A stretch of DNA of 60,018 nucleotides from a bacterium (GTDB lineage: Bacteria > Margulisbacteria > Marinamargulisbacteria > JABIPA01), in contig JABIQV010000001.1 of NCBI GenBank assembly GCA_018699495.1, positions 1 to 60,018 of the forward strand. The letters are read 5' to 3'. The notes beneath the pieces were generated by a model that saw only the letters and a list, made by a program, of their open reading frames with translations, ran no database searches and was not told the DNA's origin. This document shows, piece by piece, positions 1-60,018 of this stretch; the stretch's first letter is position 1; each line of letters starts with the position of its first letter. The position numbers and the translations under genes are program-made.

Positions 1-326
1 TCGCCTACTTTTAACATGTGTCCATTAATGGCATAAGCCGTCCCACAGACAAAATCAATCAGACGTTTTCCAGAATCAGGATCTAAGTACTTTAAATTTA
101 TAATAACTGGCTTATTTTCTCTTAAATATGTAGCAATACTCAATGAATCCTCATAAATTCTTGGCTCTTCAACTTTTATTTCAGACACTGGGAATGCTGA
201 TAAGTTTTGGTTTCTTACCACGGGTTCTTTAAACACTCCTAAACGAGGAATTGGAGTCAAATCCTCGTCATCATTCGTTTCTTGAAATCCAAAAAATTCT
301 TTTATTTTATCTAAAGTATCGGACAT
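1..326 (-). CDS. sepF: Cell division protein SepF, 3' part cut by window edge
   Basis: SepF is a cytoplasmic, membrane-associated protein that bundles FtsZ filaments and supports septum assembly. The first 108 codons are visible. An acidic linker follows an N-terminal amphipathic segment (residues 1-12, containing KEFFGF). The SepF core starts near residue 55, with the family's typical pattern SLSIATYLREN-KPVIINL, LDPDSGKRLIDFVCG and YAINGHM. The start ATG lies 7 nt after a GAGGA ribosome binding site. The gene sits 44 nt downstream of the yggS-type gene, the same ylmE-sepF order seen in many Gram-positives and Cyanobacteria. The C-terminus lies outside the window. Confidence 0.93.
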   Translation of the reverse strand, partial: MSDTLDKIKEFFGFQETNDDEDLTPIPRLGVFKEPVVRNQNLSAFPVSEIKVEEPRIYEDSLSIATYLRENKPVIINLKYLDPDSGKRLIDFVCGTAYAINGHMLKVG

Positions 327-370
327 ATTTGTTTCCTCGTTTGTTTCTTATTTATTTTGTGACATGCCAA

Positions 371-1030
371 TCAATTAAAAAAGTAACGTCCAATTCGAAC
401 CATGGAGGCTCCATTTTCAGCAGCAATCAAAAAATCATTTGTCATTCCCATGCTTAATATTTCAAAGGATGGATAGTTTTTCTTCAGTCTCTCAAAACAC
501 TGAAACACCTGCTGATAGCACATTTCTATTTGATGGATATCCTCTGTTAAAGGACCCATTGCCATCAGCCCCTTTATTTTAACATACCTGGGCAATTCTA
601 TCTTGCTTAATACATCGTCAATGTCTCGCTCAGAAAACCCATACTTGTTATCCTCTCCCGTAAAGTTTACCTGCAAAAATATAGAAATATTCTTTTGTTT
701 TTTAACCGCTAATTCAACAATTTTATTTAATACCTTTTCGCTATGGACGGACTGAATAACGTCAAAGTAATCGATAATCTTTGATAGTTTATTTGTCTGT
801 ATTGGTCCGATAAAATGCCAGACTATGCTAGACGAAAGATGTTCAATAAGCGGTATCGCATGTTGCAGTCTATTTTCGCCAAGATTAGTAAACCCTGCTT
901 CAATTAATTGTGAAATTTTGTCCTGGTCATAATATTTCGTTACCGCCAAGACAGTTGTGAGGGGGTTAACTTTATATAAACTTGTCTTTAGTTTATTTAT
1001 CCTCTTTTCAAGAGGCTCGGTAGACGACAC
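371..1030 (-). CDS. YggS/YlmE-family pyridoxal-phosphate homeostasis protein
   Basis: A 219-aa cytoplasmic single-domain PLP protein of the YggS/PROSC family, which buffers free PLP and affects amino-acid and keto-acid metabolism. Visible family motifs are the PLP lysine in AVTKYY (K32), GENRLQ, WHFIGPIQTNK and the C-terminal SMGMTNDF and VRIGRYFF. Length is slightly short of the usual 225-235 aa. The start is GTG, seven nucleotides after the stop of the ClpX-like gene. No ATG occurs upstream in frame, and an AGGAT-like purine run precedes it. It precedes sepF as in ylmE-ylmF operons, so a shared transcript with sepF is likely. Confidence 0.93.
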   Translation of the reverse strand: MSSTEPLEKRINKLKTSLYKVNPLTTVLAVTKYYDQDKISQLIEAGFTNLGENRLQHAIPLIEHLSSSIVWHFIGPIQTNKLSKIIDYFDVIQSVHSEKVLNKIVELAVKKQKNISIFLQVNFTGEDNKYGFSERDIDDVLSKIELPRYVKIKGLMAMGPLTEDIHQIEMCYQQVFQCFERLKKNYPSFEILSMGMTNDFLIAAENGASMVRIGRYFFN

Positions 1031-1037
1031 CAGATGG

Positions 1038-2462
1038 CTATCCTTTTTCCTTATTATTTTTTGATTTTTTTAGGCTATTTCCACGTTTTTTTAATTTTTT
1101 TAACTCTTTTTCAGATCCATCCAATATATCATCAGAAACCGTCCATTTTCCCTTAAACTCGTTTGGCAATTCGAATTTAAAGTCCCTAAATGCTTTTTCA
1201 ATAACTGTCATCAACCCTCTTGCTCCTGTTTTTTCCATTATAGCCAATGATGCAATTTTTTTGAGAAGTTTATCCGAAATTATGGTATCGATATCATAAT
1301 ACTTAAAAGATGCAATTAACTGATTTAAAATGGACGTTTCTGACTCCTTTAAAATTTGGAACAAGTCATTTTCGTCCAGTGAATTGCAGACGACTCTAAC
1401 CGGTAAACGACCCACAAACTCAGACTCCAACCCATAATCAATAAAATCTTGGGTCGACGAAAAACCAACTAACTGATTATCTTTATACCCTCTATTTTTT
1501 CTCTCAAAGCCAAATTTACTACCTTCTATACGTTTTCTGACGATGTTTTGAAGCCCGTCAAAGGCCCCGCTGACAATGAATAAAATATGTCTCGTATTTA
1601 TCGTCTCTTTTTTCTTGTTCTTTTTGCCCAAAAATCCCTGCAGCTGTGACTGAATATCCCAAGCGGTTTTTAAAGGAACATCTGTTTCTTCCATTAATTT
1701 CAACAAATTTGATTGAACACCTCTCCCGCTGACATCTTTACCAACCTTATCTGAGGACCCTGAAATCTTATCTATTTCATCTAAATAAATAATCCCATAT
1801 TGCGCCAAATCAGTATTTCCATTTGCTTTTGATACGAGTTGTCGGACGAGATCTTCAACATCTCCTCCAACATACCCTGTTTCAGTAAACTTAGTTGCGT
1901 CACTTTTTACAAACGGAACGCCGATTAAATCAGCAATACATTGAATTAGAAATGTTTTCCCCACGCCTGTCGGACCTACCATAATAACATTCTGTTTATG
2001 ATAATTTTTACACATATCTTTCAATTTCAAACATGATTTAACGTGGTTAAAATGGTCACAAACTGCAATTGACAACACCTTTTTTGCGTCGTCTTGTTTT
2101 ATAACAAACCGATCCAAATGAGCTTTGATTTCTTTGGGAATATAATCAAATATCAAATCTACCGTTTCGTTTTCTTCCGTCGATTCTACTTCAGATTTAA
2201 CATCTTCCGTTTGGCCAAATTCTTGGAAAAATAATTTAGATTTTATCCCCTGGCTCTTACTCATTAATTTGGTGATTTCACTGGCTAGATCATCAATATT
2301 ACTTAAGCGTTTTTTTACAGACGCAGTCCCTTTAGGCGCGTCCCCATCAAAAGGGGGTAAAGGGGTGAACACTCTTGCCTCAACGCTTTCCAGCTTATCT
2401 TTTTCGAATTCACTGCCTTTTTTATCATCACTTGATTTAATATCTTCTGAATTTGATTCCAT
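1038..2462 (-). CDS. ClpX-like AAA+ ATPase without zinc-binding domain
   Basis: A 474-aa AAA+ unfoldase related to ClpX. Residues 1-110 are acidic, low-complexity and lack the CxxC zinc-binding domain of classical ClpX. The ATPase core has Walker A GPTGVGKT, the pore loop GYVGGDVE, Walker B IIYLDEIDKI, the FVGRLPV motif and sensor-2 GARGL. The ClpX RKH pore loop is replaced by a lysine-rich insert (GKKNKKKE). The ClpP-docking loop position reads FGF instead of IGF, so ClpP binding is plausible. ATG at 2462 is chosen over an in-frame TTG eight codons upstream because a TATACT box ends 8 nt before it. It leads the yggS-sepF transcript. Substrates are unknown. Confidence 0.82.
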   Translation of the reverse strand: MESNSEDIKSSDDKKGSEFEKDKLESVEARVFTPLPPFDGDAPKGTASVKKRLSNIDDLASEITKLMSKSQGIKSKLFFQEFGQTEDVKSEVESTEENETVDLIFDYIPKEIKAHLDRFVIKQDDAKKVLSIAVCDHFNHVKSCLKLKDMCKNYHKQNVIMVGPTGVGKTFLIQCIADLIGVPFVKSDATKFTETGYVGGDVEDLVRQLVSKANGNTDLAQYGIIYLDEIDKISGSSDKVGKDVSGRGVQSNLLKLMEETDVPLKTAWDIQSQLQGFLGKKNKKKETINTRHILFIVSGAFDGLQNIVRKRIEGSKFGFERKNRGYKDNQLVGFSSTQDFIDYGLESEFVGRLPVRVVCNSLDENDLFQILKESETSILNQLIASFKYYDIDTIISDKLLKKIASLAIMEKTGARGLMTVIEKAFRDFKFELPNEFKGKWTVSDDILDGSEKELKKLKKRGNSLKKSKNNKEKG

Positions 2463-2470
2463 TAAAAGAA

Positions 2471-2499
2471 AGTATACACATGACAATTTTATGCGTCGA
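2471..2499 (-). promoter_or_regulatory. Promoter of the clpX-like gene, positioned for a leaderless mRNA
   Basis: On the minus strand TCGACG (2499-2494), a 17-nt spacer and TATACT (2476-2471) resemble a sigma-70 promoter. The -10 box ends 8 nt before the ATG at 2462, so transcription should begin at or next to the start codon. No Shine-Dalgarno sequence is present. It is divergent from the promoter at 2515-2544. Confidence 0.6.
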
Positions 2500-2514
2500 G
2501 ACTCCCCCTAAATC

Positions 2515-2544
2515 TTGACGCCCCCTTTTTTATACTGATATGTT
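2515..2544 (+). promoter_or_regulatory. Promoter of the pyrophosphatase-like gene, leaderless geometry
   Basis: TTGACG (2515-2520), an 18-nt spacer and TATGTT (2539-2544) are followed by six nucleotides and then the ATG at 2551. Initiation seven or so bases after the -10 box would place +1 at the start codon. No ribosome binding site is seen. Confidence 0.6.
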
Positions 2545-2550
2545 GGTTAA

Positions 2551-4563
2551 ATGAATCTTGGATTATCTTTAATTTTGACACTTTCTATATTCTTGACCAC
2601 TTATGGTCTATTTATTTTTCTAAACGTTTCCAAGATAAAAACCGACACGCCTGACCAGAACTTCGTTACGGGCCTAGTTATTGATGGCCTTAAAGCATAC
2701 TGGTATCGCCTATTTAGTTCGATTATCCAAGTTTTAATCTCTTTAATTGCGGTCGTTGCATTATTTACTTATTTTTTTGACAAACTGTTTATGGTGGACC
2801 AAATTCTGGGGTTCCTTATGGGCGGAATTGCTATGCTTCTTGTTTCTTTTGTTAGTTTTACATTATATCCTAAACTCATTCCAGCGATAATCAGCCAAAA
2901 TTTAGGGTACTTAAAAGATGGGATTCTTATTCAATATAAAACGACATCCTCTCTGTCATTTTTAATCAATAGCCTCCCCATGATTTTTCTTTGTATTTCG
3001 TTGTTAATATTTGATATAGAGGTCATTATTGGATTTAGTTTAGGGCTAATATTCACGGCATTATTTTTACGCATTGGTGGAGGTCTTTATTATACTAGTT
3101 CAGATTTGGCTAACCAATTAAGTTTCGAATTTGGTGAAAACATTCCTCAGGACGACAAACGCAACCCAGGTTCAATCATGGAACTTATTGGGATTTATAT
3201 TAGCCAAATAACTGGATTCATTTGCGATGTTTTAGGGTCGTACATATTTTCGGTTGCAGGCTGCTTATTAACCATATTTAGCCTGACAAAATTTCAAATC
3301 GTGCCCAATGAAATACTTAACAACTTTTATTTTTTTCCTTTTATGATGATATTTTCTGGTCTTTCATCATCGTTTATTTCTTATTTTTATTGTGTGGTTA
3401 GAATCAAAAATGGAAAACACTCAAATTTTCTGCTCGAAGGAATTTATTTATCTATTATCCTGTGCGGATTTTCTGCGTTTATTGTTTCCCGAATTACCGC
3501 CAATCAAATTGTTTCGTTCTTGCCGTTTATATTTGGTCTAATTGGGGCCATTTTAATATGTTTTTTATCTGAATACATTACCTCTCAACGGTTTCAGCCG
3601 AGTAAACCATCTTGCAGCACTGCCCAATTTGGAAGTATTCTTCCTTTTTTAAGCAGTAGTTCTTTAGGATACAAGACAAATAGTGTTTTTTTATTTATTT
3701 CGTTTTCCTTTCTCTCTGCTAGTTATTTGGTTTCCGGTACCGTTGGAATGATTATCGCAATATTTGGATTTGTTTCTGTTACGCACACTATTTTACAAAC
3801 CAAGATCTTCTCTCATTTTTCTGTAATAACTTCAAAACTCTCGACACTTAGCTCTGCAAAACAAATATCGATGCACCATCTAAAAAAAACAGAGGAGATA
3901 GGGTCTACCACAGTAGCCGTTGGAAATGGATATGCCACTGCAGCAGCGATTCTTGCAACGTTTTCTATATTATTTTCATTTATTTATATTCAGCACTACG
4001 ATTTCAAATCACTCCTTATCGTTGATTTTAGATTACTCATAGGGATTCTTATTGGGCTAACATTACCTTTCACCGTTGTAAGTTACTTATTGAAAGCTCT
4101 ATCTTCACAAACCATTACCATTCTTAAAGAGATATCGAGGCAATACAAAGAAATTCCTTATTTAATGGAAAACAAATCACATCCAGACATTATTCGGCTA
4201 TCTGACCACACAACCTTCATGTCTATGAACGCCATGATTGTCCCAGGAATCCTTATTGGACTCGTTCCCATAGCATTGGGTTTCGTTTTTGGAATAAAGC
4301 TCAGCATAGGCTTAATAATCGGCTGTTTTTTTACAGGATTCAATCAAGGCCTCTTTTGGGCAGTTACCGGAGATAGCCTTCATTTTGCTAAACGTCATAT
4401 CGAAGATGGTCATTTTGGAGGTAAAAATAGCGAGACGTTCTATAATATTCGAAGTGTTGATCATATTGGGAAGGCCTATCGTGACCTTTTAAATCCAACC
4501 TTAAATATTTTAATAAAGGCCGTTACAATTATTTCTATCTTTGTCATTTTAAATCTTGCGTAA
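2551..4563 (+). CDS. Degenerate membrane-bound pyrophosphatase (HppA) homologue, probably not a hydrolase
   Basis: A 670-aa protein with about 15-16 hydrophobic segments that aligns without gaps to ion-pumping membrane pyrophosphatases in several blocks: RIGGGLY and DDKRNP (174-206), EEIGSTTVAVGNGY (448-461), the REIPY-like segment KEIPYLME, and GHFGGK to LNPTLNILIK (620-656). Fold and length match the family. Catalytic positions do not. In the first motif D185 and D226 remain, but the second aspartate is Q189, the lysine is E193, and the DN-VGDN-VGD series reads E211, I215, Q219. The DNAGG block is absent, and in the last motif the second Asp is K641 and the Lys is R644. I infer a non-hydrolytic membrane protein (transport, sensing or scaffold). 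It is followed closely by tpiA and a cyclophilin gene. Confidence 0.75.
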   Translation: MNLGLSLILTLSIFLTTYGLFIFLNVSKIKTDTPDQNFVTGLVIDGLKAYWYRLFSSIIQVLISLIAVVALFTYFFDKLFMVDQILGFLMGGIAMLLVSFVSFTLYPKLIPAIISQNLGYLKDGILIQYKTTSSLSFLINSLPMIFLCISLLIFDIEVIIGFSLGLIFTALFLRIGGGLYYTSSDLANQLSFEFGENIPQDDKRNPGSIMELIGIYISQITGFICDVLGSYIFSVAGCLLTIFSLTKFQIVPNEILNNFYFFPFMMIFSGLSSSFISYFYCVVRIKNGKHSNFLLEGIYLSIILCGFSAFIVSRITANQIVSFLPFIFGLIGAILICFLSEYITSQRFQPSKPSCSTAQFGSILPFLSSSSLGYKTNSVFLFISFSFLSASYLVSGTVGMIIAIFGFVSVTHTILQTKIFSHFSVITSKLSTLSSAKQISMHHLKKTEEIGSTTVAVGNGYATAAAILATFSILFSFIYIQHYDFKSLLIVDFRLLIGILIGLTLPFTVVSYLLKALSSQTITILKEISRQYKEIPYLMENKSHPDIIRLSDHTTFMSMNAMIVPGILIGLVPIALGFVFGIKLSIGLIIGCFFTGFNQGLFWAVTGDSLHFAKRHIEDGHFGGKNSETFYNIRSVDHIGKAYRDLLNPTLNILIKAVTIISIFVILNLA

Positions 4564-4596
4564 CATATAAAGTATAAATAGAAGGAGTCCACCATA

Positions 4597-5385
4597 ATGA
4601 GAAAGCCAATAATTGCTGCAAACTGGAAAATGAATAAAACGATCAAAGAAAGTCAATTATTCATGCAGAAGTTTTTATTTGATTACACACCTATTAGCTG
4701 TGACATCGTAATTTGTCCGCCCGTAACTGCTCTTTCGAGTGTAGGATCGATTATCTCTGGTTCTTCGTACAGTTCCTCTATAAAATTAGGAACTCAAAAT
4801 TGTCACTGGGAAGAAAAAGGGGCTTACACAGGTGAGGTTTCATTGCCTATGCTCAAAGAATTTTCCGTAAATTCCGTTATCATCGGACACTCAGAACGAC
4901 GCCAATATTTTTCAGAAACGAACCAAACCGTGAATAAAAAACTTAAAGCAATTTATTCTCAAAATTTGCGTCCGATATTCTGTATTGGCGAATCATTAGA
5001 GCAACGAGAAGCTGGGAATACATTCACTGTATTGTCAACGCAATTAAATGAAGGTCTTGATGATATTTCGATTACATCTGGTGAAGATATTGTTATTGCG
5101 TACGAACCTATATGGGCCATTGGCACAGGAAATGTAGCGACTCCAAAACAAATTCAAGCTGTTCATTCGTTTATCCGAGAAACGTTATCTGTATTATTTT
5201 CTCCATCTATTGCATCAGCCATTCGTATTCAATACGGAGGTTCTGTTAAACCATCAAACATTGAATCGATCATGCAATTAAAAGACGTAGATGGGGCATT
5301 GGTAGGTGGTGCAAGTTTAGAACCAGACGACTTTATGAGTCTTATACAGATAGCTTGTAAAGCTAAAGAACAGATACGTTCATAA
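4597..5385 (+). CDS. tpiA: Triose-phosphate isomerase
   Basis: TIM interconverts dihydroxyacetone phosphate and glyceraldehyde 3-phosphate in central glycolysis. The 262-aa sequence shows all signature elements: the N-terminal substrate-binding N9 and K11 (AANWKMN), the catalytic histidine in IIGHSERR, the catalytic glutamate in AYEPIWAIGTG with the flexible loop, and the phosphate-binding YGGSV and GALVGGASL near the C-terminus. A GAAGGAG ribosome binding site lies 8 nt before the ATG. It begins 33 nt after the pyrophosphatase-like gene and precedes the cyclophilin gene, suggesting one transcript. No other glycolytic gene is nearby. Confidence 0.97.
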   Translation: MRKPIIAANWKMNKTIKESQLFMQKFLFDYTPISCDIVICPPVTALSSVGSIISGSSYSSSIKLGTQNCHWEEKGAYTGEVSLPMLKEFSVNSVIIGHSERRQYFSETNQTVNKKLKAIYSQNLRPIFCIGESLEQREAGNTFTVLSTQLNEGLDDISITSGEDIVIAYEPIWAIGTGNVATPKQIQAVHSFIRETLSVLFSPSIASAIRIQYGGSVKPSNIESIMQLKDVDGALVGGASLEPDDFMSLIQIACKAKEQIRS

Positions 5386-5413
5386 CCCAATAACAAATTA
5401 AAAGGAATCCAAT

Positions 5414-6046
5414 ATGATACATTTTACAAACACTTTTTTTATCAAACGTCTTAAACAATTAGCCCCTTTTATTGTGCTAATCGCTCTGTCACTAAACATA
5501 TGGGCTGAACCCCAACCAAAAATTCTTATCCAGACTAATAAAGGAGATATCATTCTTGAACTAGATGCCGAAAAAGCACCTCTTTCCGTCAAAAACTTTA
5601 TAACCTACACAGAATCGGGATTTTATACCGACACAATATTTCACAGAATCATTAAAAACTTCATGATTCAGGGAGGCGGGTTTACAAAATCATTTGACCG
5701 TAAAAAGGTTAATTCGCCAATTAAAAATGAAGCTAAAAATGGTTTGAAAAATAAAAAAGGAACAATTTCAATGGCCAGAACAAACGTTTGGGATAGTGCG
5801 ACATCTCAATTTTTTATAAATTTGGTAGATAACGGATTTTTAGATAATCAATATGCAGTATTTGGAAAGGTAATCACAGGTATTGAAGTTGTCGATAAAA
5901 TTGGAAACTTAAAAACACAAGCGTTAAACTCTTCATTTCAAAACATTCCCTATGAACCAGTCGTAATAAAATCAGTTACGGTACTAGGAAATAAAAAAAC
6001 GAATAACGCACCGTCCTCTAATAAGAGCACAGAGATACGTAAATAA
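5414..6046 (+). CDS. Secreted cyclophilin-type peptidyl-prolyl isomerase
   Basis: A 210-aa PpiA-like cyclophilin that isomerises Xaa-Pro bonds during folding of exported proteins. Residues 1-31 form a signal peptide (basic N-terminus, hydrophobic core, ending WAEP), so the mature protein is periplasmic or lipid-exposed. The cyclophilin core from residue 37 has TNKGDIILEL, the active-site block FHRIIKNFMIQGG and ATSQFFINL, and the closing FGKVITGIEVVDKI. A lysine/serine-rich tail of about 20 residues follows. An AAAGGA ribosome binding site precedes the ATG, 28 nt after tpiA. It is the last gene of the 2551-6046 cluster. Confidence 0.93.
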   Translation: MIHFTNTFFIKRLKQLAPFIVLIALSLNIWAEPQPKILIQTNKGDIILELDAEKAPLSVKNFITYTESGFYTDTIFHRIIKNFMIQGGGFTKSFDRKKVNSPIKNEAKNGLKNKKGTISMARTNVWDSATSQFFINLVDNGFLDNQYAVFGKVITGIEVVDKIGNLKTQALNSSFQNIPYEPVVIKSVTVLGNKKTNNAPSSNKSTEIRK

Positions 6047-6064
6047 GATAAATCTAAACATTTA

Positions 6065-6113
6065 CAAGAATATTTAGACGGCTCACTTTTCAATAAAAGT
6101 CCAAATATTCTTG
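6065..6113 (+). terminator. Possible terminator after the cyclophilin gene
   Basis: An 11-bp perfect inverted repeat (6065-6075 with 6103-6113) encloses a 27-nt loop and is followed by a short U-rich stretch (TTGTTTG). The stem is AT-rich, so its strength is doubtful. Confidence 0.4.
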
Positions 6114-6233
6114 TTGTTTGCTAGTCGACTAAACTAATAAATAGTTTCTTTATTCTCAACACTTTAAGATAAGTTGATAAAGATCTAGCGCCCCTTAACG
6201 AAAAAAGCGAATCCTTGGAGATTCAAAAAAAGT

Positions 6234-6273
6234 TCAGGTGGAGTTTTGTATTAATACAAAACTCCACCTGAAG
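6234..6273 (-). terminator. Strong intrinsic terminator of folD, 40-bp perfect palindrome
   Basis: Positions 6234-6273 form a 40-bp perfect palindrome, giving an 18-bp or longer hairpin with the GC-rich outer block CAGGTGGAG. On the minus strand it lies 26 nt after the folD stop and is followed by CTTTTTTTG, the classic U-tract. Reading from the plus strand it is only followed by an A-rich run, so the main direction is folD termination, with possible protection against transcripts from the left. Confidence 0.85.
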
Positions 6274-6299
6274 ATCAATAAAAATAAACGCGAACGATT

Positions 6300-7223
6300 T
6301 TAGACCCTATCAAGGTAGGATTTGAGGGTATTCTTCATTAACATTGCAATTGTCATAGGTCCTACGCCTCCGGGAACAGGCGTAATTAAACGTGCCTTCT
6401 TACTCGCTCCCTCAAAATCAACATCTCCTACCAATTTATACCCACGTTCCCTCGTCGAATCATCAACTCTGTTAACACCGACATCAATCACTACGGCACC
6501 CTCTTTCACCATGTCCTCTTTGACAAATAATGGCTGACCTATTGCAGCAATCAGAATATCCGCCTGTAAGGTAATCTCTTTTAAATTCTTTGTACGAGAA
6601 TGACAAACTGTTACTGTCGCATTCCCAGGTTCCCCTGGCTCCGATTTTTGAATTAACATTGCGCTTAATGGCTTCCCTACGATATTGCTTCGTCCAACTA
6701 TAACAACATGTTTACCAGACGTTTCAACCTTGTACGCTTTTAATAACTCACATACACCAAAAGGGGTACATGACTTAAACGTAGGTAACCCTAATAATAA
6801 TTTTCCGACATTAACGGGGTGAAACCCATCGACATCCTTTTCGTGAGATATTAAGTCTAACAATTTTCGCTCATTCAATCCTTTTGGAAGTGGAACTTGA
6901 AGTAAAATTCCGTCCACATCTTGGTCATTGTTAAGCCGCTCAATTAAGGCGATTAGTTCGTCTTCGGTAACTGCCGCACTAAGAACATAATCAAAAGACT
7001 TCATTCCTAGGGATTCACAAACTTTTTTCTTTCTCCCAACATAAGTTGCCGATGCAGGATCGTTCCCAACTAATATTACAGCTAGCCCTGGACGTCTTTT
7101 TCCTGACGAAATCAGTCCTTCTATTTTTTCTTTAAGGTCTACAAGTAACTGATCAGACACTTTCTTTCCGTCTATAATTTGTACCATATCAATCATTTTT
7201 AATTCTCCAATATTACTTAACAT
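6300..7223 (-). CDS. folD: Bifunctional methylene-THF dehydrogenase / methenyl-THF cyclohydrolase
   Basis: FolD carries out two steps of one-carbon metabolism, converting 5,10-methylene-THF to 10-formyl-THF with NADP. The 307-aa protein has the N-terminal catalytic domain with SATYVGRKKK (Tyr and Lys), DGILLQVPLP, the Rossmann domain with VIVGRSNIVGKPLSAML, and the C-terminal TPVPGGVGPMT. Two starts are possible: the first ATG (7223) has GGAG six bases upstream and is used here. A second ATG nine codons later (MIDMVQ) also has a GGAG-type site and fits the family N-terminus. It lies 35 nt after the dUTPase gene and ends in a strong terminator. Confidence 0.97.
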   Translation of the reverse strand: MLSNIGELKMIDMVQIIDGKKVSDQLLVDLKEKIEGLISSGKRRPGLAVILVGNDPASATYVGRKKKVCESLGMKSFDYVLSAAVTEDELIALIERLNNDQDVDGILLQVPLPKGLNERKLLDLISHEKDVDGFHPVNVGKLLLGLPTFKSCTPFGVCELLKAYKVETSGKHVVIVGRSNIVGKPLSAMLIQKSEPGEPGNATVTVCHSRTKNLKEITLQADILIAAIGQPLFVKEDMVKEGAVVIDVGVNRVDDSTRERGYKLVGDVDFEGASKKARLITPVPGGVGPMTIAMLMKNTLKSYLDRV

Positions 7224-7258
7224 AAACGTCTCCTATTAGGACTCCTAATTTAACTTAC

Positions 7259-7675
7259 CTATTTTTTATCACTTTCATTTATAACAAAGCGTTTATTATC
7301 TTCCACGCCACCCTTATATTTATCGTAGGTACCCTCTTTGTATCCTTCATCTTGCCGTTTATGATTGAGTTTATTTTTTTTAAAATACAGTTCAAAGACC
7401 TCTTTTGCGTCTAACCCCGACACTGAACACATTGATACCCAAAAATGTAGCATATCAACTAACTCGATTTTAACGTTATCCCAATCTTCTTCGTCCTTTT
7501 TCCACCATTTCCAGTTTAAACTGTCGACAGCTTCCGCGGACTCTTGCCTTAACGCTAGTTCAAAATTAAGAAACCATTTTCTTCTTATGTCTGGGTCTTT
7601 AATATCTGTATATAAGCTAGGGTTTATTTTTTCGTTCAATTCAATTTGTTTGTCAAAAATATCTTGTAGTTCCAT
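7259..7675 (-). CDS. Dimeric all-alpha dUTPase (dUTPase_2 / MazG-like superfamily)
   Basis: A 138-aa protein resembling dimeric dUTP diphosphatases, which hydrolyse dUTP to dUMP and keep uracil out of DNA. Support comes from the N-terminal LQDIFDKQIELNE, the helix with metal-binding acids (ALRQESAEAVDSLNWKWWKK) and the second acidic helix VKIELVDMLHFW. This ExxE and ExxD arrangement is typical of the all-alpha NTP pyrophosphatases. The basic KKNKLNHKRQDEGYKEG segment matches the C-terminal part of the family. The protein is shorter than many members. AAGGAG lies 11 nt before the ATG. Upstream of folD, probably one transcript; dUTPase supplies dUMP, which uses the methylene-THF pool. Confidence 0.8.
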   Translation of the reverse strand: MELQDIFDKQIELNEKINPSLYTDIKDPDIRRKWFLNFELALRQESAEAVDSLNWKWWKKDEEDWDNVKIELVDMLHFWVSMCSVSGLDAKEVFELYFKKNKLNHKRQDEGYKEGTYDKYKGGVEDNKRFVINESDKK

Positions 7676-8120
7676 TTTGTTTTAGTCTCCTTTATATTAA
7701 GGCTCTTATTTTAACGCCTTTCCTTTGAACAATAAAATGGAAATGTGTTTTTATAATATTTAATAATTCGTTTAAACTCATTTAAGTAACCGTTACAATT
7801 TCATTCCATAAAAAAAGAAGCTAAAAACTTATGTATTAACACACATTAGTCCATTCACATATTTTGAATTTTTGGATAAACGAAACGGAAAGTGATTACT
7901 TACTTTATCCGCTATTTCATTCGAATCGGAAGCATACTTCAATTCTAAAATTTAACGCCTAAACAATTATTAACCAGCCTACTAGTCTTTAGTAACATTC
8001 AAACTATATCCGAAATTTAAGAACACAACTAATTGCTAGCTCCTGACAAAAATTACTTGAATTATTCAACCCATATAAAAATCCCTTTTGACTTAAAAAA
8101 CAGCATGCTATCATACTAAA
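7676..8120. other. Intergenic region between dUTPase and leuA
   Basis: About 445 nt without a supportable gene. Both flanking genes diverge from it. The right end carries the leuA promoter described separately; the rest is AT-rich, with no RNA gene or obvious operator visible to me. No T-box or leucine-attenuator peptide was recognised. Confidence 0.5.
8088..8117 (+). promoter_or_regulatory. leuA promoter, leaderless geometry
   Basis: TTGACT (8088-8093) is followed by two candidate -10 boxes: TATCAT (8109-8114, 15-nt spacer) or CATACT (8112-8117, 18-nt spacer). The leuA ATG is at 8121. Either choice places transcription start at or within a few bases of the start codon. No ribosome binding site is present. 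Confidence 0.5.
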
Positions 8121-9776
8121 ATGAACAATCAACTCATAAAAAAATACAGTCCTACAAAATCAATACCTATAAAAAATAGAACATGGCCAGATAGTATTAT
8201 TAGCGATTCCCCAACATGGTGTAGCGTTGACTTACGGGACGGAAACCAAGCCCTTATCAATCCCATGAACATGGACCAAAAACTATCGTTATTTAAACTA
8301 CTAGTAGATATAGGCTTCAAAGAAATTGAAGTAGGCTTCCCATCTGCGGCTCAAGTCGAATTCGATTTTTTAAGAAACCTGATAGACAATAATCTAATTC
8401 CTGATGACGTAACCGTACAAGTTCTCTGCCAAGCAAGAAAACACTTGATTGATCGAACGTTTGAAGCGATTGACGGCGCCAAAAATGTAATTTTTCATAT
8501 CTACAACTCTACGTCTACCGCTCAAAGAGAAATCGTCTTTCAAAAAAGCAAACAAGAAATTAAAGACATAGCTTGCCAGGGAGTAAATTGGGTAAATGAA
8601 AACCTAAGCAAAACATCATCTAATGTTCGTCTCCAGTATTCCCCAGAAAGTTTTACAGGAACAGAGATTGAATATGCCGTAGACGTTTGTGAAGCCGTTT
8701 TAGACACATGGTCTGGTCAAAAGCCTGTAATAATGAACTTACCTGCAACAGTAGAATTATTTACACCTAATATTTATGCAGATATGATCGAATGGTTTAT
8801 TACTCATTTTTCTCGTCCAAACGAAATTATTGTAAGCGTTCACACTCATAATGATAGAGGTACTGGTGTTGCCGCTTCAGAATTTGGAGTTATGGCAGGT
8901 GCTACTAGAGTTGAAGGTACCCTATTTGGAAATGGAGAACGTACCGGAAATGTAGACATCATTACACTTGCTCTCAACCTATATACCCAAGGCGTTGAAA
9001 CAAATTTAGATTTACACGGATTAGATAAAATTATTGACGTTTATAAATCATGTACAAACTTGCCAATTCACCCTCGCCACCCTTATGTTGGAGACTTAGT
9101 ATACACGGCCTTTTCTGGATCTCATCAGGATGCGATTAAAAAAGGCTTGGCTTCCAGAAAAGCGCTCAAAAAAGAAAAATGGGATATACCTTATCTCCCT
9201 ATAGACCCAACTGATTTAGGCCGAACTTACGAAGCCGTTATACGAATAAATAGCCAATCTGGAAAAGGCGGAATTGCCTATATCATGGAAAATGAATACG
9301 GGTACTCCTTGCCGAAAAGCATGCATCCCGAATTCAGTAAATTAATTCAAATCTTAACAGAAAAATCAGGCAAGGAAATTTCTTCAGACGAAATTTATAC
9401 TTGTTTTAAAGATAGCTACTTAAGTCTAAGTTATCCATTTAAATTAATTAAATTTAAATCAAATCAAAATGATGAAGATGAAACATCCGTCACGTTAACA
9501 TTAACATTAGACGGTCGAGAATTGGCTATCAAAGGCTCTGGAAACGGGCCAATTGATGCAAGTAAACAAGCCCTTCTTCCACATACTAGTGGGTTTAAAA
9601 TTGTTAATTATGCTGAACATTCCTTGTCTGAAGGTTCAGATTCGAAAGCTATCGCTTATATACAATTGGAATCTAAAACGGGTCAGCAATGTTACGGGGT
9701 CGGTATCGATCCGAGTATTAACCTAGCATCAATCAAAGCGTTATTTTCGGCATTAAATCGTCTTCACTATTTATAG
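8121..9776 (+). CDS. leuA: 2-isopropylmalate synthase (long, LeuA2-type)
   Basis: LeuA condenses acetyl-CoA with 2-ketoisovalerate, the committed step of leucine synthesis. At 551 aa this matches the long actinobacterial-type enzyme. The TIM barrel carries CSVDLRDGNQAL (catalytic Arg-Asp and metal Asp), GFKEIEVGFPSAAQ, SVHTHNDRGTG (metal-binding HxH) and LFGNGERTGNVD. The subdomain follows, and from about residue 430 the C-terminal LeuA dimer domain, normally the leucine feedback site, ends with DGRELAIKGSGNGPIDA and SIKALFSALNRL. No other leu gene is adjacent, so the gene is solitary. It starts at 8121 without a Shine-Dalgarno sequence; see promoter. Confidence 0.96.
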   Translation: MNNQLIKKYSPTKSIPIKNRTWPDSIISDSPTWCSVDLRDGNQALINPMNMDQKLSLFKLLVDIGFKEIEVGFPSAAQVEFDFLRNLIDNNLIPDDVTVQVLCQARKHLIDRTFEAIDGAKNVIFHIYNSTSTAQREIVFQKSKQEIKDIACQGVNWVNENLSKTSSNVRLQYSPESFTGTEIEYAVDVCEAVLDTWSGQKPVIMNLPATVELFTPNIYADMIEWFITHFSRPNEIIVSVHTHNDRGTGVAASEFGVMAGATRVEGTLFGNGERTGNVDIITLALNLYTQGVETNLDLHGLDKIIDVYKSCTNLPIHPRHPYVGDLVYTAFSGSHQDAIKKGLASRKALKKEKWDIPYLPIDPTDLGRTYEAVIRINSQSGKGGIAYIMENEYGYSLPKSMHPEFSKLIQILTEKSGKEISSDEIYTCFKDSYLSLSYPFKLIKFKSNQNDEDETSVTLTLTLDGRELAIKGSGNGPIDASKQALLPHTSGFKIVNYAEHSLSEGSDSKAIAYIQLESKTGQQCYGVGIDPSINLASIKALFSALNRLHYL

Positions 9777-10371
9777 ATCTTTCCAGTCTACACCATCCAA
9801 AAAAGTACGCGTTTATCCGTAAATGGTCCCCCTAAATTGATTCTATATAATGAATCTACATCTGCAATGTAAATGAAAGCGTAATCGCGGTTAAAAACTC
9901 CACACACCACTACCCGCCATCCCTCCTAAATATAAAACGAAAACAGGTCGTGAGTTTCGTGCCTTCAAAGAGAACATGTTGTTTTGAACGTATACCTCTA
10001 CCTTTCCCTTTTCAGCATCAACCAGATGTTACCCAGTAGATTATTAATCGACAGTCTTTATACTACAGACCCCTAGATATTCTGGTCTTTCTCGACAAAA
10101 GCCATAAAAAAATATCTCAACCATAGATATTTTTCCGTTATTTCTCGTTGATTGAGTGGGGTATTACACGTCTATCGAACCTATCTGAACACCTATACAT
10201 GGGGCCGAAATGAAATCCAGACGTAAACGTTTTAGAGCCAAGATCTGGAAAAGAAAGAGTGTCTCACATAACAGAATGTTAAATCCCTTCTATAAAAGCT
10301 CCCCGAATCCAAATTCAGGTAGCTATACATAAGCATAGGGAAGCAGCTATTTGATAATTTAATAGACCTAT
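9777..10371. other. Intergenic region between convergent leuA and M23 peptidase genes
   Basis: About 595 nt separating two convergent genes. I see no ORF of support, no RNA gene and no strong leuA terminator. It contains only the weak hairpin at 10302-10319 for the minus-strand operon. It may be decayed coding sequence, but no protein remnant was recognised. Confidence 0.5.
10302..10319 (-). terminator. Weak possible terminator of the rpsF-to-M23 operon
   Basis: A 7-bp stem (10302-10308 with 10313-10319, one G-T pair) with a TTGG loop, followed on the minus strand by GGAGCTTTTATAG. It lies about 52 nt after the peptidase stop codon. The U-tract is short, so confidence is low. Confidence 0.35.
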
Positions 10372-11499
10372 TTAAAGCTTAATATATTTAAGAGGATTTA
10401 CTGGGTTTCCGTTTACCCGAATTTCAAAATGAAGATGCGGCCCCGTAGAATTTCCTGTACTTCCTACCCAGCCAATAACATCCCCCCTAGAAATATAGTC
10501 TCCTACTTTCACAAAGATTCGTGACTGGTGGGCATAAACCGTCGAATATCTTTTTTTTGCTTTGGTTCCATGGTCAATAATTGTAATTTTCCCGTACCCG
10601 TTATATTTCTTCTTTCTTCCAGCCACGATAACAATGCCCGACTCTGCTGCCTTAATTTTGTGCCCAGTAGGCGCCGCAAAATCGACACCTCTGTGTAAAA
10701 TGCGCCGCTTATAGATAGGATGCTTACGCCACCCAAAACTTGATGATAACCATCCCTTTACAGGCCTGATAAATTTTCCTTTTCCAAAAAACTGTGTTTT
10801 TCCTAAAGTCCCTTTAATAACCTCAGAAGCAATTGCTATAGATGCAACTCGTAATGCTTCATTCTTTTTCTCTATTTTTGAAATCTCACTTTCAAGAGAA
10901 CCGACAGTTTTCGTTTTTCTCTTTTTGGACCTTTTTAAGGCTTTCTCTTGTTTAGAGATACTTTTTGTCAATTTGTTAACGTTAGCTGTATAGTTTTCTA
11001 ATTTTTCCTTTTCCGCCTCGAGGAAATCATGTTGTTTCCGTACATTTTTCACTAAATCTGCATCGGATTCTAAAAGCCGCTTAAAAATATAGGACTCAAA
11101 CAAAGATGGCAACTCAGAATTAAGTAAAATCAATTCAAAAAACCCAAATGTTTTAGTTTTATATAGTTGAATAACCCTCTCTTCTAAGGCCTTCGTTTTT
11201 TCACTAAGCGATTTCTCTAAAGTTTTAATAGCCCTATTAGATTTTACTAATTTCCCTTTATTTTTTTTAAGCTTTTTTTTATTTTTGTTTTTCTGCAATT
11301 CAAGGTAACGTATTTCTTTATTTAACGATGAAATATCCCTTAACATCTTAGTCTTTTGGCTCTTCTTTTCCTTTATTTTTAGGTAATTTTTTTCTAAACT
11401 ATCCTTTATTTTAACAGGCGAATTTGTCTGACTTTGCGAGACGCCCGCAAACATCAAAGAAAAAATAATCAACCCAATTATTAATTTAATCCGATTCAT
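10372..11499 (-). CDS. Secreted M23 peptidoglycan endopeptidase with coiled coil (EnvC/NlpD-like)
   Basis: A 375-aa envelope protein. Residues 1-23 are a signal peptide. Residues 30-225 are a lysine-rich coiled coil as in EnvC or cell-division-linked hydrolases. The C-terminal M23 (LytM) domain has HRGVDFAAP and HLHFEIRV, which supply the zinc ligands (H, D and H), plus the internal YAHQS histidine. All ligands are present, so it should be a functional metallo-endopeptidase, unlike EnvC, which only activates amidases. Its ATG overlaps the uvrC stop by 4 nt (ATGA), so it is translated from the ribosomal-protein/uvrC operon. Confidence 0.92.
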   Translation of the reverse strand: MNRIKLIIGLIIFSLMFAGVSQSQTNSPVKIKDSLEKNYLKIKEKKSQKTKMLRDISSLNKEIRYLELQKNKNKKKLKKNKGKLVKSNRAIKTLEKSLSEKTKALEERVIQLYKTKTFGFFELILLNSELPSLFESYIFKRLLESDADLVKNVRKQHDFLEAEKEKLENYTANVNKLTKSISKQEKALKRSKKRKTKTVGSLESEISKIEKKNEALRVASIAIASEVIKGTLGKTQFFGKGKFIRPVKGWLSSSFGWRKHPIYKRRILHRGVDFAAPTGHKIKAAESGIVIVAGRKKKYNGYGKITIIDHGTKAKKRYSTVYAHQSRIFVKVGDYISRGDVIGWVGSTGNSTGPHLHFEIRVNGNPVNPLKYIKL

Positions 11500-13283
11500 T
11501 TTAACTCCCGTAATATCTTCTCTGCCAAAACTTTCCCTATATTTCCAACGTTGGATACATCTTCAACACTAGCTACCTTCACCAATTCCACCGAACCAAA
11601 TGCTACAAACAAAGCATTAATTCTAGCGTTTCCAACCCCGGGTATGGCATGCAACCTAGAATGACCATATGACTTCGTACGTTTTAACCGCTGAAAATCA
11701 TTGGAAAACCGATGCGCTTCATCCCTTATATTTTGACAAATCCTTAATGCGGGACAGCCTTCGTTGAGTTTTAGTGGCTCGGAAAAATTCTCCATAAAAA
11801 GCTCTTCTTCTCGTTTCGCCAAACTAACCACTGGTAGAACAATACCCACATCTCGAACCGCACGCAACGCAGCGTTCAACTGAGGTTTTCCTCCGTCAAT
11901 AACCAACAGATCTGGTAATACTTGTTTTTTTTCAACACACCCCGAAACACGCCTAAATACAGCTTCATAAATAGACTTAGGGTCATTACTCTTGTCCTTA
12001 ACAGACCGAATAGTATACCTTCTATACAACGATTTGTAAGGCTTTCCAAACTTAAACGTTACGGCTGCGGCAACAATATTTTCGCCTTGGTGATGAGAAA
12101 TATCAAATCCGAATATTAATACAGGCAACGTATTTAACTTTAGTACTTTTCTCAACATATCAAGCCCAGCACCGATAGACCCTTTAGATTCAGACTCTTT
12201 TTCAATAACTTTCTGAATCGCGTATTCGGCATTTTTTTGAGCCAGCACAACCATCCTCTTTTTGGCACCTATTTTAGGACAATGGATGCTTATACGCTTA
12301 AATTCTTCCAAGTTTATTTTTAAAAATGCATTCAATAAATTTTCAGAACATATAATATCCTGAACCCCGGTTTGAATTTGAGAAAATTGCTGAAACACGA
12401 CGCTTTCCAAAGGATTTAATTTTTCGTCTTCCAAATCGTAAAACAATCCATACTGATTTGTTAACTTTCCATCGATAATAACCTGAGTCATGATGTACCG
12501 TTTCCCCCCACTGTCAACGCACGCCCATACCTGAGCATTTAAACTTTCTGTCAAAAACACATGCTGTTTTACATAGACCTTTTCAAGGTTACTAATTTTA
12601 TCTCTCAATTTAGCAGCTTTTTCAAAGTCCAACATATCCGCGGCTGTCTTCATTTTTTTTTGCATTTGATTAATTAAAATCCGACTCTTTCCAGAGAGAA
12701 GCATATCAACATCTTTTATTATATCTGTATATTCTGATTGAATATTTTTATACAAACATGGCCCAATACACCGACCTATATCTAACTTAATACATTTAGG
12801 TTGAATAGAAATTGCATCAATTTTTTGTTTACAGTCTCTAATAGGAAAAAATTCTTCTAGCAACTGAACAAACCGCCTAGAGGACCCGATAGAAGGAAAA
12901 GGCCCATAATAAGTCGCCCCATCTTTATATCGTCGGCGAGTAGAGATAACTCGTGGAAATGGTTCATTCGTAATTTTAATAAATGGATATGATTTATCGT
13001 CTTTGAGACTGATATTATATTTTGGTTGATTGTCTTTAATTAATTGGGATTCAAGAACAAAGGCTTCATACTCTGACGATGTAATTATTGTATCAAAATC
13101 TGTAATCAAGGAAACTAAGGCTCGTGTTTTGGGATGAAAATTTGAAGAGGATAAAAAGTAACTGGATACACGCTTTTTTAAATTTTTAGCCTTCCCGATG
13201 TAAAGGATCGTTCCTTTTCTATCTAGCATTTTATAAACACCAGGTAAATCGGGAAGGCTTTTAATTCTGTCTTTTAGACTAAT
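11496..13283 (-). CDS. uvrC: Excinuclease ABC subunit C, apparent AUU start
   Basis: UvrC makes the dual incisions in nucleotide excision repair. Domains in order: N-terminal GIY-YIG nuclease (GVYKML to TILYIGKAKNLKKRV), a Cys-containing region (CIKLDIGRCIGPC), the UvrB-binding UVR motif (MLDFEKAAKLRDKI), the RNase H-like endonuclease (FDISHHQGEN, LLVIDGGKPQL) and C-terminal helix-hairpin-helix. The first ATG (13229) lies after LPDLPGVYK and would delete the GVY half of the nuclease motif. Between the upstream TAG (13293-13295) and that ATG there is no ATG/GTG/TTG. The best initiator is ATT at 13283, 12 nt after AAGG, giving 595 aa. It begins 26 nt after rplI. Confidence 0.88.
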   Translation of the reverse strand: MSLKDRIKSLPDLPGVYKMLDRKGTILYIGKAKNLKKRVSSYFLSSSNFHPKTRALVSLITDFDTIITSSEYEAFVLESQLIKDNQPKYNISLKDDKSYPFIKITNEPFPRVISTRRRYKDGATYYGPFPSIGSSRRFVQLLEEFFPIRDCKQKIDAISIQPKCIKLDIGRCIGPCLYKNIQSEYTDIIKDVDMLLSGKSRILINQMQKKMKTAADMLDFEKAAKLRDKISNLEKVYVKQHVFLTESLNAQVWACVDSGGKRYIMTQVIIDGKLTNQYGLFYDLEDEKLNPLESVVFQQFSQIQTGVQDIICSENLLNAFLKINLEEFKRISIHCPKIGAKKRMVVLAQKNAEYAIQKVIEKESESKGSIGAGLDMLRKVLKLNTLPVLIFGFDISHHQGENIVAAAVTFKFGKPYKSLYRRYTIRSVKDKSNDPKSIYEAVFRRVSGCVEKKQVLPDLLVIDGGKPQLNAALRAVRDVGIVLPVVSLAKREEELFMENFSEPLKLNEGCPALRICQNIRDEAHRFSNDFQRLKRTKSYGHSRLHAIPGVGNARINALFVAFGSVELVKVASVEDVSNVGNIGKVLAEKILRELK

Positions 13284-13308
13284 TTTTTGTTTCTACCTTG
13301 TTGGAAAA

Positions 13309-13770
13309 CTAATCTTTTGCACTTACTTTTATAGTAATTGTGCACGTTATATCTTCGGGTAAAATCACGGGAACTTTAAATTCACCAGTTTCTTTTATTG
13401 GAGATTTTAGCTGAATATATTTTTTATCAACCTCTAAATCTAAATCAATTCTAATTAGACTTTGAATATCTCCAACTCCAACAGACCCGTATAATTTACC
13501 GCCATCGTGAGCTGTTTGAGAGGTAGAAAGCGTTTTGTTATCAAGTGCTTTCCCTAACTCTTCCGCTGCTTTTTTCTCATTTATTTTTCTATGCTCTTCT
13601 CGTTTAATAAGGCCACTCGTCAATGACAAGTTTTCTTTAGTAACCGTAAGTGCATAACCTTGAGGAACGAGATAATTTCTTGCAAACCCAAGTTTCACAT
13701 TCTTCATCTGTCCTAATTTCGCGTTACCTTTAAGATCTTTTACAAAAACTACTTTTACTTCTTTAGCCAT
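13309..13770 (-). CDS. rplI: 50S ribosomal protein L9
   Basis: A 153-aa L9, a two-domain protein of the large subunit near the L1 stalk. The N-terminal domain has VVFVKDLKGNAKLGQMKNVKLGFARNYLVPQGYA-type sequence (visible as LGQMKNVKLGFARNYLVP). A long connecting helix with LIKREEHRKINEKKAAEEL and the C-terminal domain with LYGSVGVGDI follow. The ATG is preceded by GAGG. It follows rpsR by 12 nt and precedes uvrC, so DNA repair and an M23 hydrolase are expressed with this ribosomal operon. Confidence 0.97.
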   Translation of the reverse strand: MAKEVKVVFVKDLKGNAKLGQMKNVKLGFARNYLVPQGYALTVTKENLSLTSGLIKREEHRKINEKKAAEELGKALDNKTLSTSQTAHDGGKLYGSVGVGDIQSLIRIDLDLEVDKKYIQLKSPIKETGEFKVPVILPEDITCTITIKVSAKD

Positions 13771-13782
13771 TATATATCTCCT

Positions 13783-14031
13783 CTAATCAACGCAAAATGG
13801 AATCAACGACATAAAACGTGCGCGTTTTATCGCAATTGCTAACTTTCGCTGATGTTTTGCACATACGCCTGAATTACGCTTCGGTACTATTTTACCTCGG
13901 TCTGTAACCAATCGTTTATATCCGAATGTGTCTTTGTAATCAATTATGTCTTTTTTATCCGCGCAAAACTGACATACTTTACGTCTTCTTTTTCTTCTCT
14001 TTATCTGAACCGGACTTTTATTTTCTACCAT
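13783..14031 (-). CDS. rpsR: 30S ribosomal protein S18
   Basis: An 82-aa S18 that binds S6 and the central domain of 16S rRNA. Typical features are the basic KRRKRRRKVCQFC stretch, DTFGYKRLVTDRGKIVPKRNSGVCAKHQRKLAIAIKRAR and a hydrophobic end. CQFC and C-KHQRK keep three cysteines, suggesting the zinc-binding version. The longer frame from a TTG at 14055 is not used because GAAAGGAG lies 6 nt before the ATG at 14031. It sits between the second ssb gene and rplI. Confidence 0.96.
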   Translation of the reverse strand: MVENKSPVQIKRRKRRRKVCQFCADKKDIIDYKDTFGYKRLVTDRGKIVPKRNSGVCAKHQRKLAIAIKRARFMSLIPFCVD

Positions 14032-14091
14032 CGAATCTCCTTTCAACTTTCTCAAGCTGAGTTTCTAATTTATATTTTTCACAGTGTACTA

Positions 14092-14448
14092 TCAAGAGAA
14101 CTGCGCCTCTGCCGGAATATCCATATGTTGTTCAGCATTTCTACTATCTAACATTTGTAAATTGTCAGCAATTATTTCTGCCGAGCTAATTTTTTCCCCA
14201 TCTTTTTCGTAAGAACTAAATTGCAATCGACCTTCTATAGCAACCAGTTTTCCCTTTTTAAGATACTCACCACAAATTTCAGCCAACCGCCTCCACGCGA
14301 CAATTCTTAAAAAATCCGCACTATTTGCTTCTGACTTCTTAAACCGATTTACCGCAATAGTAAATCGAGTAACTGTAATTCCAGACAACGTAACTCTCAT
14401 ATCAGGGTCTTTCACGAGTCTTCCAATTAAAAATGCTTTGTTATACAT
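14092..14448 (-). CDS. ssb: Second single-stranded DNA-binding protein, no acidic tip
   Basis: A 118-aa OB-fold protein with the SSB pattern NKAFLIGRLVKDPDMR, VTRFTIAVNR, DFLRIVAWRRLAEICGEYLKKGKLVAIEGRL and IIADNLQML. It lacks the acidic DDDIPF-type C-terminal tip that recruits replication and repair proteins and ends EAQFS. This suggests a specialised or accessory SSB (for example competence or PriB-like) rather than the housekeeping copy. It directly follows the full-length ssb gene, 15 nt apart, inside the rpsF-rpsR interval where most bacteria have a single ssb. Confidence 0.92.
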   Translation of the reverse strand: MYNKAFLIGRLVKDPDMRVTLSGITVTRFTIAVNRFKKSEANSADFLRIVAWRRLAEICGEYLKKGKLVAIEGRLQFSSYEKDGEKISSAEIIADNLQMLDSRNAEQHMDIPAEAQFS

Positions 14449-14463
14449 AATAATACTTTCCCT

Positions 14464-15054
14464 TTAAAATGGAATATTTTCTTCTTCAGCCGAAAATTCT
14501 TCCGAAAATGAATTTGAATTGTCTTCAAAACTAAAGTCAGATTCACTCACTTTTTCAACCGTCGCTTCTTCTAAAGACGATGTCGCAACAGGGTGAACAG
14601 GCTGAGTTAAATTTACAGATTCTGTATTAACAGGTTGTTCGGTTTGAGCAGGTTGCTTCACAACATTATCCTGAAAACCCTGCCCAAAAGGAGCATCATT
14701 CACCTGATTAGCCAATGGATCATCAATAGAAATAGATGGAGATGAAATTAAACGAACCTCTCTTCCCTCTACTTCCGTTACCCACTTTCTCTTTCCTTCT
14801 GGGGTATCAAACGTGCGCGTTGCAATATTACCTTCTACCAACACAACATCATTTTCTTTTAAGCTTTGATTTTGCTCCGCCAACTGCCTCCACAAAACAA
14901 CTGTAATAAAGTCGTACCCTGTTTCAGCACCCTCTCTCGAAGGCCTATCAACTTTTAAACGAACACGCAGCATTCCGTCTCCCGAATTTGTTGATTTCAA
15001 TTCAGGACGACTATCTACGCTCCCAACTAATACTATACGATTAAGACTCGACAT
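14464..15054 (-). CDS. ssb: Single-stranded DNA-binding protein, housekeeping type
   Basis: A 196-aa SSB. The N-terminal OB fold (residues 1-105) has LNRIVLVGSVDSRPELK, FITVVLWRQLAEQNQSL and VVLVEGNIATRTF. A Q/T/P-rich disordered linker follows, and the protein ends with the acidic tip EENIPF that docks partner proteins. The ATG at 15054 overlaps the end of rpsF by 14 nt and sits just after AGAGG. A longer frame starting inside rpsF is rejected because the SSB family starts with this Met-Ser-Ser-Leu-Asn-Arg block. Confidence 0.95.
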   Translation of the reverse strand: MSSLNRIVLVGSVDSRPELKSTNSGDGMLRVRLKVDRPSREGAETGYDFITVVLWRQLAEQNQSLKENDVVLVEGNIATRTFDTPEGKRKWVTEVEGREVRLISSPSISIDDPLANQVNDAPFGQGFQDNVVKQPAQTEQPVNTESVNLTQPVHPVATSSLEEATVEKVSESDFSFEDNSNSFSEEFSAEEENIPF

Positions 15055-15370
15055 CCTCTGTCTTTTCTTTTTTTGATGATCGTACTGATTCAATTTTCAC
15101 GGTCATATGTCGAAGAAAGTTTTCGTTAACTTTCATTCGGTGATTCATTTCGTCTAAGGCTTCGTTCCCACTTTGAAACTCAACTAACCAGTAACGTCCT
15201 CTATCTCCAATTAGACATGTTTTAGTTAATTCTTTTTCTCCCATGTCCTCAAACTTCAAGATTGATCCACCAAAATTAGTAACCCATCCTTTAAAGTCTT
15301 CCGTCAATTTTTGATATTTTTCTTCACCAAGATTTGGCTTCAAAATTAACATAGTTTCGTATTCTCTCAT
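15041..15370 (-). CDS. rpsF: 30S ribosomal protein S6
   Basis: A 109-aa S6 that pairs with S18 on the small subunit platform. It opens with MREYETMLILKPNL and has the family's central FGGSILKFEDMGEKELT and YWLVEFQS segments. C-terminal acidic tail. An AGGAG ribosome binding site lies 6 nt before the ATG. It is the first gene of the operon rpsF-ssb-ssb-rpsR-rplI-uvrC-M23 and is divergent from ruvB. Unlike several other first genes here, it has a clear leader with a Shine-Dalgarno sequence. Confidence 0.96.
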   Translation of the reverse strand: MREYETMLILKPNLGEEKYQKLTEDFKGWVTNFGGSILKFEDMGEKELTKTCLIGDRGRYWLVEFQSGNEALDEMNHRMKVNENFLRHMTVKIESVRSSKKEKTEDVES

Positions 15371-15503
15371 CGTTGTCTCCTGACGTTATATTTCAATTTC
15401 AAGTCTTAACCCAAAGTACAATTACCTCAGTGTAATTCTACATACAATTAGCGACAGATTACTATATCATATCAATTTATTGTTTAAAAGAGTTGGTGAT
15501 GAC

Positions 15504-15532
15504 TTCCGATTTCAACAGCCACACTGTATACT
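15504..15532 (+). promoter_or_regulatory. ruvB promoter, very short leader
   Basis: TTCCGA (15504-15509), a 17-nt spacer and TATACT (15527-15532). The ruvB ATG at 15546 follows after 13 nt, leaving a leader of about six nucleotides and no room for a ribosome binding site. Confidence 0.5.
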
Positions 15533-15545
15533 TCATGAACACATT

Positions 15546-16583
15546 ATGGAATCTAGAATTGTATCATCAGAATCGAGCCTCGAAGATAAAAAAGAAAAAA
15601 GCCTTCGCCCGAGGTTATTAGAAAATTTTATTGGGCAACCAAGATTAAAAGAAAACCTATCCGTTTATATCCAAGCTGCAAAGGTTCGAGAAGAGCAAGT
15701 AGAACATATTCTTTTTTACGGCCCTCCGGGATTGGGAAAAACAACACTCGCAGCTGTCGTCGCAACCGAAATGCAAGTAAACTTTAAGCCGACATCAGGG
15801 CCCGCCATTGAACGGCCTGGCGATTTGGCTTCAATTTTAACAAATCTCGAAAAAGGTGACATTTTATTTATTGACGAAATTCATCGATTAAATAGGAGTG
15901 TTGAAGAAGTCCTTTATTCTGCCATGGAAGATTTTGAATTAGATATTATTATTGGGAAAGGCCCGTCTGCTCGTTCCATCCGGCTTGATCTACAACCATT
16001 CACATTAATTGGCGCGACAACACGTGCTGGCTTATTAACAGCCCCGCTTAGAGATCGTTTTGGCATTATTGAACAATTAGAATTTTATTCGGTCACTGAA
16101 TTAAGTGATGTCATTTCTAGGGCTTCCGCTATTTTAGGTACAAAAATTCAAGAGAAAGCTGTTCATGAGATTGGATTACGGTCTCGCGGAACGCCCCGAA
16201 TAGCCAACCGACTCTTGAAGCGTGTCCGCGATTGGGCTCAAATTAAAGGGACCGGAGATATTACAAATGATATTGTTTCCAGCTCTCTTACACAACTAGG
16301 AATTGATGCCATGGGCCTAGACAATGCTGACAGAAAATACCTTAATAGTATTATCAAAAAATTTAGAGGGGGACCTGTAGGTGTCGAAACAATCGCGGCT
16401 TGTCTCTCTGAGGAAGTTGAAACTGTTGAAGATATTTATGAACCATATATGCTTCAGTTAGGATTTATTGAACGAACCCCTAGAGGTCGAATTGTGACAA
16501 TGCACGGGTATAAACATCTTAATATTCCATATTCTGACCTAAAAAAAGACGAAGAGACTATCGAGCGACCCTCTCTATTTTAA
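15546..16583 (+). CDS. ruvB: Holliday junction branch-migration ATPase RuvB
   Basis: RuvB is the hexameric AAA+ motor that drives branch migration with RuvA. The 345-aa protein has [12 protein letters not shown], Walker [10 protein letters not shown], Walker [15 protein letters not shown], sensor-1 LIGATTRAG, the arginine finger region LRDRFG and the C-terminal winged helix ([21 protein letters not shown]). ATG at 15546 (MESRIVSSE) is chosen over an upstream TTG because the family begins with this RIVSS-type segment and a promoter lies between the two. It is 30 nt upstream of hisB, likely cotranscribed. ruvA and ruvC are not in the window. Confidence 0.96.
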
Positions 16584-16613
16584 GAGCGTCGCAAAAGCCG
16601 AAAGGATTAAAAC

Positions 16614-17201
16614 ATGACAAAAAGAACCGCTACAATAAAAAGAGAAACTAAGGAAACAGCTATTCATCTAAAGTTAACATTAGATGGCGCTGGCCAATCA
16701 ACGCTTAAAACAGACATCCCTTTTTTGGACCACATGTTAGATTTATTTTGTGTTCATGGAAATTTTGATCTTGACCTCTCCTTAAAAGGAGACATCGACA
16801 TTGACTATCACCATTCGGTTGAAGATGTTGGGATTTGTCTTGGCAAAGCCTTTCACACCGCTCTTGGAAATTTTAAAGGAATACAAAGATACAGCTCAGG
16901 GTTAACGCCTATGGACGAATCCTTAAGTCAAATAGCTATCGATATCTCTAATAGACCTTTTTTAGCCTTTGAGGCTGATTTTCCTAAGTCGAAAATAGGT
17001 ACATTTGATGTAGAACTGGTTGAAGAATTTTTTAATGCCTTTGCCATCAATTCAAAGATTTCGTTGCATATTAAAGTTTTAGAGGGAACAAATTTGCACC
17101 ATATGGTTGAATCTTGTTTTAAAGGGTTTGGCCGACTCCTTGATGAGGCTAGTCGCTTAACAGGGTCATCAAAAATTCCTTCATCAAAGGGATTATTATA
17201 A
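16614..17201 (+). CDS. hisB: Imidazoleglycerol-phosphate dehydratase
   Basis: HisB removes water from imidazole-glycerol phosphate in histidine synthesis. The monofunctional 195-aa form has the two metal-binding motifs: DYHHSVEDVGICLG and LHHMVESCFKGFGRLL, together with FLDHMLDLFCVHG and the C-terminal SSKGLL end. GAAAGGA precedes the ATG. Only this his gene is near, following ruvB, so the pathway genes are dispersed. Confidence 0.96.
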   Translation: MTKRTATIKRETKETAIHLKLTLDGAGQSTLKTDIPFLDHMLDLFCVHGNFDLDLSLKGDIDIDYHHSVEDVGICLGKAFHTALGNFKGIQRYSSGLTPMDESLSQIAIDISNRPFLAFEADFPKSKIGTFDVELVEEFFNAFAINSKISLHIKVLEGTNLHHMVESCFKGFGRLLDEASRLTGSSKIPSSKGLL

Positions 17202-17368
17202 GGCTCGGATTGGGAGTTGTTCTATAAATTCATAAGATTATCTATCGAGTAACATTTTCTTATCTATACCGTTTTGTATGATATTCCAAAATCAATCTGG
17301 AAACGTTGTACCTCCCGATCCTCCTTTTTGAAGACCCTCTTTTAACGTATTTTCACGGCTCCCAGTCA

Positions 17369-17397
17369 TTGTTAAATCATTTAGATTTATATAGAAT
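17369..17397 (+). promoter_or_regulatory. ftsH promoter, leaderless geometry
   Basis: TTGTTA (17369-17374), 17-nt spacer, TAGAAT (17392-17397), then eight nucleotides and the ATG at 17406. Start of transcription should fall at the start codon. No Shine-Dalgarno sequence is visible. Confidence 0.6.
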
Positions 17398-17405
17398 ATT
17401 ACACT

Positions 17406-19463
17406 ATGAATATAAATAAAAAAATCAATGAGAAAAAAAATAACCCAAAAGAATGGCGTAACGTTATTCTTTATATTATTGTCGGATTATTAACAATTTC
17501 AGTTGTCTCTACATTTTTTGGAGATGCGAACGCAAGTATTACAAAATCCTTTTCTGAATTTTCGTCTGATTTAGAAAAAGGTCAAATTAAAGAAGTCAAA
17601 CTTCGTCCTAGTGACCACCTAATTTTAGGGACAACTTCTAATGATGAGCATTTCAAAACCTACTATGTAAATTATCCCGGTTTTATCGAAGACCTTCAGT
17701 CAAACAATGTAGAAATCATAGTAAATCCTGTTGAATCCGGAAGGATGTGGGGCGTTTTCATCCAAGCGTTCTTGCCCTTTATCTTGATCGGCTTTTTATG
17801 GTTTTTTATTTTTAGGCAGGCTCAAGGTGCAAATAGCCAAGCCATGTCCTTTGGAAAAACACGCGCCATGCCCTGGAAAAAAGAAAACAAAGATAAATCA
17901 GTAACATTTAAGGATGTCGCTGGTGTAAACGAGGCTGTAGAAGAACTTGGTGAAATTGTAGAGTTTTTAAAAAACTCTGAAAAATATAAAGCATTGGGAG
18001 CAAAAATCCCTAAAGGAGCCCTTCTTATGGGTCCTCCAGGAACTGGGAAAACACTTTTAGCTAAAGCCGTTGCAGGAGAGGCTGATGTTCCATTTTTCAG
18101 TCTATCGGGGTCAGATTTTGTTGAAATGTTTGTTGGGGTTGGAGCCTCTAGAGTTCGTGATTTGTTTAAGCAAGCTTCAAAAAATGCCCCTGCTATCATA
18201 TTTGTAGACGAGATTGACGCTGTCGGGCGTCATCGAGGTGCCGGAATGGGTGGTGGTCATGATGAACGCGAACAAACGCTTAACCAACTTTTAGTTGAAA
18301 TGGACGGGTTTAATCCGTCAAATACGGTAATCGTTCTTGCCGCTACTAATCGCCCAGACATTCTTGATCCAGCTCTTTTGAGACCAGGTCGGTTCGATCG
18401 ACAAATTACTGTTGATAAACCAGACGTAACAGGACGGTTAGCTATTTTAAACATACATGCAAAAGGGAAAACCTTTGATTCAAATATAGACTTAGAAGTC
18501 GTGGCAAAACGAACCTCTGGGTTTACAGGTGCAGATCTTGCCAATTTATTAAACGAAGCAGCCCTTCTTACTGCTCGAAAAAACAATAAAAAAGTGCACC
18601 TCGAAGAAATTGAAGAATCCATTGATAGAGTTATTGCCGGCCCTGAAAGAAAATCACGAATTATCTCTGATAAAGAAAAAGAAACAGTCGCGTATCATGA
18701 AGTTGGTCATGCATTAGTTGCAAAAAAGATACCTGATGCTGACCCTGTTCATAAAATAAGTATTCTTCCCAGGGGTCGTGCTCTTGGGTACACTCTTCAA
18801 TTGCCAGTCCAAGACAAACATCTCCATAGTAGAGAAGAGATTAAAAATGAAATTCAAATCTTACTAGGCGGTCGAATTGCTGAAGAGATGATATTCAATT
18901 CCATTACATCAGGGGCATCTAATGATATAGAGAGAATTACCGCTCTCGCAAAGGATTATGTATGTAAATATGGAATGTCAGAAAATTTGGGGACTCGGGT
19001 TTATGGAAAAAGTAGTAGCCATGTATTCTTAGCAAAAAGTTATGGAGACGATACCAAGGATTACTCAGAAGAGACGGCTAGGGAAATTGACTTGGAAATT
19101 AATAAGTTAATAAAAGAAGGATACCAAAGTGCCTCAGAAATTCTTAAAAATCATAAAACTGACTTAATAAATGTTGCGACAGTCTTAATGGAACGAGAAG
19201 TCTTAGATGGAAATGAATTTCAACTCATCCTTGATGGCAAAACGTTAGAGCCTTTACTAAAAGCAACGGTTAAAAAAGAAAAACAATCTGAAAAAAGCGC
19301 CTCAGGGGCTCCGTCTAAAGGCACGCTAGAAAAGCCTGCTAAAAATCAGCCGCAGCAAAGCTCTCAGCCGAATGAGTCGATAAAGCCTACAACGCAATCT
19401 GACAAGACCTCGGAGGGTTCTCCAGCAATAGAAAGTGACGACGCATCAAACTCTGTTGAGTGA
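17406..19463 (+). CDS. ftsH: ATP-dependent zinc metalloprotease FtsH
   Basis: FtsH is the inner-membrane AAA+ protease that degrades misassembled membrane proteins and regulators. The 685-aa protein has a first membrane helix (about 18-38), a periplasmic domain, a second helix (about 118-137), the AAA module with [21 protein letters not shown] and the second region of homology [19 protein letters not shown], and the protease domain with the zinc site HEVGH. The last 70 residues form an S/P/Q-rich disordered tail beyond the usual end. It is monocistronic by spacing, with a tRNA-Pro gene downstream. Confidence 0.97.
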
Positions 19464-19653
19464 TTGAACACATAGAACTATATCGCTTGTGCAGTGCTAT
19501 GTTCAACAACGGGAAATTTTTTACTGAATGACCGAAGTGACATAGACAAGATTCAAACTAATTCGTTTAAGCCACAGAATTAGTAAAAAAAGAGTCTATT
19601 TAGTTATGGAAGCTCAGTTAACTCTCTGAGATATTTTAAATAAGTTTATTACT

Positions 19654-19730
19654 CGGAGCGTGGCGCAGCCTGGTAGCGCACTAGTCTGGGGGACTAGGGG
19701 TCGCTGGTTCAAATCCAGTCGCTCCGACCA
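19654..19730 (+). tRNA. tRNA-Pro (anticodon GGG)
   Basis: A 77-nt cloverleaf: acceptor CGGAGCG paired with CGCTCCG, anticodon stem CTAGT/ACTAG with loop CTGGGGG reading GGG, T-arm GGTTCAAATCC and an encoded CCA end. It reads CCC/CCU proline codons. It lies between ftsH and an M23 peptidase gene. Confidence 0.96.
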
Positions 19731-19758
19731 AAGTAAACGAATAAGAAAGGGCCATTAA

Positions 19759-20694
19759 TTGAGATTTTCTTCGACCAATTTTTTTTCATTGGTAATTATG
19801 AGACCAAACGGACGATCTCTTATTAATTTAAGAATCTCTGGAAATATCATCATTTCTATACTTTCTCTTTTTTTGATTACCTCAATAGCAATTGGAACGA
19901 CTCTCTATTTTTCGATGAATGCGGGATTTAAATTAAAGGCTTACGAATCACTAAAAAACAAATATGATTCGCAATCGATTGCGCTTGATCAATATAATCT
20001 TCAAATTAGAGACCTGTCCGATGAAATCAGTCTCCTCCAAGATAAAGAACTTGAAATAAGGTCCCTTCTTGGAGAAAGAGTTAAAAAAAAAAATAAAAAA
20101 ATAAGTGCCTCCAAAAACGGAATCAGTTTGACCACGGAATTAGGCGCTACCCCAAAACAAAAAAGCAACCAAATTCAAACAAACATTGTCAAACTTGAAT
20201 CTCACATATCCTCACTAAAAAGCAGTCTATCTGGCTTATCTCAAAAAACCACTCAATACAAACATCGATTCGCATCAACACCATCTATTTGGCCAGTATT
20301 TGGTCGAATCAGATCCCATTTTGGATGGAGAAATCACCCTATCACAAAAAAAAGAACCCAACATAAAGGAATTGACATCCCGTCCTGGCAAGGGGCTCCC
20401 ATTCGGGCCACGGCTGACGGTGTTGTGACATATGCTGGATGGTCCAAAACATACGGATATTTAACTATCATCGATCACAAATATGGCTATATGACGATCT
20501 ACGCGCATTCATCTCGTCTTCTTGTTGAAAAAGGAGAGTTTGTGAAAAAAGGCAGGCATATTGCTCAAATTGGTTCAACAGGACTTTCTACAGGGTCCCA
20601 CCTTCACTATGAAATACGACGATGGAGAAAAGCGATCCCACCTAAGGCATATTTAGACCTGGATATGTTTACAGCAAGTAACAGAATGTGGTAA
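19759..20694 (+). CDS. Membrane-anchored M23 peptidoglycan endopeptidase
   Basis: A 311-aa envelope protein with one N-terminal transmembrane helix (about residues 29-53), a predicted coiled coil (60-180) and a C-terminal M23 domain with HKGIDIPS and HLHYEIRR zinc motifs and YAHSS. The metal ligands are intact, so it should be an active endopeptidase. The start chosen is TTG at 19759, which has AAAGGG seven nt upstream; an ATG at 19798 (MRPNG) is the alternative and has no clear ribosome binding site. It precedes a bactofilin gene by 15 nt, a pairing linked in other bacteria to cell-shape control. Confidence 0.9.
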   Translation: MRFSSTNFFSLVIMRPNGRSLINLRISGNIIISILSLFLITSIAIGTTLYFSMNAGFKLKAYESLKNKYDSQSIALDQYNLQIRDLSDEISLLQDKELEIRSLLGERVKKKNKKISASKNGISLTTELGATPKQKSNQIQTNIVKLESHISSLKSSLSGLSQKTTQYKHRFASTPSIWPVFGRIRSHFGWRNHPITKKRTQHKGIDIPSWQGAPIRATADGVVTYAGWSKTYGYLTIIDHKYGYMTIYAHSSRLLVEKGEFVKKGRHIAQIGSTGLSTGSHLHYEIRRWRKAIPPKAYLDLDMFTASNRMW

Positions 20695-20709
20695 TTTTTA
20701 AGCTTAGTT

Positions 20710-21105
20710 ATGATTAAAAAAAAGAAAAAATATAGAAGCGAAATTGTTAATACTGTCATTGGCGAAGACACTCATTTTACTGGGTCATTAAATACCCAAA
20801 AATCAGTCCGTATCGAAGGCTTTTTTGAAGGTGAAATTATTTCCCAAGGTGAAATATTTGTTGGTGCAAATAGCAAAGTAAAGGCGAACTTAATTGCAAA
20901 AAATGTTGTAGTAGCTGGCGAAGTTATTGGAAATATTGAAGCTATTAACGGATTAGAAATTTATCGCTCAGGCCGTGTGGTAGGCGACATAACGGGTGAC
21001 CACTTATACGTTGAAGAAGGTGCAATATATAAAGGCCGTGTAAATATGGATGTCATCTCTTCAAAAAACGATTTCGAAGGACCTTTTAAATTAATCCAAC
21101 AGTAG
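20710..21105 (+). CDS. Bactofilin
   Basis: A 131-aa cytoskeletal protein that polymerises without nucleotide into filaments on the membrane. The core is a right-handed beta-helix of short hydrophobic repeats: IGEDTHFTGSLNTQKSVRIEG, then EGEIISQGEIFVGANS, ANLIAKNVVVAGEVIGNI and YRSGRVVGDI. The N-terminus is lysine-rich (MIKKKKK). Together with the adjacent M23 peptidase it forms the familiar bactofilin-hydrolase module. Its end overlaps the rsmI start: the rsmI ribosome binding site and start codon lie inside the bactofilin coding sequence. Confidence 0.95.
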   Translation: MIKKKKKYRSEIVNTVIGEDTHFTGSLNTQKSVRIEGFFEGEIISQGEIFVGANSKVKANLIAKNVVVAGEVIGNIEAINGLEIYRSGRVVGDITGDHLYVEEGAIYKGRVNMDVISSKNDFEGPFKLIQQ

Positions 21106-21926
21106 TTCCATCTACTTTATACGTTTGTGGGACGCCTATCGGTAATCTTGGAGACATATCAACTAGGCTTATTGCGGTATTAACAGCTGTCGATTGTATC
21201 TATGCTGAAGATACTAGAGTCACAAAGAAATTACTTTCTTCTTGTAAGATAACAACTCAAATTTATTCGCTCAACGCACATACAGAAAAAGAAAAAACTA
21301 GATTAGTTCTTCATTCATTATCTAACCACCAAAGTATTGCTTTGGTATCGGATGCAGGGACACCTAATATTTGTGACCCAGGAGCTTATCTAATAAAAGA
21401 AGTTATTCAAAATAATTACCGTGTCATTCCTGTCCCAGGACCGTCTGCAATTGCCACTCTAGTATCAATATCCGGAATTTTAGCTAACTCATTTTCGTTT
21501 TCGGGATTTTTCCCAAAATCTAAAACCGAGGCGTTCAAGTTACTTGAAACATTAGAACCCTCAAACTACCCAGTTGTCTTTTATGAAACAGCTAAACGAC
21601 TACTATCAACCCTAGATTTTCTAGAAAAAGAAATCGACGTCACAACAATTTGCCTTGCTAAAGAAATGACAAAAAAGTTCGAAACCTACCTTTATGGAAC
21701 CGTTCCAGAAATTAAAAAACAACTCACCACTATCCAGATAAAAGGAGAATGGTGTATTATTTTTACATACAAATTAAAAATACAGAAATCTGTGAGCTCT
21801 CTTGTCCAATCCCTTTTTAACGAGGGTCTAACCACTCATCAAATACTTTTTGTCGCTCATAAGATATTAAAACACCCAAAAAATGAGGTTTATAAACATG
21901 TCTTACTCAACAAGCAACCTGATTGA
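21090..21926 (+). CDS. rsmI: 16S rRNA (cytidine-1402 2'-O) methyltransferase, apparent AUU start
   Basis: RsmI methylates the ribose of C1402 in the decoding centre. The SAM-dependent TP-methylase fold is clear: TLYVCGTPIGNLGDIS, YAEDTRVTKKLL, LVSDAGTPNICDPG, VIPVPGPSA and SFSGFFP. The earliest ATG/GTG/TTG in frame (TTG at 21342) would remove the first 84 residues, including the GTPIGNL loop. The frame is open back to a TAA at 21087-21089, immediately followed by ATT at 21090. AAGGA lies 8 nt before that ATT, an ideal ribosome binding site. I therefore assign AUU, giving 278 aa, the usual family length. It overlaps bactofilin by 16 nt. Confidence 0.9.
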   Translation: MNPTVVPSTLYVCGTPIGNLGDISTRLIAVLTAVDCIYAEDTRVTKKLLSSCKITTQIYSLNAHTEKEKTRLVLHSLSNHQSIALVSDAGTPNICDPGAYLIKEVIQNNYRVIPVPGPSAIATLVSISGILANSFSFSGFFPKSKTEAFKLLETLEPSNYPVVFYETAKRLLSTLDFLEKEIDVTTICLAKEMTKKFETYLYGTVPEIKKQLTTIQIKGEWCIIFTYKLKIQKSVSSLVQSLFNEGLTTHQILFVAHKILKHPKNEVYKHVLLNKQPD

Positions 21927-22674
21927 TACCCATGCCCATATTTATATGTGTAAGGAATCAACAGAAACACTAGCCACCGAGTCAATAACAAACGGAATCC
22001 AATCAACAATAAATGTTGGAATTGATTTAATTACCAGCCAACAGGTGATAAAAGATCATGCCAAATTCCCTTCATTGAAGCCTACTGTAGGCATTCATCC
22101 TTGCTCTACACCAGACATATCTCATGAAGACCTTTTTAAATTAGAATCACTTGCCCTGTTACCTAGCGTTGTTGCCATTGGTGAAACCGGATTAGACTAT
22201 TATTGGGAACCCTACGATAGAGACAAGCAAGAATTTTTCTTTAGATATCAATTGAACCTAGCTGAAAAATTAAATCTTCCCGTCATTGTCCACAACCGTC
22301 GTGCAGATGACGATATAATCAGAATAGCGAATCAATTTCCAGAGGTAAAAAAAGTGTTTCATTGTTTTTCTTGTGGTCCATCCGTGTACGACAAACTAGA
22401 TCATAAAAATCATTTTTTTTCGTTTACTGGTAATATTACCTATTCAACTAAAGGAAAAACTATTCAGGCACTCAAAAAGATCCCAATTCAAAAAATCATG
22501 ATCGAAACCGATGCGCCTTACCTTACTCCCAAGGCTTTTTCAGGACAAAAAAACAGACCGATCTATGTCAAAGAAGTTATGAAAAAGATAGCGTTAGTGA
22601 AAGGTCTCGATGAAACAGAGGTCTCCGAACAAACGACAGCAAATGCTCTCTCGTTTTTTAACTTAGCACTGTAA
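21898..22674 (+). CDS. TatD-family metal-dependent hydrolase
   Basis: A 258-aa TIM-barrel deoxyribonuclease/hydrolase of the TatD family. Metal ligands are visible: DTHAHIY near the N-terminus, GETGLDYYW (Glu), VIVHNRRAD (His), VFHCFS (His) and METDAPYLTP-type IETDAPYLTP (Asp). ATG at 21898 is preferred over the ATG 15 nt upstream because GAGG lies nine nt before it and the family starts close to this point. It overlaps rsmI by 29 nt, so the two are translationally coupled. Biological substrate is not evident from context. Confidence 0.93.
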   Translation: MSYSTSNLIDTHAHIYMCKESTETLATESITNGIQSTINVGIDLITSQQVIKDHAKFPSLKPTVGIHPCSTPDISHEDLFKLESLALLPSVVAIGETGLDYYWEPYDRDKQEFFFRYQLNLAEKLNLPVIVHNRRADDDIIRIANQFPEVKKVFHCFSCGPSVYDKLDHKNHFFSFTGNITYSTKGKTIQALKKIPIQKIMIETDAPYLTPKAFSGQKNRPIYVKEVMKKIALVKGLDETEVSEQTTANALSFFNLAL

Positions 22675-22677
22675 CCG

Positions 22678-23676
22678 ATGGGAAAATTATTAAAATTAAA
22701 ACAATCACGGGCTCTGATTATCCAAATCTCCCAATGCTTGGCATCTGGGATTTCTCTAAATAAAGCACTATGTTTAATCAGAGATCATGAAACTAAAAAT
22801 GAGCAAAAGAAAATTTTGAATACAAGCATATCTGACCTGAACAAAGGTTATTCTTTTATATCATGTCTTCGCCCTATCCTACCCAATGATTTTTATCTTT
22901 CTCAATTAAGTACTAACCACAATCCTGATATTCGGTTACTTCTTCCCCATTTGATTCACTATTTTGACGTTAAAATTAGTCAAATTGAGATGATTAAAAA
23001 AGAAATGAAGTATCCAATATTTTTGTGTGGACTAAGTATCTGTCTTATCATTCTTTTCCTATCTTTCTTAGCACCTCAATATTCAGAACTTTTTATTAAC
23101 CTCCAAATCCCACTCCCCCCCCTATTCAAAGCAGTTGATCGTCTCAATCAAATTATAGCTAATTTTTATCTCTCGACTAATGTCGTCTTGCTACTAATTG
23201 CTGCTCCCATACTTATTTTTTGCCTATTTAAAAAAACTCTACTTCAAATTAAAAAGCAATATTCTAATAATCCTTCTGACATTCTGTGGATATTTGGTAT
23301 CTTCTTAAAAGGCAACTATTCCATTCAAGAAATTTTAGAAATGATAAATTTCTCAGGCCGATCAGAAAATACTATATTTTCGTGTTTCAAAAAAAAGTTT
23401 CAAACCACAGGTCTATTTTCAAAAAGCTTTTGCCGCTACTTCACCATTCCATCAATCGACCAAACGCTTTTAAAAAATAGTGAACAATCTGGGAACCTAA
23501 CTCAAACAGTTCTTGATATTTCTAAATCACTCTCCGAGACCCATCACCTTAAAAAAATGAACCTTTTGAAAGTAATTCCTTCTGCATGCTTGTTGTTTGT
23601 TAGTTTATTAATTTTTCTATTTATGAGCTCAACTTTCCTGCCTCTTCTTGAAGGCCTAGGGAATTTGAATTTTTAA
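22678..23676 (+). CDS. GspF/PilC-like inner-membrane platform protein
   Basis: A 332-aa protein resembling the platform protein of type II secretion or type IV pili. It shows two half-repeats: the first with LASGISLNKAL then KYPIFLCGLS and LAPQYSELFINLQIPLPPLFKAV; the second with KGNYSIQEIL, then LKNSEQSGNLTQTVLDIS, the family's hallmark. Three membrane helices fit the family (about 117-137, 165-187, 300-322). The usual length is about 400 aa, so it is shortened at the N-terminus. It begins 3 nt after tatD. A pseudopilin gene lies 330 nt downstream, but no GspE/PilB ATPase is in the window. Confidence 0.78.
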   Translation: MGKLLKLKQSRALIIQISQCLASGISLNKALCLIRDHETKNEQKKILNTSISDLNKGYSFISCLRPILPNDFYLSQLSTNHNPDIRLLLPHLIHYFDVKISQIEMIKKEMKYPIFLCGLSICLIILFLSFLAPQYSELFINLQIPLPPLFKAVDRLNQIIANFYLSTNVVLLLIAAPILIFCLFKKTLLQIKKQYSNNPSDILWIFGIFLKGNYSIQEILEMINFSGRSENTIFSCFKKKFQTTGLFSKSFCRYFTIPSIDQTLLKNSEQSGNLTQTVLDISKSLSETHHLKKMNLLKVIPSACLLFVSLLIFLFMSSTFLPLLEGLGNLNF

Positions 23677-24006
23677 CAAGTGTTAATTTCGTACCGGTCA
23701 AACAACTTAATCGGCCCTAAGACGATTTTCAAATGGCAAAAAACAATGAAATTGGTCGTTATTATTACGTTTTATTCTCATCAAGATCACTAGTTCAAAC
23801 TAAAAAATATAACGTGCCATCCACTTTTTAATATATCTGATTATTAACGGCAGAGCACAACTCAATTAGCTTATTTTTAGTTGACGTAATATAAATAAAA
23901 TTTGTATAATTTTATTATCTATAAAGTAACTAAACGGATATATGCTACTATCCCCACCACATAAAATTATACCCTACTTCAGCATGCTAATTAAAAAGGA
24001 GATTAA
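23677..24006. other. Intergenic region before the pseudopilin gene
   Basis: About 330 nt. Its right part holds the pseudopilin promoter and leader; the left 200 nt show no ORF, RNA gene or convincing terminator for the GspF-like gene. Confidence 0.5.
23881..23910 (+). promoter_or_regulatory. Pseudopilin promoter, near consensus
   Basis: TTGACG (23881-23886), 18-nt spacer and a perfect TATAAT (23905-23910). The start codon is 97 nt downstream and preceded by AAGGAG, so this mRNA has a long leader, in contrast with the leaderless genes of the window. Confidence 0.7.
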
Positions 24007-24441
24007 ATGAAAAAAACCAAAGTCCTGTTAGACCTACATAGAAATAAAGGATTTACATTAATCGAGCTTATTCTCTGTCTTTCTATTATTGGTTTAATGA
24101 TGTCCTTTATCGCTCCAAATTTTGGGAATGTGTTATCGAATTCGAAAGAACAGGGTGTTAAAGCAGCATTAAGAACCGTGCAAATATCTCTTGAGAACTA
24201 TTACTTAAATAAGGAAACGTATCCGCAAGGAACAGATGTGCATGTGTCATCTATTCTGGAAGAATTAAAAACATCCGGAGCTATAAGTAAAGAAATTAAA
24301 AACCCCTTTTCGGGAGAAGTTTTCTCAGACACCGATACTTCAGGGTTTATAACATACTCATTCGAACCTGACAGTCAATCATACACGTTGGAAGCGAAAG
24401 GATTAAACAACGAATTTACTATTTTACTGGTTGAACATTAG
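24007..24441 (+). CDS. Type II secretion/type IV pilus-like pseudopilin
   Basis: A 144-aa protein with a class-III signal peptide: a short basic leader (MKKTKVLLDLHRNKG) then FTLIELILCLSIIGLMM, so prepilin peptidase should cleave after G15 and methylate F16. E20 corresponds to the conserved Glu5 of the mature pilin. After the helix the globular part has NYYLNKETYPQG and NPFSGE, like GspG major pseudopilins (alignment to a calcium loop is not certain). AAGGAG precedes the ATG. Together with the upstream GspF/PilC-like gene it implies a secretion or pilus machine whose other parts lie elsewhere. Confidence 0.88.
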   Translation: MKKTKVLLDLHRNKGFTLIELILCLSIIGLMMSFIAPNFGNVLSNSKEQGVKAALRTVQISLENYYLNKETYPQGTDVHVSSILEELKTSGAISKEIKNPFSGEVFSDTDTSGFITYSFEPDSQSYTLEAKGLNNEFTILLVEH

Positions 24442-24501
24442 ATGCCAATTTCCTGATTAAATTTATTTAATCGCCTAAAATCAGGGATGATTCGTCACTA
24501 T

Positions 24502-25404
24502 TTATTTGGTGACATTTACTGTTGACGAGAAATAATGAGCTGTATCTCCATTTTCTACGAACTCCATAGAATAATTGACCTGTTTCTTTTCAAACGCCAT
24601 CGAAAAACCCAACGTTGAATGGTAGACGGATTTATCATTTTTCAAAACCCCCTTTTGCCCTATTAATATATTTAAATTTTCTAGTGGTAATTTTGATAAT
24701 TGAGCGCCAACACTAAAAATAGGCGTCCCTTCGATGAAATCCGACTGCCCATAAATCGAAACCCCAAAGTTTTCTATCGTATGACTTCCTGATAATGACA
24801 GCTGGGATGAAATAATTTCTGAAGCTCCAAAATAAGTTTGAAAACTCGACGTCAATGCATTTTTATATAAAATGGAAAACCTGGAATTTCTTTCAGAAAA
24901 TGATACCCCCAAATTGGCGTCAAACGAACTTTCATTAGTAAACTGAGTCTGAACTTTATATAAAATCCCGCTCACTCCCAACGATATGATCCAATCTCCT
25001 GACGAAACTGATGTGGACACTCCAGATACTGCTTTTACCGAATGGTTAGACAGTTGGTCTCCAGGCTTTTTTTCCTCAAAAAATCCAAATAATCCATCAT
25101 TTACCGTCTCAGAAACCCCTATACCAAACATACCAAAAGGAAGCTTGATTGTGGCACCAATATTTCTGTAATCTACACCAGATCCATTTTCAGTACTAAA
25201 CCCTGTTACCTGAATCCCTCGTCCACCCATTAATGCTGGATTTGAAAAAATAGCCTCTGGCCCCTTTTCTACGTCCGAAACTCCACCAATGCCTGCTGAA
25301 TAAGCTGAGTAGCCGATGGACTCCATGTCCACTAAATCCATTGACACTACATATGAATAATTTAACGCAACCGCCACAAAAATACCTATAACTAATCGCA
25401 CCAT
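24502..25404 (-). CDS. PorV/UPF0164-like outer-membrane beta-barrel protein
   Basis: A 300-aa predicted outer-membrane barrel with a signal peptide (residues 1-21) and an N-terminal pattern AGIGGVSDVEKGPEAIFSNPALMGG, which matches the plug of the PorV/UPF0164/FadL-like group (GMGGA ... AxxxNPAGL). The rest alternates polar and hydrophobic residues as in beta strands with aromatic residues at strand ends. AGGGG precedes the ATG. It is divergent from the large FG-GAP protein gene, across a 150-nt region, and a second PorV-like gene follows that. Function as a surface-protein partner or solute channel cannot be decided. Confidence 0.72.
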   Translation of the reverse strand: MVRLVIGIFVAVALNYSYVVSMDLVDMESIGYSAYSAGIGGVSDVEKGPEAIFSNPALMGGRGIQVTGFSTENGSGVDYRNIGATIKLPFGMFGIGVSETVNDGLFGFFEEKKPGDQLSNHSVKAVSGVSTSVSSGDWIISLGVSGILYKVQTQFTNESSFDANLGVSFSERNSRFSILYKNALTSSFQTYFGASEIISSQLSLSGSHTIENFGVSIYGQSDFIEGTPIFSVGAQLSKLPLENLNILIGQKGVLKNDKSVYHSTLGFSMAFEKKQVNYSMEFVENGDTAHYFSSTVNVTK

Positions 25405-25518
25405 GCCCCACCCCTTTTTATTTCAACCCATAGCTTCTATACCCGAAAATATGTTATCTAAACCCATGTAAAATTAATCAACGATTCATACCTGCTCATT
25501 TTTAGTCTATACTATTAA

Positions 25519-25547
25519 CTTAATTCTAATTCGATCACTGATTAAAT
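25519..25547 (+). promoter_or_regulatory. Weak promoter candidate for the FG-GAP gene
   Basis: CTTAAT (25519-25524), 17-nt spacer and TTAAAT (25542-25547), then seven nt to the ATG at 25555. The -35 match is poor, but the spacing to the ATG repeats the leaderless geometry seen at other first genes, and no ribosome binding site is present. Confidence 0.35.
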
Positions 25548-25554
25548 AGACATA

Positions 25555-28500
25555 ATGAGCATACATAAATCATTTTATTCAATTTTACTTATTTTTTTCC
25601 TTTTTTTGGAACAATCGTCGTTTTCTCTATCTTTTTCAGACAACATCACAGAAATAAAAGGAACCGCCTCCAGGCAATACCTTGGACGAAACATGGTCTC
25701 TATTTCTGACATTAACGGGAACCATAAGCCAGACTTACTTATTACTGCACCTGAGTTCAATACTTCTTCTGGAAAATATTACATATTTTTTGATTATTCA
25801 TTAGATGATGTCTCTTTAAGCGACACCGATGCCGACCTTCAGAGTACAACGGGCATAGAAGGTAGCTTATTTTCAAAAAACATTGTTGGTAATGGAGACT
25901 TTAATGGAGATGGAATTGGAGATTTTGTAATAGCTATTCCAGAATTCTCTCCTCAACAATTATTTTTGATAGCCGGCGATAAGGATGAAAATATTAATTT
26001 AGTAAACGCTTCTGTTTCGATTATTAGCCAAGAAACAATTTTAAATAAAGGAGCAGAACTCTCTTCCTCGTTATCTCTTTCTGGAGATGTAAATGGAGAC
26101 GGATTTTCAGATTTATTAATTGGAGCTGATTTTTCAGATTCCTCAGTTGGAACAAATACAGGATCATCTTTTTTATTACTTGGACGCGACGATATGTCGT
26201 CATTGCTTAATCTTGAATTAAATCAATCAACAACAATGAATATAGAGTTTATTGGATCTTCTGAATTTGAACATTTTGGATATAGTGTTGCTATCTTGCC
26301 AGACATTAACGGAGATGGATTAGACGACATTATGATTTCATCTTTCGACCATACGTCTCAATTTTCCAAAGCTACCTATTTATTTTACGGGAGTAAACTA
26401 ACATTTGACCCTTCAAAAACGAAACAACTATTAAAGGCGGAGAATGCTGATGCTAGTTTCATTCACACTTCTGATAGTGGGTTTGGAGACACTGTAATTG
26501 GCCTGGGTGATATAAACGGAGATCTATTCGGCGACTTCGCTATTTCAGCACCTTTTTCAGATGAAGGAGATGGCAATATTTTTATTTTTCTTGGCGGGAA
26601 GGGTACTCCCTATTCTGAAAAAAACATGCCTGCTATTGAACAATCCATGACTATCCAAGGAACCAATCAGTCATCTCTAGGTTTTCATAGCTTAACTCGG
26701 CTCGGTGATATTAATGGAGACAATCTACAAGACATTGGAATTGGCTCTTATTTTTCTAATAATCAAAAAGGAGAAGTCTATATATTCCTGGGGAAAACCG
26801 GGTTTGAAAAAGGGTCTAATTTGCTAGTTACATTAGCAGACATTACGTTAACACCTGACTCTACATCTGAACGAATGGGTTATTCACTTTCACCAGGAGA
26901 TGACTTCAACCAAGACTATATAGACGAATTTTTTATTTCTGCAAGAGAGTCTGGCGATGTTACCGATAAGATGGGAATTCTCCGTGCCTTTTCACTTCGT
27001 TCGAATATTATTCCGACGACAATCGGTCCGTTTTCTGTTTTTACAGATTCTGCCCGAACTTCTTTAGCGACAACCGTAAAAAATACTGACGTTCTTTATT
27101 TAAGAATTGAAGCAAATGATCCGACCTCTTCGACAGAAAATATTATTCAAATTGTTGCAGAATTCGAAACACATTCGATTAGTGTTAACATGGTCGAAAC
27201 AACGACAAGCTCAGGTATTTATGAAGGTGCAGTAAGAGTTTCCTCGGGACGTTCGTCGAAACTTTTATCCCAAATTTCGGCAGATAAAGGTAAGCCCATT
27301 AAATTCACATACGATGATGCAACTCTAGCAACAGTTGATGTTATAAACTCCACACCGGAGGTGGTTAGTTTTTCTATCTCTCAATCTGGAATTGGAAGCG
27401 AAACGTCAGTAGAACTCAGTTATGTAGTATCTGATGGTAATTTCGACAAATTTAATTTTAGTGAGTCCCCTTCTCAAATTCAACAATTTAATTTCATAGC
27501 TGAAGAATGGGAAAATCTTTCCGATCTAGACGGAGCGCTTACCAATTTGAGTTCAAGTCCTAGGGGGATAACCTACTCTCGCGCTAATACCGTGAACGTT
27601 GGAAACATTGAGGAAACAATACAAATTAGAATTAGACCCTCCGATGATGAAGGGTTAGGAGCCTATTTTGAAAGTAATTCTATCGTAGTCGATAATACAA
27701 ACCCATCCCCTCCAACACTTAATTCTATTTCCACAAAAAGTGCGTTGAACATTACTGTTTCAGGTAAAGCGGAGCCTTCTTCGTTGGTCAACGTGTATCG
27801 TACTAATTCATCTCAAGACACTTGGGAATTAACTGCGACAACAACTGCAGATTCACAGGGCGATTTTATGGCATTCCCTGTCCCACTCACAGATACATTG
27901 TCCTTTATAGCAGGTAAAAGTGTCGATTCTGTAGGTAATGAATCGATTACCAGCAATGTTATATCTGTTTCCTTTGGAACTATCGACTATGGCGAATCAA
28001 GTGGGCAACTCTCGATATCCTTTTCCCTAGCTAAAAATACAGTTACATCGGACCAAACCATAGACTTTTTAGAAATACCAACTCAAAATTTAGAGGCCTT
28101 AACAGGACCTCCTCCACCATTCTATTCCTTCGAATCATCTTTCAAAATTGGAGACGAAAAAAATTCTCTTTCCTCATCGGTTTTAACTACTCTGACATTT
28201 ACGGACATATTGACGTCAACCTCCGATATAAAATTAATGATCTGGAGTGCCACATCGGCTACGTGGAAGGAAATGGAGATAAAAACTATATCAGTTGGAG
28301 AAATTTCATATAATATGAGTTCTTTTGGATATTATTCAATAATAGGCTTAAATGATAAAACTGCACCAAAAATTTCAGACCTCCTCATAAATAACATGCC
28401 AATAAATAGTACTTTTTATTATACCAACACGCCTTTTATCACAGTTAATATCGAGGATGCTGACTCCGGTGTTTCCAGCTATTCTATTTCATTAAAAAAC

Positions 28501-28992
28501 GAAACCAATGAAAGTATAAAATCGAACTCAGGTCAATTTGGAGTAAAAACCACGACGTTCTCACCAAGTTTAAATATAACGGAAGAGCTGAGCGATGGGG
28601 CCTATACAATCAACGTTGTGGCCTTCGATAATGGAATCAATTCAAGCAGCATGGAGAGCACATTTCTGATTGACGAAAGTGTACTGAGTATTGAAACGGT
28701 ATTTGGCCCAAATCCATGGGATCCTACCATTAAAGAATTAGTTATAGGAATTAACGCTAGCCAAACCATAGACTCCATTCAGGTATATATTTTTGATCAA
28801 CGTCAGCAAAAAATAATGGAAAAAACAATAGACTCTTTCGCGTTTATTGGCGGCGGCTATCATACTATCACTTGGGATGGCCAAACCTCGAATAACAACC
28901 TCGTCAAAAATGGACTCTATTACGGATATATACTTGTTAAATCAAACTCCGGAATCTACAAAGAAAAAATAAAAATCATGGTCTTAAAATAG
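25555..28992 (+). CDS. Large secreted FG-GAP propeller protein with FlgD-like C-terminal domain
   Basis: A 1145-aa surface or secreted protein. Residues 1-28 are a signal peptide. Seven FG-GAP repeats follow at about 52, 115, 178, 250, 319, 385 and 450, each with a calcium loop of the type D-x-N-G-D-x-x-x-D (for example DFNGDGIGD, DVNGDGFSD, DINGDGLDD), predicting a seven-bladed integrin-alpha-like propeller. Residues 490-1040 are Ig-like/bacterial adhesin-like modules. The last 95 residues (from VFGPNPWDP, with TITWDGQTSNN and NGLYYGYILVKS) are a FlgD-type Ig fold typical of envelope proteins in several candidate phyla. It lies between two PorV-like genes, suggesting a surface complex. Adhesion is an inference. 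Confidence 0.85.
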   Translation: MSIHKSFYSILLIFFLFLEQSSFSLSFSDNITEIKGTASRQYLGRNMVSISDINGNHKPDLLITAPEFNTSSGKYYIFFDYSLDDVSLSDTDADLQSTTGIEGSLFSKNIVGNGDFNGDGIGDFVIAIPEFSPQQLFLIAGDKDENINLVNASVSIISQETILNKGAELSSSLSLSGDVNGDGFSDLLIGADFSDSSVGTNTGSSFLLLGRDDMSSLLNLELNQSTTMNIEFIGSSEFEHFGYSVAILPDINGDGLDDIMISSFDHTSQFSKATYLFYGSKLTFDPSKTKQLLKAENADASFIHTSDSGFGDTVIGLGDINGDLFGDFAISAPFSDEGDGNIFIFLGGKGTPYSEKNMPAIEQSMTIQGTNQSSLGFHSLTRLGDINGDNLQDIGIGSYFSNNQKGEVYIFLGKTGFEKGSNLLVTLADITLTPDSTSERMGYSLSPGDDFNQDYIDEFFISARESGDVTDKMGILRAFSLRSNIIPTTIGPFSVFTDSARTSLATTVKNTDVLYLRIEANDPTSSTENIIQIVAEFETHSISVNMVETTTSSGIYEGAVRVSSGRSSKLLSQISADKGKPIKFTYDDATLATVDVINSTPEVVSFSISQSGIGSETSVELSYVVSDGNFDKFNFSESPSQIQQFNFIAEEWENLSDLDGALTNLSSSPRGITYSRANTVNVGNIEETIQIRIRPSDDEGLGAYFESNSIVVDNTNPSPPTLNSISTKSALNITVSGKAEPSSLVNVYRTNSSQDTWELTATTTADSQGDFMAFPVPLTDTLSFIAGKSVDSVGNESITSNVISVSFGTIDYGESSGQLSISFSLAKNTVTSDQTIDFLEIPTQNLEALTGPPPPFYSFESSFKIGDEKNSLSSSVLTTLTFTDILTSTSDIKLMIWSATSATWKEMEIKTISVGEISYNMSSFGYYSIIGLNDKTAPKISDLLINNMPINSTFYYTNTPFITVNIEDADSGVSSYSISLKNETNESIKSNSGQFGVKTTTFSPSLNITEELSDGAYTINVVAFDNGINSSSMESTFLIDESVLSIETVFGPNPWDPTIKELVIGINASQTIDSIQVYIFDQRQQKIMEKTIDSFAFIGGGYHTITWDGQTSNNNLVKNGLYYGYILVKSNSGIYKEKIKIMVLK

Positions 28993-29005
28993 AGGAATGT
29001 AATCA

Positions 29006-30523
29006 ATGCAATCGATAAAAACATCTAATAAACTAGCAACTCAATGTTTTATAATCTTATTTACAACCTGGATATGTTCGACTTCCATCACTTCAAATAC
29101 AGAGTTTTCAAGAAATGTATTTGACGCCAGTATCTCAGCGATTGGCGGGGCAAGCATAGGAAAAAAAGACCTTCCCTCAAGTATTTTCTACAACTGGGCA
29201 GCTCCTTCCAATAAAACAATGTCCATTATGTTTCAATCTGGTTCAATTTTAGACGCGCCTTATCTGGTATCTGCGGGTGAACTAAATTTGATAGTACCTT
29301 TTAGAATTGCATATCTTTCTCAAACTGACTCAAATATCCCTGAATCTATAATTAACGATCTTGGCATCCCTGAAATGACAAATGAGACAATGACTCAATC
29401 TTTCCAAGAGTTATTAGTCTCTTTCTCGCACAACGTAATGGGAATAGATGTTGGTTGGCTCTTAGATTACTCGTTTGAATCTCTTCACAAAGAAACCGGC
29501 CAGGCTATAAGTCTTGGCGTTGCTCTTAGAAAAGAGTTTCAATTCCTTGGAATAACGGGGGGCGTTGGAGTTAGTACAAGAGACCTAATTTCTGGAGGTC
29601 AGGTTTGGACAACTGGGTTAACCGAAGTAATTTCTCCGTTTACGGCAGTTGCTCTTGATATATTTTTAACAAAAGACATCCATGTTGTGACTGGTTTAAA
29701 AATCTCGAACGAGTACCCTCTTATATATAGCTTCGGATCTGAGTACTCAGTCTATCAATCCCCAGCCGCGACCGTGATTGCACGTGCTGGTCTTGAGACG
29801 GAAAATTTGAGACTTGGGCTTGGACTCAATTTTCAGGGATATCTACTCAACTATGCGTATTCCATGCAAAACTACTCATTTATTGAAAATGAACATCAAG
29901 TCTCATTTCAACTTAATCTAAACAAATTCCAACAAGTGTTTAATAAAAATTCTCACCAGAAGACTAATACCTTTCAGCATTTAAATACCCCCACATCACA
30001 AAAGTATAAAGTTGGTTTCAAAAATACCGAATCCCCTCAGTCTTCATCACTGTTTAACAACACAATTTCTTCATTAAAAAATCAAAAAACAGCCATTCCA
30101 ACAAAAAGATTATCACCCGAATTCTATAGTCTAAAACAAGCGCCTGAAAAAAACCTTCTACCCAGTGTTGCACCCCCTACTCTTGTTTTTTCGGCCCTTC
30201 TATCTAAAACAAAAAATAGCCAAAAACTAAAAATCGAGGAGTTCAACTCTATAGAAACTAAAAATATAAATAATGAAAATGACCAATTAATTAAAAAGCG
30301 AACATACCCTGTCCCATTTTTACTGGATTTTACATTTAACAAAAAAAGGTACAGTTTTGAGGTTTCTACTACTAAGACGGGGTACACAATTATTTCGGGG
30401 TCCCTCTCCAAAGGCGCAAAAATTCTTGTTCAAAATGAAATCTTACCCCTAAAGTCGAATCAATTATTCAAAAAGTTTAAGTTAGAAGAGACTCCTGTAT
30501 CAATCTTAATATTTTTCGAATAG
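29006..30523 (+). CDS. PorV/UPF0164-like outer-membrane protein with extra C-terminal domain
   Basis: A 505-aa protein. A signal peptide (about 1-31) precedes NVFDASISAIGGASIGKKDLPSSIFYNWAAPS, a plug-like sequence similar to the PorV/UPF0164 family. Strand-like segments continue to about residue 310. A polar N/T/S-rich linker (310-430) leads to a small C-terminal domain (430-505) that I do not recognise. AGAGGA precedes the ATG, 13 nt after the FG-GAP gene, so the two are cotranscribed. The neighbour relation suggests it exports, anchors or contacts the FG-GAP protein; this is inference. Confidence 0.65.
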   Translation: MQSIKTSNKLATQCFIILFTTWICSTSITSNTEFSRNVFDASISAIGGASIGKKDLPSSIFYNWAAPSNKTMSIMFQSGSILDAPYLVSAGELNLIVPFRIAYLSQTDSNIPESIINDLGIPEMTNETMTQSFQELLVSFSHNVMGIDVGWLLDYSFESLHKETGQAISLGVALRKEFQFLGITGGVGVSTRDLISGGQVWTTGLTEVISPFTAVALDIFLTKDIHVVTGLKISNEYPLIYSFGSEYSVYQSPAATVIARAGLETENLRLGLGLNFQGYLLNYAYSMQNYSFIENEHQVSFQLNLNKFQQVFNKNSHQKTNTFQHLNTPTSQKYKVGFKNTESPQSSSLFNNTISSLKNQKTAIPTKRLSPEFYSLKQAPEKNLLPSVAPPTLVFSALLSKTKNSQKLKIEEFNSIETKNINNENDQLIKKRTYPVPFLLDFTFNKKRYSFEVSTTKTGYTIISGSLSKGAKILVQNEILPLKSNQLFKKFKLEETPVSILIFFE

Positions 30524-30671
30524 AGTTCCCTTTTTGCTATTACATACACGACCACGCAAAATTTAGCTTTTGCCCTAGATTTAAGCATAAGCATTTAAAG
30601 GTTTAGCTTTCTAAAATTTTTTCTATTTATGTAGCCCTAAAAACATCCGAACTGTTTATATTGAACCATTA

Positions 30672-31298
30672 CTAATTAGTATCCCCATCAGATACCGCAT
30701 CAGCATCAATTTTCTTCTTAATTTTCATAATGGATGCTTTATAAATACGAGAAATTTGAGACTCGGAAATTCCGAATTTCCCACCAATCTCCTTAAATGT
30801 CATATCATTTTTTGTATGAAGAACTACTATTTTTTTTTCTCTATAATTCAAACCACTCATCGCTTGATTTAGCTGGATTCCCGTTTCGATCTGATTCTCA
30901 AAATCCGCCCTTTTGTTAATCGCCATAAATACATAAGCTGCGTCTGTAATCCAATCATAAAACCGAGTTGGATCCGACTTTGATATATATCGTATATGAT
31001 CTTTCATTGCCCCCAAAATTCGTCTCTGTGCCAATGGCCACACATCTGGGCATAATTCCGGGTCCCAAACCTTAATCGTCTCAAGAAACTCCAATTGAGA
31101 GATAGTCCTCAGATCATCGATTTCACTTTCCCCTACATACTTCGGTAAATACTTCACATAACGACGTAACACCATTTCTAAACGATTTGAAAAGGCGTCA
31201 ATGATGATAATGTCCCAAGTCTCAAGGAGAGATATTTTTATTGAGTTTAAAACAGGTTCACGAATCGATTCCCAAATACCTTTTGTTTCTTTCTTCAA
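30672..31298 (-). CDS. FliA-like sigma-70 family factor, TTG start
   Basis: A 208-aa sigma factor at the end of the flagellar operon, the usual place of fliA (sigma-28). Region 2 (about 40-105) has the WDPELCPDVWPLAQRRILGAMKDHIRYI pattern related to FliA's GAMxDxLR. Region 4 (about 152-196) has LNYREKKIVVLHTKNDMTFKEIGGKFGISESQISRIY. The segment between them is only about 45 residues, so region 3 is shortened or missing; FliA proteins are usually near 240 aa. The start is TTG, right after the stop of the 87-aa ORF; an in-frame TGA lies just upstream. Likely controls late flagellar genes. Confidence 0.82.
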   Translation of the reverse strand: MKKETKGIWESIREPVLNSIKISLLETWDIIIIDAFSNRLEMVLRRYVKYLPKYVGESEIDDLRTISQLEFLETIKVWDPELCPDVWPLAQRRILGAMKDHIRYISKSDPTRFYDWITDAAYVFMAINKRADFENQIETGIQLNQAMSGLNYREKKIVVLHTKNDMTFKEIGGKFGISESQISRIYKASIMKIKKKIDADAVSDGDTN

Positions 31299-31299
31299 A

Positions 31300-31563
31300 T
31301 TAAAGGTTCAACTTTTTCATTATTTTGTCTAACAAGTTGGCCTCGTTAATGTAGCTCATTTTATCCTCAGAGAATAATGCTTTGCATACATCTCTATATA
31401 AATTTGACACGTTTTCTCTGAGCTCAGATTTGACGGTAGTATCTTTAATATTTAACTTTTTAAGCTCATAATTAATTTTTCGTTTCTCAGAATCCTCAAC
31501 CCCATGCCTTTTCCTATAAATACTTTGGGGAACTTTTTTGACATAAAAATTATCGTCTGTCAT
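31300..31563 (-). CDS. Small hypothetical protein in the flagellar operon
   Basis: An 87-aa charged, soluble, mostly helical protein (KKVPQSIYRKRHGVEDSEKRK ... LDKIMKKLNL). I do not recognise the family. Its ATG overlaps the flhA stop by one base (TAATG) and its stop touches the fliA-like TTG, so it is translated with both. In many bacteria flhF and flhG occupy this position between flhA and fliA; this ORF is far too small to be either. A chaperone or anti-sigma role would fit the location, but the sequence does not show it. Confidence 0.7.
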   Translation of the reverse strand: MTDDNFYVKKVPQSIYRKRHGVEDSEKRKINYELKKLNIKDTTVKSELRENVSNLYRDVCKALFSEDKMSYINEANLLDKIMKKLNL

Positions 31564-33647
31564 TACATTTCATCTGAACTAATAACCCCAATAGACTGAA
31601 CTTTTACCTGAGGTACAATTTCATTATAAGACAGAACCGCAAGAAAGGGATAATTTCTCTCTGTAAACTTTTTGAAATGTGTTCGTAACCGCGGAGAGCA
31701 AAGTGAGACAGGTGGTTTTTCCATTTTTCTGAAATTAGACATATGTTCACCTACTTGGCTCAAAACTTTTTCACCAACCTGAGGGTCCAGGGCTAAAAAG
31801 CTACCGTATTCCGATTGGTGAATAGAATTAATCATGGTTTCCTCTAATCTAGGATCAATCGTAAAAACTGTAATCGTATCGTCCTTATCCATATATTTAC
31901 TGCATATTTGTCGTGATAACGATTGTCTCACATATTCTGCCAATAAATTTGTATCCCTAGACACATGCGCATAATCCGCTAATCGTTCCAAAATAGTTGA
32001 AAGGTCTCTAATCGAAACACGTTCCTTAACCAACGCTTGAAGAACCTTATGCACCTGCCCTAAAGAAAGCATATCCGGAACCAACTCCCGAACAATAGCG
32101 GCATTAGAACTTTTAACTAACTCCATTAATGATTGTACATTTTGACGCGTAATAATGTCATCCGCATTTTGCTTAATGACCTCTGAAAAATGATTCGATA
32201 TGAAATCCGTAATATTCTGAGCTGCTATTACATTTTCTTGAAGCCTTTCAATTTGGTCTTCTGAAACCCATGCTCCAGGCTGTAAATTAGTAGGATCTAC
32301 TGCCTCTATTCCGTTTATACCTTTTCTCTTGAGTTCAGCCGAGGTTCGCTGTACAAAAAAATGTCCTGGAAGGGCCTCTCCCAATGCGATCCTTGTACCT
32401 CGAATATCCATTTGATATTGGTTAGGGGGAAGACTCAAATCATCCATTACTCGAACACCTGGTATAACAAACCCTAATTCTTGTCCAATGTGGTAGCGTA
32501 CCAATGTAATTCGTTCTAATAAAGGGCCATTTTGACTCGGATCAATTAACGGAACCAAATTCCGACCAGTTTTCATACTGATTGGATCTAACGCTAGGGT
32601 TCCAAGTAAATTTTCAGGTTTTTTCATCGCATCTTTTGCCGATTCTTGTCCAGAATCTACATTTAACTCTTCTTCTTGTTTTTGTTTTCTTAAAATCACG
32701 TAGGAAAGACAAGCCACCCCTCCAGATATTGCCAGGAAAGGTACCGTAGGCAACCCAGGGACGATTGCAAATAAGAGTAAAATGAAAGATGTAACAGCAA
32801 ATGCTTTTGGCTGTGTAAAAATTTGTGCCGCTATATCTTTTCCTAGACTTTCTGCAGATGCCGACTTAGTAACAACCAAACCTGTTGCGATTGATATTAA
32901 AAGTGCAGGAACCTGAGAAACAAGACCATCACCAATCGATAGCGTTGTAAAAATTTTAGCCGCCTCTCCTGCCGCTAACCCTTGCATAGCAACCCCAATG
33001 GCTAAACCACCTACAATATTAATAATCATGATGATGATACCCGCAATAGCATCCCCTTTAACAAATTTATTCGCACCATCCATAGATCCAAAAAATTGAG
33101 ATTCTTTGCCTAACTTCTCTCGTCTGTCTTTTGCCTGACTAGCATCAATCAATCCCGCATTTAAATCCGCATCAATACTCATTTGTTTACCAGGCAACGC
33201 ATCAAGGGTAAACCTCGCAGCAACCTCAGCAACCCGTTCTGATCCTTTTGTAATTACCATAAATTGCACCAAAGTAATAATACAAAAGGCGACTATCCCT
33301 ACAACAAAATTTCCTCCAGTAACAAACTCCGCAAAGGCAATAACCACCGTCCCATCAAATTTCTTACCTAAGCTCAAAATTAATTTTGTGGATGCAACGT
33401 TAATAGATAGCCGGTAAAGAGTTACCACTAACAACAGGGAAGGGAATGCTGCAAAATCTAACGGTTCCGCCAAGTACATAGCTATTAAAAGAATAGAAAC
33501 CGAAACCGCAATATTAAGAACCATTAAAATATCTAGAAGTGCAGAAGGAATGGGAACGATCATTAACGTCATAATCAATATAAGTACAATAGCCAACAAT
33601 ACGTCGGCTAAGGTAAACAGTTCTTTTAAAGTGCTTAATTTCATCAT
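31563..33647 (-). CDS. flhA: Flagellar export gate protein FlhA
   Basis: A 694-aa FlhA, the nonameric export gate of the flagellar type III system. The N-terminal half holds about eight membrane helices with the conserved cytoplasmic FHIPEP-region pattern GKQMSIDADLNAGLID ... DRREKL. The second half (from about 340) is the cytosolic ring that binds substrate-chaperone complexes. The start is the ATG at 33647, immediately after the flhB stop (TAATATG); the frame extends further upstream only through a non-homologous stretch. Length is normal. Confidence 0.97.
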   Translation of the reverse strand: MMKLSTLKELFTLADVLLAIVLILIMTLMIVPIPSALLDILMVLNIAVSVSILLIAMYLAEPLDFAAFPSLLLVVTLYRLSINVASTKLILSLGKKFDGTVVIAFAEFVTGGNFVVGIVAFCIITLVQFMVITKGSERVAEVAARFTLDALPGKQMSIDADLNAGLIDASQAKDRREKLGKESQFFGSMDGANKFVKGDAIAGIIIMIINIVGGLAIGVAMQGLAAGEAAKIFTTLSIGDGLVSQVPALLISIATGLVVTKSASAESLGKDIAAQIFTQPKAFAVTSFILLLFAIVPGLPTVPFLAISGGVACLSYVILRKQKQEEELNVDSGQESAKDAMKKPENLLGTLALDPISMKTGRNLVPLIDPSQNGPLLERITLVRYHIGQELGFVIPGVRVMDDLSLPPNQYQMDIRGTRIALGEALPGHFFVQRTSAELKRKGINGIEAVDPTNLQPGAWVSEDQIERLQENVIAAQNITDFISNHFSEVIKQNADDIITRQNVQSLMELVKSSNAAIVRELVPDMLSLGQVHKVLQALVKERVSIRDLSTILERLADYAHVSRDTNLLAEYVRQSLSRQICSKYMDKDDTITVFTIDPRLEETMINSIHQSEYGSFLALDPQVGEKVLSQVGEHMSNFRKMEKPPVSLCSPRLRTHFKKFTERNYPFLAVLSYNEIVPQVKVQSIGVISSDEM

Positions 33648-33648
33648 A

Positions 33649-34716
33649 TTATTGGTAGGCTCGTTTCTTTTTAAGATTATACACAAATGCTAATATCTCT
33701 GCTACCAGCTTGTAATATTCTGGAGGCACTTCCGCATTAACTTCTGTAATTGGATATAGCGCTTGAGCGAGAAGGGGGTTTTCAATTATTGGAATATTGT
33801 TTTCAAGTGCAAGTTGCTTAATTTGCTTCGCTACTAGCCGCTTTCCCTTTGCCACCAATACAGGGGCTCGCATACTATTATGCTTATACCGAATAGCTAA
33901 TGCGATATACACAGGATTTGTGACAACAACATCAGCTCCCGGAACAGACCCCATTTGTCGTCCCTGAGACATTTGTCTAGCCGCATCTTTCTGTCGTTGC
34001 TTAATTTGAGGGTCCCCTTCAAGCCGTTTGTACTCATCCTTTATTTCTTTTTTTGACATTTTCAACCCTTTTATATGTTCGTGCTTTTGATATAAATAAT
34101 CAAAAATTGCAATGACAAAATATAATCCAGCCAGCCGATTTATCACCTTTACAACCAAATGCCCTGTGAATTCCATTAACTGCCACAACGATAACTGTTG
34201 CCCAAGCAATACCATGAAAAACTCATCCTTAATTGCCCCGTACAACAACATTATGACCAAAGTCATCTTAATAAGAGACTTCGCTAGCTCAACATACTGC
34301 TTAGCTGAAAAAAACTTTTTAACACCTTCTAAAGGGTTTAGCTTCGACAATTTAGGAATTAAAGGATCCCCTGAAATCAAAAACCCAGTTTGTAAGGCCT
34401 CTATAATTAAGGCTACAATGGTATTTGTTACTAAGATTGGTAGCAAACAAGCAAAGCTAGTTGTCAAGACGTATCGGAGAAGAACGCCTACAGTAGCGGC
34501 ACTAAACTCTTCAGGAATTTGTCCAAAAGTATAATTTGATAGATTTGCTATCCGATCCCACATGGATTTAGCCGTCGCCTTAAAAATGGCAAAAGCGACA
34601 ATCATCAAGACAGCGCCAGTTATTTCCTTGCTTTTTGCTATTTGACCTTTTTTTCTTGCCTCCCTCATTTTATGAGGGGTAGGCTCTTCGGTCTTTTCTG
34701 CTGAATCGTCTCCCAT
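33649..34716 (-). CDS. flhB: Flagellar export protein FlhB with altered autocleavage motif
   Basis: A 355-aa FlhB that sets the substrate switch from hook to filament proteins. Four membrane helices occupy residues 30-210, followed by the linker and the cytosolic domain. The cleavage motif NPTH, nearly invariant in flagellar FlhB, reads NPVY here (267-270), within GADVVVTNPVYIALAIRY. Asn and Pro needed for cleavage remain; Thr and His do not. Downstream motifs (APVLVAKG, ENNIPIIENPLLAQALY) are typical. AAAGGA lies before the ATG. It is placed between fliR and flhA. Confidence 0.96.
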   Translation of the reverse strand: MGDDSAEKTEEPTPHKMREARKKGQIAKSKEITGAVLMIVAFAIFKATAKSMWDRIANLSNYTFGQIPEEFSAATVGVLLRYVLTTSFACLLPILVTNTIVALIIEALQTGFLISGDPLIPKLSKLNPLEGVKKFFSAKQYVELAKSLIKMTLVIMLLYGAIKDEFFMVLLGQQLSLWQLMEFTGHLVVKVINRLAGLYFVIAIFDYLYQKHEHIKGLKMSKKEIKDEYKRLEGDPQIKQRQKDAARQMSQGRQMGSVPGADVVVTNPVYIALAIRYKHNSMRAPVLVAKGKRLVAKQIKQLALENNIPIIENPLLAQALYPITEVNAEVPPEYYKLVAEILAFVYNLKKKRAYQ

Positions 34717-34737
34717 AGGTTCCTTTTAATTACTAAA

Positions 34738-35508
34738 TTATAACTGCATCAAATATAACACTCGAATCGTGTGTTCCGTTAAATCTTCCAACATTATAAA
34801 TATACTTTGAATCATTCCTGGTGCAATAGCCAAAAATATTATTAAACTAATCGTTGGCTTTAATTGAAACCCTAATTGAAATACATTAACCTGTGGCGCT
34901 ACACGACTTAACATTCCAAATGAAAAATCGACTAAAAAAACAATCAATAATATAGGAACCGAAAGTTGAAGAGCCAGTCCAAATAAGTCCGTCCCTAAAT
35001 TGGCAATATACTTCCCTGCCAAAGAAAAATTAGGAATAACACCGATCGGAATCAAAGAAAAACTTTTATGCACCATCGCTATTACCATATGATGTCCGTT
35101 AATTTGCAAAAACATCATTATGGATGTCCATTCCAATAAAAGTGATATTAGCGTACTTGTTCTCCCTGTTAAGGGGTTTAACAAGGAGGCTACACTCAAC
35201 CCGGCCTGGGTATCCATTAAGGAGCCTCCAAATTCAATAGCAACCAAAATTGCCTCTGACACAAAGCCTATAGTGACTCCAATTAATACCTCTACAACCA
35301 ATGCAAGTACAAACGTAATTAAAGTATCTGGAGGAGTGATAGGTAAAGGAACCAAAAATACGAGTAACGTAGACGCCCAAAAAATTAGCGTAACTTTGCT
35401 CATTGCAAATACTTGCTTTTTATTAAAAAACGGAGCTACTGTAACCATACCTGCAAGTCTGCCAAACACTAAAAAAAAGGCAGTTAATTGTGTAAGTGTA
35501 AAAACCAT
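34738..35508 (-). CDS. fliR: Flagellar export protein FliR
   Basis: A 256-aa inner-membrane protein with about six hydrophobic segments, part of the FliPQR export core. It shows the family pattern FLVFGRLAGMVTVAPFF at the N-terminus, VLIGVTIGFVSEAI and GGSLMDTQAGLS in the middle, and LLIVFLVDFSFGMLSRVAPQVNVF near the end. The start is 3 nt after the fliQ stop. The length is normal. Confidence 0.95.
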   Translation of the reverse strand: MVFTLTQLTAFFLVFGRLAGMVTVAPFFNKKQVFAMSKVTLIFWASTLLVFLVPLPITPPDTLITFVLALVVEVLIGVTIGFVSEAILVAIEFGGSLMDTQAGLSVASLLNPLTGRTSTLISLLLEWTSIMMFLQINGHHMVIAMVHKSFSLIPIGVIPNFSLAGKYIANLGTDLFGLALQLSVPILLIVFLVDFSFGMLSRVAPQVNVFQLGFQLKPTISLIIFLAIAPGMIQSIFIMLEDLTEHTIRVLYLMQL

Positions 35509-35511
35509 TTT

Positions 35512-35781
35512 CTATTGTGAATAAAGCGGAATATTTTCCCAAAGACCTAAAGCCATTTCCATGACCAACCGGGACATCCATGGGAAGGTAGCCCCTATCA
35601 CTATCATTACCACAACCATTTTAGGAACAAACGTAAGTGTTTGTTCTTGAATTTGCGTAACAGCTTGAAAAACTGCAACAATTAGCCCTATAGCCAACCC
35701 CAATCCTACGCTGGGCATCGACACAAGCAATGTTACTTGTATTGCCTGATTCAAAATAGCTGTTACTGTATCTATATTCAT
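35512..35781 (-). CDS. fliQ: Flagellar export protein FliQ
   Basis: An 89-aa two-helix membrane protein of the FliPQR export core. Family sequence: TLLVSMPSVGLGLAIGLIVAVFQAVTQIQEQTLTFVPKM, then a second hydrophobic helix. The ATG overlaps the fliP stop by four nt (ATGA), and fliR follows within 3 nt, indicating tight coupling. Confidence 0.95.
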   Translation of the reverse strand: MNIDTVTAILNQAIQVTLLVSMPSVGLGLAIGLIVAVFQAVTQIQEQTLTFVPKMVVVMIVIGATFPWMSRLVMEMALGLWENIPLYSQ

Positions 35782-36530
35782 TGAAAGCTTATTAATAAAC
35801 CTCTAATAATTAAATTCCACCCGTCTGTTAAAACAAACAATAAGATCTTAAATGGAAGAGAGATCATTGCAGGAGATAACATAAACATTCCTAAAGATAA
35901 CAAGATATTTGAAACGATAAGGTCAATAACGACAAACGGAATAAATAATAAAAATCCAATCTGAAATGCAGTTTTTAATTCAGAAATCACAAACGCTGGT
36001 ACCAACACGAAAATTGGGACCTTTTCATAATCATTTACACTCTTCATTTGAGAAAACTCGAGAAACAGGGCTAAATCTTTATCTCTAATAAACTTCAGCA
36101 TAAAATTCCTAAAAGGCTTTGCTCCCAATTGAATCGCTTCATTTTGAGAAATTTTTCCCGATTTATAAGGTTTAACTGCTGACTCATTGACTTCATTCCA
36201 TGTCGGTGTCATCACAAATATAGTCATAAACATCGCAAGCGCAATGATAATGGGGCTAGGAGGACTAGACTGAGTTCCAATAGCCTGTCTTATCATGCTC
36301 AGAACAATAACCGTCCTTAAAAAGGATGTCGTAGATATTAGAAAAAAGGGAATTAACCCAATAGAAGATAAAGCAATAAGTAAATTAATAGTTGATGTGA
36401 ACCCTGATGGTTTTAAAATTGTTTCTATGTCTAATCCCGAAAAAGGTCCGGCTCCAATTTCTTGGGCAAGCACAATCGACGGTATAAAAACGATTAGAAA
36501 GGTAATAAACTTAACAAATTTATTTTTCAT
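35778..36530 (-). CDS. fliP: Flagellar export protein FliP
   Basis: A 250-aa membrane protein with a cleavable signal peptide (about 1-22), like FliP elsewhere. Family signatures: FLRTVIVLSMIRQAIGTQ, MFMTIFVMTPTWNEVN and FVVIDLIVSNILLSLGMFMLSP. ATG at 36530 is used; a TTG two codons upstream overlaps the fliO stop. fliO lies upstream and fliQ downstream. Confidence 0.96.
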   Translation of the reverse strand: MKNKFVKFITFLIVFIPSIVLAQEIGAGPFSGLDIETILKPSGFTSTINLLIALSSIGLIPFFLISTTSFLRTVIVLSMIRQAIGTQSSPPSPIIIALAMFMTIFVMTPTWNEVNESAVKPYKSGKISQNEAIQLGAKPFRNFMLKFIRDKDLALFLEFSQMKSVNDYEKVPIFVLVPAFVISELKTAFQIGFLLFIPFVVIDLIVSNILLSLGMFMLSPAMISLPFKILLFVLTDGWNLIIRGLLISFQ

Positions 36531-36536
36531 TAACAA

Positions 36537-36776
36537 TTAAACCCACTTGTGCAATACCTCTATAGACTTAGAATTACTTGCCACAAGAACCTTAATATTA
36601 TTACACTCCAAGTATACCAAAGAAGAATTTGAATCGACTGGCATTCTATCCAGAATTTTTATGTCCCCAGAAAACTTCTTTCTATATATCCCCTTAGTAA
36701 ACTTCTGTATAATAAACAGCATTCCAATGAGTACACCAAGCGTTAAGATTACTTGAATGTAATAAGAAGTGGCCAT
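36537..36776 (-). CDS. fliO: FliO-like flagellar assembly protein
   Basis: A 79-aa protein with one N-terminal membrane helix (7-25) and a small soluble part with IKILDRMPVDSNSSLVYLECNNIKVLVASNS. This matches the compact FliO, which stabilises FliP during export-gate assembly. Sequence conservation of FliO is weak, so the name relies on size, topology and its place between fliN and fliP. Confidence 0.78.
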   Translation of the reverse strand: MATSYYIQVILTLGVLIGMLFIIQKFTKGIYRKKFSGDIKILDRMPVDSNSSLVYLECNNIKVLVASNSKSIEVLHKWV

Positions 36777-37196
36777 TTATTTTTCTGACGACAAGATATT
36801 AGTAACTCTTAGGCCATAATTATTGTCAATCGCGACCACTTCTCCCTGAGCTATAGTTTGACCATTGACGACTAAGTCTAACGGCTCTCCGACTAATCTC
36901 TCTAGCTCTATTATTGACCCTTCAGAAAGTTCGTAAACTTCTTTTAAAGATAGATTAGAACGTCCAAGTTCAACAGAAACACTAACAGGGATGCTACTAA
37001 AAATATCCTGTTCTAAAACAGACGACCCTTCTATACTTGCCAATTTGGGAAATTGAATATTGGATACATTTGGAGCGGCTACAGAGCGAGTTGGATCTTC
37101 CTCTCTACTCGACACTTGAGGGTCCATAGAAAAAGCTTGTTCCATTATCGGGTCAATATCTTCTAAGGGATCTTTAATACCGGAATTATTTGTCAT
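36777..37196 (-). CDS. fliN: Flagellar motor switch protein FliN
   Basis: A 139-aa C-ring protein. The N-terminal 65 residues are acidic and unstructured; the C-terminal SpoA domain has IPVSVSVELGRSNLSLKEVYELSEGSIIELERLVGEPLDLVVNGQTIAQGEVVAIDNNYGLRV-type sequence (the blocks VSVELGRS, GSIIELER and VNGQTIAQGEVV are diagnostic). Its start overlaps the ParA-like gene by 11 nt. Confidence 0.95.
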   Translation of the reverse strand: MTNNSGIKDPLEDIDPIMEQAFSMDPQVSSREEDPTRSVAAPNVSNIQFPKLASIEGSSVLEQDIFSSIPVSVSVELGRSNLSLKEVYELSEGSIIELERLVGEPLDLVVNGQTIAQGEVVAIDNNYGLRVTNILSSEK

Positions 37197-37929
37197 ACTC
37201 GAGCACCTCTTTCACTAATTTTAAATAATCTTCTGCGCCATTTGATTCGGGATCATACTCAAAAACCGTCTGCCGATATCCTGCCGCTTCAGATACAGCA
37301 ACATTTACTCTTACTGGACTCGTTATTAATCCTGGAAAAACACGTTCCAGACTCGACAAGATTTCTTTTGATTTGTTGTTACGTTTATCAAACAAAGTTG
37401 GAATTACTTTAGAAATCTTTACGTTTCTTCGGAATATTCTATTAATGATTTTGATATTGTTCAATAGTTGTTTTACACCAACAAGAGACAAATACTCCAT
37501 TGAAACAGGAACCCAAAGTTCATCTGAAAAAACTAAAGCGTTTTGACTAAACAAACTCATCGATGGTCCACAATCTACCAGAACAAAGTCATACCCCGTT
37601 AAGGAGTCAAACTTTTCTAAAAATATTTTTTCTTTGTTTTTTCTACTGGAAAGCACAATAGATGCTGGAAACATCCTTTCATTAGAACATATAATATCAA
37701 TATTCTGCCGTGATTTTTCAATACATTGCTCAGGAGTCTTATTTCCCATAACAATATCATAAAGTGTATGTTTAGGATCAACCCCCAAATGGTAACCAGC
37801 AGAGCCCTGAGGGTCAGTATCAATAACCAAAACTTTTTTTCCCTTTAAAACTAGTCCATGGGCAATATTGATAACAGTACACGTCTTACCAGTTCCTCCC
37901 TTATAATTAATGACTGAAATTTTTTTCAT
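37186..37929 (-). CDS. ParA/Soj-like P-loop ATPase inside the flagellar operon
   Basis: A 247-aa MinD/ParA-superfamily ATPase. The deviant Walker A KGGTGKT (residues 9-15), the switch IDTDPQGSA and Walker B VLVDCGPSM are intact. The C-terminus lacks an obvious amphipathic membrane-targeting helix. It lies between fliM (6 nt) and fliN (11-nt overlap), so it belongs to the motor operon, not to a par locus; no parB is adjacent. FlhG, which sets flagellar number and interacts with FliM/FliN, is the related protein expected in such loci; this may be its functional counterpart. Confidence 0.85.
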   Translation of the reverse strand: MKKISVINYKGGTGKTCTVINIAHGLVLKGKKVLVIDTDPQGSAGYHLGVDPKHTLYDIVMGNKTPEQCIEKSRQNIDIICSNERMFPASIVLSSRKNKEKIFLEKFDSLTGYDFVLVDCGPSMSLFSQNALVFSDELWVPVSMEYLSLVGVKQLLNNIKIINRIFRRNVKISKVIPTLFDKRNNKSKEILSSLERVFPGLITSPVRVNVAVSEAAGYRQTVFEYDPESNGAEDYLKLVKEVLEYDK

Positions 37930-37935
37930 AATATT

Positions 37936-39402
37936 TTAAAACTCGTCGTCTAAATCGTCCCAAGAAAAATCGTCATCCGCCTCGCTATCAGAATCTTCTA
38001 CTACATCTTCAGTTTCCTCGACTCCTCCAGTTTCAGGAATGGGAGGTTCTTCAAGAGTCGCGGTTGATTCTTTAACTTCTTGGTTGAGAGCGTCTTCCTC
38101 TTCAATCAAAGAATTTTCCAATACCGGTTTAGCCCCTACTTCTGGCACGTCCCGGATATCGGAAGAACCGATTCCGTTAGTATCTAAATCGTCCGATACG
38201 CTTGCCTGAACCGTCTTAGCAGGAGCTGTGCCAAATGAACCAACAGCATCCTCTAAAACATTATCTTCGACTGGTCCGGCAGGTGACGTTACCGTCGGAT
38301 TCAGTGTCGTTGTTTCAGTATTTGACAAATCTTCGCAATCAACAGATTTTATTTCCGAATAATCAGAAATCGACTTATCTTGTCTTAGTCGTTGTGATTC
38401 TACTTCGGACTTTTCAACCATATGAACGTCCGACTTGGCAATTTTATCAGAGTCACGCAAGTCAACGATTTGTACAGCTATCTGATCATTTATTATGCCA
38501 ACCTGTCCGGTAACAGCCGTTTCTCCACCAATTAAAACCTGTATAGGCGTTTCAAGAGTAGATTTCAAGGGAATAACATCACCAATTTGTAGCTCCATTA
38601 ACTCCTTCATGGTTAAACTAGCATCCCCAATCAATGCCTTTACAGGTATATTAATCCGTTTTTCTGTTTCAGAATTTAGTTTGATTCTTCGTTTTGTAGG
38701 GGTAACCTTGGACTTCTTTAACTTTAGTAAATGCTTTAAAACGCTATTTGGATAAGCAAAGGTGATCGTGTGCAAATTTTGATCAATAAAATAAAAATTA
38801 AGAGAAAATAATACATACGCTTCTCGATAGGAAAGCTTCTTATCTTGAGCATACGTACCACTTGAAAACTCATCCGACACATTTTGGTCGCCCAATATAT
38901 TTCCCCAACTATCATTAAACAGAGGGATAATTTCCTCTAGTTGTGTTTTCAATATTTTGAGTTCAATTTCACCAAATTTTTCGCGTCCATCAGGAACGCC
39001 TTGTCCACCCAATAACCGGTCGACGAGCATTTCCGAAAGAGCCCAATCCAAAATCACGTCCATTTTTCCTAAGTCATTTAATAAATATTTAGACTGAACG
39101 ATCTGCTCTTGCTGACTATCAAGAAACTCTCCATAACGCATCTGTTTAGCCTCAACAGAATGCAACTCAACTTTAGCAGTCAAGTCATTTGATAGTTTTT
39201 TTGTAATAAGCTCTGCCAAGCGATAGTGCAACATATGAACTATTTTCATTTCATCCCTTGGCAAACTATCGAAATTAATATTTCGAACAGAGGAAATATT
39301 AATTTCATCTAAATCAAGATCTTTAAATTGAATGGTCGTCCAATCTCCAATCGCAGGTCCTAATTTAATATTACGTGTGTATTTAAACTGTGTGCTACCC
39401 AA
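37936..39402 (-). CDS. fliM: FliM-like motor switch protein with long acidic tail
   Basis: A 488-aa protein. Residues 30-230 match the FliM middle domain (LLGGQGVPDGREKFGEIELKILKTQLEEI), and 250-325 is the SpoA domain (RINIPVKALIGDASLTMKELMELQIGDVIPL). The usual N-terminal CheY-P binding segment (LSQxEIDALL) is absent: the protein starts GSTQFKYTRNIKLG. Residues 330-488 are an extra acidic disordered extension ending DDDFSWDDLDDEF. The start is TTG with AGGGGAG seven nt upstream. FliM is normally about 330 aa. It is the first gene before the ParA-like gene and fliN. Confidence 0.88.
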   Translation of the reverse strand: MGSTQFKYTRNIKLGPAIGDWTTIQFKDLDLDEINISSVRNINFDSLPRDEMKIVHMLHYRLAELITKKLSNDLTAKVELHSVEAKQMRYGEFLDSQQEQIVQSKYLLNDLGKMDVILDWALSEMLVDRLLGGQGVPDGREKFGEIELKILKTQLEEIIPLFNDSWGNILGDQNVSDEFSSGTYAQDKKLSYREAYVLFSLNFYFIDQNLHTITFAYPNSVLKHLLKLKKSKVTPTKRRIKLNSETEKRINIPVKALIGDASLTMKELMELQIGDVIPLKSTLETPIQVLIGGETAVTGQVGIINDQIAVQIVDLRDSDKIAKSDVHMVEKSEVESQRLRQDKSISDYSEIKSVDCEDLSNTETTTLNPTVTSPAGPVEDNVLEDAVGSFGTAPAKTVQASVSDDLDTNGIGSSDIRDVPEVGAKPVLENSLIEEEDALNQEVKESTATLEEPPIPETGGVEETEDVVEDSDSEADDDFSWDDLDDEF

Positions 39403-39516
39403 AATAATTCTCCCCTTTTAACGCCATCTACGGCATAGGTATCTTTGACCAAAAAAAAACAAATCAACTTAATTAAGTACCATCACTGGTAATTATACCC
39501 AGTTTCAGCCCATTTT

Positions 39517-40215
39517 TCATTCTATTTCTTCTGAATCAGACTCATCATCGTTATGATCGCGGCTGCTATCTGATTCATTCTGCCCCTCTTGGAAACGACT
39601 ATCGTCTACCAAGTTTAAGTCCATATCTATCTCTTCACTATTGGTAGTTTTAAGATAGGCATATAAATTATTTAACTCCGGCTTAAGTATATCATATAGT
39701 TGCTTGTTTACATTTAATTTAATTTCAAGCCCCTTCTCTGATTTTTTAATTGAAATTTCTAAGGGGATATCCCGTTTATCAAAGGAGAATTTATACTGTG
39801 TGCCTTCAGATTTTTGAACCTCTACAATAGCTTTATTTAAAACCTCTTTTACGAACTGAGTTAAGTCTCCTATCGAGATTGGCAATGCATCTATCTGATA
39901 AAACATTGAAGCCAAGGTTTGAATTTTATTCGATGCTGACTTTTTCAAGGCCTTACTATCCGACGATTTTTCACTACTTTCAGAATGTTTCGCATCCTTT
40001 GTCGTCTTTCGATCGATTTCTTCAGGATCCTGATTTTCAGAATCCATCCTGTAGGACCCATCGAGATTTTTCTCAATGCTAGAGAAATCTTTTAATGGCT
40101 TTGCTTTTTTCTCGGTAAATAGTTCGAGAAACCCTTCGCCTTCGTAGTTCACATCCAGAGATGATACTAAATTTGGTACATATTTCGCCAATTTTAATTG
40201 AACCTCAAAATCCAC
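39517..40215 (-). CDS. Possible FliK-like hook-length protein (low certainty)
   Basis: A 232-aa hydrophilic protein with GTG start directly after the cofG stop. Residues 45-95 are charged and low complexity; residues 95-200 form a compact domain with EISIKKSEKGLEIKLNVNKQLYDILKPELNNLYAYLK, which resembles the C-terminal hook-length domain of FliK (beta strands followed by an LxxxLxxLxxxL helix). The C-terminal 30 residues are acidic. The position upstream of fliM supports a flagellar role. I cannot exclude an unrelated protein. Confidence 0.5.
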   Translation of the reverse strand: MDFEVQLKLAKYVPNLVSSLDVNYEGEGFLELFTEKKAKPLKDFSSIEKNLDGSYRMDSENQDPEEIDRKTTKDAKHSESSEKSSDSKALKKSASNKIQTLASMFYQIDALPISIGDLTQFVKEVLNKAIVEVQKSEGTQYKFSFDKRDIPLEISIKKSEKGLEIKLNVNKQLYDILKPELNNLYAYLKTTNSEEIDMDLNLVDDSRFQEGQNESDSSRDHNDDESDSEEIE

Positions 40216-41292
40216 TTATTTTTCCTTTTTTAATTTTTCTTGAGTTTCTTTTTTTATTTTGTATCGATAGCCATCGAATACTTGACCTAATTTTTTCGAA
40301 TATTTACCCTGTTGAATAAAATCACGTCTTAATGGGAATCTTTGTTGAAGTTCCAAACCATACTTCTCTGCTAATTGTTCAATAGTCATGTCACGGGGTT
40401 TGTCTTTACAGACGTAGGATGCCGAACATCCTTCATACAACCTACCCAAATCTCTTATCCCCAATTTCAAAAAGGGTTCGTAGTTAGGATTACTTTCGAA
40501 AGGAACAATTACCTTCACCGCCCCCTTGAAGGAATCTAAAGCATATTCAGTTGTTTCGATCATTAATTTTTCATCTGCTACCGAGTGATTATGAAATTTG
40601 GTACCATCTTGAGGAACAAAATTCTGAATAACGAATTCATGAATCATTCCGAATTCATTATGCAAATCTCGAATTTTATCTATCATCTGCTTTCGATGCG
40701 TCTTTGACTCACCTATTCCGACTAAAAGACCTGTTACCACAGGAAGCTTGAGCTTAGACGACCACTCGATTTGTTTCAATCGTAAATCCATTTTTTTTCC
40801 TGGTGATTCTGGGTATATATTTGAAAAGTTTCTCTGATCGACTGTATCCAGCATAATTTTTGAAAGAGCACATGTCTGCGCCAATTTTTTGATTTCGTCA
40901 GGACTTAAAAATCCGAGCTCAATAACGGGAATAAGCCCCTCTAAAAACCCGAGTTCACAAATCGTATAAACATAATCAGAGTAAGTATCAAACCCCCATA
41001 AATCCAAAGTCGCTCTTACCTGAGAGTATTTGTCGGGTCTCTCACCTGCCACATATACGGCTTCCCTTGCACCACTTAAACGTGCGTCCCTTGCAATCTT
41101 AATTGTAGAATAAGGAACAACAATATTGTCCTTTCTATGAAAACTACAATAAGGACAATTATTTCTACACATTCTAGATAAAACGACTGACGTTGCTTTA
41201 GAATAAGCAAGTACATTATCTCTATCTTCACCTAAAACCTGTATATCATTTTCCTTATCATTACTATTACCTAACGCGTACCCAACAACCAT
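40216..41292 (-). CDS. cofG: Radical SAM protein of the CofG family
   Basis: A 358-aa radical SAM enzyme. CRNNCPYCSF carries the CxxxCxxC cluster motif. Further matches to CofG, which with CofH makes the deazaflavin Fo from tyrosine and a pyrimidine, are SGAREAVYVAGERPDKYSQVR, LDLWGFDTYSDYV, TGLLVGIGESKTHR and EFVIQNFVPQDGT. The C-terminal segment DLGRLYEGCSASYV deviates from the family's DWGGVSPVT. GGAG precedes the ATG. No cofH or F420 gene is in the window; the gene lies upstream of the flagellar operon and is divergent from alr. Role in F420/Fo or a related deazaflavin is inference. Confidence 0.75.
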   Translation of the reverse strand: MVVGYALGNSNDKENDIQVLGEDRDNVLAYSKATSVVLSRMCRNNCPYCSFHRKDNIVVPYSTIKIARDARLSGAREAVYVAGERPDKYSQVRATLDLWGFDTYSDYVYTICELGFLEGLIPVIELGFLSPDEIKKLAQTCALSKIMLDTVDQRNFSNIYPESPGKKMDLRLKQIEWSSKLKLPVVTGLLVGIGESKTHRKQMIDKIRDLHNEFGMIHEFVIQNFVPQDGTKFHNHSVADEKLMIETTEYALDSFKGAVKVIVPFESNPNYEPFLKLGIRDLGRLYEGCSASYVCKDKPRDMTIEQLAEKYGLELQQRFPLRRDFIQQGKYSKKLGQVFDGYRYKIKKETQEKLKKEK

Positions 41293-41421
41293 TGTATCTC
41301 CTTAACTAAAACGACTACCCAATCTCACCAACGTAAATATATTAATTTGAGTATGTTATGCTACAATAGAAACATAATTAGAGCAATATTATGTAAAAAT
41401 TAAATTAGTGCAAGGTCCAAA

Positions 41422-42498
41422 ATGAGTAGAACTAAATATATTGTCGACTTAAAGCAATACGGAAATAATATAAAAAATATTAGAGAATCTCTAAATCCCA
41501 CAACAAAGATTCTTCTCACTCTAAAATGTGACGCATATGGTCTAGGGGCAGTCAAGCTAGCAGAAGTGGCTGAGAAACAAAATGTAGCGTACTTTGGAGT
41601 TGCTTCGATAGAAGAGGCTCTTGAATTGAGAGAAGCTGGAATCGAAACGAATATACTTTTGTTTTCTGAGCCTTTTTTAGACGACTTAAAAAAGATCGTA
41701 ACGTTAAATATCACCCCGACGTTATTTAAACCGTCTAGTGCATACCTCCTTAATGAAATATCTAAAAAGAAAGGGATAATAACAAATTTTCATTTTAAAC
41801 TAGATACGGGCATGGCAAGAAATGGAACAAACCCGGAACAAGCATATACAGACATACAATACATTTTAAATCTTCCTTACCTTAAACTCGAAAGCATCTA
41901 TACACACATATCAGACGGATCAAAACCCTACTCAAGTTATACTCACAATCAAAATAGGCAATTTGTAAAATTTATTCAAAAAGTAAAACTATTATCAAAA
42001 AATTCTTACACAATCCACATAGCAAACTCAGACACTACGTTGAATTTTCCTCAATACCAATACGATATGGTTCGAATTGGTCTTCATTCATATAGACATA
42101 TTATGACTTTGATGAGTAAAGTTCTCCTCTTAAAATTAATGGATTTGGGAGATTTCATTGGATATGAACGATCCTATACTCTTAAAAGGAAAGCTATAAT
42201 CGCCATAATTGCAATAGGGTATGGAGACGGAATTCCCTATCAGCTTTCTAATAAAGGTACCGTATTAATAAACGGTATTGAATACCCTATAGTAGGAAAA
42301 GTATGTATGGATCATATTATGGTGAATCTAGGCCCAAATAGTGGCAAGGTTTCCGAAGGGGACGACGTTGTCATAATAGGAAAACAAAAACAACAACAAA
42401 TTTCTCTGGAAAAGGTCGCCCGCATATCCGGCAACATCCCTTATTCAATCATGACTGGAATATCTAAACGTGTCCCTCGTGAATATGTAAGTAACTAA
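41422..42498 (+). CDS. alr: Alanine racemase
   Basis: A 358-aa fold-type III PLP enzyme that makes D-alanine for peptidoglycan. The PLP lysine is K35 in LLTLKCDAYGLGA. Other motifs are HFKLDTGMARNG, SIYTHISDGS, DMVRIGLHSY and the C-terminal domain's IGYGDGIPYQLSNKG and VGKVCMDHIMVNLG with the ARISGNIPYSIMTGI end. AAGG lies upstream of the ATG, so this gene has a leader. It is convergent with the 5S-23S rRNA genes. Confidence 0.95.
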   Translation: MSRTKYIVDLKQYGNNIKNIRESLNPTTKILLTLKCDAYGLGAVKLAEVAEKQNVAYFGVASIEEALELREAGIETNILLFSEPFLDDLKKIVTLNITPTLFKPSSAYLLNEISKKKGIITNFHFKLDTGMARNGTNPEQAYTDIQYILNLPYLKLESIYTHISDGSKPYSSYTHNQNRQFVKFIQKVKLLSKNSYTIHIANSDTTLNFPQYQYDMVRIGLHSYRHIMTLMSKVLLLKLMDLGDFIGYERSYTLKRKAIIAIIAIGYGDGIPYQLSNKGTVLINGIEYPIVGKVCMDHIMVNLGPNSGKVSEGDDVVIIGKQKQQQISLEKVARISGNIPYSIMTGISKRVPREYVSN

Positions 42499-42595
42499 AG
42501 CAAACTTAATCTACTTCTTTTACTTGCTTACGTGGAACCGTTTCAGTTTGTAATTGGAGAATTTAATTATGTTCTTTGAACATATGAGTATTTAT

Positions 42596-42711
42596 CTTGG
42601 CCACGACCAACTCTCCCACCAGGGTAACCCGGAAGTACCATAGGCGCTGAAGGACTTAACTACTGTGTTCGGAATGAGAACAGGTGTACCCCCTTCGCTA
42701 TAATGACCAAG
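42596..42711 (-). rRNA. rrf: 5S ribosomal RNA
   Basis: About 116 nt with the conserved segments GGGGGTACACCTGTTC, CCGAACACAG and GGGAGAGTTGG. The terminal helix (CTTGG...CCAAG) continues outward into a 20-bp perfect inverted repeat (42581-42600 and 42707-42726), a likely processing stem. It lies about 100 nt downstream of the 23S gene on the same strand, with a 9-bp hairpin (42727-42751) between. Ends estimated from pairing. Confidence 0.93.
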
Positions 42712-42810
42712 ATAAATACTCATATGGTTCAACAACTTGGCATTGTTGAACTTGCATTGATACCGAAACTTAGATTTGCCAACCGTCTTGATTTATTATT
42801 CATAGGCCGT

Positions 42811-45808
<2,998 letters not shown>

Positions 45809-45933
45809 GGCCCATGAGTAATAAATCATTTCAAATTGAAACAACTTCAAATTGGCAATTTTATTTTCTTAAGATTCTAAATTTCGATATCAATTTCAAA
45901 GAACTAAGCACCTATTGATTAGTGCGAGATACA

Positions 45934-45962
45934 AATATATTAAAATAAATTTTGTTTGTCAA
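45934..45962 (-). promoter_or_regulatory. Promoter of the 23S-5S rRNA unit
   Basis: On the minus strand a perfect TTGACA (45962-45957), 17-nt spacer and TATATT (45939-45934). Transcription would start near 45927 and give a leader of about 120 nt before the mature 23S. There is no 16S gene or spacer tRNA between it and the divergent smpB gene. Confidence 0.8.
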
Positions 45963-46031
45963 ACACCTATTTTATTTTTTTTCATCAGTCCTTCTTTTCT
46001 CTTCATTATATCCATAATAACCAGCTTAAAC

Positions 46032-46061
46032 TTGCCAACATTTTATCAATTAATGTAGATT
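46032..46061 (+). promoter_or_regulatory. smpB promoter, leaderless geometry
   Basis: TTGCCA (46032-46037), 18-nt spacer and TAGATT (46056-46061), then seven nt and the smpB ATG at 46069. No ribosome binding site is present. Confidence 0.6.
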
Positions 46062-46068
46062 TAGTTTT

Positions 46069-46521
46069 ATGAAAAATAGTCACCAAGTAGCATCTAATAA
46101 AAAAGCCTTCTTTAATTTTGAGATTATAGAAAAAAATGAGGCGGGTATTGTATTAACAGGATGCGAAATTAAATCTGTGCGGCAAGGGCATGTCACTATA
46201 AAAGAAAGTTATGTACGAATCATCAACAATGAGCTTTGGTTGATAAATTGCAATATTCTTCCTTATACTCAGGGAAATAGGCATAATGGAAACCCCGCTA
46301 GAGATAGAAAGCTTTTAATAAAAAAGAATGAAATTAAAAAACTTATTGGAAAAACCACTCAAAAGGGACTCGTTTTAGTTGCACTTTCCCTATACTTTAA
46401 AGGATCCAATCTAAAGGTTGGATTCGGTCTTGCCCGCCCAAAAAAAATGCACGACAAACGGCAAGTTCTAAAAGATCAAGCTGTTAACAGAGAAATTCAA
46501 CGCTCATCAAAAATCAGATAA
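46069..46521 (+). CDS. smpB: SsrA-binding protein SmpB
   Basis: SmpB binds tmRNA and helps rescue stalled ribosomes. The 150-aa protein starts with NKKAFFNFEIIEKNEAGIVLTGCEIKS and has SYVRI, LWLINCNILPYTQG, the conserved HNGNPARDRKLLIKKNEI and the basic C-terminal tail with KKMHDKRQVLKDQAVNREIQRS that enters the decoding site. It is divergent from the 23S gene and monocistronic by spacing. The tmRNA gene was not seen in this window. Confidence 0.96.
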   Translation: MKNSHQVASNKKAFFNFEIIEKNEAGIVLTGCEIKSVRQGHVTIKESYVRIINNELWLINCNILPYTQGNRHNGNPARDRKLLIKKNEIKKLIGKTTQKGLVLVALSLYFKGSNLKVGFGLARPKKMHDKRQVLKDQAVNREIQRSSKIR

Positions 46522-46927
46522 TTTTTTCATACCGTGAAATTGAGAAATGAATGTCACAGACATTTGAATAAGACCTCTCGCCTTTTTACACCAATCGTTT
46601 ACGACTAACAAAATTTCGTCATTGCTGGAAAAAGACTGGCGTCTCCTAATCTGTTCGTATTTTCTATATATAGATGTAGCATTACACCCCTATTTCTATG
46701 CCACTACACACTAATTAAAAACCTATCCCTCCTGAAAATATTTAAAATTGGTTTTTTACTTTTGTATGTCGCCGAAACATATAGAACTTTCATGTACCAA
46801 CAAACATAGTAATCCTGTTCAGAAAGTATCCATTTGAATTTGTAAACTTTTCATGGTCTGGTCTATAATATGATAAGAAAATACATATCAATCTGGCAGG
46901 CAACTTAAAACCTTTTCAATTTGGTTT
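46522..46927. other. Intergenic region between convergent smpB and queC
   Basis: About 406 nt without an ORF or RNA gene I can support. It has an AT-rich end after smpB (TTTTTT at 46512-46530) and a weak hairpin near 46910-46930, but nothing decisive. No tmRNA-like sequence was found here. Confidence 0.5.
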
Positions 46928-47620
46928 TTATGTGTTGAAACTGGACACGTATTTGAGGGGGTCTTTTTTACCCGCGTCCCTAAACCCTTTCAACCTTAAT
47001 AAACAAGATGGACATTTCCCGCAAGCAGGTCTCTTCCCGTAATAACACGTATGTGTTTCCTTTAATAACTCCAGATGATTAAGATCTACCATCATCTTTA
47101 TCGTATCCGCCTTCGAAAGCCACATTAATGGTGCGCAAATTACAAAAGGAAAAGAAAATGCTAAATTCAGCACCCGTTCCGCACTTCCTATAAATTCATT
47201 TCGACAATCAGGATACCCCGAAAAATCAGTCTGGCACGCCCCTATGACCAAATTTGATATGTTATTTTTATAGGCATAAATAGCCGCCCTGTTCAAAAAT
47301 ATTAAATTTCTTCCTGGAACAAATGAGTTAGGATGCTCGATAGTTGTATCGGCTATTATCACAGAATCATTTAATAAGGTTGACGATTCCCACTCCTCAT
47401 TTACTGCAAGATTTATAACGGTAAATTGAACGTTTAATTTATCAGCTATCTTCTGAGCCTGAATAAGTTCTATATTATGTCTCTGCCCATAATTGAAACC
47501 AATTGCTTCAACACTATTAAACTTATGTAACGCATAAGCTAGGCATGTCGTACTATCCTGCCCTCCTGAAAAAAGGACGACGGCTTTTTCATATTTGGAT
47601 ATATTTTTATGATTCTTCAT
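46928..47620 (-). CDS. queC: 7-cyano-7-deazaguanine synthase
   Basis: QueC converts carboxydeazaguanine and ammonia to preQ0 with ATP, feeding queuosine tRNA modification. The 230-aa protein has the P-loop SGGQDSTTC, GFNYGQRH, SFVPGRN, GACQTDFSGYPDCR, and the C-terminal zinc site THTCYYGKRPACGKCPSCLLR with four cysteines. GAGGAT lies upstream of the ATG. No other que gene is adjacent. A preQ1 riboswitch was sought upstream but not supported. Confidence 0.96.
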   Translation of the reverse strand: MKNHKNISKYEKAVVLFSGGQDSTTCLAYALHKFNSVEAIGFNYGQRHNIELIQAQKIADKLNVQFTVINLAVNEEWESSTLLNDSVIIADTTIEHPNSFVPGRNLIFLNRAAIYAYKNNISNLVIGACQTDFSGYPDCRNEFIGSAERVLNLAFSFPFVICAPLMWLSKADTIKMMVDLNHLELLKETHTCYYGKRPACGKCPSCLLRLKGFRDAGKKDPLKYVSSFNT

Positions 47621-48293
47621 TCTTTCATCCTCATTTTACATAATTACAAACTTCAAAACGTTTAGTTTTTTTTAAATAGACTTCAAACGAACCTTTACCG
47701 TACCGGCTTCTATCTATAAAGCGGTCCAACTTTCTTTATTAGTTGAACCCTTTAACAAAGGTTTAGAAATTCGAACCGCCTTTATCTGCCTTACTTATTG
47801 TTTGTGTCTAAAGTTCACATAAACGGACAGCCTCGAATTATAGTTCATCTGAAAAGTTAACATCTACAATATAGTATGAGATCATAGCATCCATTCTAAA
47901 GACAACTATATGATACCAACTATTTCCACACCATCGCACCGGAATAAATGCCGATAAAGACACGGCACATACCAAATATGTTATTAATTCAAAATAAATA
48001 ATAACGTCATCCATTACACTATAAAATGGATTAAGGTCCATTGCCCCATTGTTTTTAAAGACATTTATGGTTACAAAACTTGAAATGAGGAGCCCGCCTC
48101 AACTAAAACAGGATAATGTAGATATCCATCCGAATATAAAAGAACGTACATAATAATATCTATTAGAACAAATGTTTTGATTCTTAAAAATAAACATATT
48201 TGCCACGCTAAATGTGTATTCTATATATAAAGAGCGTTGTTAATGTTGGTAACAGTTCTAAAGTTTCTGGAATACATTTTAAATGGAAGGTTT
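47621..48293. other. Intergenic region upstream of queC
   Basis: About 670 nt between queC and the tRNA-fMet gene, both on the minus strand. The only open frame of note is 67 codons long (48041-47838), hydrophobic and without a ribosome binding site, so I do not call it. A run AAAAAAAACTAAAC on the minus strand upstream of queC resembles the preQ1-I tail but the needed stem is absent. Confidence 0.5.
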
Positions 48294-48368
48294 TGGTAGC
48301 GGGGAGAGGATTCGAACCTCTGACCTTCGGGTTATGAGCCCGACAAGCTACCACTGCTCCACCCCGCG
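48294..48368 (-). tRNA. Initiator tRNA-fMet (anticodon CAT)
   Basis: A 75-nt tRNA: acceptor CGCGGGG with CCCCGCT, anticodon stem TCGGG/CCCGA carrying three consecutive G-C pairs, anticodon CAT, A11-T24 in the D-stem, T-arm AGAGG-TTCGAAT-CCTCT and encoded ACCA end. The three G-C pairs and an unpaired first position identify the initiator. The mismatch is C1xU72 rather than the usual C1xA72. The D-loop is short (AGTGGTA). Confidence 0.94.
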
Positions 48369-48550
48369 CCATTGTTTAAGAGTATTGATTTATTTCGAAA
48401 AAATTACTATTCAAAATACCTACTCTATAAGGTTGAGACCTGTATACTACCAAAGAATCACTAATTGTAAAACCCCAAGTTCGGGAATACATCTTTTCTG
48501 CGTCTCTTAACAACAAAAGTTTATATATCAGTGTTTTGATAGTTTAGTCA

Positions 48551-50116
48551 TTAGTTTAAAAATGGCGTCATCTTTTTCCCCGTACTCTGATGAATCTTCC
48601 AATTTAAATTGTCTGTCTCTGGAAAATCTTCTCTGAAATGCCCCCCCCTACTTTCCCTTCTTTTTAATCCAAAATCGAGTATTAGCTTAGATACGCAAAA
48701 AATATTCTTTAACTCATAATAAATTATATGGCTGTATTCAGTATTTAAACAATCTTCTTTAGATTTCAAAAAATCTAACCCTTCTTGCATCAGCTGTTGG
48801 TTTCTAACAATACCCCCGCACTTCCACATCATTTCCTTAATCTGATATTTAAGAACTTGGAATTCGGCCAACTTTTCGGAATTTACTCCATTAAACACCA
48901 TCCCTACATCCCAATTTTCATTCAAATCATTTTCGTTCTTTCTCACGTAATCCCCACATCTGTACCCAAAAACTAATCCATCCAATAAGGAATTCGACGC
49001 CAATCGATTCGCCCCATGAATTCCCAAACAAGCAGATTCTCCGGTAGAATAGAGCCCCTCTATAGATGATTTCCCCCATTCATTCACTTTAATTCCCCCC
49101 ATCAAAAAATGAGCCGCTGGAGAAACCGGAACAAAGTCTTTGGTTAAATCTATTTTTGCAATCAAGCATCTTCGATAAATATTTGGAAACTTAACAGATA
49201 AATCACCAGATATTTGAGTTAAATCCAAATACACGTGATTACTTCCAGATTTAATACATTCTTTTACAATTGCTCTTGAAACAATATCTCTAGGTGCGAG
49301 TTCTCGTAAATCATGGTAATTTTTCATAAATCGATTACCTTTTATATTCCTTAAAACAGCGCCTTCTCCGCGAACCGCTTCTGAAATTAAAAATATAGAT
49401 ATCGGCTTTTTATCGCCCGTATATAATGTTGTCGGATGAAACTGTATAAACTCCATATCTTGAATTAAACACCCGGCGTCATATGCTAACGCTATTCCAT
49501 CCCCAGTTGTTCCTGACGGATTTGTGCTATGACTAAATACTTGTCCACATCCGCCTGTCGCAATTATTGTTGCTTTTGCAGAGAGTCGTTCATATTTGCT
49601 TCCTTTTAAAACAACGCACCCGACCGCTTTCTCGTTTTTTATGCATAGATTAACCACCATTGTATTCTGTAAAAACGTTATATTGGGCTCTTTTAAAAGA
49701 CGAGTTCCCAACGCCCTCTCAATTTCTTTTCCAGTTTCATCCTTTGCATGCAAAATTCGTCGTCTGTGATGAGCGCCTTCTTGTCCAAAATCAAATTGGC
49801 TACCTTTTTTATCAAACTCGGCACCAATATCAATCAATTCCTTTACGCGCTCTAGTCCTTCCTCGACTAGTACTTTTACAACTTCGGAATCACATAGCCC
49901 CGCACCTGCTTCTAACGTATCCTGATAATGGAGAGATGGCGCATCGGATTTATCTAAGGCTACAGCTATTCCTCCTTGAGCATAATGAGTCGACCCAGAC
50001 TTTAAGGAATTCTTCGATATCATTACCGTTTTCCCGAATTTTGAAAGACGTAAGGCAGCAGATAATCCAGCGATTCCGCTCCCGATTACAATATAATCAT
50101 AAATTGTAGATTTCAT
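48551..50116 (-). CDS. nadB: L-aspartate oxidase
   Basis: NadB oxidises L-aspartate to iminoaspartate, first step of de novo NAD synthesis. The 521-aa flavoprotein begins with the FAD-binding YDYIVIGSGIAGLSAAL and continues with STHYAQGGIAVAL, HHRRRILHAKDETG, ATGGCGQVFSHSTNP, EFIQFHPT, EAVRGEGA and the C-terminal GIHGANRLASNSLLDGLVFG. The helical domain ends with RESRGGHFREDFPE. Solitary; nadA and nadC are not in the window. Confidence 0.96.
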   Translation of the reverse strand: MKSTIYDYIVIGSGIAGLSAALRLSKFGKTVMISKNSLKSGSTHYAQGGIAVALDKSDAPSLHYQDTLEAGAGLCDSEVVKVLVEEGLERVKELIDIGAEFDKKGSQFDFGQEGAHHRRRILHAKDETGKEIERALGTRLLKEPNITFLQNTMVVNLCIKNEKAVGCVVLKGSKYERLSAKATIIATGGCGQVFSHSTNPSGTTGDGIALAYDAGCLIQDMEFIQFHPTTLYTGDKKPISIFLISEAVRGEGAVLRNIKGNRFMKNYHDLRELAPRDIVSRAIVKECIKSGSNHVYLDLTQISGDLSVKFPNIYRRCLIAKIDLTKDFVPVSPAAHFLMGGIKVNEWGKSSIEGLYSTGESACLGIHGANRLASNSLLDGLVFGYRCGDYVRKNENDLNENWDVGMVFNGVNSEKLAEFQVLKYQIKEMMWKCGGIVRNQQLMQEGLDFLKSKEDCLNTEYSHIIYYELKNIFCVSKLILDFGLKRRESRGGHFREDFPETDNLNWKIHQSTGKKMTPFLN

Positions 50117-50251
50117 AATTTGATACTAGTTTACCAAAAACTCTCCAAAATCAAATAGTGTGTATCTGGTAAAAAGACATTTAGTCGACAACCGATTCTT
50201 ACCGACATATCTACTCGTTCGAAACGACATCCACTCTCCAATAAAAAATAC

Positions 50252-50280
50252 AAGACAATACCCAATATATTTTTTAAAAT
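50252..50280 (+). promoter_or_regulatory. glpK promoter, leaderless geometry
   Basis: AAGACA (50252-50257), 17-nt spacer and TAAAAT (50275-50280), followed by eight nt and the ATG at 50289. No Shine-Dalgarno sequence lies in the gap. Confidence 0.55.
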
Positions 50281-50288
50281 AGATACTC

Positions 50289-51779
50289 ATGTCATCCAAA
50301 CAATGTGTAATTGGTCTCGATTTAGGGACCACAGGAGTAAGGTCAATCGCGTTTGACCAAAAAGGCGTTATTATCACTTCAAATTATCAAGAAATTAGAC
50401 AATCCTATCCTAACCCGGGATGGGTTGAACAGGACCCCCTAAATATTCTTAACGTGACTTTAGAACTTCTTCATAAAACAGCTCAAGATTTAATGGGGTA
50501 TTCTATTTTAACTGTAGGGATAACAAACCAACGAGAAACAACCGTTTTATGGAACAGTAAAACAGGATTGCCTATTTATCCGGCTATCGTATGGCAAGAC
50601 ATTCGTACAACTAAGTATTGCGCCTCCCTTAAAAAAGAACATTTTTTGCGTGTCAAAGAAAAAACGGGCCTATTTATAGACGCTTATTTTTCTGCTACTA
50701 AAATCAAATGGATTCTAGATAACGTTCCTGATGCAAAAAATTGTCTGAATAAAGGCATTTTGAAATTTGGAACTATAGATTCTTGGATTATTTGGAACCT
50801 TACAGGAGGAACTATCCATGCAACAGATACAAGCAATGCTTCTCGAACGCTTCTTTTTAACATCAACACCTTAAAATATGACGATTATTTGCTAAATTTA
50901 TTTGCGATTCCTCCGTCCATACTACCGCAGGTAAAGCCCAGCAACAGCTCTTTTGGGTCAATAAAAAACATATTTTCTAGCCCCGTTACTATCAATGCTG
51001 TTTTGGGAGACCAACAGGCCTCCTTCTTCGCCCATTCGTGTGGTCAAACATCTATTATAAAAAATACTTATGGAACAGGACTATTCATGATCTATGGAAC
51101 AGGAAACATAATTCACCCGTCTGGAAAATTAATTAATACAATTGGTTGGACAACCAATAAAAATACAGAATACGCAGTCGAAGGAAGCGTATTTACAGGG
51201 GGTTCGGTAATTCAGTGGCTTAGAGACGAACTCCAAATCATTTCTAGCGCCTCTCAATCTGAACCTATGGCCACCTCCCTTTCAGGAAACAACGGCGTTT
51301 ATTTTGTTCCAGCATTTTCAGGACTTGGCGCTCCACATTGGGACCCATATGCTAGAGGTGCTATTCTTGGACTAACCCGAGGGACTACGTCAGCACATAT
51401 AGTTAGAGCAGCTCTTGAGTCAATGGCTTATCAAGCCTTAGATTTATTTAAATCCGTACAGGATGTCAATCCGCGCAATAAAATCGAAAAATTGTGTGTA
51501 GACGGAGGCGCCTGCTCAAATGATTTTTTAATGCAGTTTCAGTCTGACATGCTTCAACTCCCTGTCGAAAGACCAGAAATTATAGAAACCACAGCGTTTG
51601 GAGTAGCCGGAATGGCTGGAATTTCTTGTGGTTTTTGGGACCCTTCTTCTTTTCGCGACTCAAAAAAGATCTCCCGTGTATTTTATCCAAAAATGTCGCA
51701 AGATGAACGAAATTCTTTATATAACAAATGGAAAGAGGCTACAAAAAGGTCTTCGAAATGGGAAACCCCGATAAATTAA
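50289..51779 (+). CDS. glpK: Glycerol kinase
   Basis: GlpK phosphorylates glycerol to glycerol 3-phosphate. The 496-aa FGGY-family kinase has the N-terminal phosphate-binding LDLGTTGVRSIAFD, GWVEQDP, TNQRETTVLW, AIVWQDIRT, ATKIKW, DSWIIWNLTGG, and the C-terminal GDQQASFFAHSC, NTYGTGLFM, GGSVIQWLRDEL, FVPAFSGLGAPHWDPYARGAILGLTRGT and DGGACSNDFLMQFQSD. No glpF or glpD is near. Product may feed phospholipids, or triose phosphates. Confidence 0.97.
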   Translation: MSSKQCVIGLDLGTTGVRSIAFDQKGVIITSNYQEIRQSYPNPGWVEQDPLNILNVTLELLHKTAQDLMGYSILTVGITNQRETTVLWNSKTGLPIYPAIVWQDIRTTKYCASLKKEHFLRVKEKTGLFIDAYFSATKIKWILDNVPDAKNCLNKGILKFGTIDSWIIWNLTGGTIHATDTSNASRTLLFNINTLKYDDYLLNLFAIPPSILPQVKPSNSSFGSIKNIFSSPVTINAVLGDQQASFFAHSCGQTSIIKNTYGTGLFMIYGTGNIIHPSGKLINTIGWTTNKNTEYAVEGSVFTGGSVIQWLRDELQIISSASQSEPMATSLSGNNGVYFVPAFSGLGAPHWDPYARGAILGLTRGTTSAHIVRAALESMAYQALDLFKSVQDVNPRNKIEKLCVDGGACSNDFLMQFQSDMLQLPVERPEIIETTAFGVAGMAGISCGFWDPSSFRDSKKISRVFYPKMSQDERNSLYNKWKEATKRSSKWETPIN

Positions 51780-51860
51780 TATTCGACTTAATTCATTCTC
51801 GCCGCCATAACAGATTACAAAACAGATATTCCAATCTAAAATTTTTATCTATTATAGGGG

Positions 51861-51890
51861 TAGAAATATTTAGACATAAGACAGTATAAT
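51861..51890 (+). promoter_or_regulatory. Promoter of the carboxynorspermidine operon
   Basis: A perfect TATAAT (51885-51890) with a weak -35 (TAGAAA, 18-nt spacer). The ATG at 51903 follows after 12 nt, giving a leader of about five nucleotides with no ribosome binding site. Confidence 0.55.
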
Positions 51891-51902
51891 TCGGCAGAAA
51901 TT

Positions 51903-53090
51903 ATGAAAAAAAATCAAACTCACCATCCTATTCTAGTAATAGGAGCTGGAGCTGTTGGCTCAACATTTATAAAGAAAGCAAATTTACTGCCTACCTTATT
52001 TCCAACTATCCACTTAGCCAGTCGTACAATCGATAAATGTATAACTCTTTCTAAGAAATGTACGGGCATTCAAATTATCCCTCATCTCTTAGACGCGGAT
52101 AATTCAAATGACGTTTTACAACTAATCGAAAAAACCAAAGCTCACCTTGTCGTAAATCTTGCTTTGCCTTATCAAGATTTAACAATAATGGATGCCTGCA
52201 TAAGAGCTAAAGTCAATTATTTAGATACGGCAAATTATGAGCCAAAAGATGAAGCAAAGTTTTGCTATGAATGGCAATGGGCTCTAAATGATTCATTCGT
52301 TGCCGCTAATATTCTTGCTTTACTTGGTTGTGGGTTTGATCCGGGTGTCACAAATATATTTTGTAAATACGCGGAAAAACACCTATTTGATACAATAGAC
52401 ATTCTAGACTGTAATGGGGGGGATCATGGCCACCCATTTGCTACAAATTTTAATCCTGAAATTAATATTCGAGAAATCACCCAAAATGGACAATACTATT
52501 CAAATAAACAATGGATTAAAACAAAACCAATGGAAATTTCTCGAGTCTTTAACTTTCCTGAAATTGGAAAAAGAAAAGCCTATTTAATGTATCACGAAGA
52601 ACTTCAATCCTTGGTAAAAAACATCAATGGTCTAAAAGAAATTCGATTTTGGATGACTTTCTCGGACACCTATTTAAATCACTTAACTGTTCTTCAAAAT
52701 GTAGGTCTAACAAGTATTAAGCCCATTTCTTTCAACGGAAAGTCGATTATTCCACTTGAATTTTTGAAAGAGTGCCTTCCTAACCCATCTTCTCTTTCTG
52801 AAAATTATTCGGGAAAAACATGTATTGGGTGTCTAATTTCAGGAACAAAAAATGGAAAACAAAAAAAAATATTTATATACAACACCTGCTCTCACGAAGA
52901 AAGTCACAACGAATTAAAGTCACAAGCAGTATCTTATACAACGGCAATCCCTGCGTTACTTGGAGCATCTCTTATATCAAAGGGAATTTGGACTGGATCA
53001 GGTACTTTAAATGTCGAAGAAATGGACCCAGATCCATTTATGAAAGAACTGCCTCACCTAGGCCTTCCTTGGAAGATACATAACTATTGA
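51903..53090 (+). CDS. Carboxynorspermidine/carboxyspermidine dehydrogenase
   Basis: A 395-aa member of the saccharopine-dehydrogenase-like family that condenses aspartate semialdehyde with a diamine (putrescine or diaminopropane) using NADPH. Rossmann motif VIGAGAVGSTF, then LVVNLALPYQDLTIMDACI, NYLDTANYEP, LLGCGFDPGVTNIFCKYA, and LDCNGGDHGHPFATNFNPEINIREIT, the diagnostic region of this enzyme group. The C-terminus has TAIPALLGASLISKGIWTGSGTLNVEEMDP. It is followed at 13 nt by the matching decarboxylase, so the pair makes (nor)spermidine. Which amine is used is not decided by sequence alone. Confidence 0.9.
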   Translation: MKKNQTHHPILVIGAGAVGSTFIKKANLLPTLFPTIHLASRTIDKCITLSKKCTGIQIIPHLLDADNSNDVLQLIEKTKAHLVVNLALPYQDLTIMDACIRAKVNYLDTANYEPKDEAKFCYEWQWALNDSFVAANILALLGCGFDPGVTNIFCKYAEKHLFDTIDILDCNGGDHGHPFATNFNPEINIREITQNGQYYSNKQWIKTKPMEISRVFNFPEIGKRKAYLMYHEELQSLVKNINGLKEIRFWMTFSDTYLNHLTVLQNVGLTSIKPISFNGKSIIPLEFLKECLPNPSSLSENYSGKTCIGCLISGTKNGKQKKIFIYNTCSHEESHNELKSQAVSYTTAIPALLGASLISKGIWTGSGTLNVEEMDPDPFMKELPHLGLPWKIHNY

Positions 53091-53103
53091 TGGTAATTTT
53101 AAA

Positions 53104-54300
53104 ATGACAGTAGGTAACCCACTATTACACAAATCTATGGTGTCTTGTAAAAGAAAAAATATTCTATCTCCAGATATATTAAATAAAATATCAACACCTG
53201 CCTACGTAATCGACGAATACCTATTAGAAAAAAATCTGAAAATTCTTTCTTATATCCAAAACTCAACTAATTGCAAAATTCTACTCGCACTTAAGGCCTT
53301 TTCAACGTCTGCCTGTTTCCCGTTAATTAAAAAATATCTTTCTGGAGTAACGGCAAGTTCTTTAAACGAAGCTAAACTAGGATCAGAGGAATTTGGGAAA
53401 AATGTTCATGTTTACGCGCCTGCTTACACACCACAAATTTTTAAGAAGCTACTGAAATATTCAAGTCATATCGTTATGAACTCATTCACTCAATGGAAAC
53501 GATTAAAACACCTAGCTGTTTTTAGCGAAAATCTTGAAATAGGAATACGAGTAAACCCGCACTATTCAGAGGTGGCAAATGCCAAATATAACCCTTGCTC
53601 GACCAATTCCAGATTTGGAGTGAGTTCAGATACTTTAAAAAATGAAAGCCTAGACGGAATTTCAGGATTACATTTTCATGCTTTATGTCAACAACCCTTT
53701 GATGTCTTAGAAAGAGTATGGACTCAAATCGAATCGAAATTTGAGAAAGCTCTCTACCAATTACGTTGGGTAAACCTGGGTGGAGGCCATTATTTGACTC
53801 ATCCAGAGTATGATGTAAAAAAACTCATAACATTTATTAATAAAATTCAAAACAAATTTGATATCTCTGTGTATATGGAGCCAGGAGAGGCTGTAGTATA
53901 TAACTCTGGATTCTTGGTAACATCAATATTGGATTTGGGCGATATAAATCCTTCATACGCAATAGTAGATGCATCTGCCTCAGCTCACATGCCGGACATT
54001 CTCGAAATGCCATATAGACCTACACTACTCAACGAAAGCCCTATGTCCAGTTCTACTTTTAAGTATTCAATAGGTGGTCCAACTTGTTTATCTGGCGATA
54101 TTATTGGGGATTACTCATTCGAAAAAAAACTGAAAATTGGAGACAAATTAGTACTAACCGATATGGCACAATATACGATTGTCAAAAATACAACATTTAA
54201 TGGAATAGAGTTGCCCTCTATCCACCTATTAAAAACTGACGGGGAGTTAAAACTCATCAAAAAATTTAATTATGCCGATTTCAAATCTAGAGTTGGGTAA
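53104..54300 (+). CDS. nspC: Carboxynorspermidine/carboxyspermidine decarboxylase
   Basis: A 398-aa fold-type III PLP decarboxylase (alanine racemase/ornithine decarboxylase-like). The PLP lysine is in ILLALKAFSTSACF; other matches are SRFGVS, GLHFHALCQQ, WVNLGGGHYLTHPEYD, VYMEPGEAVVYNSGFLVT, GGPTCLSGDIIGDYSF and LVLTDMAQYTIVKNTTFNG. It decarboxylates the product of the upstream dehydrogenase. An agmatinase-like gene at 55681-56703 could supply putrescine. Confidence 0.93.
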   Translation: MTVGNPLLHKSMVSCKRKNILSPDILNKISTPAYVIDEYLLEKNLKILSYIQNSTNCKILLALKAFSTSACFPLIKKYLSGVTASSLNEAKLGSEEFGKNVHVYAPAYTPQIFKKLLKYSSHIVMNSFTQWKRLKHLAVFSENLEIGIRVNPHYSEVANAKYNPCSTNSRFGVSSDTLKNESLDGISGLHFHALCQQPFDVLERVWTQIESKFEKALYQLRWVNLGGGHYLTHPEYDVKKLITFINKIQNKFDISVYMEPGEAVVYNSGFLVTSILDLGDINPSYAIVDASASAHMPDILEMPYRPTLLNESPMSSSTFKYSIGGPTCLSGDIIGDYSFEKKLKIGDKLVLTDMAQYTIVKNTTFNGIELPSIHLLKTDGELKLIKKFNYADFKSRVG

Positions 54301-55680
54301 TTTCATTTGTTAAACGAATTAAATGGATTCGTTTTAAAAATTTTATGAAGCAAGTCAATTTAACAATACTGGCGAAAGATTAAAAATAGGTTGGATTACT
54401 ATATCCCTGTCTAGATCCGAAATAAGTAGGAAAAAATTTTCCTACACATTACTACCTGCTCTTTGTCATTTCAGCGATTTTTTGTTTACCCTGAGTCCGC
54501 ATAGTTACAGCCCATTCCAAGCCAATATAAAACTCATTTTTAACCATTACGTCTGACAGAACCATTTCTCCCAAGTAAACTCCCCACCTTATTTTTAAAA
54601 ATGTTAAGGATTTCACATCACTCCTCTTAAAAAGGAGCCCTTAAATTATATTTATCCATATCAAGGAAACCGGTTGCACATATGGTATTTTCGTCAACCA
54701 TACACGAAGAACTTTCTTCAACGGCCCTATCTTGAATTAACGAAGCGTTGAATTATTTATTTGGGGATTTCTTATTGTTTTGGAAATGGAGACCGCCAAC
54801 ATTTATAATTAGAATAAGCGGTAAAAACGTTGCTCCTGGCGAGCGTTACGCCATCTTCAATCTTTAAGATACCTGGTATCACTAGTGTCACAAAGAGTAT
54901 GGAGGTTTAACTGTAGAAAAAATCTCTCGACCTTCATAACTGGCTAATTTGAAAGAAATGCCGCACAAAGTCCCAATTTTTCTTTTTCAGACCGTCCCAT
55001 ATAATAATATCCTCTACTATCAGAATCTGAATTCTAAAAGAAACTACGATTTCAACAAACCCATCACATCGAAGTACATGCCTAGTTCCCAAATAAAACC
55101 AACCGAATCAACCCCCTCGTCATTCTTTTTGTGGCTTCATTCACTCCCTATATGCTTATTTCTTCTATTTATGTTTAAGCACTTGCATCTAATTTTAAAA
55201 GAAGTAGAAAACGTTCCACCGCTGGATAAACAATATGTCGCCTCCCGTATAAATCGAATGTACTAAGCTTTCCTCCAAGTTATAATCCTCTGTTTGTCTC
55301 ATCCATTTCTTTATCTAATTGGTCTAAATCTTGACATAAAAGCCGAAAAGACAGGATTGTCGGGATACCCATTCGGGAAACATTTCCCAGTCCATTTCCA
55401 AACTCATATCTTCAGTCATTAGGATCACTCTGACCCCTAATGCTTAATAATTCTTTGCCGAAGACTAAACAGAACATATTTAAATTTGAGAAAATGGAAC
55501 CCATTTTGTCGGTTACAAAAGCTGGTCAAGACTCATTATTAAAAATACACAGGCTTACTTACAATCCGACCTAAGAAATTGCATTTGTACAAATACGAGA
55601 AGCACCTATTTACTCGCGTGTTCAGACGTTTCATTATTTATACTCTCTATTCAACATCACATTAGTGAAAATTATCTAAT
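54301..55680. other. Long non-coding stretch, 1.38 kb
   Basis: The longest gap of the window, between convergent nspC and the agmatinase-like gene. Features I see are the weak terminator at 54310-54337 and an inverted repeat (54426-54434 with 54437-54445). An open frame at 54949-55266 (105 codons from a TTG) has no ribosome binding site and no recognisable fold apart from one hydrophobic stretch, so it is not called. No tRNA, rRNA or known ncRNA was recognised. It may be decayed coding sequence or hold an unrecognised RNA. Confidence 0.5.
54310..54337 (+). terminator. Possible terminator after nspC
   Basis: An 8-bp AT-rich stem (54312-54319 with 54327-54334) with a 7-nt loop, ten bases after the nspC stop, followed by TAAAAATTTTAT. 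The U-tract is imperfect, so this is weak. Confidence 0.4.
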
Positions 55681-56703
55681 TCAAATTAACCCTTGTGATC
55701 GTGCCATGTATCCACATAACTTATATAATACTCTAGAAGCCACAATCATATTAATTGTATGCTCATTTCCTGAAATTTCTACTAAATCAGCCCCCACAAT
55801 GGTTTTACCCTGTCTTACAAGTAATTCAATTAAATAAAAAATATGTTCGACCGAAAGACCTCCTGGAACCGGAGTTCCTGTATCCGGACATAAACTAGGC
55901 ATCAACACGTCTATATCAAAGCTAATATATAATTTTTCTTTACATTGCTCTGTGATTTCAAGGCAAATGTCATGCCATGTGCGACCTCTATACAGTGACG
56001 ACTTAATTGCCCTATCTGTAAATAACGACACTTTATCGTGATGTTTGGTAGCATATTCCAGCTCTTCTTCAGAAAACGCCCTAGCCCCAACTTGTACCAA
56101 ATTTAATTCGTCATTTTTTTGGAGACAATTAAAAATGACTGACGCGTGAGACCCCTCAAATCCTTCATAATCTTCCCTCATATCCAAATGCGCATCTAAA
56201 TGAAGTATCGAAAAGCTCTTGTATTTATTAGAAGTTGCCTTTATAAAAGATTCGGACACGCTATGATCACCACCCAATCCAATAACGAATTTTCCATGTT
56301 CAAATAAGCGCTCTATTCGAGATAATACCTCTGAAAAAAACTCCTCAGACTGTGCATTTACATATTTTAAATGAAAAGCATGGGAGTTGATGTCATCGCC
56401 ATCTTCTAATCCAGAAATTATCTTCTTAGAAACATAGGAAAGTCGGTCATTCCATGCGACCCAGGAAGCTGCTACCTTTTCACAAAATATCCCAGCCTTC
56501 CAAATATTGCCCAAGTATTCGTCATATATTTCTATCTGAGAAGATGAAATTTTTAGCGATTCTGGACCCATCGACGTTCCTCTTCTATAACTTGTCGTGA
56601 CATCCCAAGGAACAGGTAAAATGACAATATTAGAAGCATCAAAGTCACAATCAAGTCCGAAAATGTTAGAGTTACTTAAACTAATATCGCTTGGATTTTT
56701 CAT
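55681..56703 (-). CDS. Agmatinase-type ureohydrolase
   Basis: A 340-aa member of the arginase/agmatinase family, binuclear manganese hydrolases that release urea. Metal ligands are present: GLGGDHSVSESF (His), HLDAHLDMREDYEGFEGSH (Asp, His, Asp) and ISFDIDVLMPSLCPDTGTPVPGGLS (Asp, Asp). GADLVEISGNEHTINM ends the core. Agmatinase is the likeliest activity because TGTPVPGGL is typical of that branch and because polyamine genes lie nearby. ATG at 56703 is chosen; the frame upstream overlaps the GT39-like gene. It begins 4 nt after the upstream stop. Confidence 0.85.
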   Translation of the reverse strand: MKNPSDISLSNSNIFGLDCDFDASNIVILPVPWDVTTSYRRGTSMGPESLKISSSQIEIYDEYLGNIWKAGIFCEKVAASWVAWNDRLSYVSKKIISGLEDGDDINSHAFHLKYVNAQSEEFFSEVLSRIERLFEHGKFVIGLGGDHSVSESFIKATSNKYKSFSILHLDAHLDMREDYEGFEGSHASVIFNCLQKNDELNLVQVGARAFSEEELEYATKHHDKVSLFTDRAIKSSLYRGRTWHDICLEITEQCKEKLYISFDIDVLMPSLCPDTGTPVPGGLSVEHIFYLIELLVRQGKTIVGADLVEISGNEHTINMIVASRVLYKLCGYMARSQGLI

Positions 56704-56707
56704 ATTC

Positions 56708-58168
56708 TTATTTAATAATTCGCCAAACTTCAAACTTCCCATAAGACTTAGAGTTAATAGTCTCAATTAATGAGTACTCTCCGGTACTGTTTCCTTTTTT
56801 GAAATTCGACTCTGGAATAGGTATTCTTGAAACTCCTCCTAAATTACTAGCCATGCTGTTAAATTCAGAGTTGTCATTTAAAATATAAAGACTAGTCCCA
56901 TTCGGCACATTATCTTTAGATGGTAAATCTGTGCCATATTGGGCCTCATCTTTAAACCAAAACCAAAAATAATGACGATCAACAAATAGATGATCGTATG
57001 GCGGTAACACGCTAACTAGGTTTTTCTTTAGCTTACTGTAATCTTCATTACCGCGATTCATCCACAATAAAAAGGCGTTGCCTGACAAACTATATCCGGC
57101 GTAAATAAAAAGCAAAAATACTATCCGAGGAAATTTTATCCTCAAACTATCAACAAATAGTCCCATCAGTAATATAACTGCTGGAATTAATAACGTGTAG
57201 TATGGCCTTAATAGCGGCTGGAATACTAATAGTAATATTGAAAAATATAGTAACGTAATAAGAGAGAGAAAAAACGCGAACTGATTCCTTCTAAGCTGAC
57301 AAATACCCCATCCTATAACGACGCATTCAATCCCTACAAGAAGAGCCCTCTTTGCGCCCATCATATACCCCTCGTAAATCCAAGCAATATTTGTAAAAAA
57401 CCCGTTTAAGACAGATATCCCAGGAATTCTGTCATTTCCGAACACTGCGCCTACCCATTCGACCGGAGCATAGATACTCCAAAATCTAAAATAAAGGATA
57501 ACTAAAAGTGCGGATGGAAGATGTCCTAAAATAAACGGAACCAGAGACCTTGCTAAGATTCTATTTTTAAAAAGCAGAAACATCCAACCAACCATGAAAG
57601 ACAAATAGAAAATGATACATATCGGATGGATTAAGGAAAATAACGATAATGAGAGTCCCAACAAAAAAACATGTTTATGTCGTAACAGCCCTACGTATGT
57701 AGTCGCAAAAAACAAGGCAAAAAGGCAAAACATGAGCGCTAAACTCTCTGGTCGCACAATTCTATGGGCAATAAACACAATATTAGAGAATACAAAACTT
57801 GCTACAGTCCCAACTATTACTATCCGTGACTTAAGTGTTTTGATACACAAGTTGGAAAACAAAAAAACAGAGACTAACCCGAAAAGAATGTTGATTTTTC
57901 TAAAGCCATACAAAGTTGATGGAATAAATTTCAAAAGAGGCCCAACCACTCCTGGATAAAGAAAAAACTCTTGCCCGCTATACCCGGTTAAATAATTGAA
58001 GAATTTAAAATTGTTAGAAAATGAATAAGCCGTATTCGCGTACATGGGCTCATCATATAAAACAGTGGGAAACAGTTTCAAATTGTAAAGGGATACGATA
58101 GAAAAAACTAAAAGAAAAAAGGAAATTAGATACTTTTTAAAACTCTCGTCTGATATTTTGATGACCAT
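56708..58168 (-). CDS. GT-C fold glycosyltransferase-like membrane protein (ArnT/PMT family 39-like)
   Basis: A 486-aa integral membrane protein with about ten to twelve hydrophobic segments. Residues 40-46 hold YDEPMYANTAYSF, the acidic motif near the first extracytoplasmic loop of polyprenol-dependent GT-C enzymes, and IAHRIVRPESLALMF matches the RPExL region of ArnT/PMT-like proteins. The C-terminal soluble part (from about 375) is short. It likely transfers a sugar from a lipid carrier on the outer face of the inner membrane; acceptor unknown. ATG at 58168 is used; a TTG two codons upstream is the alternative. It is joined to the agmatinase-like gene. Confidence 0.7.
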   Translation of the reverse strand: MVIKISDESFKKYLISFFLLVFSIVSLYNLKLFPTVLYDEPMYANTAYSFSNNFKFFNYLTGYSGQEFFLYPGVVGPLLKFIPSTLYGFRKINILFGLVSVFLFSNLCIKTLKSRIVIVGTVASFVFSNIVFIAHRIVRPESLALMFCLFALFFATTYVGLLRHKHVFLLGLSLSLFSLIHPICIIFYLSFMVGWMFLLFKNRILARSLVPFILGHLPSALLVILYFRFWSIYAPVEWVGAVFGNDRIPGISVLNGFFTNIAWIYEGYMMGAKRALLVGIECVVIGWGICQLRRNQFAFFLSLITLLYFSILLLVFQPLLRPYYTLLIPAVILLMGLFVDSLRIKFPRIVFLLFIYAGYSLSGNAFLLWMNRGNEDYSKLKKNLVSVLPPYDHLFVDRHYFWFWFKDEAQYGTDLPSKDNVPNGTSLYILNDNSEFNSMASNLGGVSRIPIPESNFKKGNSTGEYSLIETINSKSYGKFEVWRIIK

Positions 58169-59061
58169 CTTCAAAATTTAGCATATATTATGTTTATCAA
58201 AAAGAATTTTGTTGCAAAGACAATTAATTCCACACCCAAACAACCAAGTAAAACCGAAAAACCAATTTAACAAATACACTTCACTAAGACTATAATTCTG
58301 AGATACATAACAGGATCAACTCTCCTATGAGGTACAAAACATTTCACTACTTGTTACACAGATGTCCCCTACCTTTGCCAAATTTGACGACCGTAATGAT
58401 ATTATGACAATCATATTGTAAAATAAATATCGATTAAATAGGAAAAATAGCCTCGCCACGCAAAAACGCCTTGACAATCAACTCGGGAATTTTGATACTT
58501 AACCGGCCAAAACTAAGACACACCTAAAAATCCAAAACATCTTCACCCTTCGAATATTTCTTTTTTCTATAACTAAACCAAAAAAACAAAATAAGCATAG
58601 GGTTAGCAGAATGACATAATTAGTCCTCATTGTCCCCTTACATGAAATCACTTAGTCCGAGAGATAAGTCCAAAAGACAAACCTATCCATGTAATGCTTG
58701 CCAAGAAACAGAAGCTAATGAAAAGTTCCAAAAAAAGATGCCAGATAATGAAATAAAAACATCTTTAGGGATTTGCACCATAAATTTAGCCAAACGATGG
58801 GTTAGTTAGGAAAACAAATATAGGATGTTTCAAATGAACTGACAAAGCTTCGATATCTTTAGTGCTAGTTCCAGCTTTAAAAAGATAAAACAGGGTCTTA
58901 TGTGGCGGGCCATGTGGGACGATGTAAGAACCTTCTACCTTGAATCGGATGAGAGTTTTAGAGTCCCAAACTATGGCGAAGTATTCGTGATTTGATATTT
59001 AAGAACAATTAACATTGCAACTAGCTACGAATTCATCATCAGAACTTTTGGATAAAAATTC
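58169..59061. other. Long non-coding stretch, 0.9 kb
   Basis: About 890 nt upstream of the GT39-like gene and downstream of the broken SDR gene. I see no ORF with support, no RNA gene, repeats or clear promoter. Base composition is like the flanks. Confidence 0.5.
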
Positions 59062-59712
59062 TCAAATTTGCTTGCCGGCTTCTATGGGTGTTTTTACTGT
59101 ATTGGTATCAACAAAGTGTTGGTAGTCAGGTTGGTCTGGAAATTCATCAATTGATTTTGATACGGCACTCTGGAATATGTCCGTTTGAACAGCACCTGGA
59201 TAAAAAATCCCAACCTTCAGATTTTCATTTTCTTTTTTTAAACAACGGGCGGCCATTAATTGTGCCGCTTTGCCAATACTGTATACACTCCAATGGGACC
59301 GAGGGGTTTGCGATGAATAGGATCCAATAAATAAAATGCGTGTTTTGTGTAAACGACATGATAGGGATTGAAGTAGTTTTAGTGGCGCAACTACATCAAG
59401 TGCAAAGGCTTGTTCAAGGTCCTCTAATGGAATATTAAGCAATGAAGAAAATGGCCCGGCTTGACCTGCACAAATGACAATGTAATCAATGTTTTTAACG
59501 GTGCTATAGTGTTTGTGAATTTGACTGTATGAATTGGGAATGGTCACATCTAATGGTAAGGTTTCAATTAAGTTGTTTTCCTATTTGAGTTTACAAAGGT
59601 TGTTTTCTCTCCGAGAAATCCCAAGAACTTGAATTGATTCACGAGCCAAGTCAAGAGACATAGCGCACCCAATTCCTGAACTTGCACCCGTAACAAGGGC
59701 ATGTTTAGTCAT
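59062..59712 (-). pseudogene. SDR-family oxidoreductase interrupted by an in-frame TAG
   Basis: A short-chain dehydrogenase read from the ATG at 59712. Residues 1-20 carry the NAD(P) motif TGASSGIG; NNLCKLK is then followed by TAG at 59583-59581 and the same frame continues with ENNLIETLPLDVT. Further motifs are the YSIGK catalytic Tyr-Lys with the upstream Ser in GSYSS, and VVAPLKLLQ. Total length would be 216 aa including the stop position, short for an SDR (about 240-250). A GTG at 59547 could restart the second part. TAG is used as a normal stop elsewhere (leuA, bactofilin), so readthrough by reassignment is unlikely. Pseudogene or sequencing error. Confidence 0.75.
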
Positions 59713-59782
59713 CTATATAGTATAACCTAGATCCCTTTATTCTTTAATAAAAAGTGACAGTTTGCATAGTGAAAAAATGTAA

Positions 59783-59872
59783 TGGCGGAAAGGGTGGGAT
59801 TCGAACCCACGATGCCATTGCTAACATACACGCGTTCCAGGCGTGCTCCTTAAACCACTCGGACACCTTTCC
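59783..59872 (-). tRNA. tRNA-Ser (anticodon GGA)
   Basis: A 90-nt class II tRNA with acceptor GGAAAGG/CCTTTCC, anticodon stem CACGC/GCGTG, loop CTGGAAC (anticodon GGA), a long variable arm (TATGTTAGCAATGGCATC region), T-arm GTGGGTTCGAATCCCAC, discriminator G and encoded CCA. Confidence 0.95.
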
Positions 59873-59938
59873 TAACAAAAAACGACTGCAAAAATTGAAA
59901 AACTTAAAAATGAATGCTTTATACTCGGTCCTTAATTT

Positions 59939-60014
59939 TGGTGGAGGTAACCGGGATCGAACCGATGACCTTCTGCGTGCAAGGCAGACGCTCTCCCAAC
60001 TGAGCTATACCCCC
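59939..60014 (-). tRNA. tRNA-Ala (anticodon TGC)
   Basis: A 76-nt cloverleaf with acceptor GGGGGTA/TACCTCC containing the G3-U70 pair that identifies alanine tRNAs, anticodon stem TCTGC/GCAGA with loop CTTGCAC (anticodon TGC), T-loop TTCGATC and encoded CCA. It reads GCN codons and lies 66 nt upstream of tRNA-Ser on the same strand. Confidence 0.96.
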
Positions 60015-60018
60015 AAAA

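What the first reader, a model, noticed from the sequence alone, without database searches (positions are those of the whole stretch)
2551..4563. Full-length membrane pyrophosphatase homologue that has lost its catalytic aspartates
The protein keeps the length, membrane pattern and ungapped alignment of ion-pumping pyrophosphatases (RIGGG at 174, IPQDDKRNP at 198, GSTTVAVGNGY at 451, GHFGGK at 620, LNPTLNILIK at 647). Yet the positions that bind Mg-pyrophosphate are replaced: Q189, E193, E211, I215, Q219 in the first motif, no DNAGG block in the middle, K641 and R644 in the last. Frame and length are intact, and it has its own promoter, so it looks selected for a new function, not decaying. 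A non-hydrolytic member of this fold would be new to me. Function (sensor, transporter, scaffold) is unknown. The cotranscribed tpiA and secreted cyclophilin do not explain it.
Basis: partly seen in the sequence, partly recalled or inferred. Interest (0 to 1): 0.78.

Follow-up and report, generated by a model that had tools for sequence, protein, structure and literature searches.

The report
Ancient non-hydrolytic relative of pyrophosphate pumps
This bacterium and its relatives carry a full-length copy of the membrane pump that normally runs on pyrophosphate; the copy has lost the chemistry that splits pyrophosphate but keeps three charged residues of the ion gate, and strong selection shows it does some other, still unknown job.

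Summary
Confirmed and extended. Window 2551-4563 encodes a 670-aa membrane pyrophosphatase (mPPase) homologue (Pfam PF03030, 273 bits; AlphaFold pLDDT 90, TM-score 0.9 to T. maritima mPPase). Of 16 hydrolytic-centre residues, 9 are lost, 2 conservatively changed, 5 kept. The glutamate needed for pumping is missing at all three known positions, but the buried gate charges Arg5.50, Asp6.50 and Lys16.50 remain. It is not decaying: dN/dS against a congener is 0.021, equal to the genome's own intact mPPase (0.020) and below tpiA (0.061). Orthologues occur in 24 of 27 genomes of the class; all 24 lost K250 and D691 and kept the gate charges, although three lost nearly the whole active site. In 23 of 24 the gene lies just upstream of tpiA. 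Eight genomes from other families of the phylum carry a less eroded orthologue, next to tpiA in 7 of 7 readable cases, there with aldolase and PPi-dependent phosphofructokinase. Four genomes replaced the catalytic mPPase by a soluble pyrophosphatase yet keep this gene, arguing against an obligate heterodimer partner. Best reading: a pseudo-pyrophosphatase born in a PPi-glycolysis operon. A gated, PPi-independent cation path is the likeliest mechanism (about 0.35), not shown. One blemish: an in-frame TAA in the congener.

The parts
2551..4563 (+). pseudo-mPPase ('X'): full-length, 670 aa, 16-helix mPPase fold without a working hydrolytic centre
3070..3249 (+). former active-site motif I, helices 5-6 (R174-F233): R174 (R5.50), D226 (D6.50) and S230 (S6.54) kept; K250T, D257Q, E268Q, D279E, D283I, D287Q; pump glutamate gone (G229, F233)
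   Evidence: one amino-acid change in this stretch between the two congeners (D201N)
3802..3927 (+). former motif II, helices 11-12 (K418-N459): DNAGG block replaced by VITSK; D507V, G511K429 (K in most X), N534S, K12.50>N459
4381..4518 (+). former motif III, helices 15-16 (H611-K656): D691H, D727K, K730R; D637, D645, K614, N652 and gate K656 (K16.50) kept
2800..2802 (+). codon 84 (CAA, Q84, conserved in 89% of 18 X proteins); TAA in the congener's copy
4597..5385 (+). tpiA (triosephosphate isomerase), conserved immediate downstream neighbour of X
5414..6046 (+). cyclophilin-type peptidyl-prolyl isomerase, third gene of the conserved X-tpiA-ppi run (19 genomes)

Best explanation
(a) Shown by sequence, about 0.95: the gene belongs to an old orthologous branch of the membrane pyrophosphatases, distinct from the catalytic mPPase of the same genome, present through the whole class with a less eroded counterpart in other families of the phylum, and held by strong purifying selection. 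(b) Strong inference, about 0.9 for the window protein: it cannot hydrolyse Mg-PPi, because most metal and PPi ligands, the nucleophile-activating Asp6.43 and Lys12.50 are gone; nor can it pump in the canonical way, because the semi-conserved glutamate is absent. (c) Inferred mechanism, about 0.35: it arose as the mPPase of a PPi-based glycolysis operon (mPPase-tpiA-fba-PPi-PFK), lost hydrolysis step by step, and survives on its membrane half. The buried charge network R174-D226-K656 (with S230) remains as an ion gate, and the altered cytoplasmic funnel (K429, N292/E296 and the highly conserved loop 13-14) opens or closes it, so that it works as a PPi-independent, gated cation path or leak that ties membrane potential to glycolytic state. 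The overall score below is for (a)+(b)+(c) together.
For: Fold: pLDDT 90, pTM 0.90; all 36 Foldseek hits with E<0.001 are mPPases, TM-score about 0.88-0.90 to the best. Orthology: 23/24 class X genes lie upstream of tpiA, 21 directly; 7/7 readable copies in families f19/f21/f23 too, with fba and a GGDDS-type (PPi) PFK in those Pfam- and motif-checked; X is one clade, 100/99.9 support. Selection: dN/dS 0.021 against 0.020 catalytic mPPase, 0.061 tpiA, 0.052 folD, 0.077 leuA; residues 135-268, which hold the ruined motif I, are the slowest (dN 0.013). Gate versus active site: mean retention in 23 X is 87% for five gate positions, 26% for 20 hydrolytic positions, 42% for 138 other invariant positions (random draws P=0.002 and 0.011); the charges at 5.50, 6.50 and 16.50 are kept in 24/24, an acidic residue at 5.43/6.53/6.57 in 0/24. 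Independence: G007, G016, G019, G024 have X and a soluble PPase but no catalytic mPPase found. X-only invariants: Q60, N292, E296 (100%), K429 (89%). Roles of the residues: PMC6882861 and PMC5150537.
Against: No experiment. The retained R-D-K network may be needed only to fold a helix bundle with buried charges, not to conduct. In f19 (G028, G037) the orthologue lost R5.50 and D6.50 while keeping many catalytic residues, and G031 lost R5.50 and D6.50 as well, so the gate is not kept throughout the wider clade. Less eroded class members (G006, G011, G016) keep most N-terminal aspartates and might still bind Mg-PPi. The congener's copy has an in-frame TAA at codon 84. X branches are long and of unusual composition, so the deep branching order is unsure; the orthology claim leans on synteny.
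Confidence: 0.4

Rival explanations
1. Membrane scaffold or sensor pseudoenzyme for PPi-based glycolysis: it no longer moves ions but reports PPi/Mg level, or anchors TpiA, aldolase or PFK at the membrane through its cytoplasmic loops.
For: Conserved tpiA linkage; fba and PPi-PFK in the same run in other families; the class uses mostly GGDDS-type PFKs; in f23 most PPi ligands are kept while D6.43 is lost, as expected of a binder that cannot hydrolyse; loop 13-14 is the most conserved segment of X.
Against: In the window protein and in f5 the PPi-binding lysines and aspartates are largely gone, so PPi sensing cannot be the function conserved across the class; a scaffold does not need the buried gate charges that are the best-kept polar residues.
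Confidence: 0.3
2. Regulatory partner of the catalytic mPPase: X replaces one protomer of the normally homodimeric, asymmetric enzyme.
For: mPPases are homodimers with functional asymmetry (PMC9408878, PMC6882861); many class genomes carry both genes.
Against: G007, G016, G019 and G024 (three families) keep X but show no catalytic mPPase and have a soluble PPase instead; absence from 66-84% complete assemblies is not proof, but the substitution is consistent. X is not next to the catalytic gene except in G003.
Confidence: 0.12
3. Still a pyrophosphatase or phosphohydrolase with a rebuilt active site, or one acting on another phosphate substrate.
For: Some orthologues keep D253, D257, D279, D283, D287, D727, K730, D731 (G006, G011, G016); D185, D637, D645 and K614 remain in the window protein; G011 shows no other PPase.
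Against: The remaining acidic residues differ from lineage to lineage and f5 has almost none, so no common catalytic set exists; the window protein has K or R where a Mg ligand and a PPi-binding lysine were (K641, R644).
Confidence: 0.08
4. A decaying pseudogene.
For: The congener's copy has an in-frame TAA at codon 84, and dN before the stop (0.065) exceeds dN after it (0.027).
Against: dN/dS 0.02 over the 586 codons after the stop, equal to the catalytic mPPase; intact frames in 23 other class genomes and 8 further orthologues; conserved place in the operon; X-specific invariant residues.
Confidence: 0.03

Closest known systems
Membrane-bound pyrophosphatase family (EC 7.1.3.1; PF03030; T. 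maritima Na+-PPase, Vigna radiata H+-PPase)
   Same: Length, 16-helix fold (TM-score about 0.9), motif register, and gate residues R5.50, D6.50, S6.54, N16.46, K16.50
   Different: Hydrolytic centre dismantled (9 of 16 residues lost, 2 conservatively changed), K12.50 and D11.50 lost, no semi-conserved glutamate at 5.43, 6.53 or 6.57; falls far below every NCBIfam equivalog cut-off (best 271 against 546 bits), which the genome's catalytic copy passes (945 against 894)
Described mPPase subfamilies, classed by pumped ion, K+ dependence, glutamate position and Na+ regulation (PMC6882861 Table 1)
   Same: Same fold and gate position
   Different: The described subfamilies hydrolyse PPi and carry the hydrolytic centre; no subfamily without it turned up in the reviews and searches made here, which cover open-access papers only
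Membrane-enzyme pseudoenzymes in general (from memory, e.g. iRhoms among rhomboid proteases)
   Same: Membrane enzyme fold kept, catalysis lost, purifying selection on a new role
   Different: Different fold; here the part kept is the ion gate of a primary pump

Membership tests
Membrane pyrophosphatase superfamily (PF03030 fold) | Full-length profile match above the curated cut-off | tested here: met
   272.6 bits against 29.7; profile 5-644/645
Membrane pyrophosphatase superfamily (PF03030 fold) | 16-helix mPPase fold | tested here: met
   AF2 pLDDT 90, pTM 0.90; TM-score 0.90 to 8b21_B
Catalytic mPPase (EC 7.1.3.1) | Hydrolytic centre of conserved Asp/Glu, Lys and Asn | tested here: not met
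   5 of 16 kept, 2 conservative, 9 lost (residue list from PMC6882861)
Catalytic mPPase (EC 7.1.3.1) | D6.43/D16.39 pair activating the water, with K12.50 | tested here: not met
   Q219, D645, N459
Catalytic mPPase (EC 7.1.3.1) | Semi-conserved glutamate at 5.43, 6.53 or 6.57 | tested here: not met
   I167, G229, F233; absent in 24/24 class orthologues
Catalytic mPPase (EC 7.1.3.1) | Ion-gate charges R5.50, D6.50, K16.50 | tested here: met
   R174, D226, K656
Catalytic mPPase (EC 7.1.3.1) | NCBIfam equivalog cut-off | tested here: not met
   best 270.8 against 546 bits
Catalytic mPPase (EC 7.1.3.1) | PPi hydrolysis coupled to H+/Na+ pumping | not testable with these tools
   needs purified protein
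Catalytic mPPase (EC 7.1.3.1) | Homodimer | not tested
   only monomers were modelled

The most novel reading that the evidence does not exclude
An ancient, vertically inherited branch of the mPPase family was turned from a PPi-driven pump into a PPi-independent, gated ion conductance or membrane regulator, with the ion gate kept while the motor was dismantled. This would be the first known motorless member of this primary pump family.
Probability: 0.35. Interest if true: 0.85.

Novelty: new variant of a known kind. Interest (0 to 1): 0.72.

Why it matters
mPPases are regarded as one of the simplest and oldest primary ion pumps, and how hydrolysis is coupled to ion movement is still debated. 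A natural branch in which the motor is gone but the gate charges are kept shows which parts the fold can do without, and offers a protein in which the ion path could be studied without catalysis. The series from catalytic copy, through orthologues that may bind but not hydrolyse, to copies with almost no active site is a readable record of an enzyme becoming a pseudoenzyme. It also warns annotators: PF03030 alone will call these proteins sodium- or proton-translocating pyrophosphatases, and in this phylum that is probably wrong for many genes.

Tried and rejected
Another family: only PF03030 is significant. Misalignment: three alignments agree in register. Pseudogene: rejected by dN/dS and class-wide intact frames. 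Obligate partner of the catalytic mPPase: opposed by four genomes without it. Family II soluble PPase as a hidden replacement: no DHHA2 domain in any of 27 genomes. Link with the Mg channel mgtE: mgtE-recO lies just upstream of X in many class genomes, but in the window's genome mgtE-recO is on another contig (C81) and X stands with tpiA and the cyclophilin only, and other families lack it, so I did not build on it. Own promoter: consensus hits are not above shuffles. The organism could not be named: the only named hit is 'bacterium isolate SI072_bin107'. Literature searches for inactive or divergent mPPases found none; searches on suspected host names also found nothing. One first pass of ORF extraction ignored locus strand and one listed wrong coordinates (sequences unaffected); both were redone.

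Full report
WHAT IS THERE. The ORF at 2551-4563 (+) encodes 670 aa. Pfam gives one significant family, PF03030 H_PPase, 272.6 bits over profile positions 5-644 of 645; phmmer finds only membrane pyrophosphatases in the PDB. An AlphaFold2 model built on 27 homologues has mean pLDDT 90.0 and pTM 0.90, and all 36 Foldseek matches with E below 0.001 are mPPases, TM-score about 0.88-0.90 for the best.

WHICH RESIDUES ARE LOST. Motifs I, II and III align without gaps to VrPPase in three separate alignments. The hydrolytic-centre residues are listed in PMC6882861; N12.43 is N534 in VrPPase, which that review numbers differently. In the window protein: K5.58>T182, D5.61=D185, D5.65>Q189, E5.76>Q200, D5.77=D201, D6.35>E211, D6.39>I215, D6.43>Q219, D11.57>V425, N12.43>S452, D15.61>H611, K15.64=K614, D16.31=D637, D16.35>K641, K16.38>R644, D16.39=D645. 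So 5 of 16 are kept, 2 are conservative (E211, R644) and 9 are lost. D6.43, one of the two aspartates that activate the water, and K12.50, its partner in the published mechanism (PMC5150537), are gone. The semi-conserved glutamate required for pumping is absent at all three known places (I167, G229, F233). What remains is R5.50=R174, D6.50=D226, S6.54=S230, N16.46=N652 and K16.50=K656, most of the ion gate and its charge network.

THE GENOME HAS A NORMAL COPY. The assembly (2.1 Mb, 171 contigs, 85.5% complete) carries a catalytic mPPase on contig C95 with every residue in place, so the gene here is a divergent paralogue.

SELECTION. Against the only other genome held of the genus (G001, the same contig as JABIPA010000004.1, Saanich Inlet MAG SI072_bin107), dN/dS over the 586 codons after its stop is 0.021. 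Yardsticks from the same pair: catalytic mPPase 0.020, mgtE 0.031, folD 0.052, clpX-like 0.059, tpiA 0.061, leuA 0.077, recO 0.12. Residues 135-268, which hold the ruined motif I, evolve slowest (dN 0.013). So the degenerate site is itself constrained. The congener has one in-frame stop, CAA to TAA at codon 84. With dS near 1.3 and no relaxation behind it, this is a very recent mutation, an assembly error or something read through; the data cannot say which.

ORTHOLOGUES. Of 27 genomes held for the class, 24 have an orthologue (call it X), about 650-700 aa. All 24 lack K5.58 and D15.61, and 23 lack D11.57; the other aspartates are lost in different combinations in different lineages. Three members (G005, G012, G017) lost nearly the whole active site; a model of G005 X still gives the many-helix mPPase architecture (pLDDT 86, pTM 0.89). 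The charges at 5.50, 6.50 and 16.50 are kept in 24/24 (one Arg to Lys, two Lys to Arg), and no member has an acid at 5.43, 6.53 or 6.57. Mean retention over 23 X is 26% for 20 hydrolytic positions, 87% for five gate positions and 42% for 138 other invariant positions (random-draw P 0.011 and 0.002; a simple test that ignores phylogeny). X has invariants of its own: Q60, N292, E296 (18/18) and K429 in place of the DNAGG glycine (89%).

NEIGHBOURHOOD. X lies upstream of tpiA in 23 of 24 class genomes, directly in 21. Upstream are often recO and mgtE, downstream a cyclophilin in 19. Families f19, f21 and f23 of the same phylum have a partly eroded mPPase directly upstream of tpiA in 7 of 7 readable cases, followed in those checked by class II aldolase and a 561-568 aa phosphofructokinase with the GGDDS motif of PPi-dependent enzymes (motif meaning from general knowledge). 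These copies keep K5.58, and mostly D6.35, D6.39, D11.57 and D15.61, but all eight lost D5.65, D5.77 and D6.43. Class X and these form one clade with 100/99.9 support, apart from the catalytic copies. Four catalytic mPPases elsewhere in the phylum (G035, G051, G054, G056) are not next to tpiA. I infer that X began as the mPPase of a PPi-based glycolysis operon and eroded step by step. The class still uses mostly GGDDS-type PFKs, own genome included.

NOT SIMPLY A PARTNER OF THE CATALYTIC ENZYME. G007, G016, G019 and G024 (three families) show X and a family I soluble PPase but no catalytic mPPase; no family II enzyme was seen in any of the 27. The assemblies are 66-84% complete, so each absence is weak alone, but the swap is consistent.

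HOW IT MAY WORK. Shown: residue losses, selection, orthology, and a confidently predicted fold. Strongly inferred: no PPi hydrolysis and no canonical pumping by the window protein. Inferred and uncertain (about 0.35): the retained gate serves a PPi-independent, regulated cation path. Close behind (about 0.30): a scaffold or sensor for glycolysis. Less likely: a regulatory protomer, a rebuilt hydrolase, a pseudogene.

NOVELTY. No inactive or divergent mPPase branch was found in the reviews read or the full-text searches made; these cover open-access papers only. NCBI's mPPase models all reject the window protein at their cut-offs (best 271 against 546 bits). I file it as a new variant of a known kind: a member by fold and descent, not a member of the catalytic family.

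Noticed in passing
Own genome C95:56.2-58.5k (L040), C98:67-69.4k (L042), C24 end + C115 start (L100, L041); G001 L099, G007 L098, G016 L097, G008 L101/L102: A second, separate group of divergent mPPase-like proteins (about 750-790 aa). Most keep K250, D253, D257 and D279, but D287 and the gate Asp294 are lost. Several are followed by a homologous 130-172 aa protein and a 690-980 aa protein, those scanned having no Pfam match: a possible three-gene system of unknown function.
   Followed up: partly
L040 728-3904: One of these divergent mPPase-like genes follows the two ATP-citrate lyase genes (PF16114/PF24948 and citrate-synthase/CoA-ligase domains).
   Followed up: no
L009 6250-6252 (G001 codon 84): In-frame TAA in the congener's otherwise strongly conserved pseudo-mPPase, at a residue (Q84) conserved in 89% of orthologues.
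   Followed up: partly
L090 (G003:C106:1-12000): X, tpiA, a GGDDT-type PFK and the catalytic mPPase lie in one run, so both paralogues sit in one PPi-glycolysis cluster.
   Followed up: partly
L080 and L087: A homologous 188-197 aa ORF sits between X and tpiA in G002 and G007.
   Followed up: no
window 1038-2486 (-): 482-aa ClpX-like AAA protease subunit with a divergent N-terminus, divergently oriented from X.
   Followed up: no
window 6233-6272: 18-bp hairpin with a T run between the cyclophilin and folD genes; strong intrinsic-terminator shape on the - strand.
   Followed up: no
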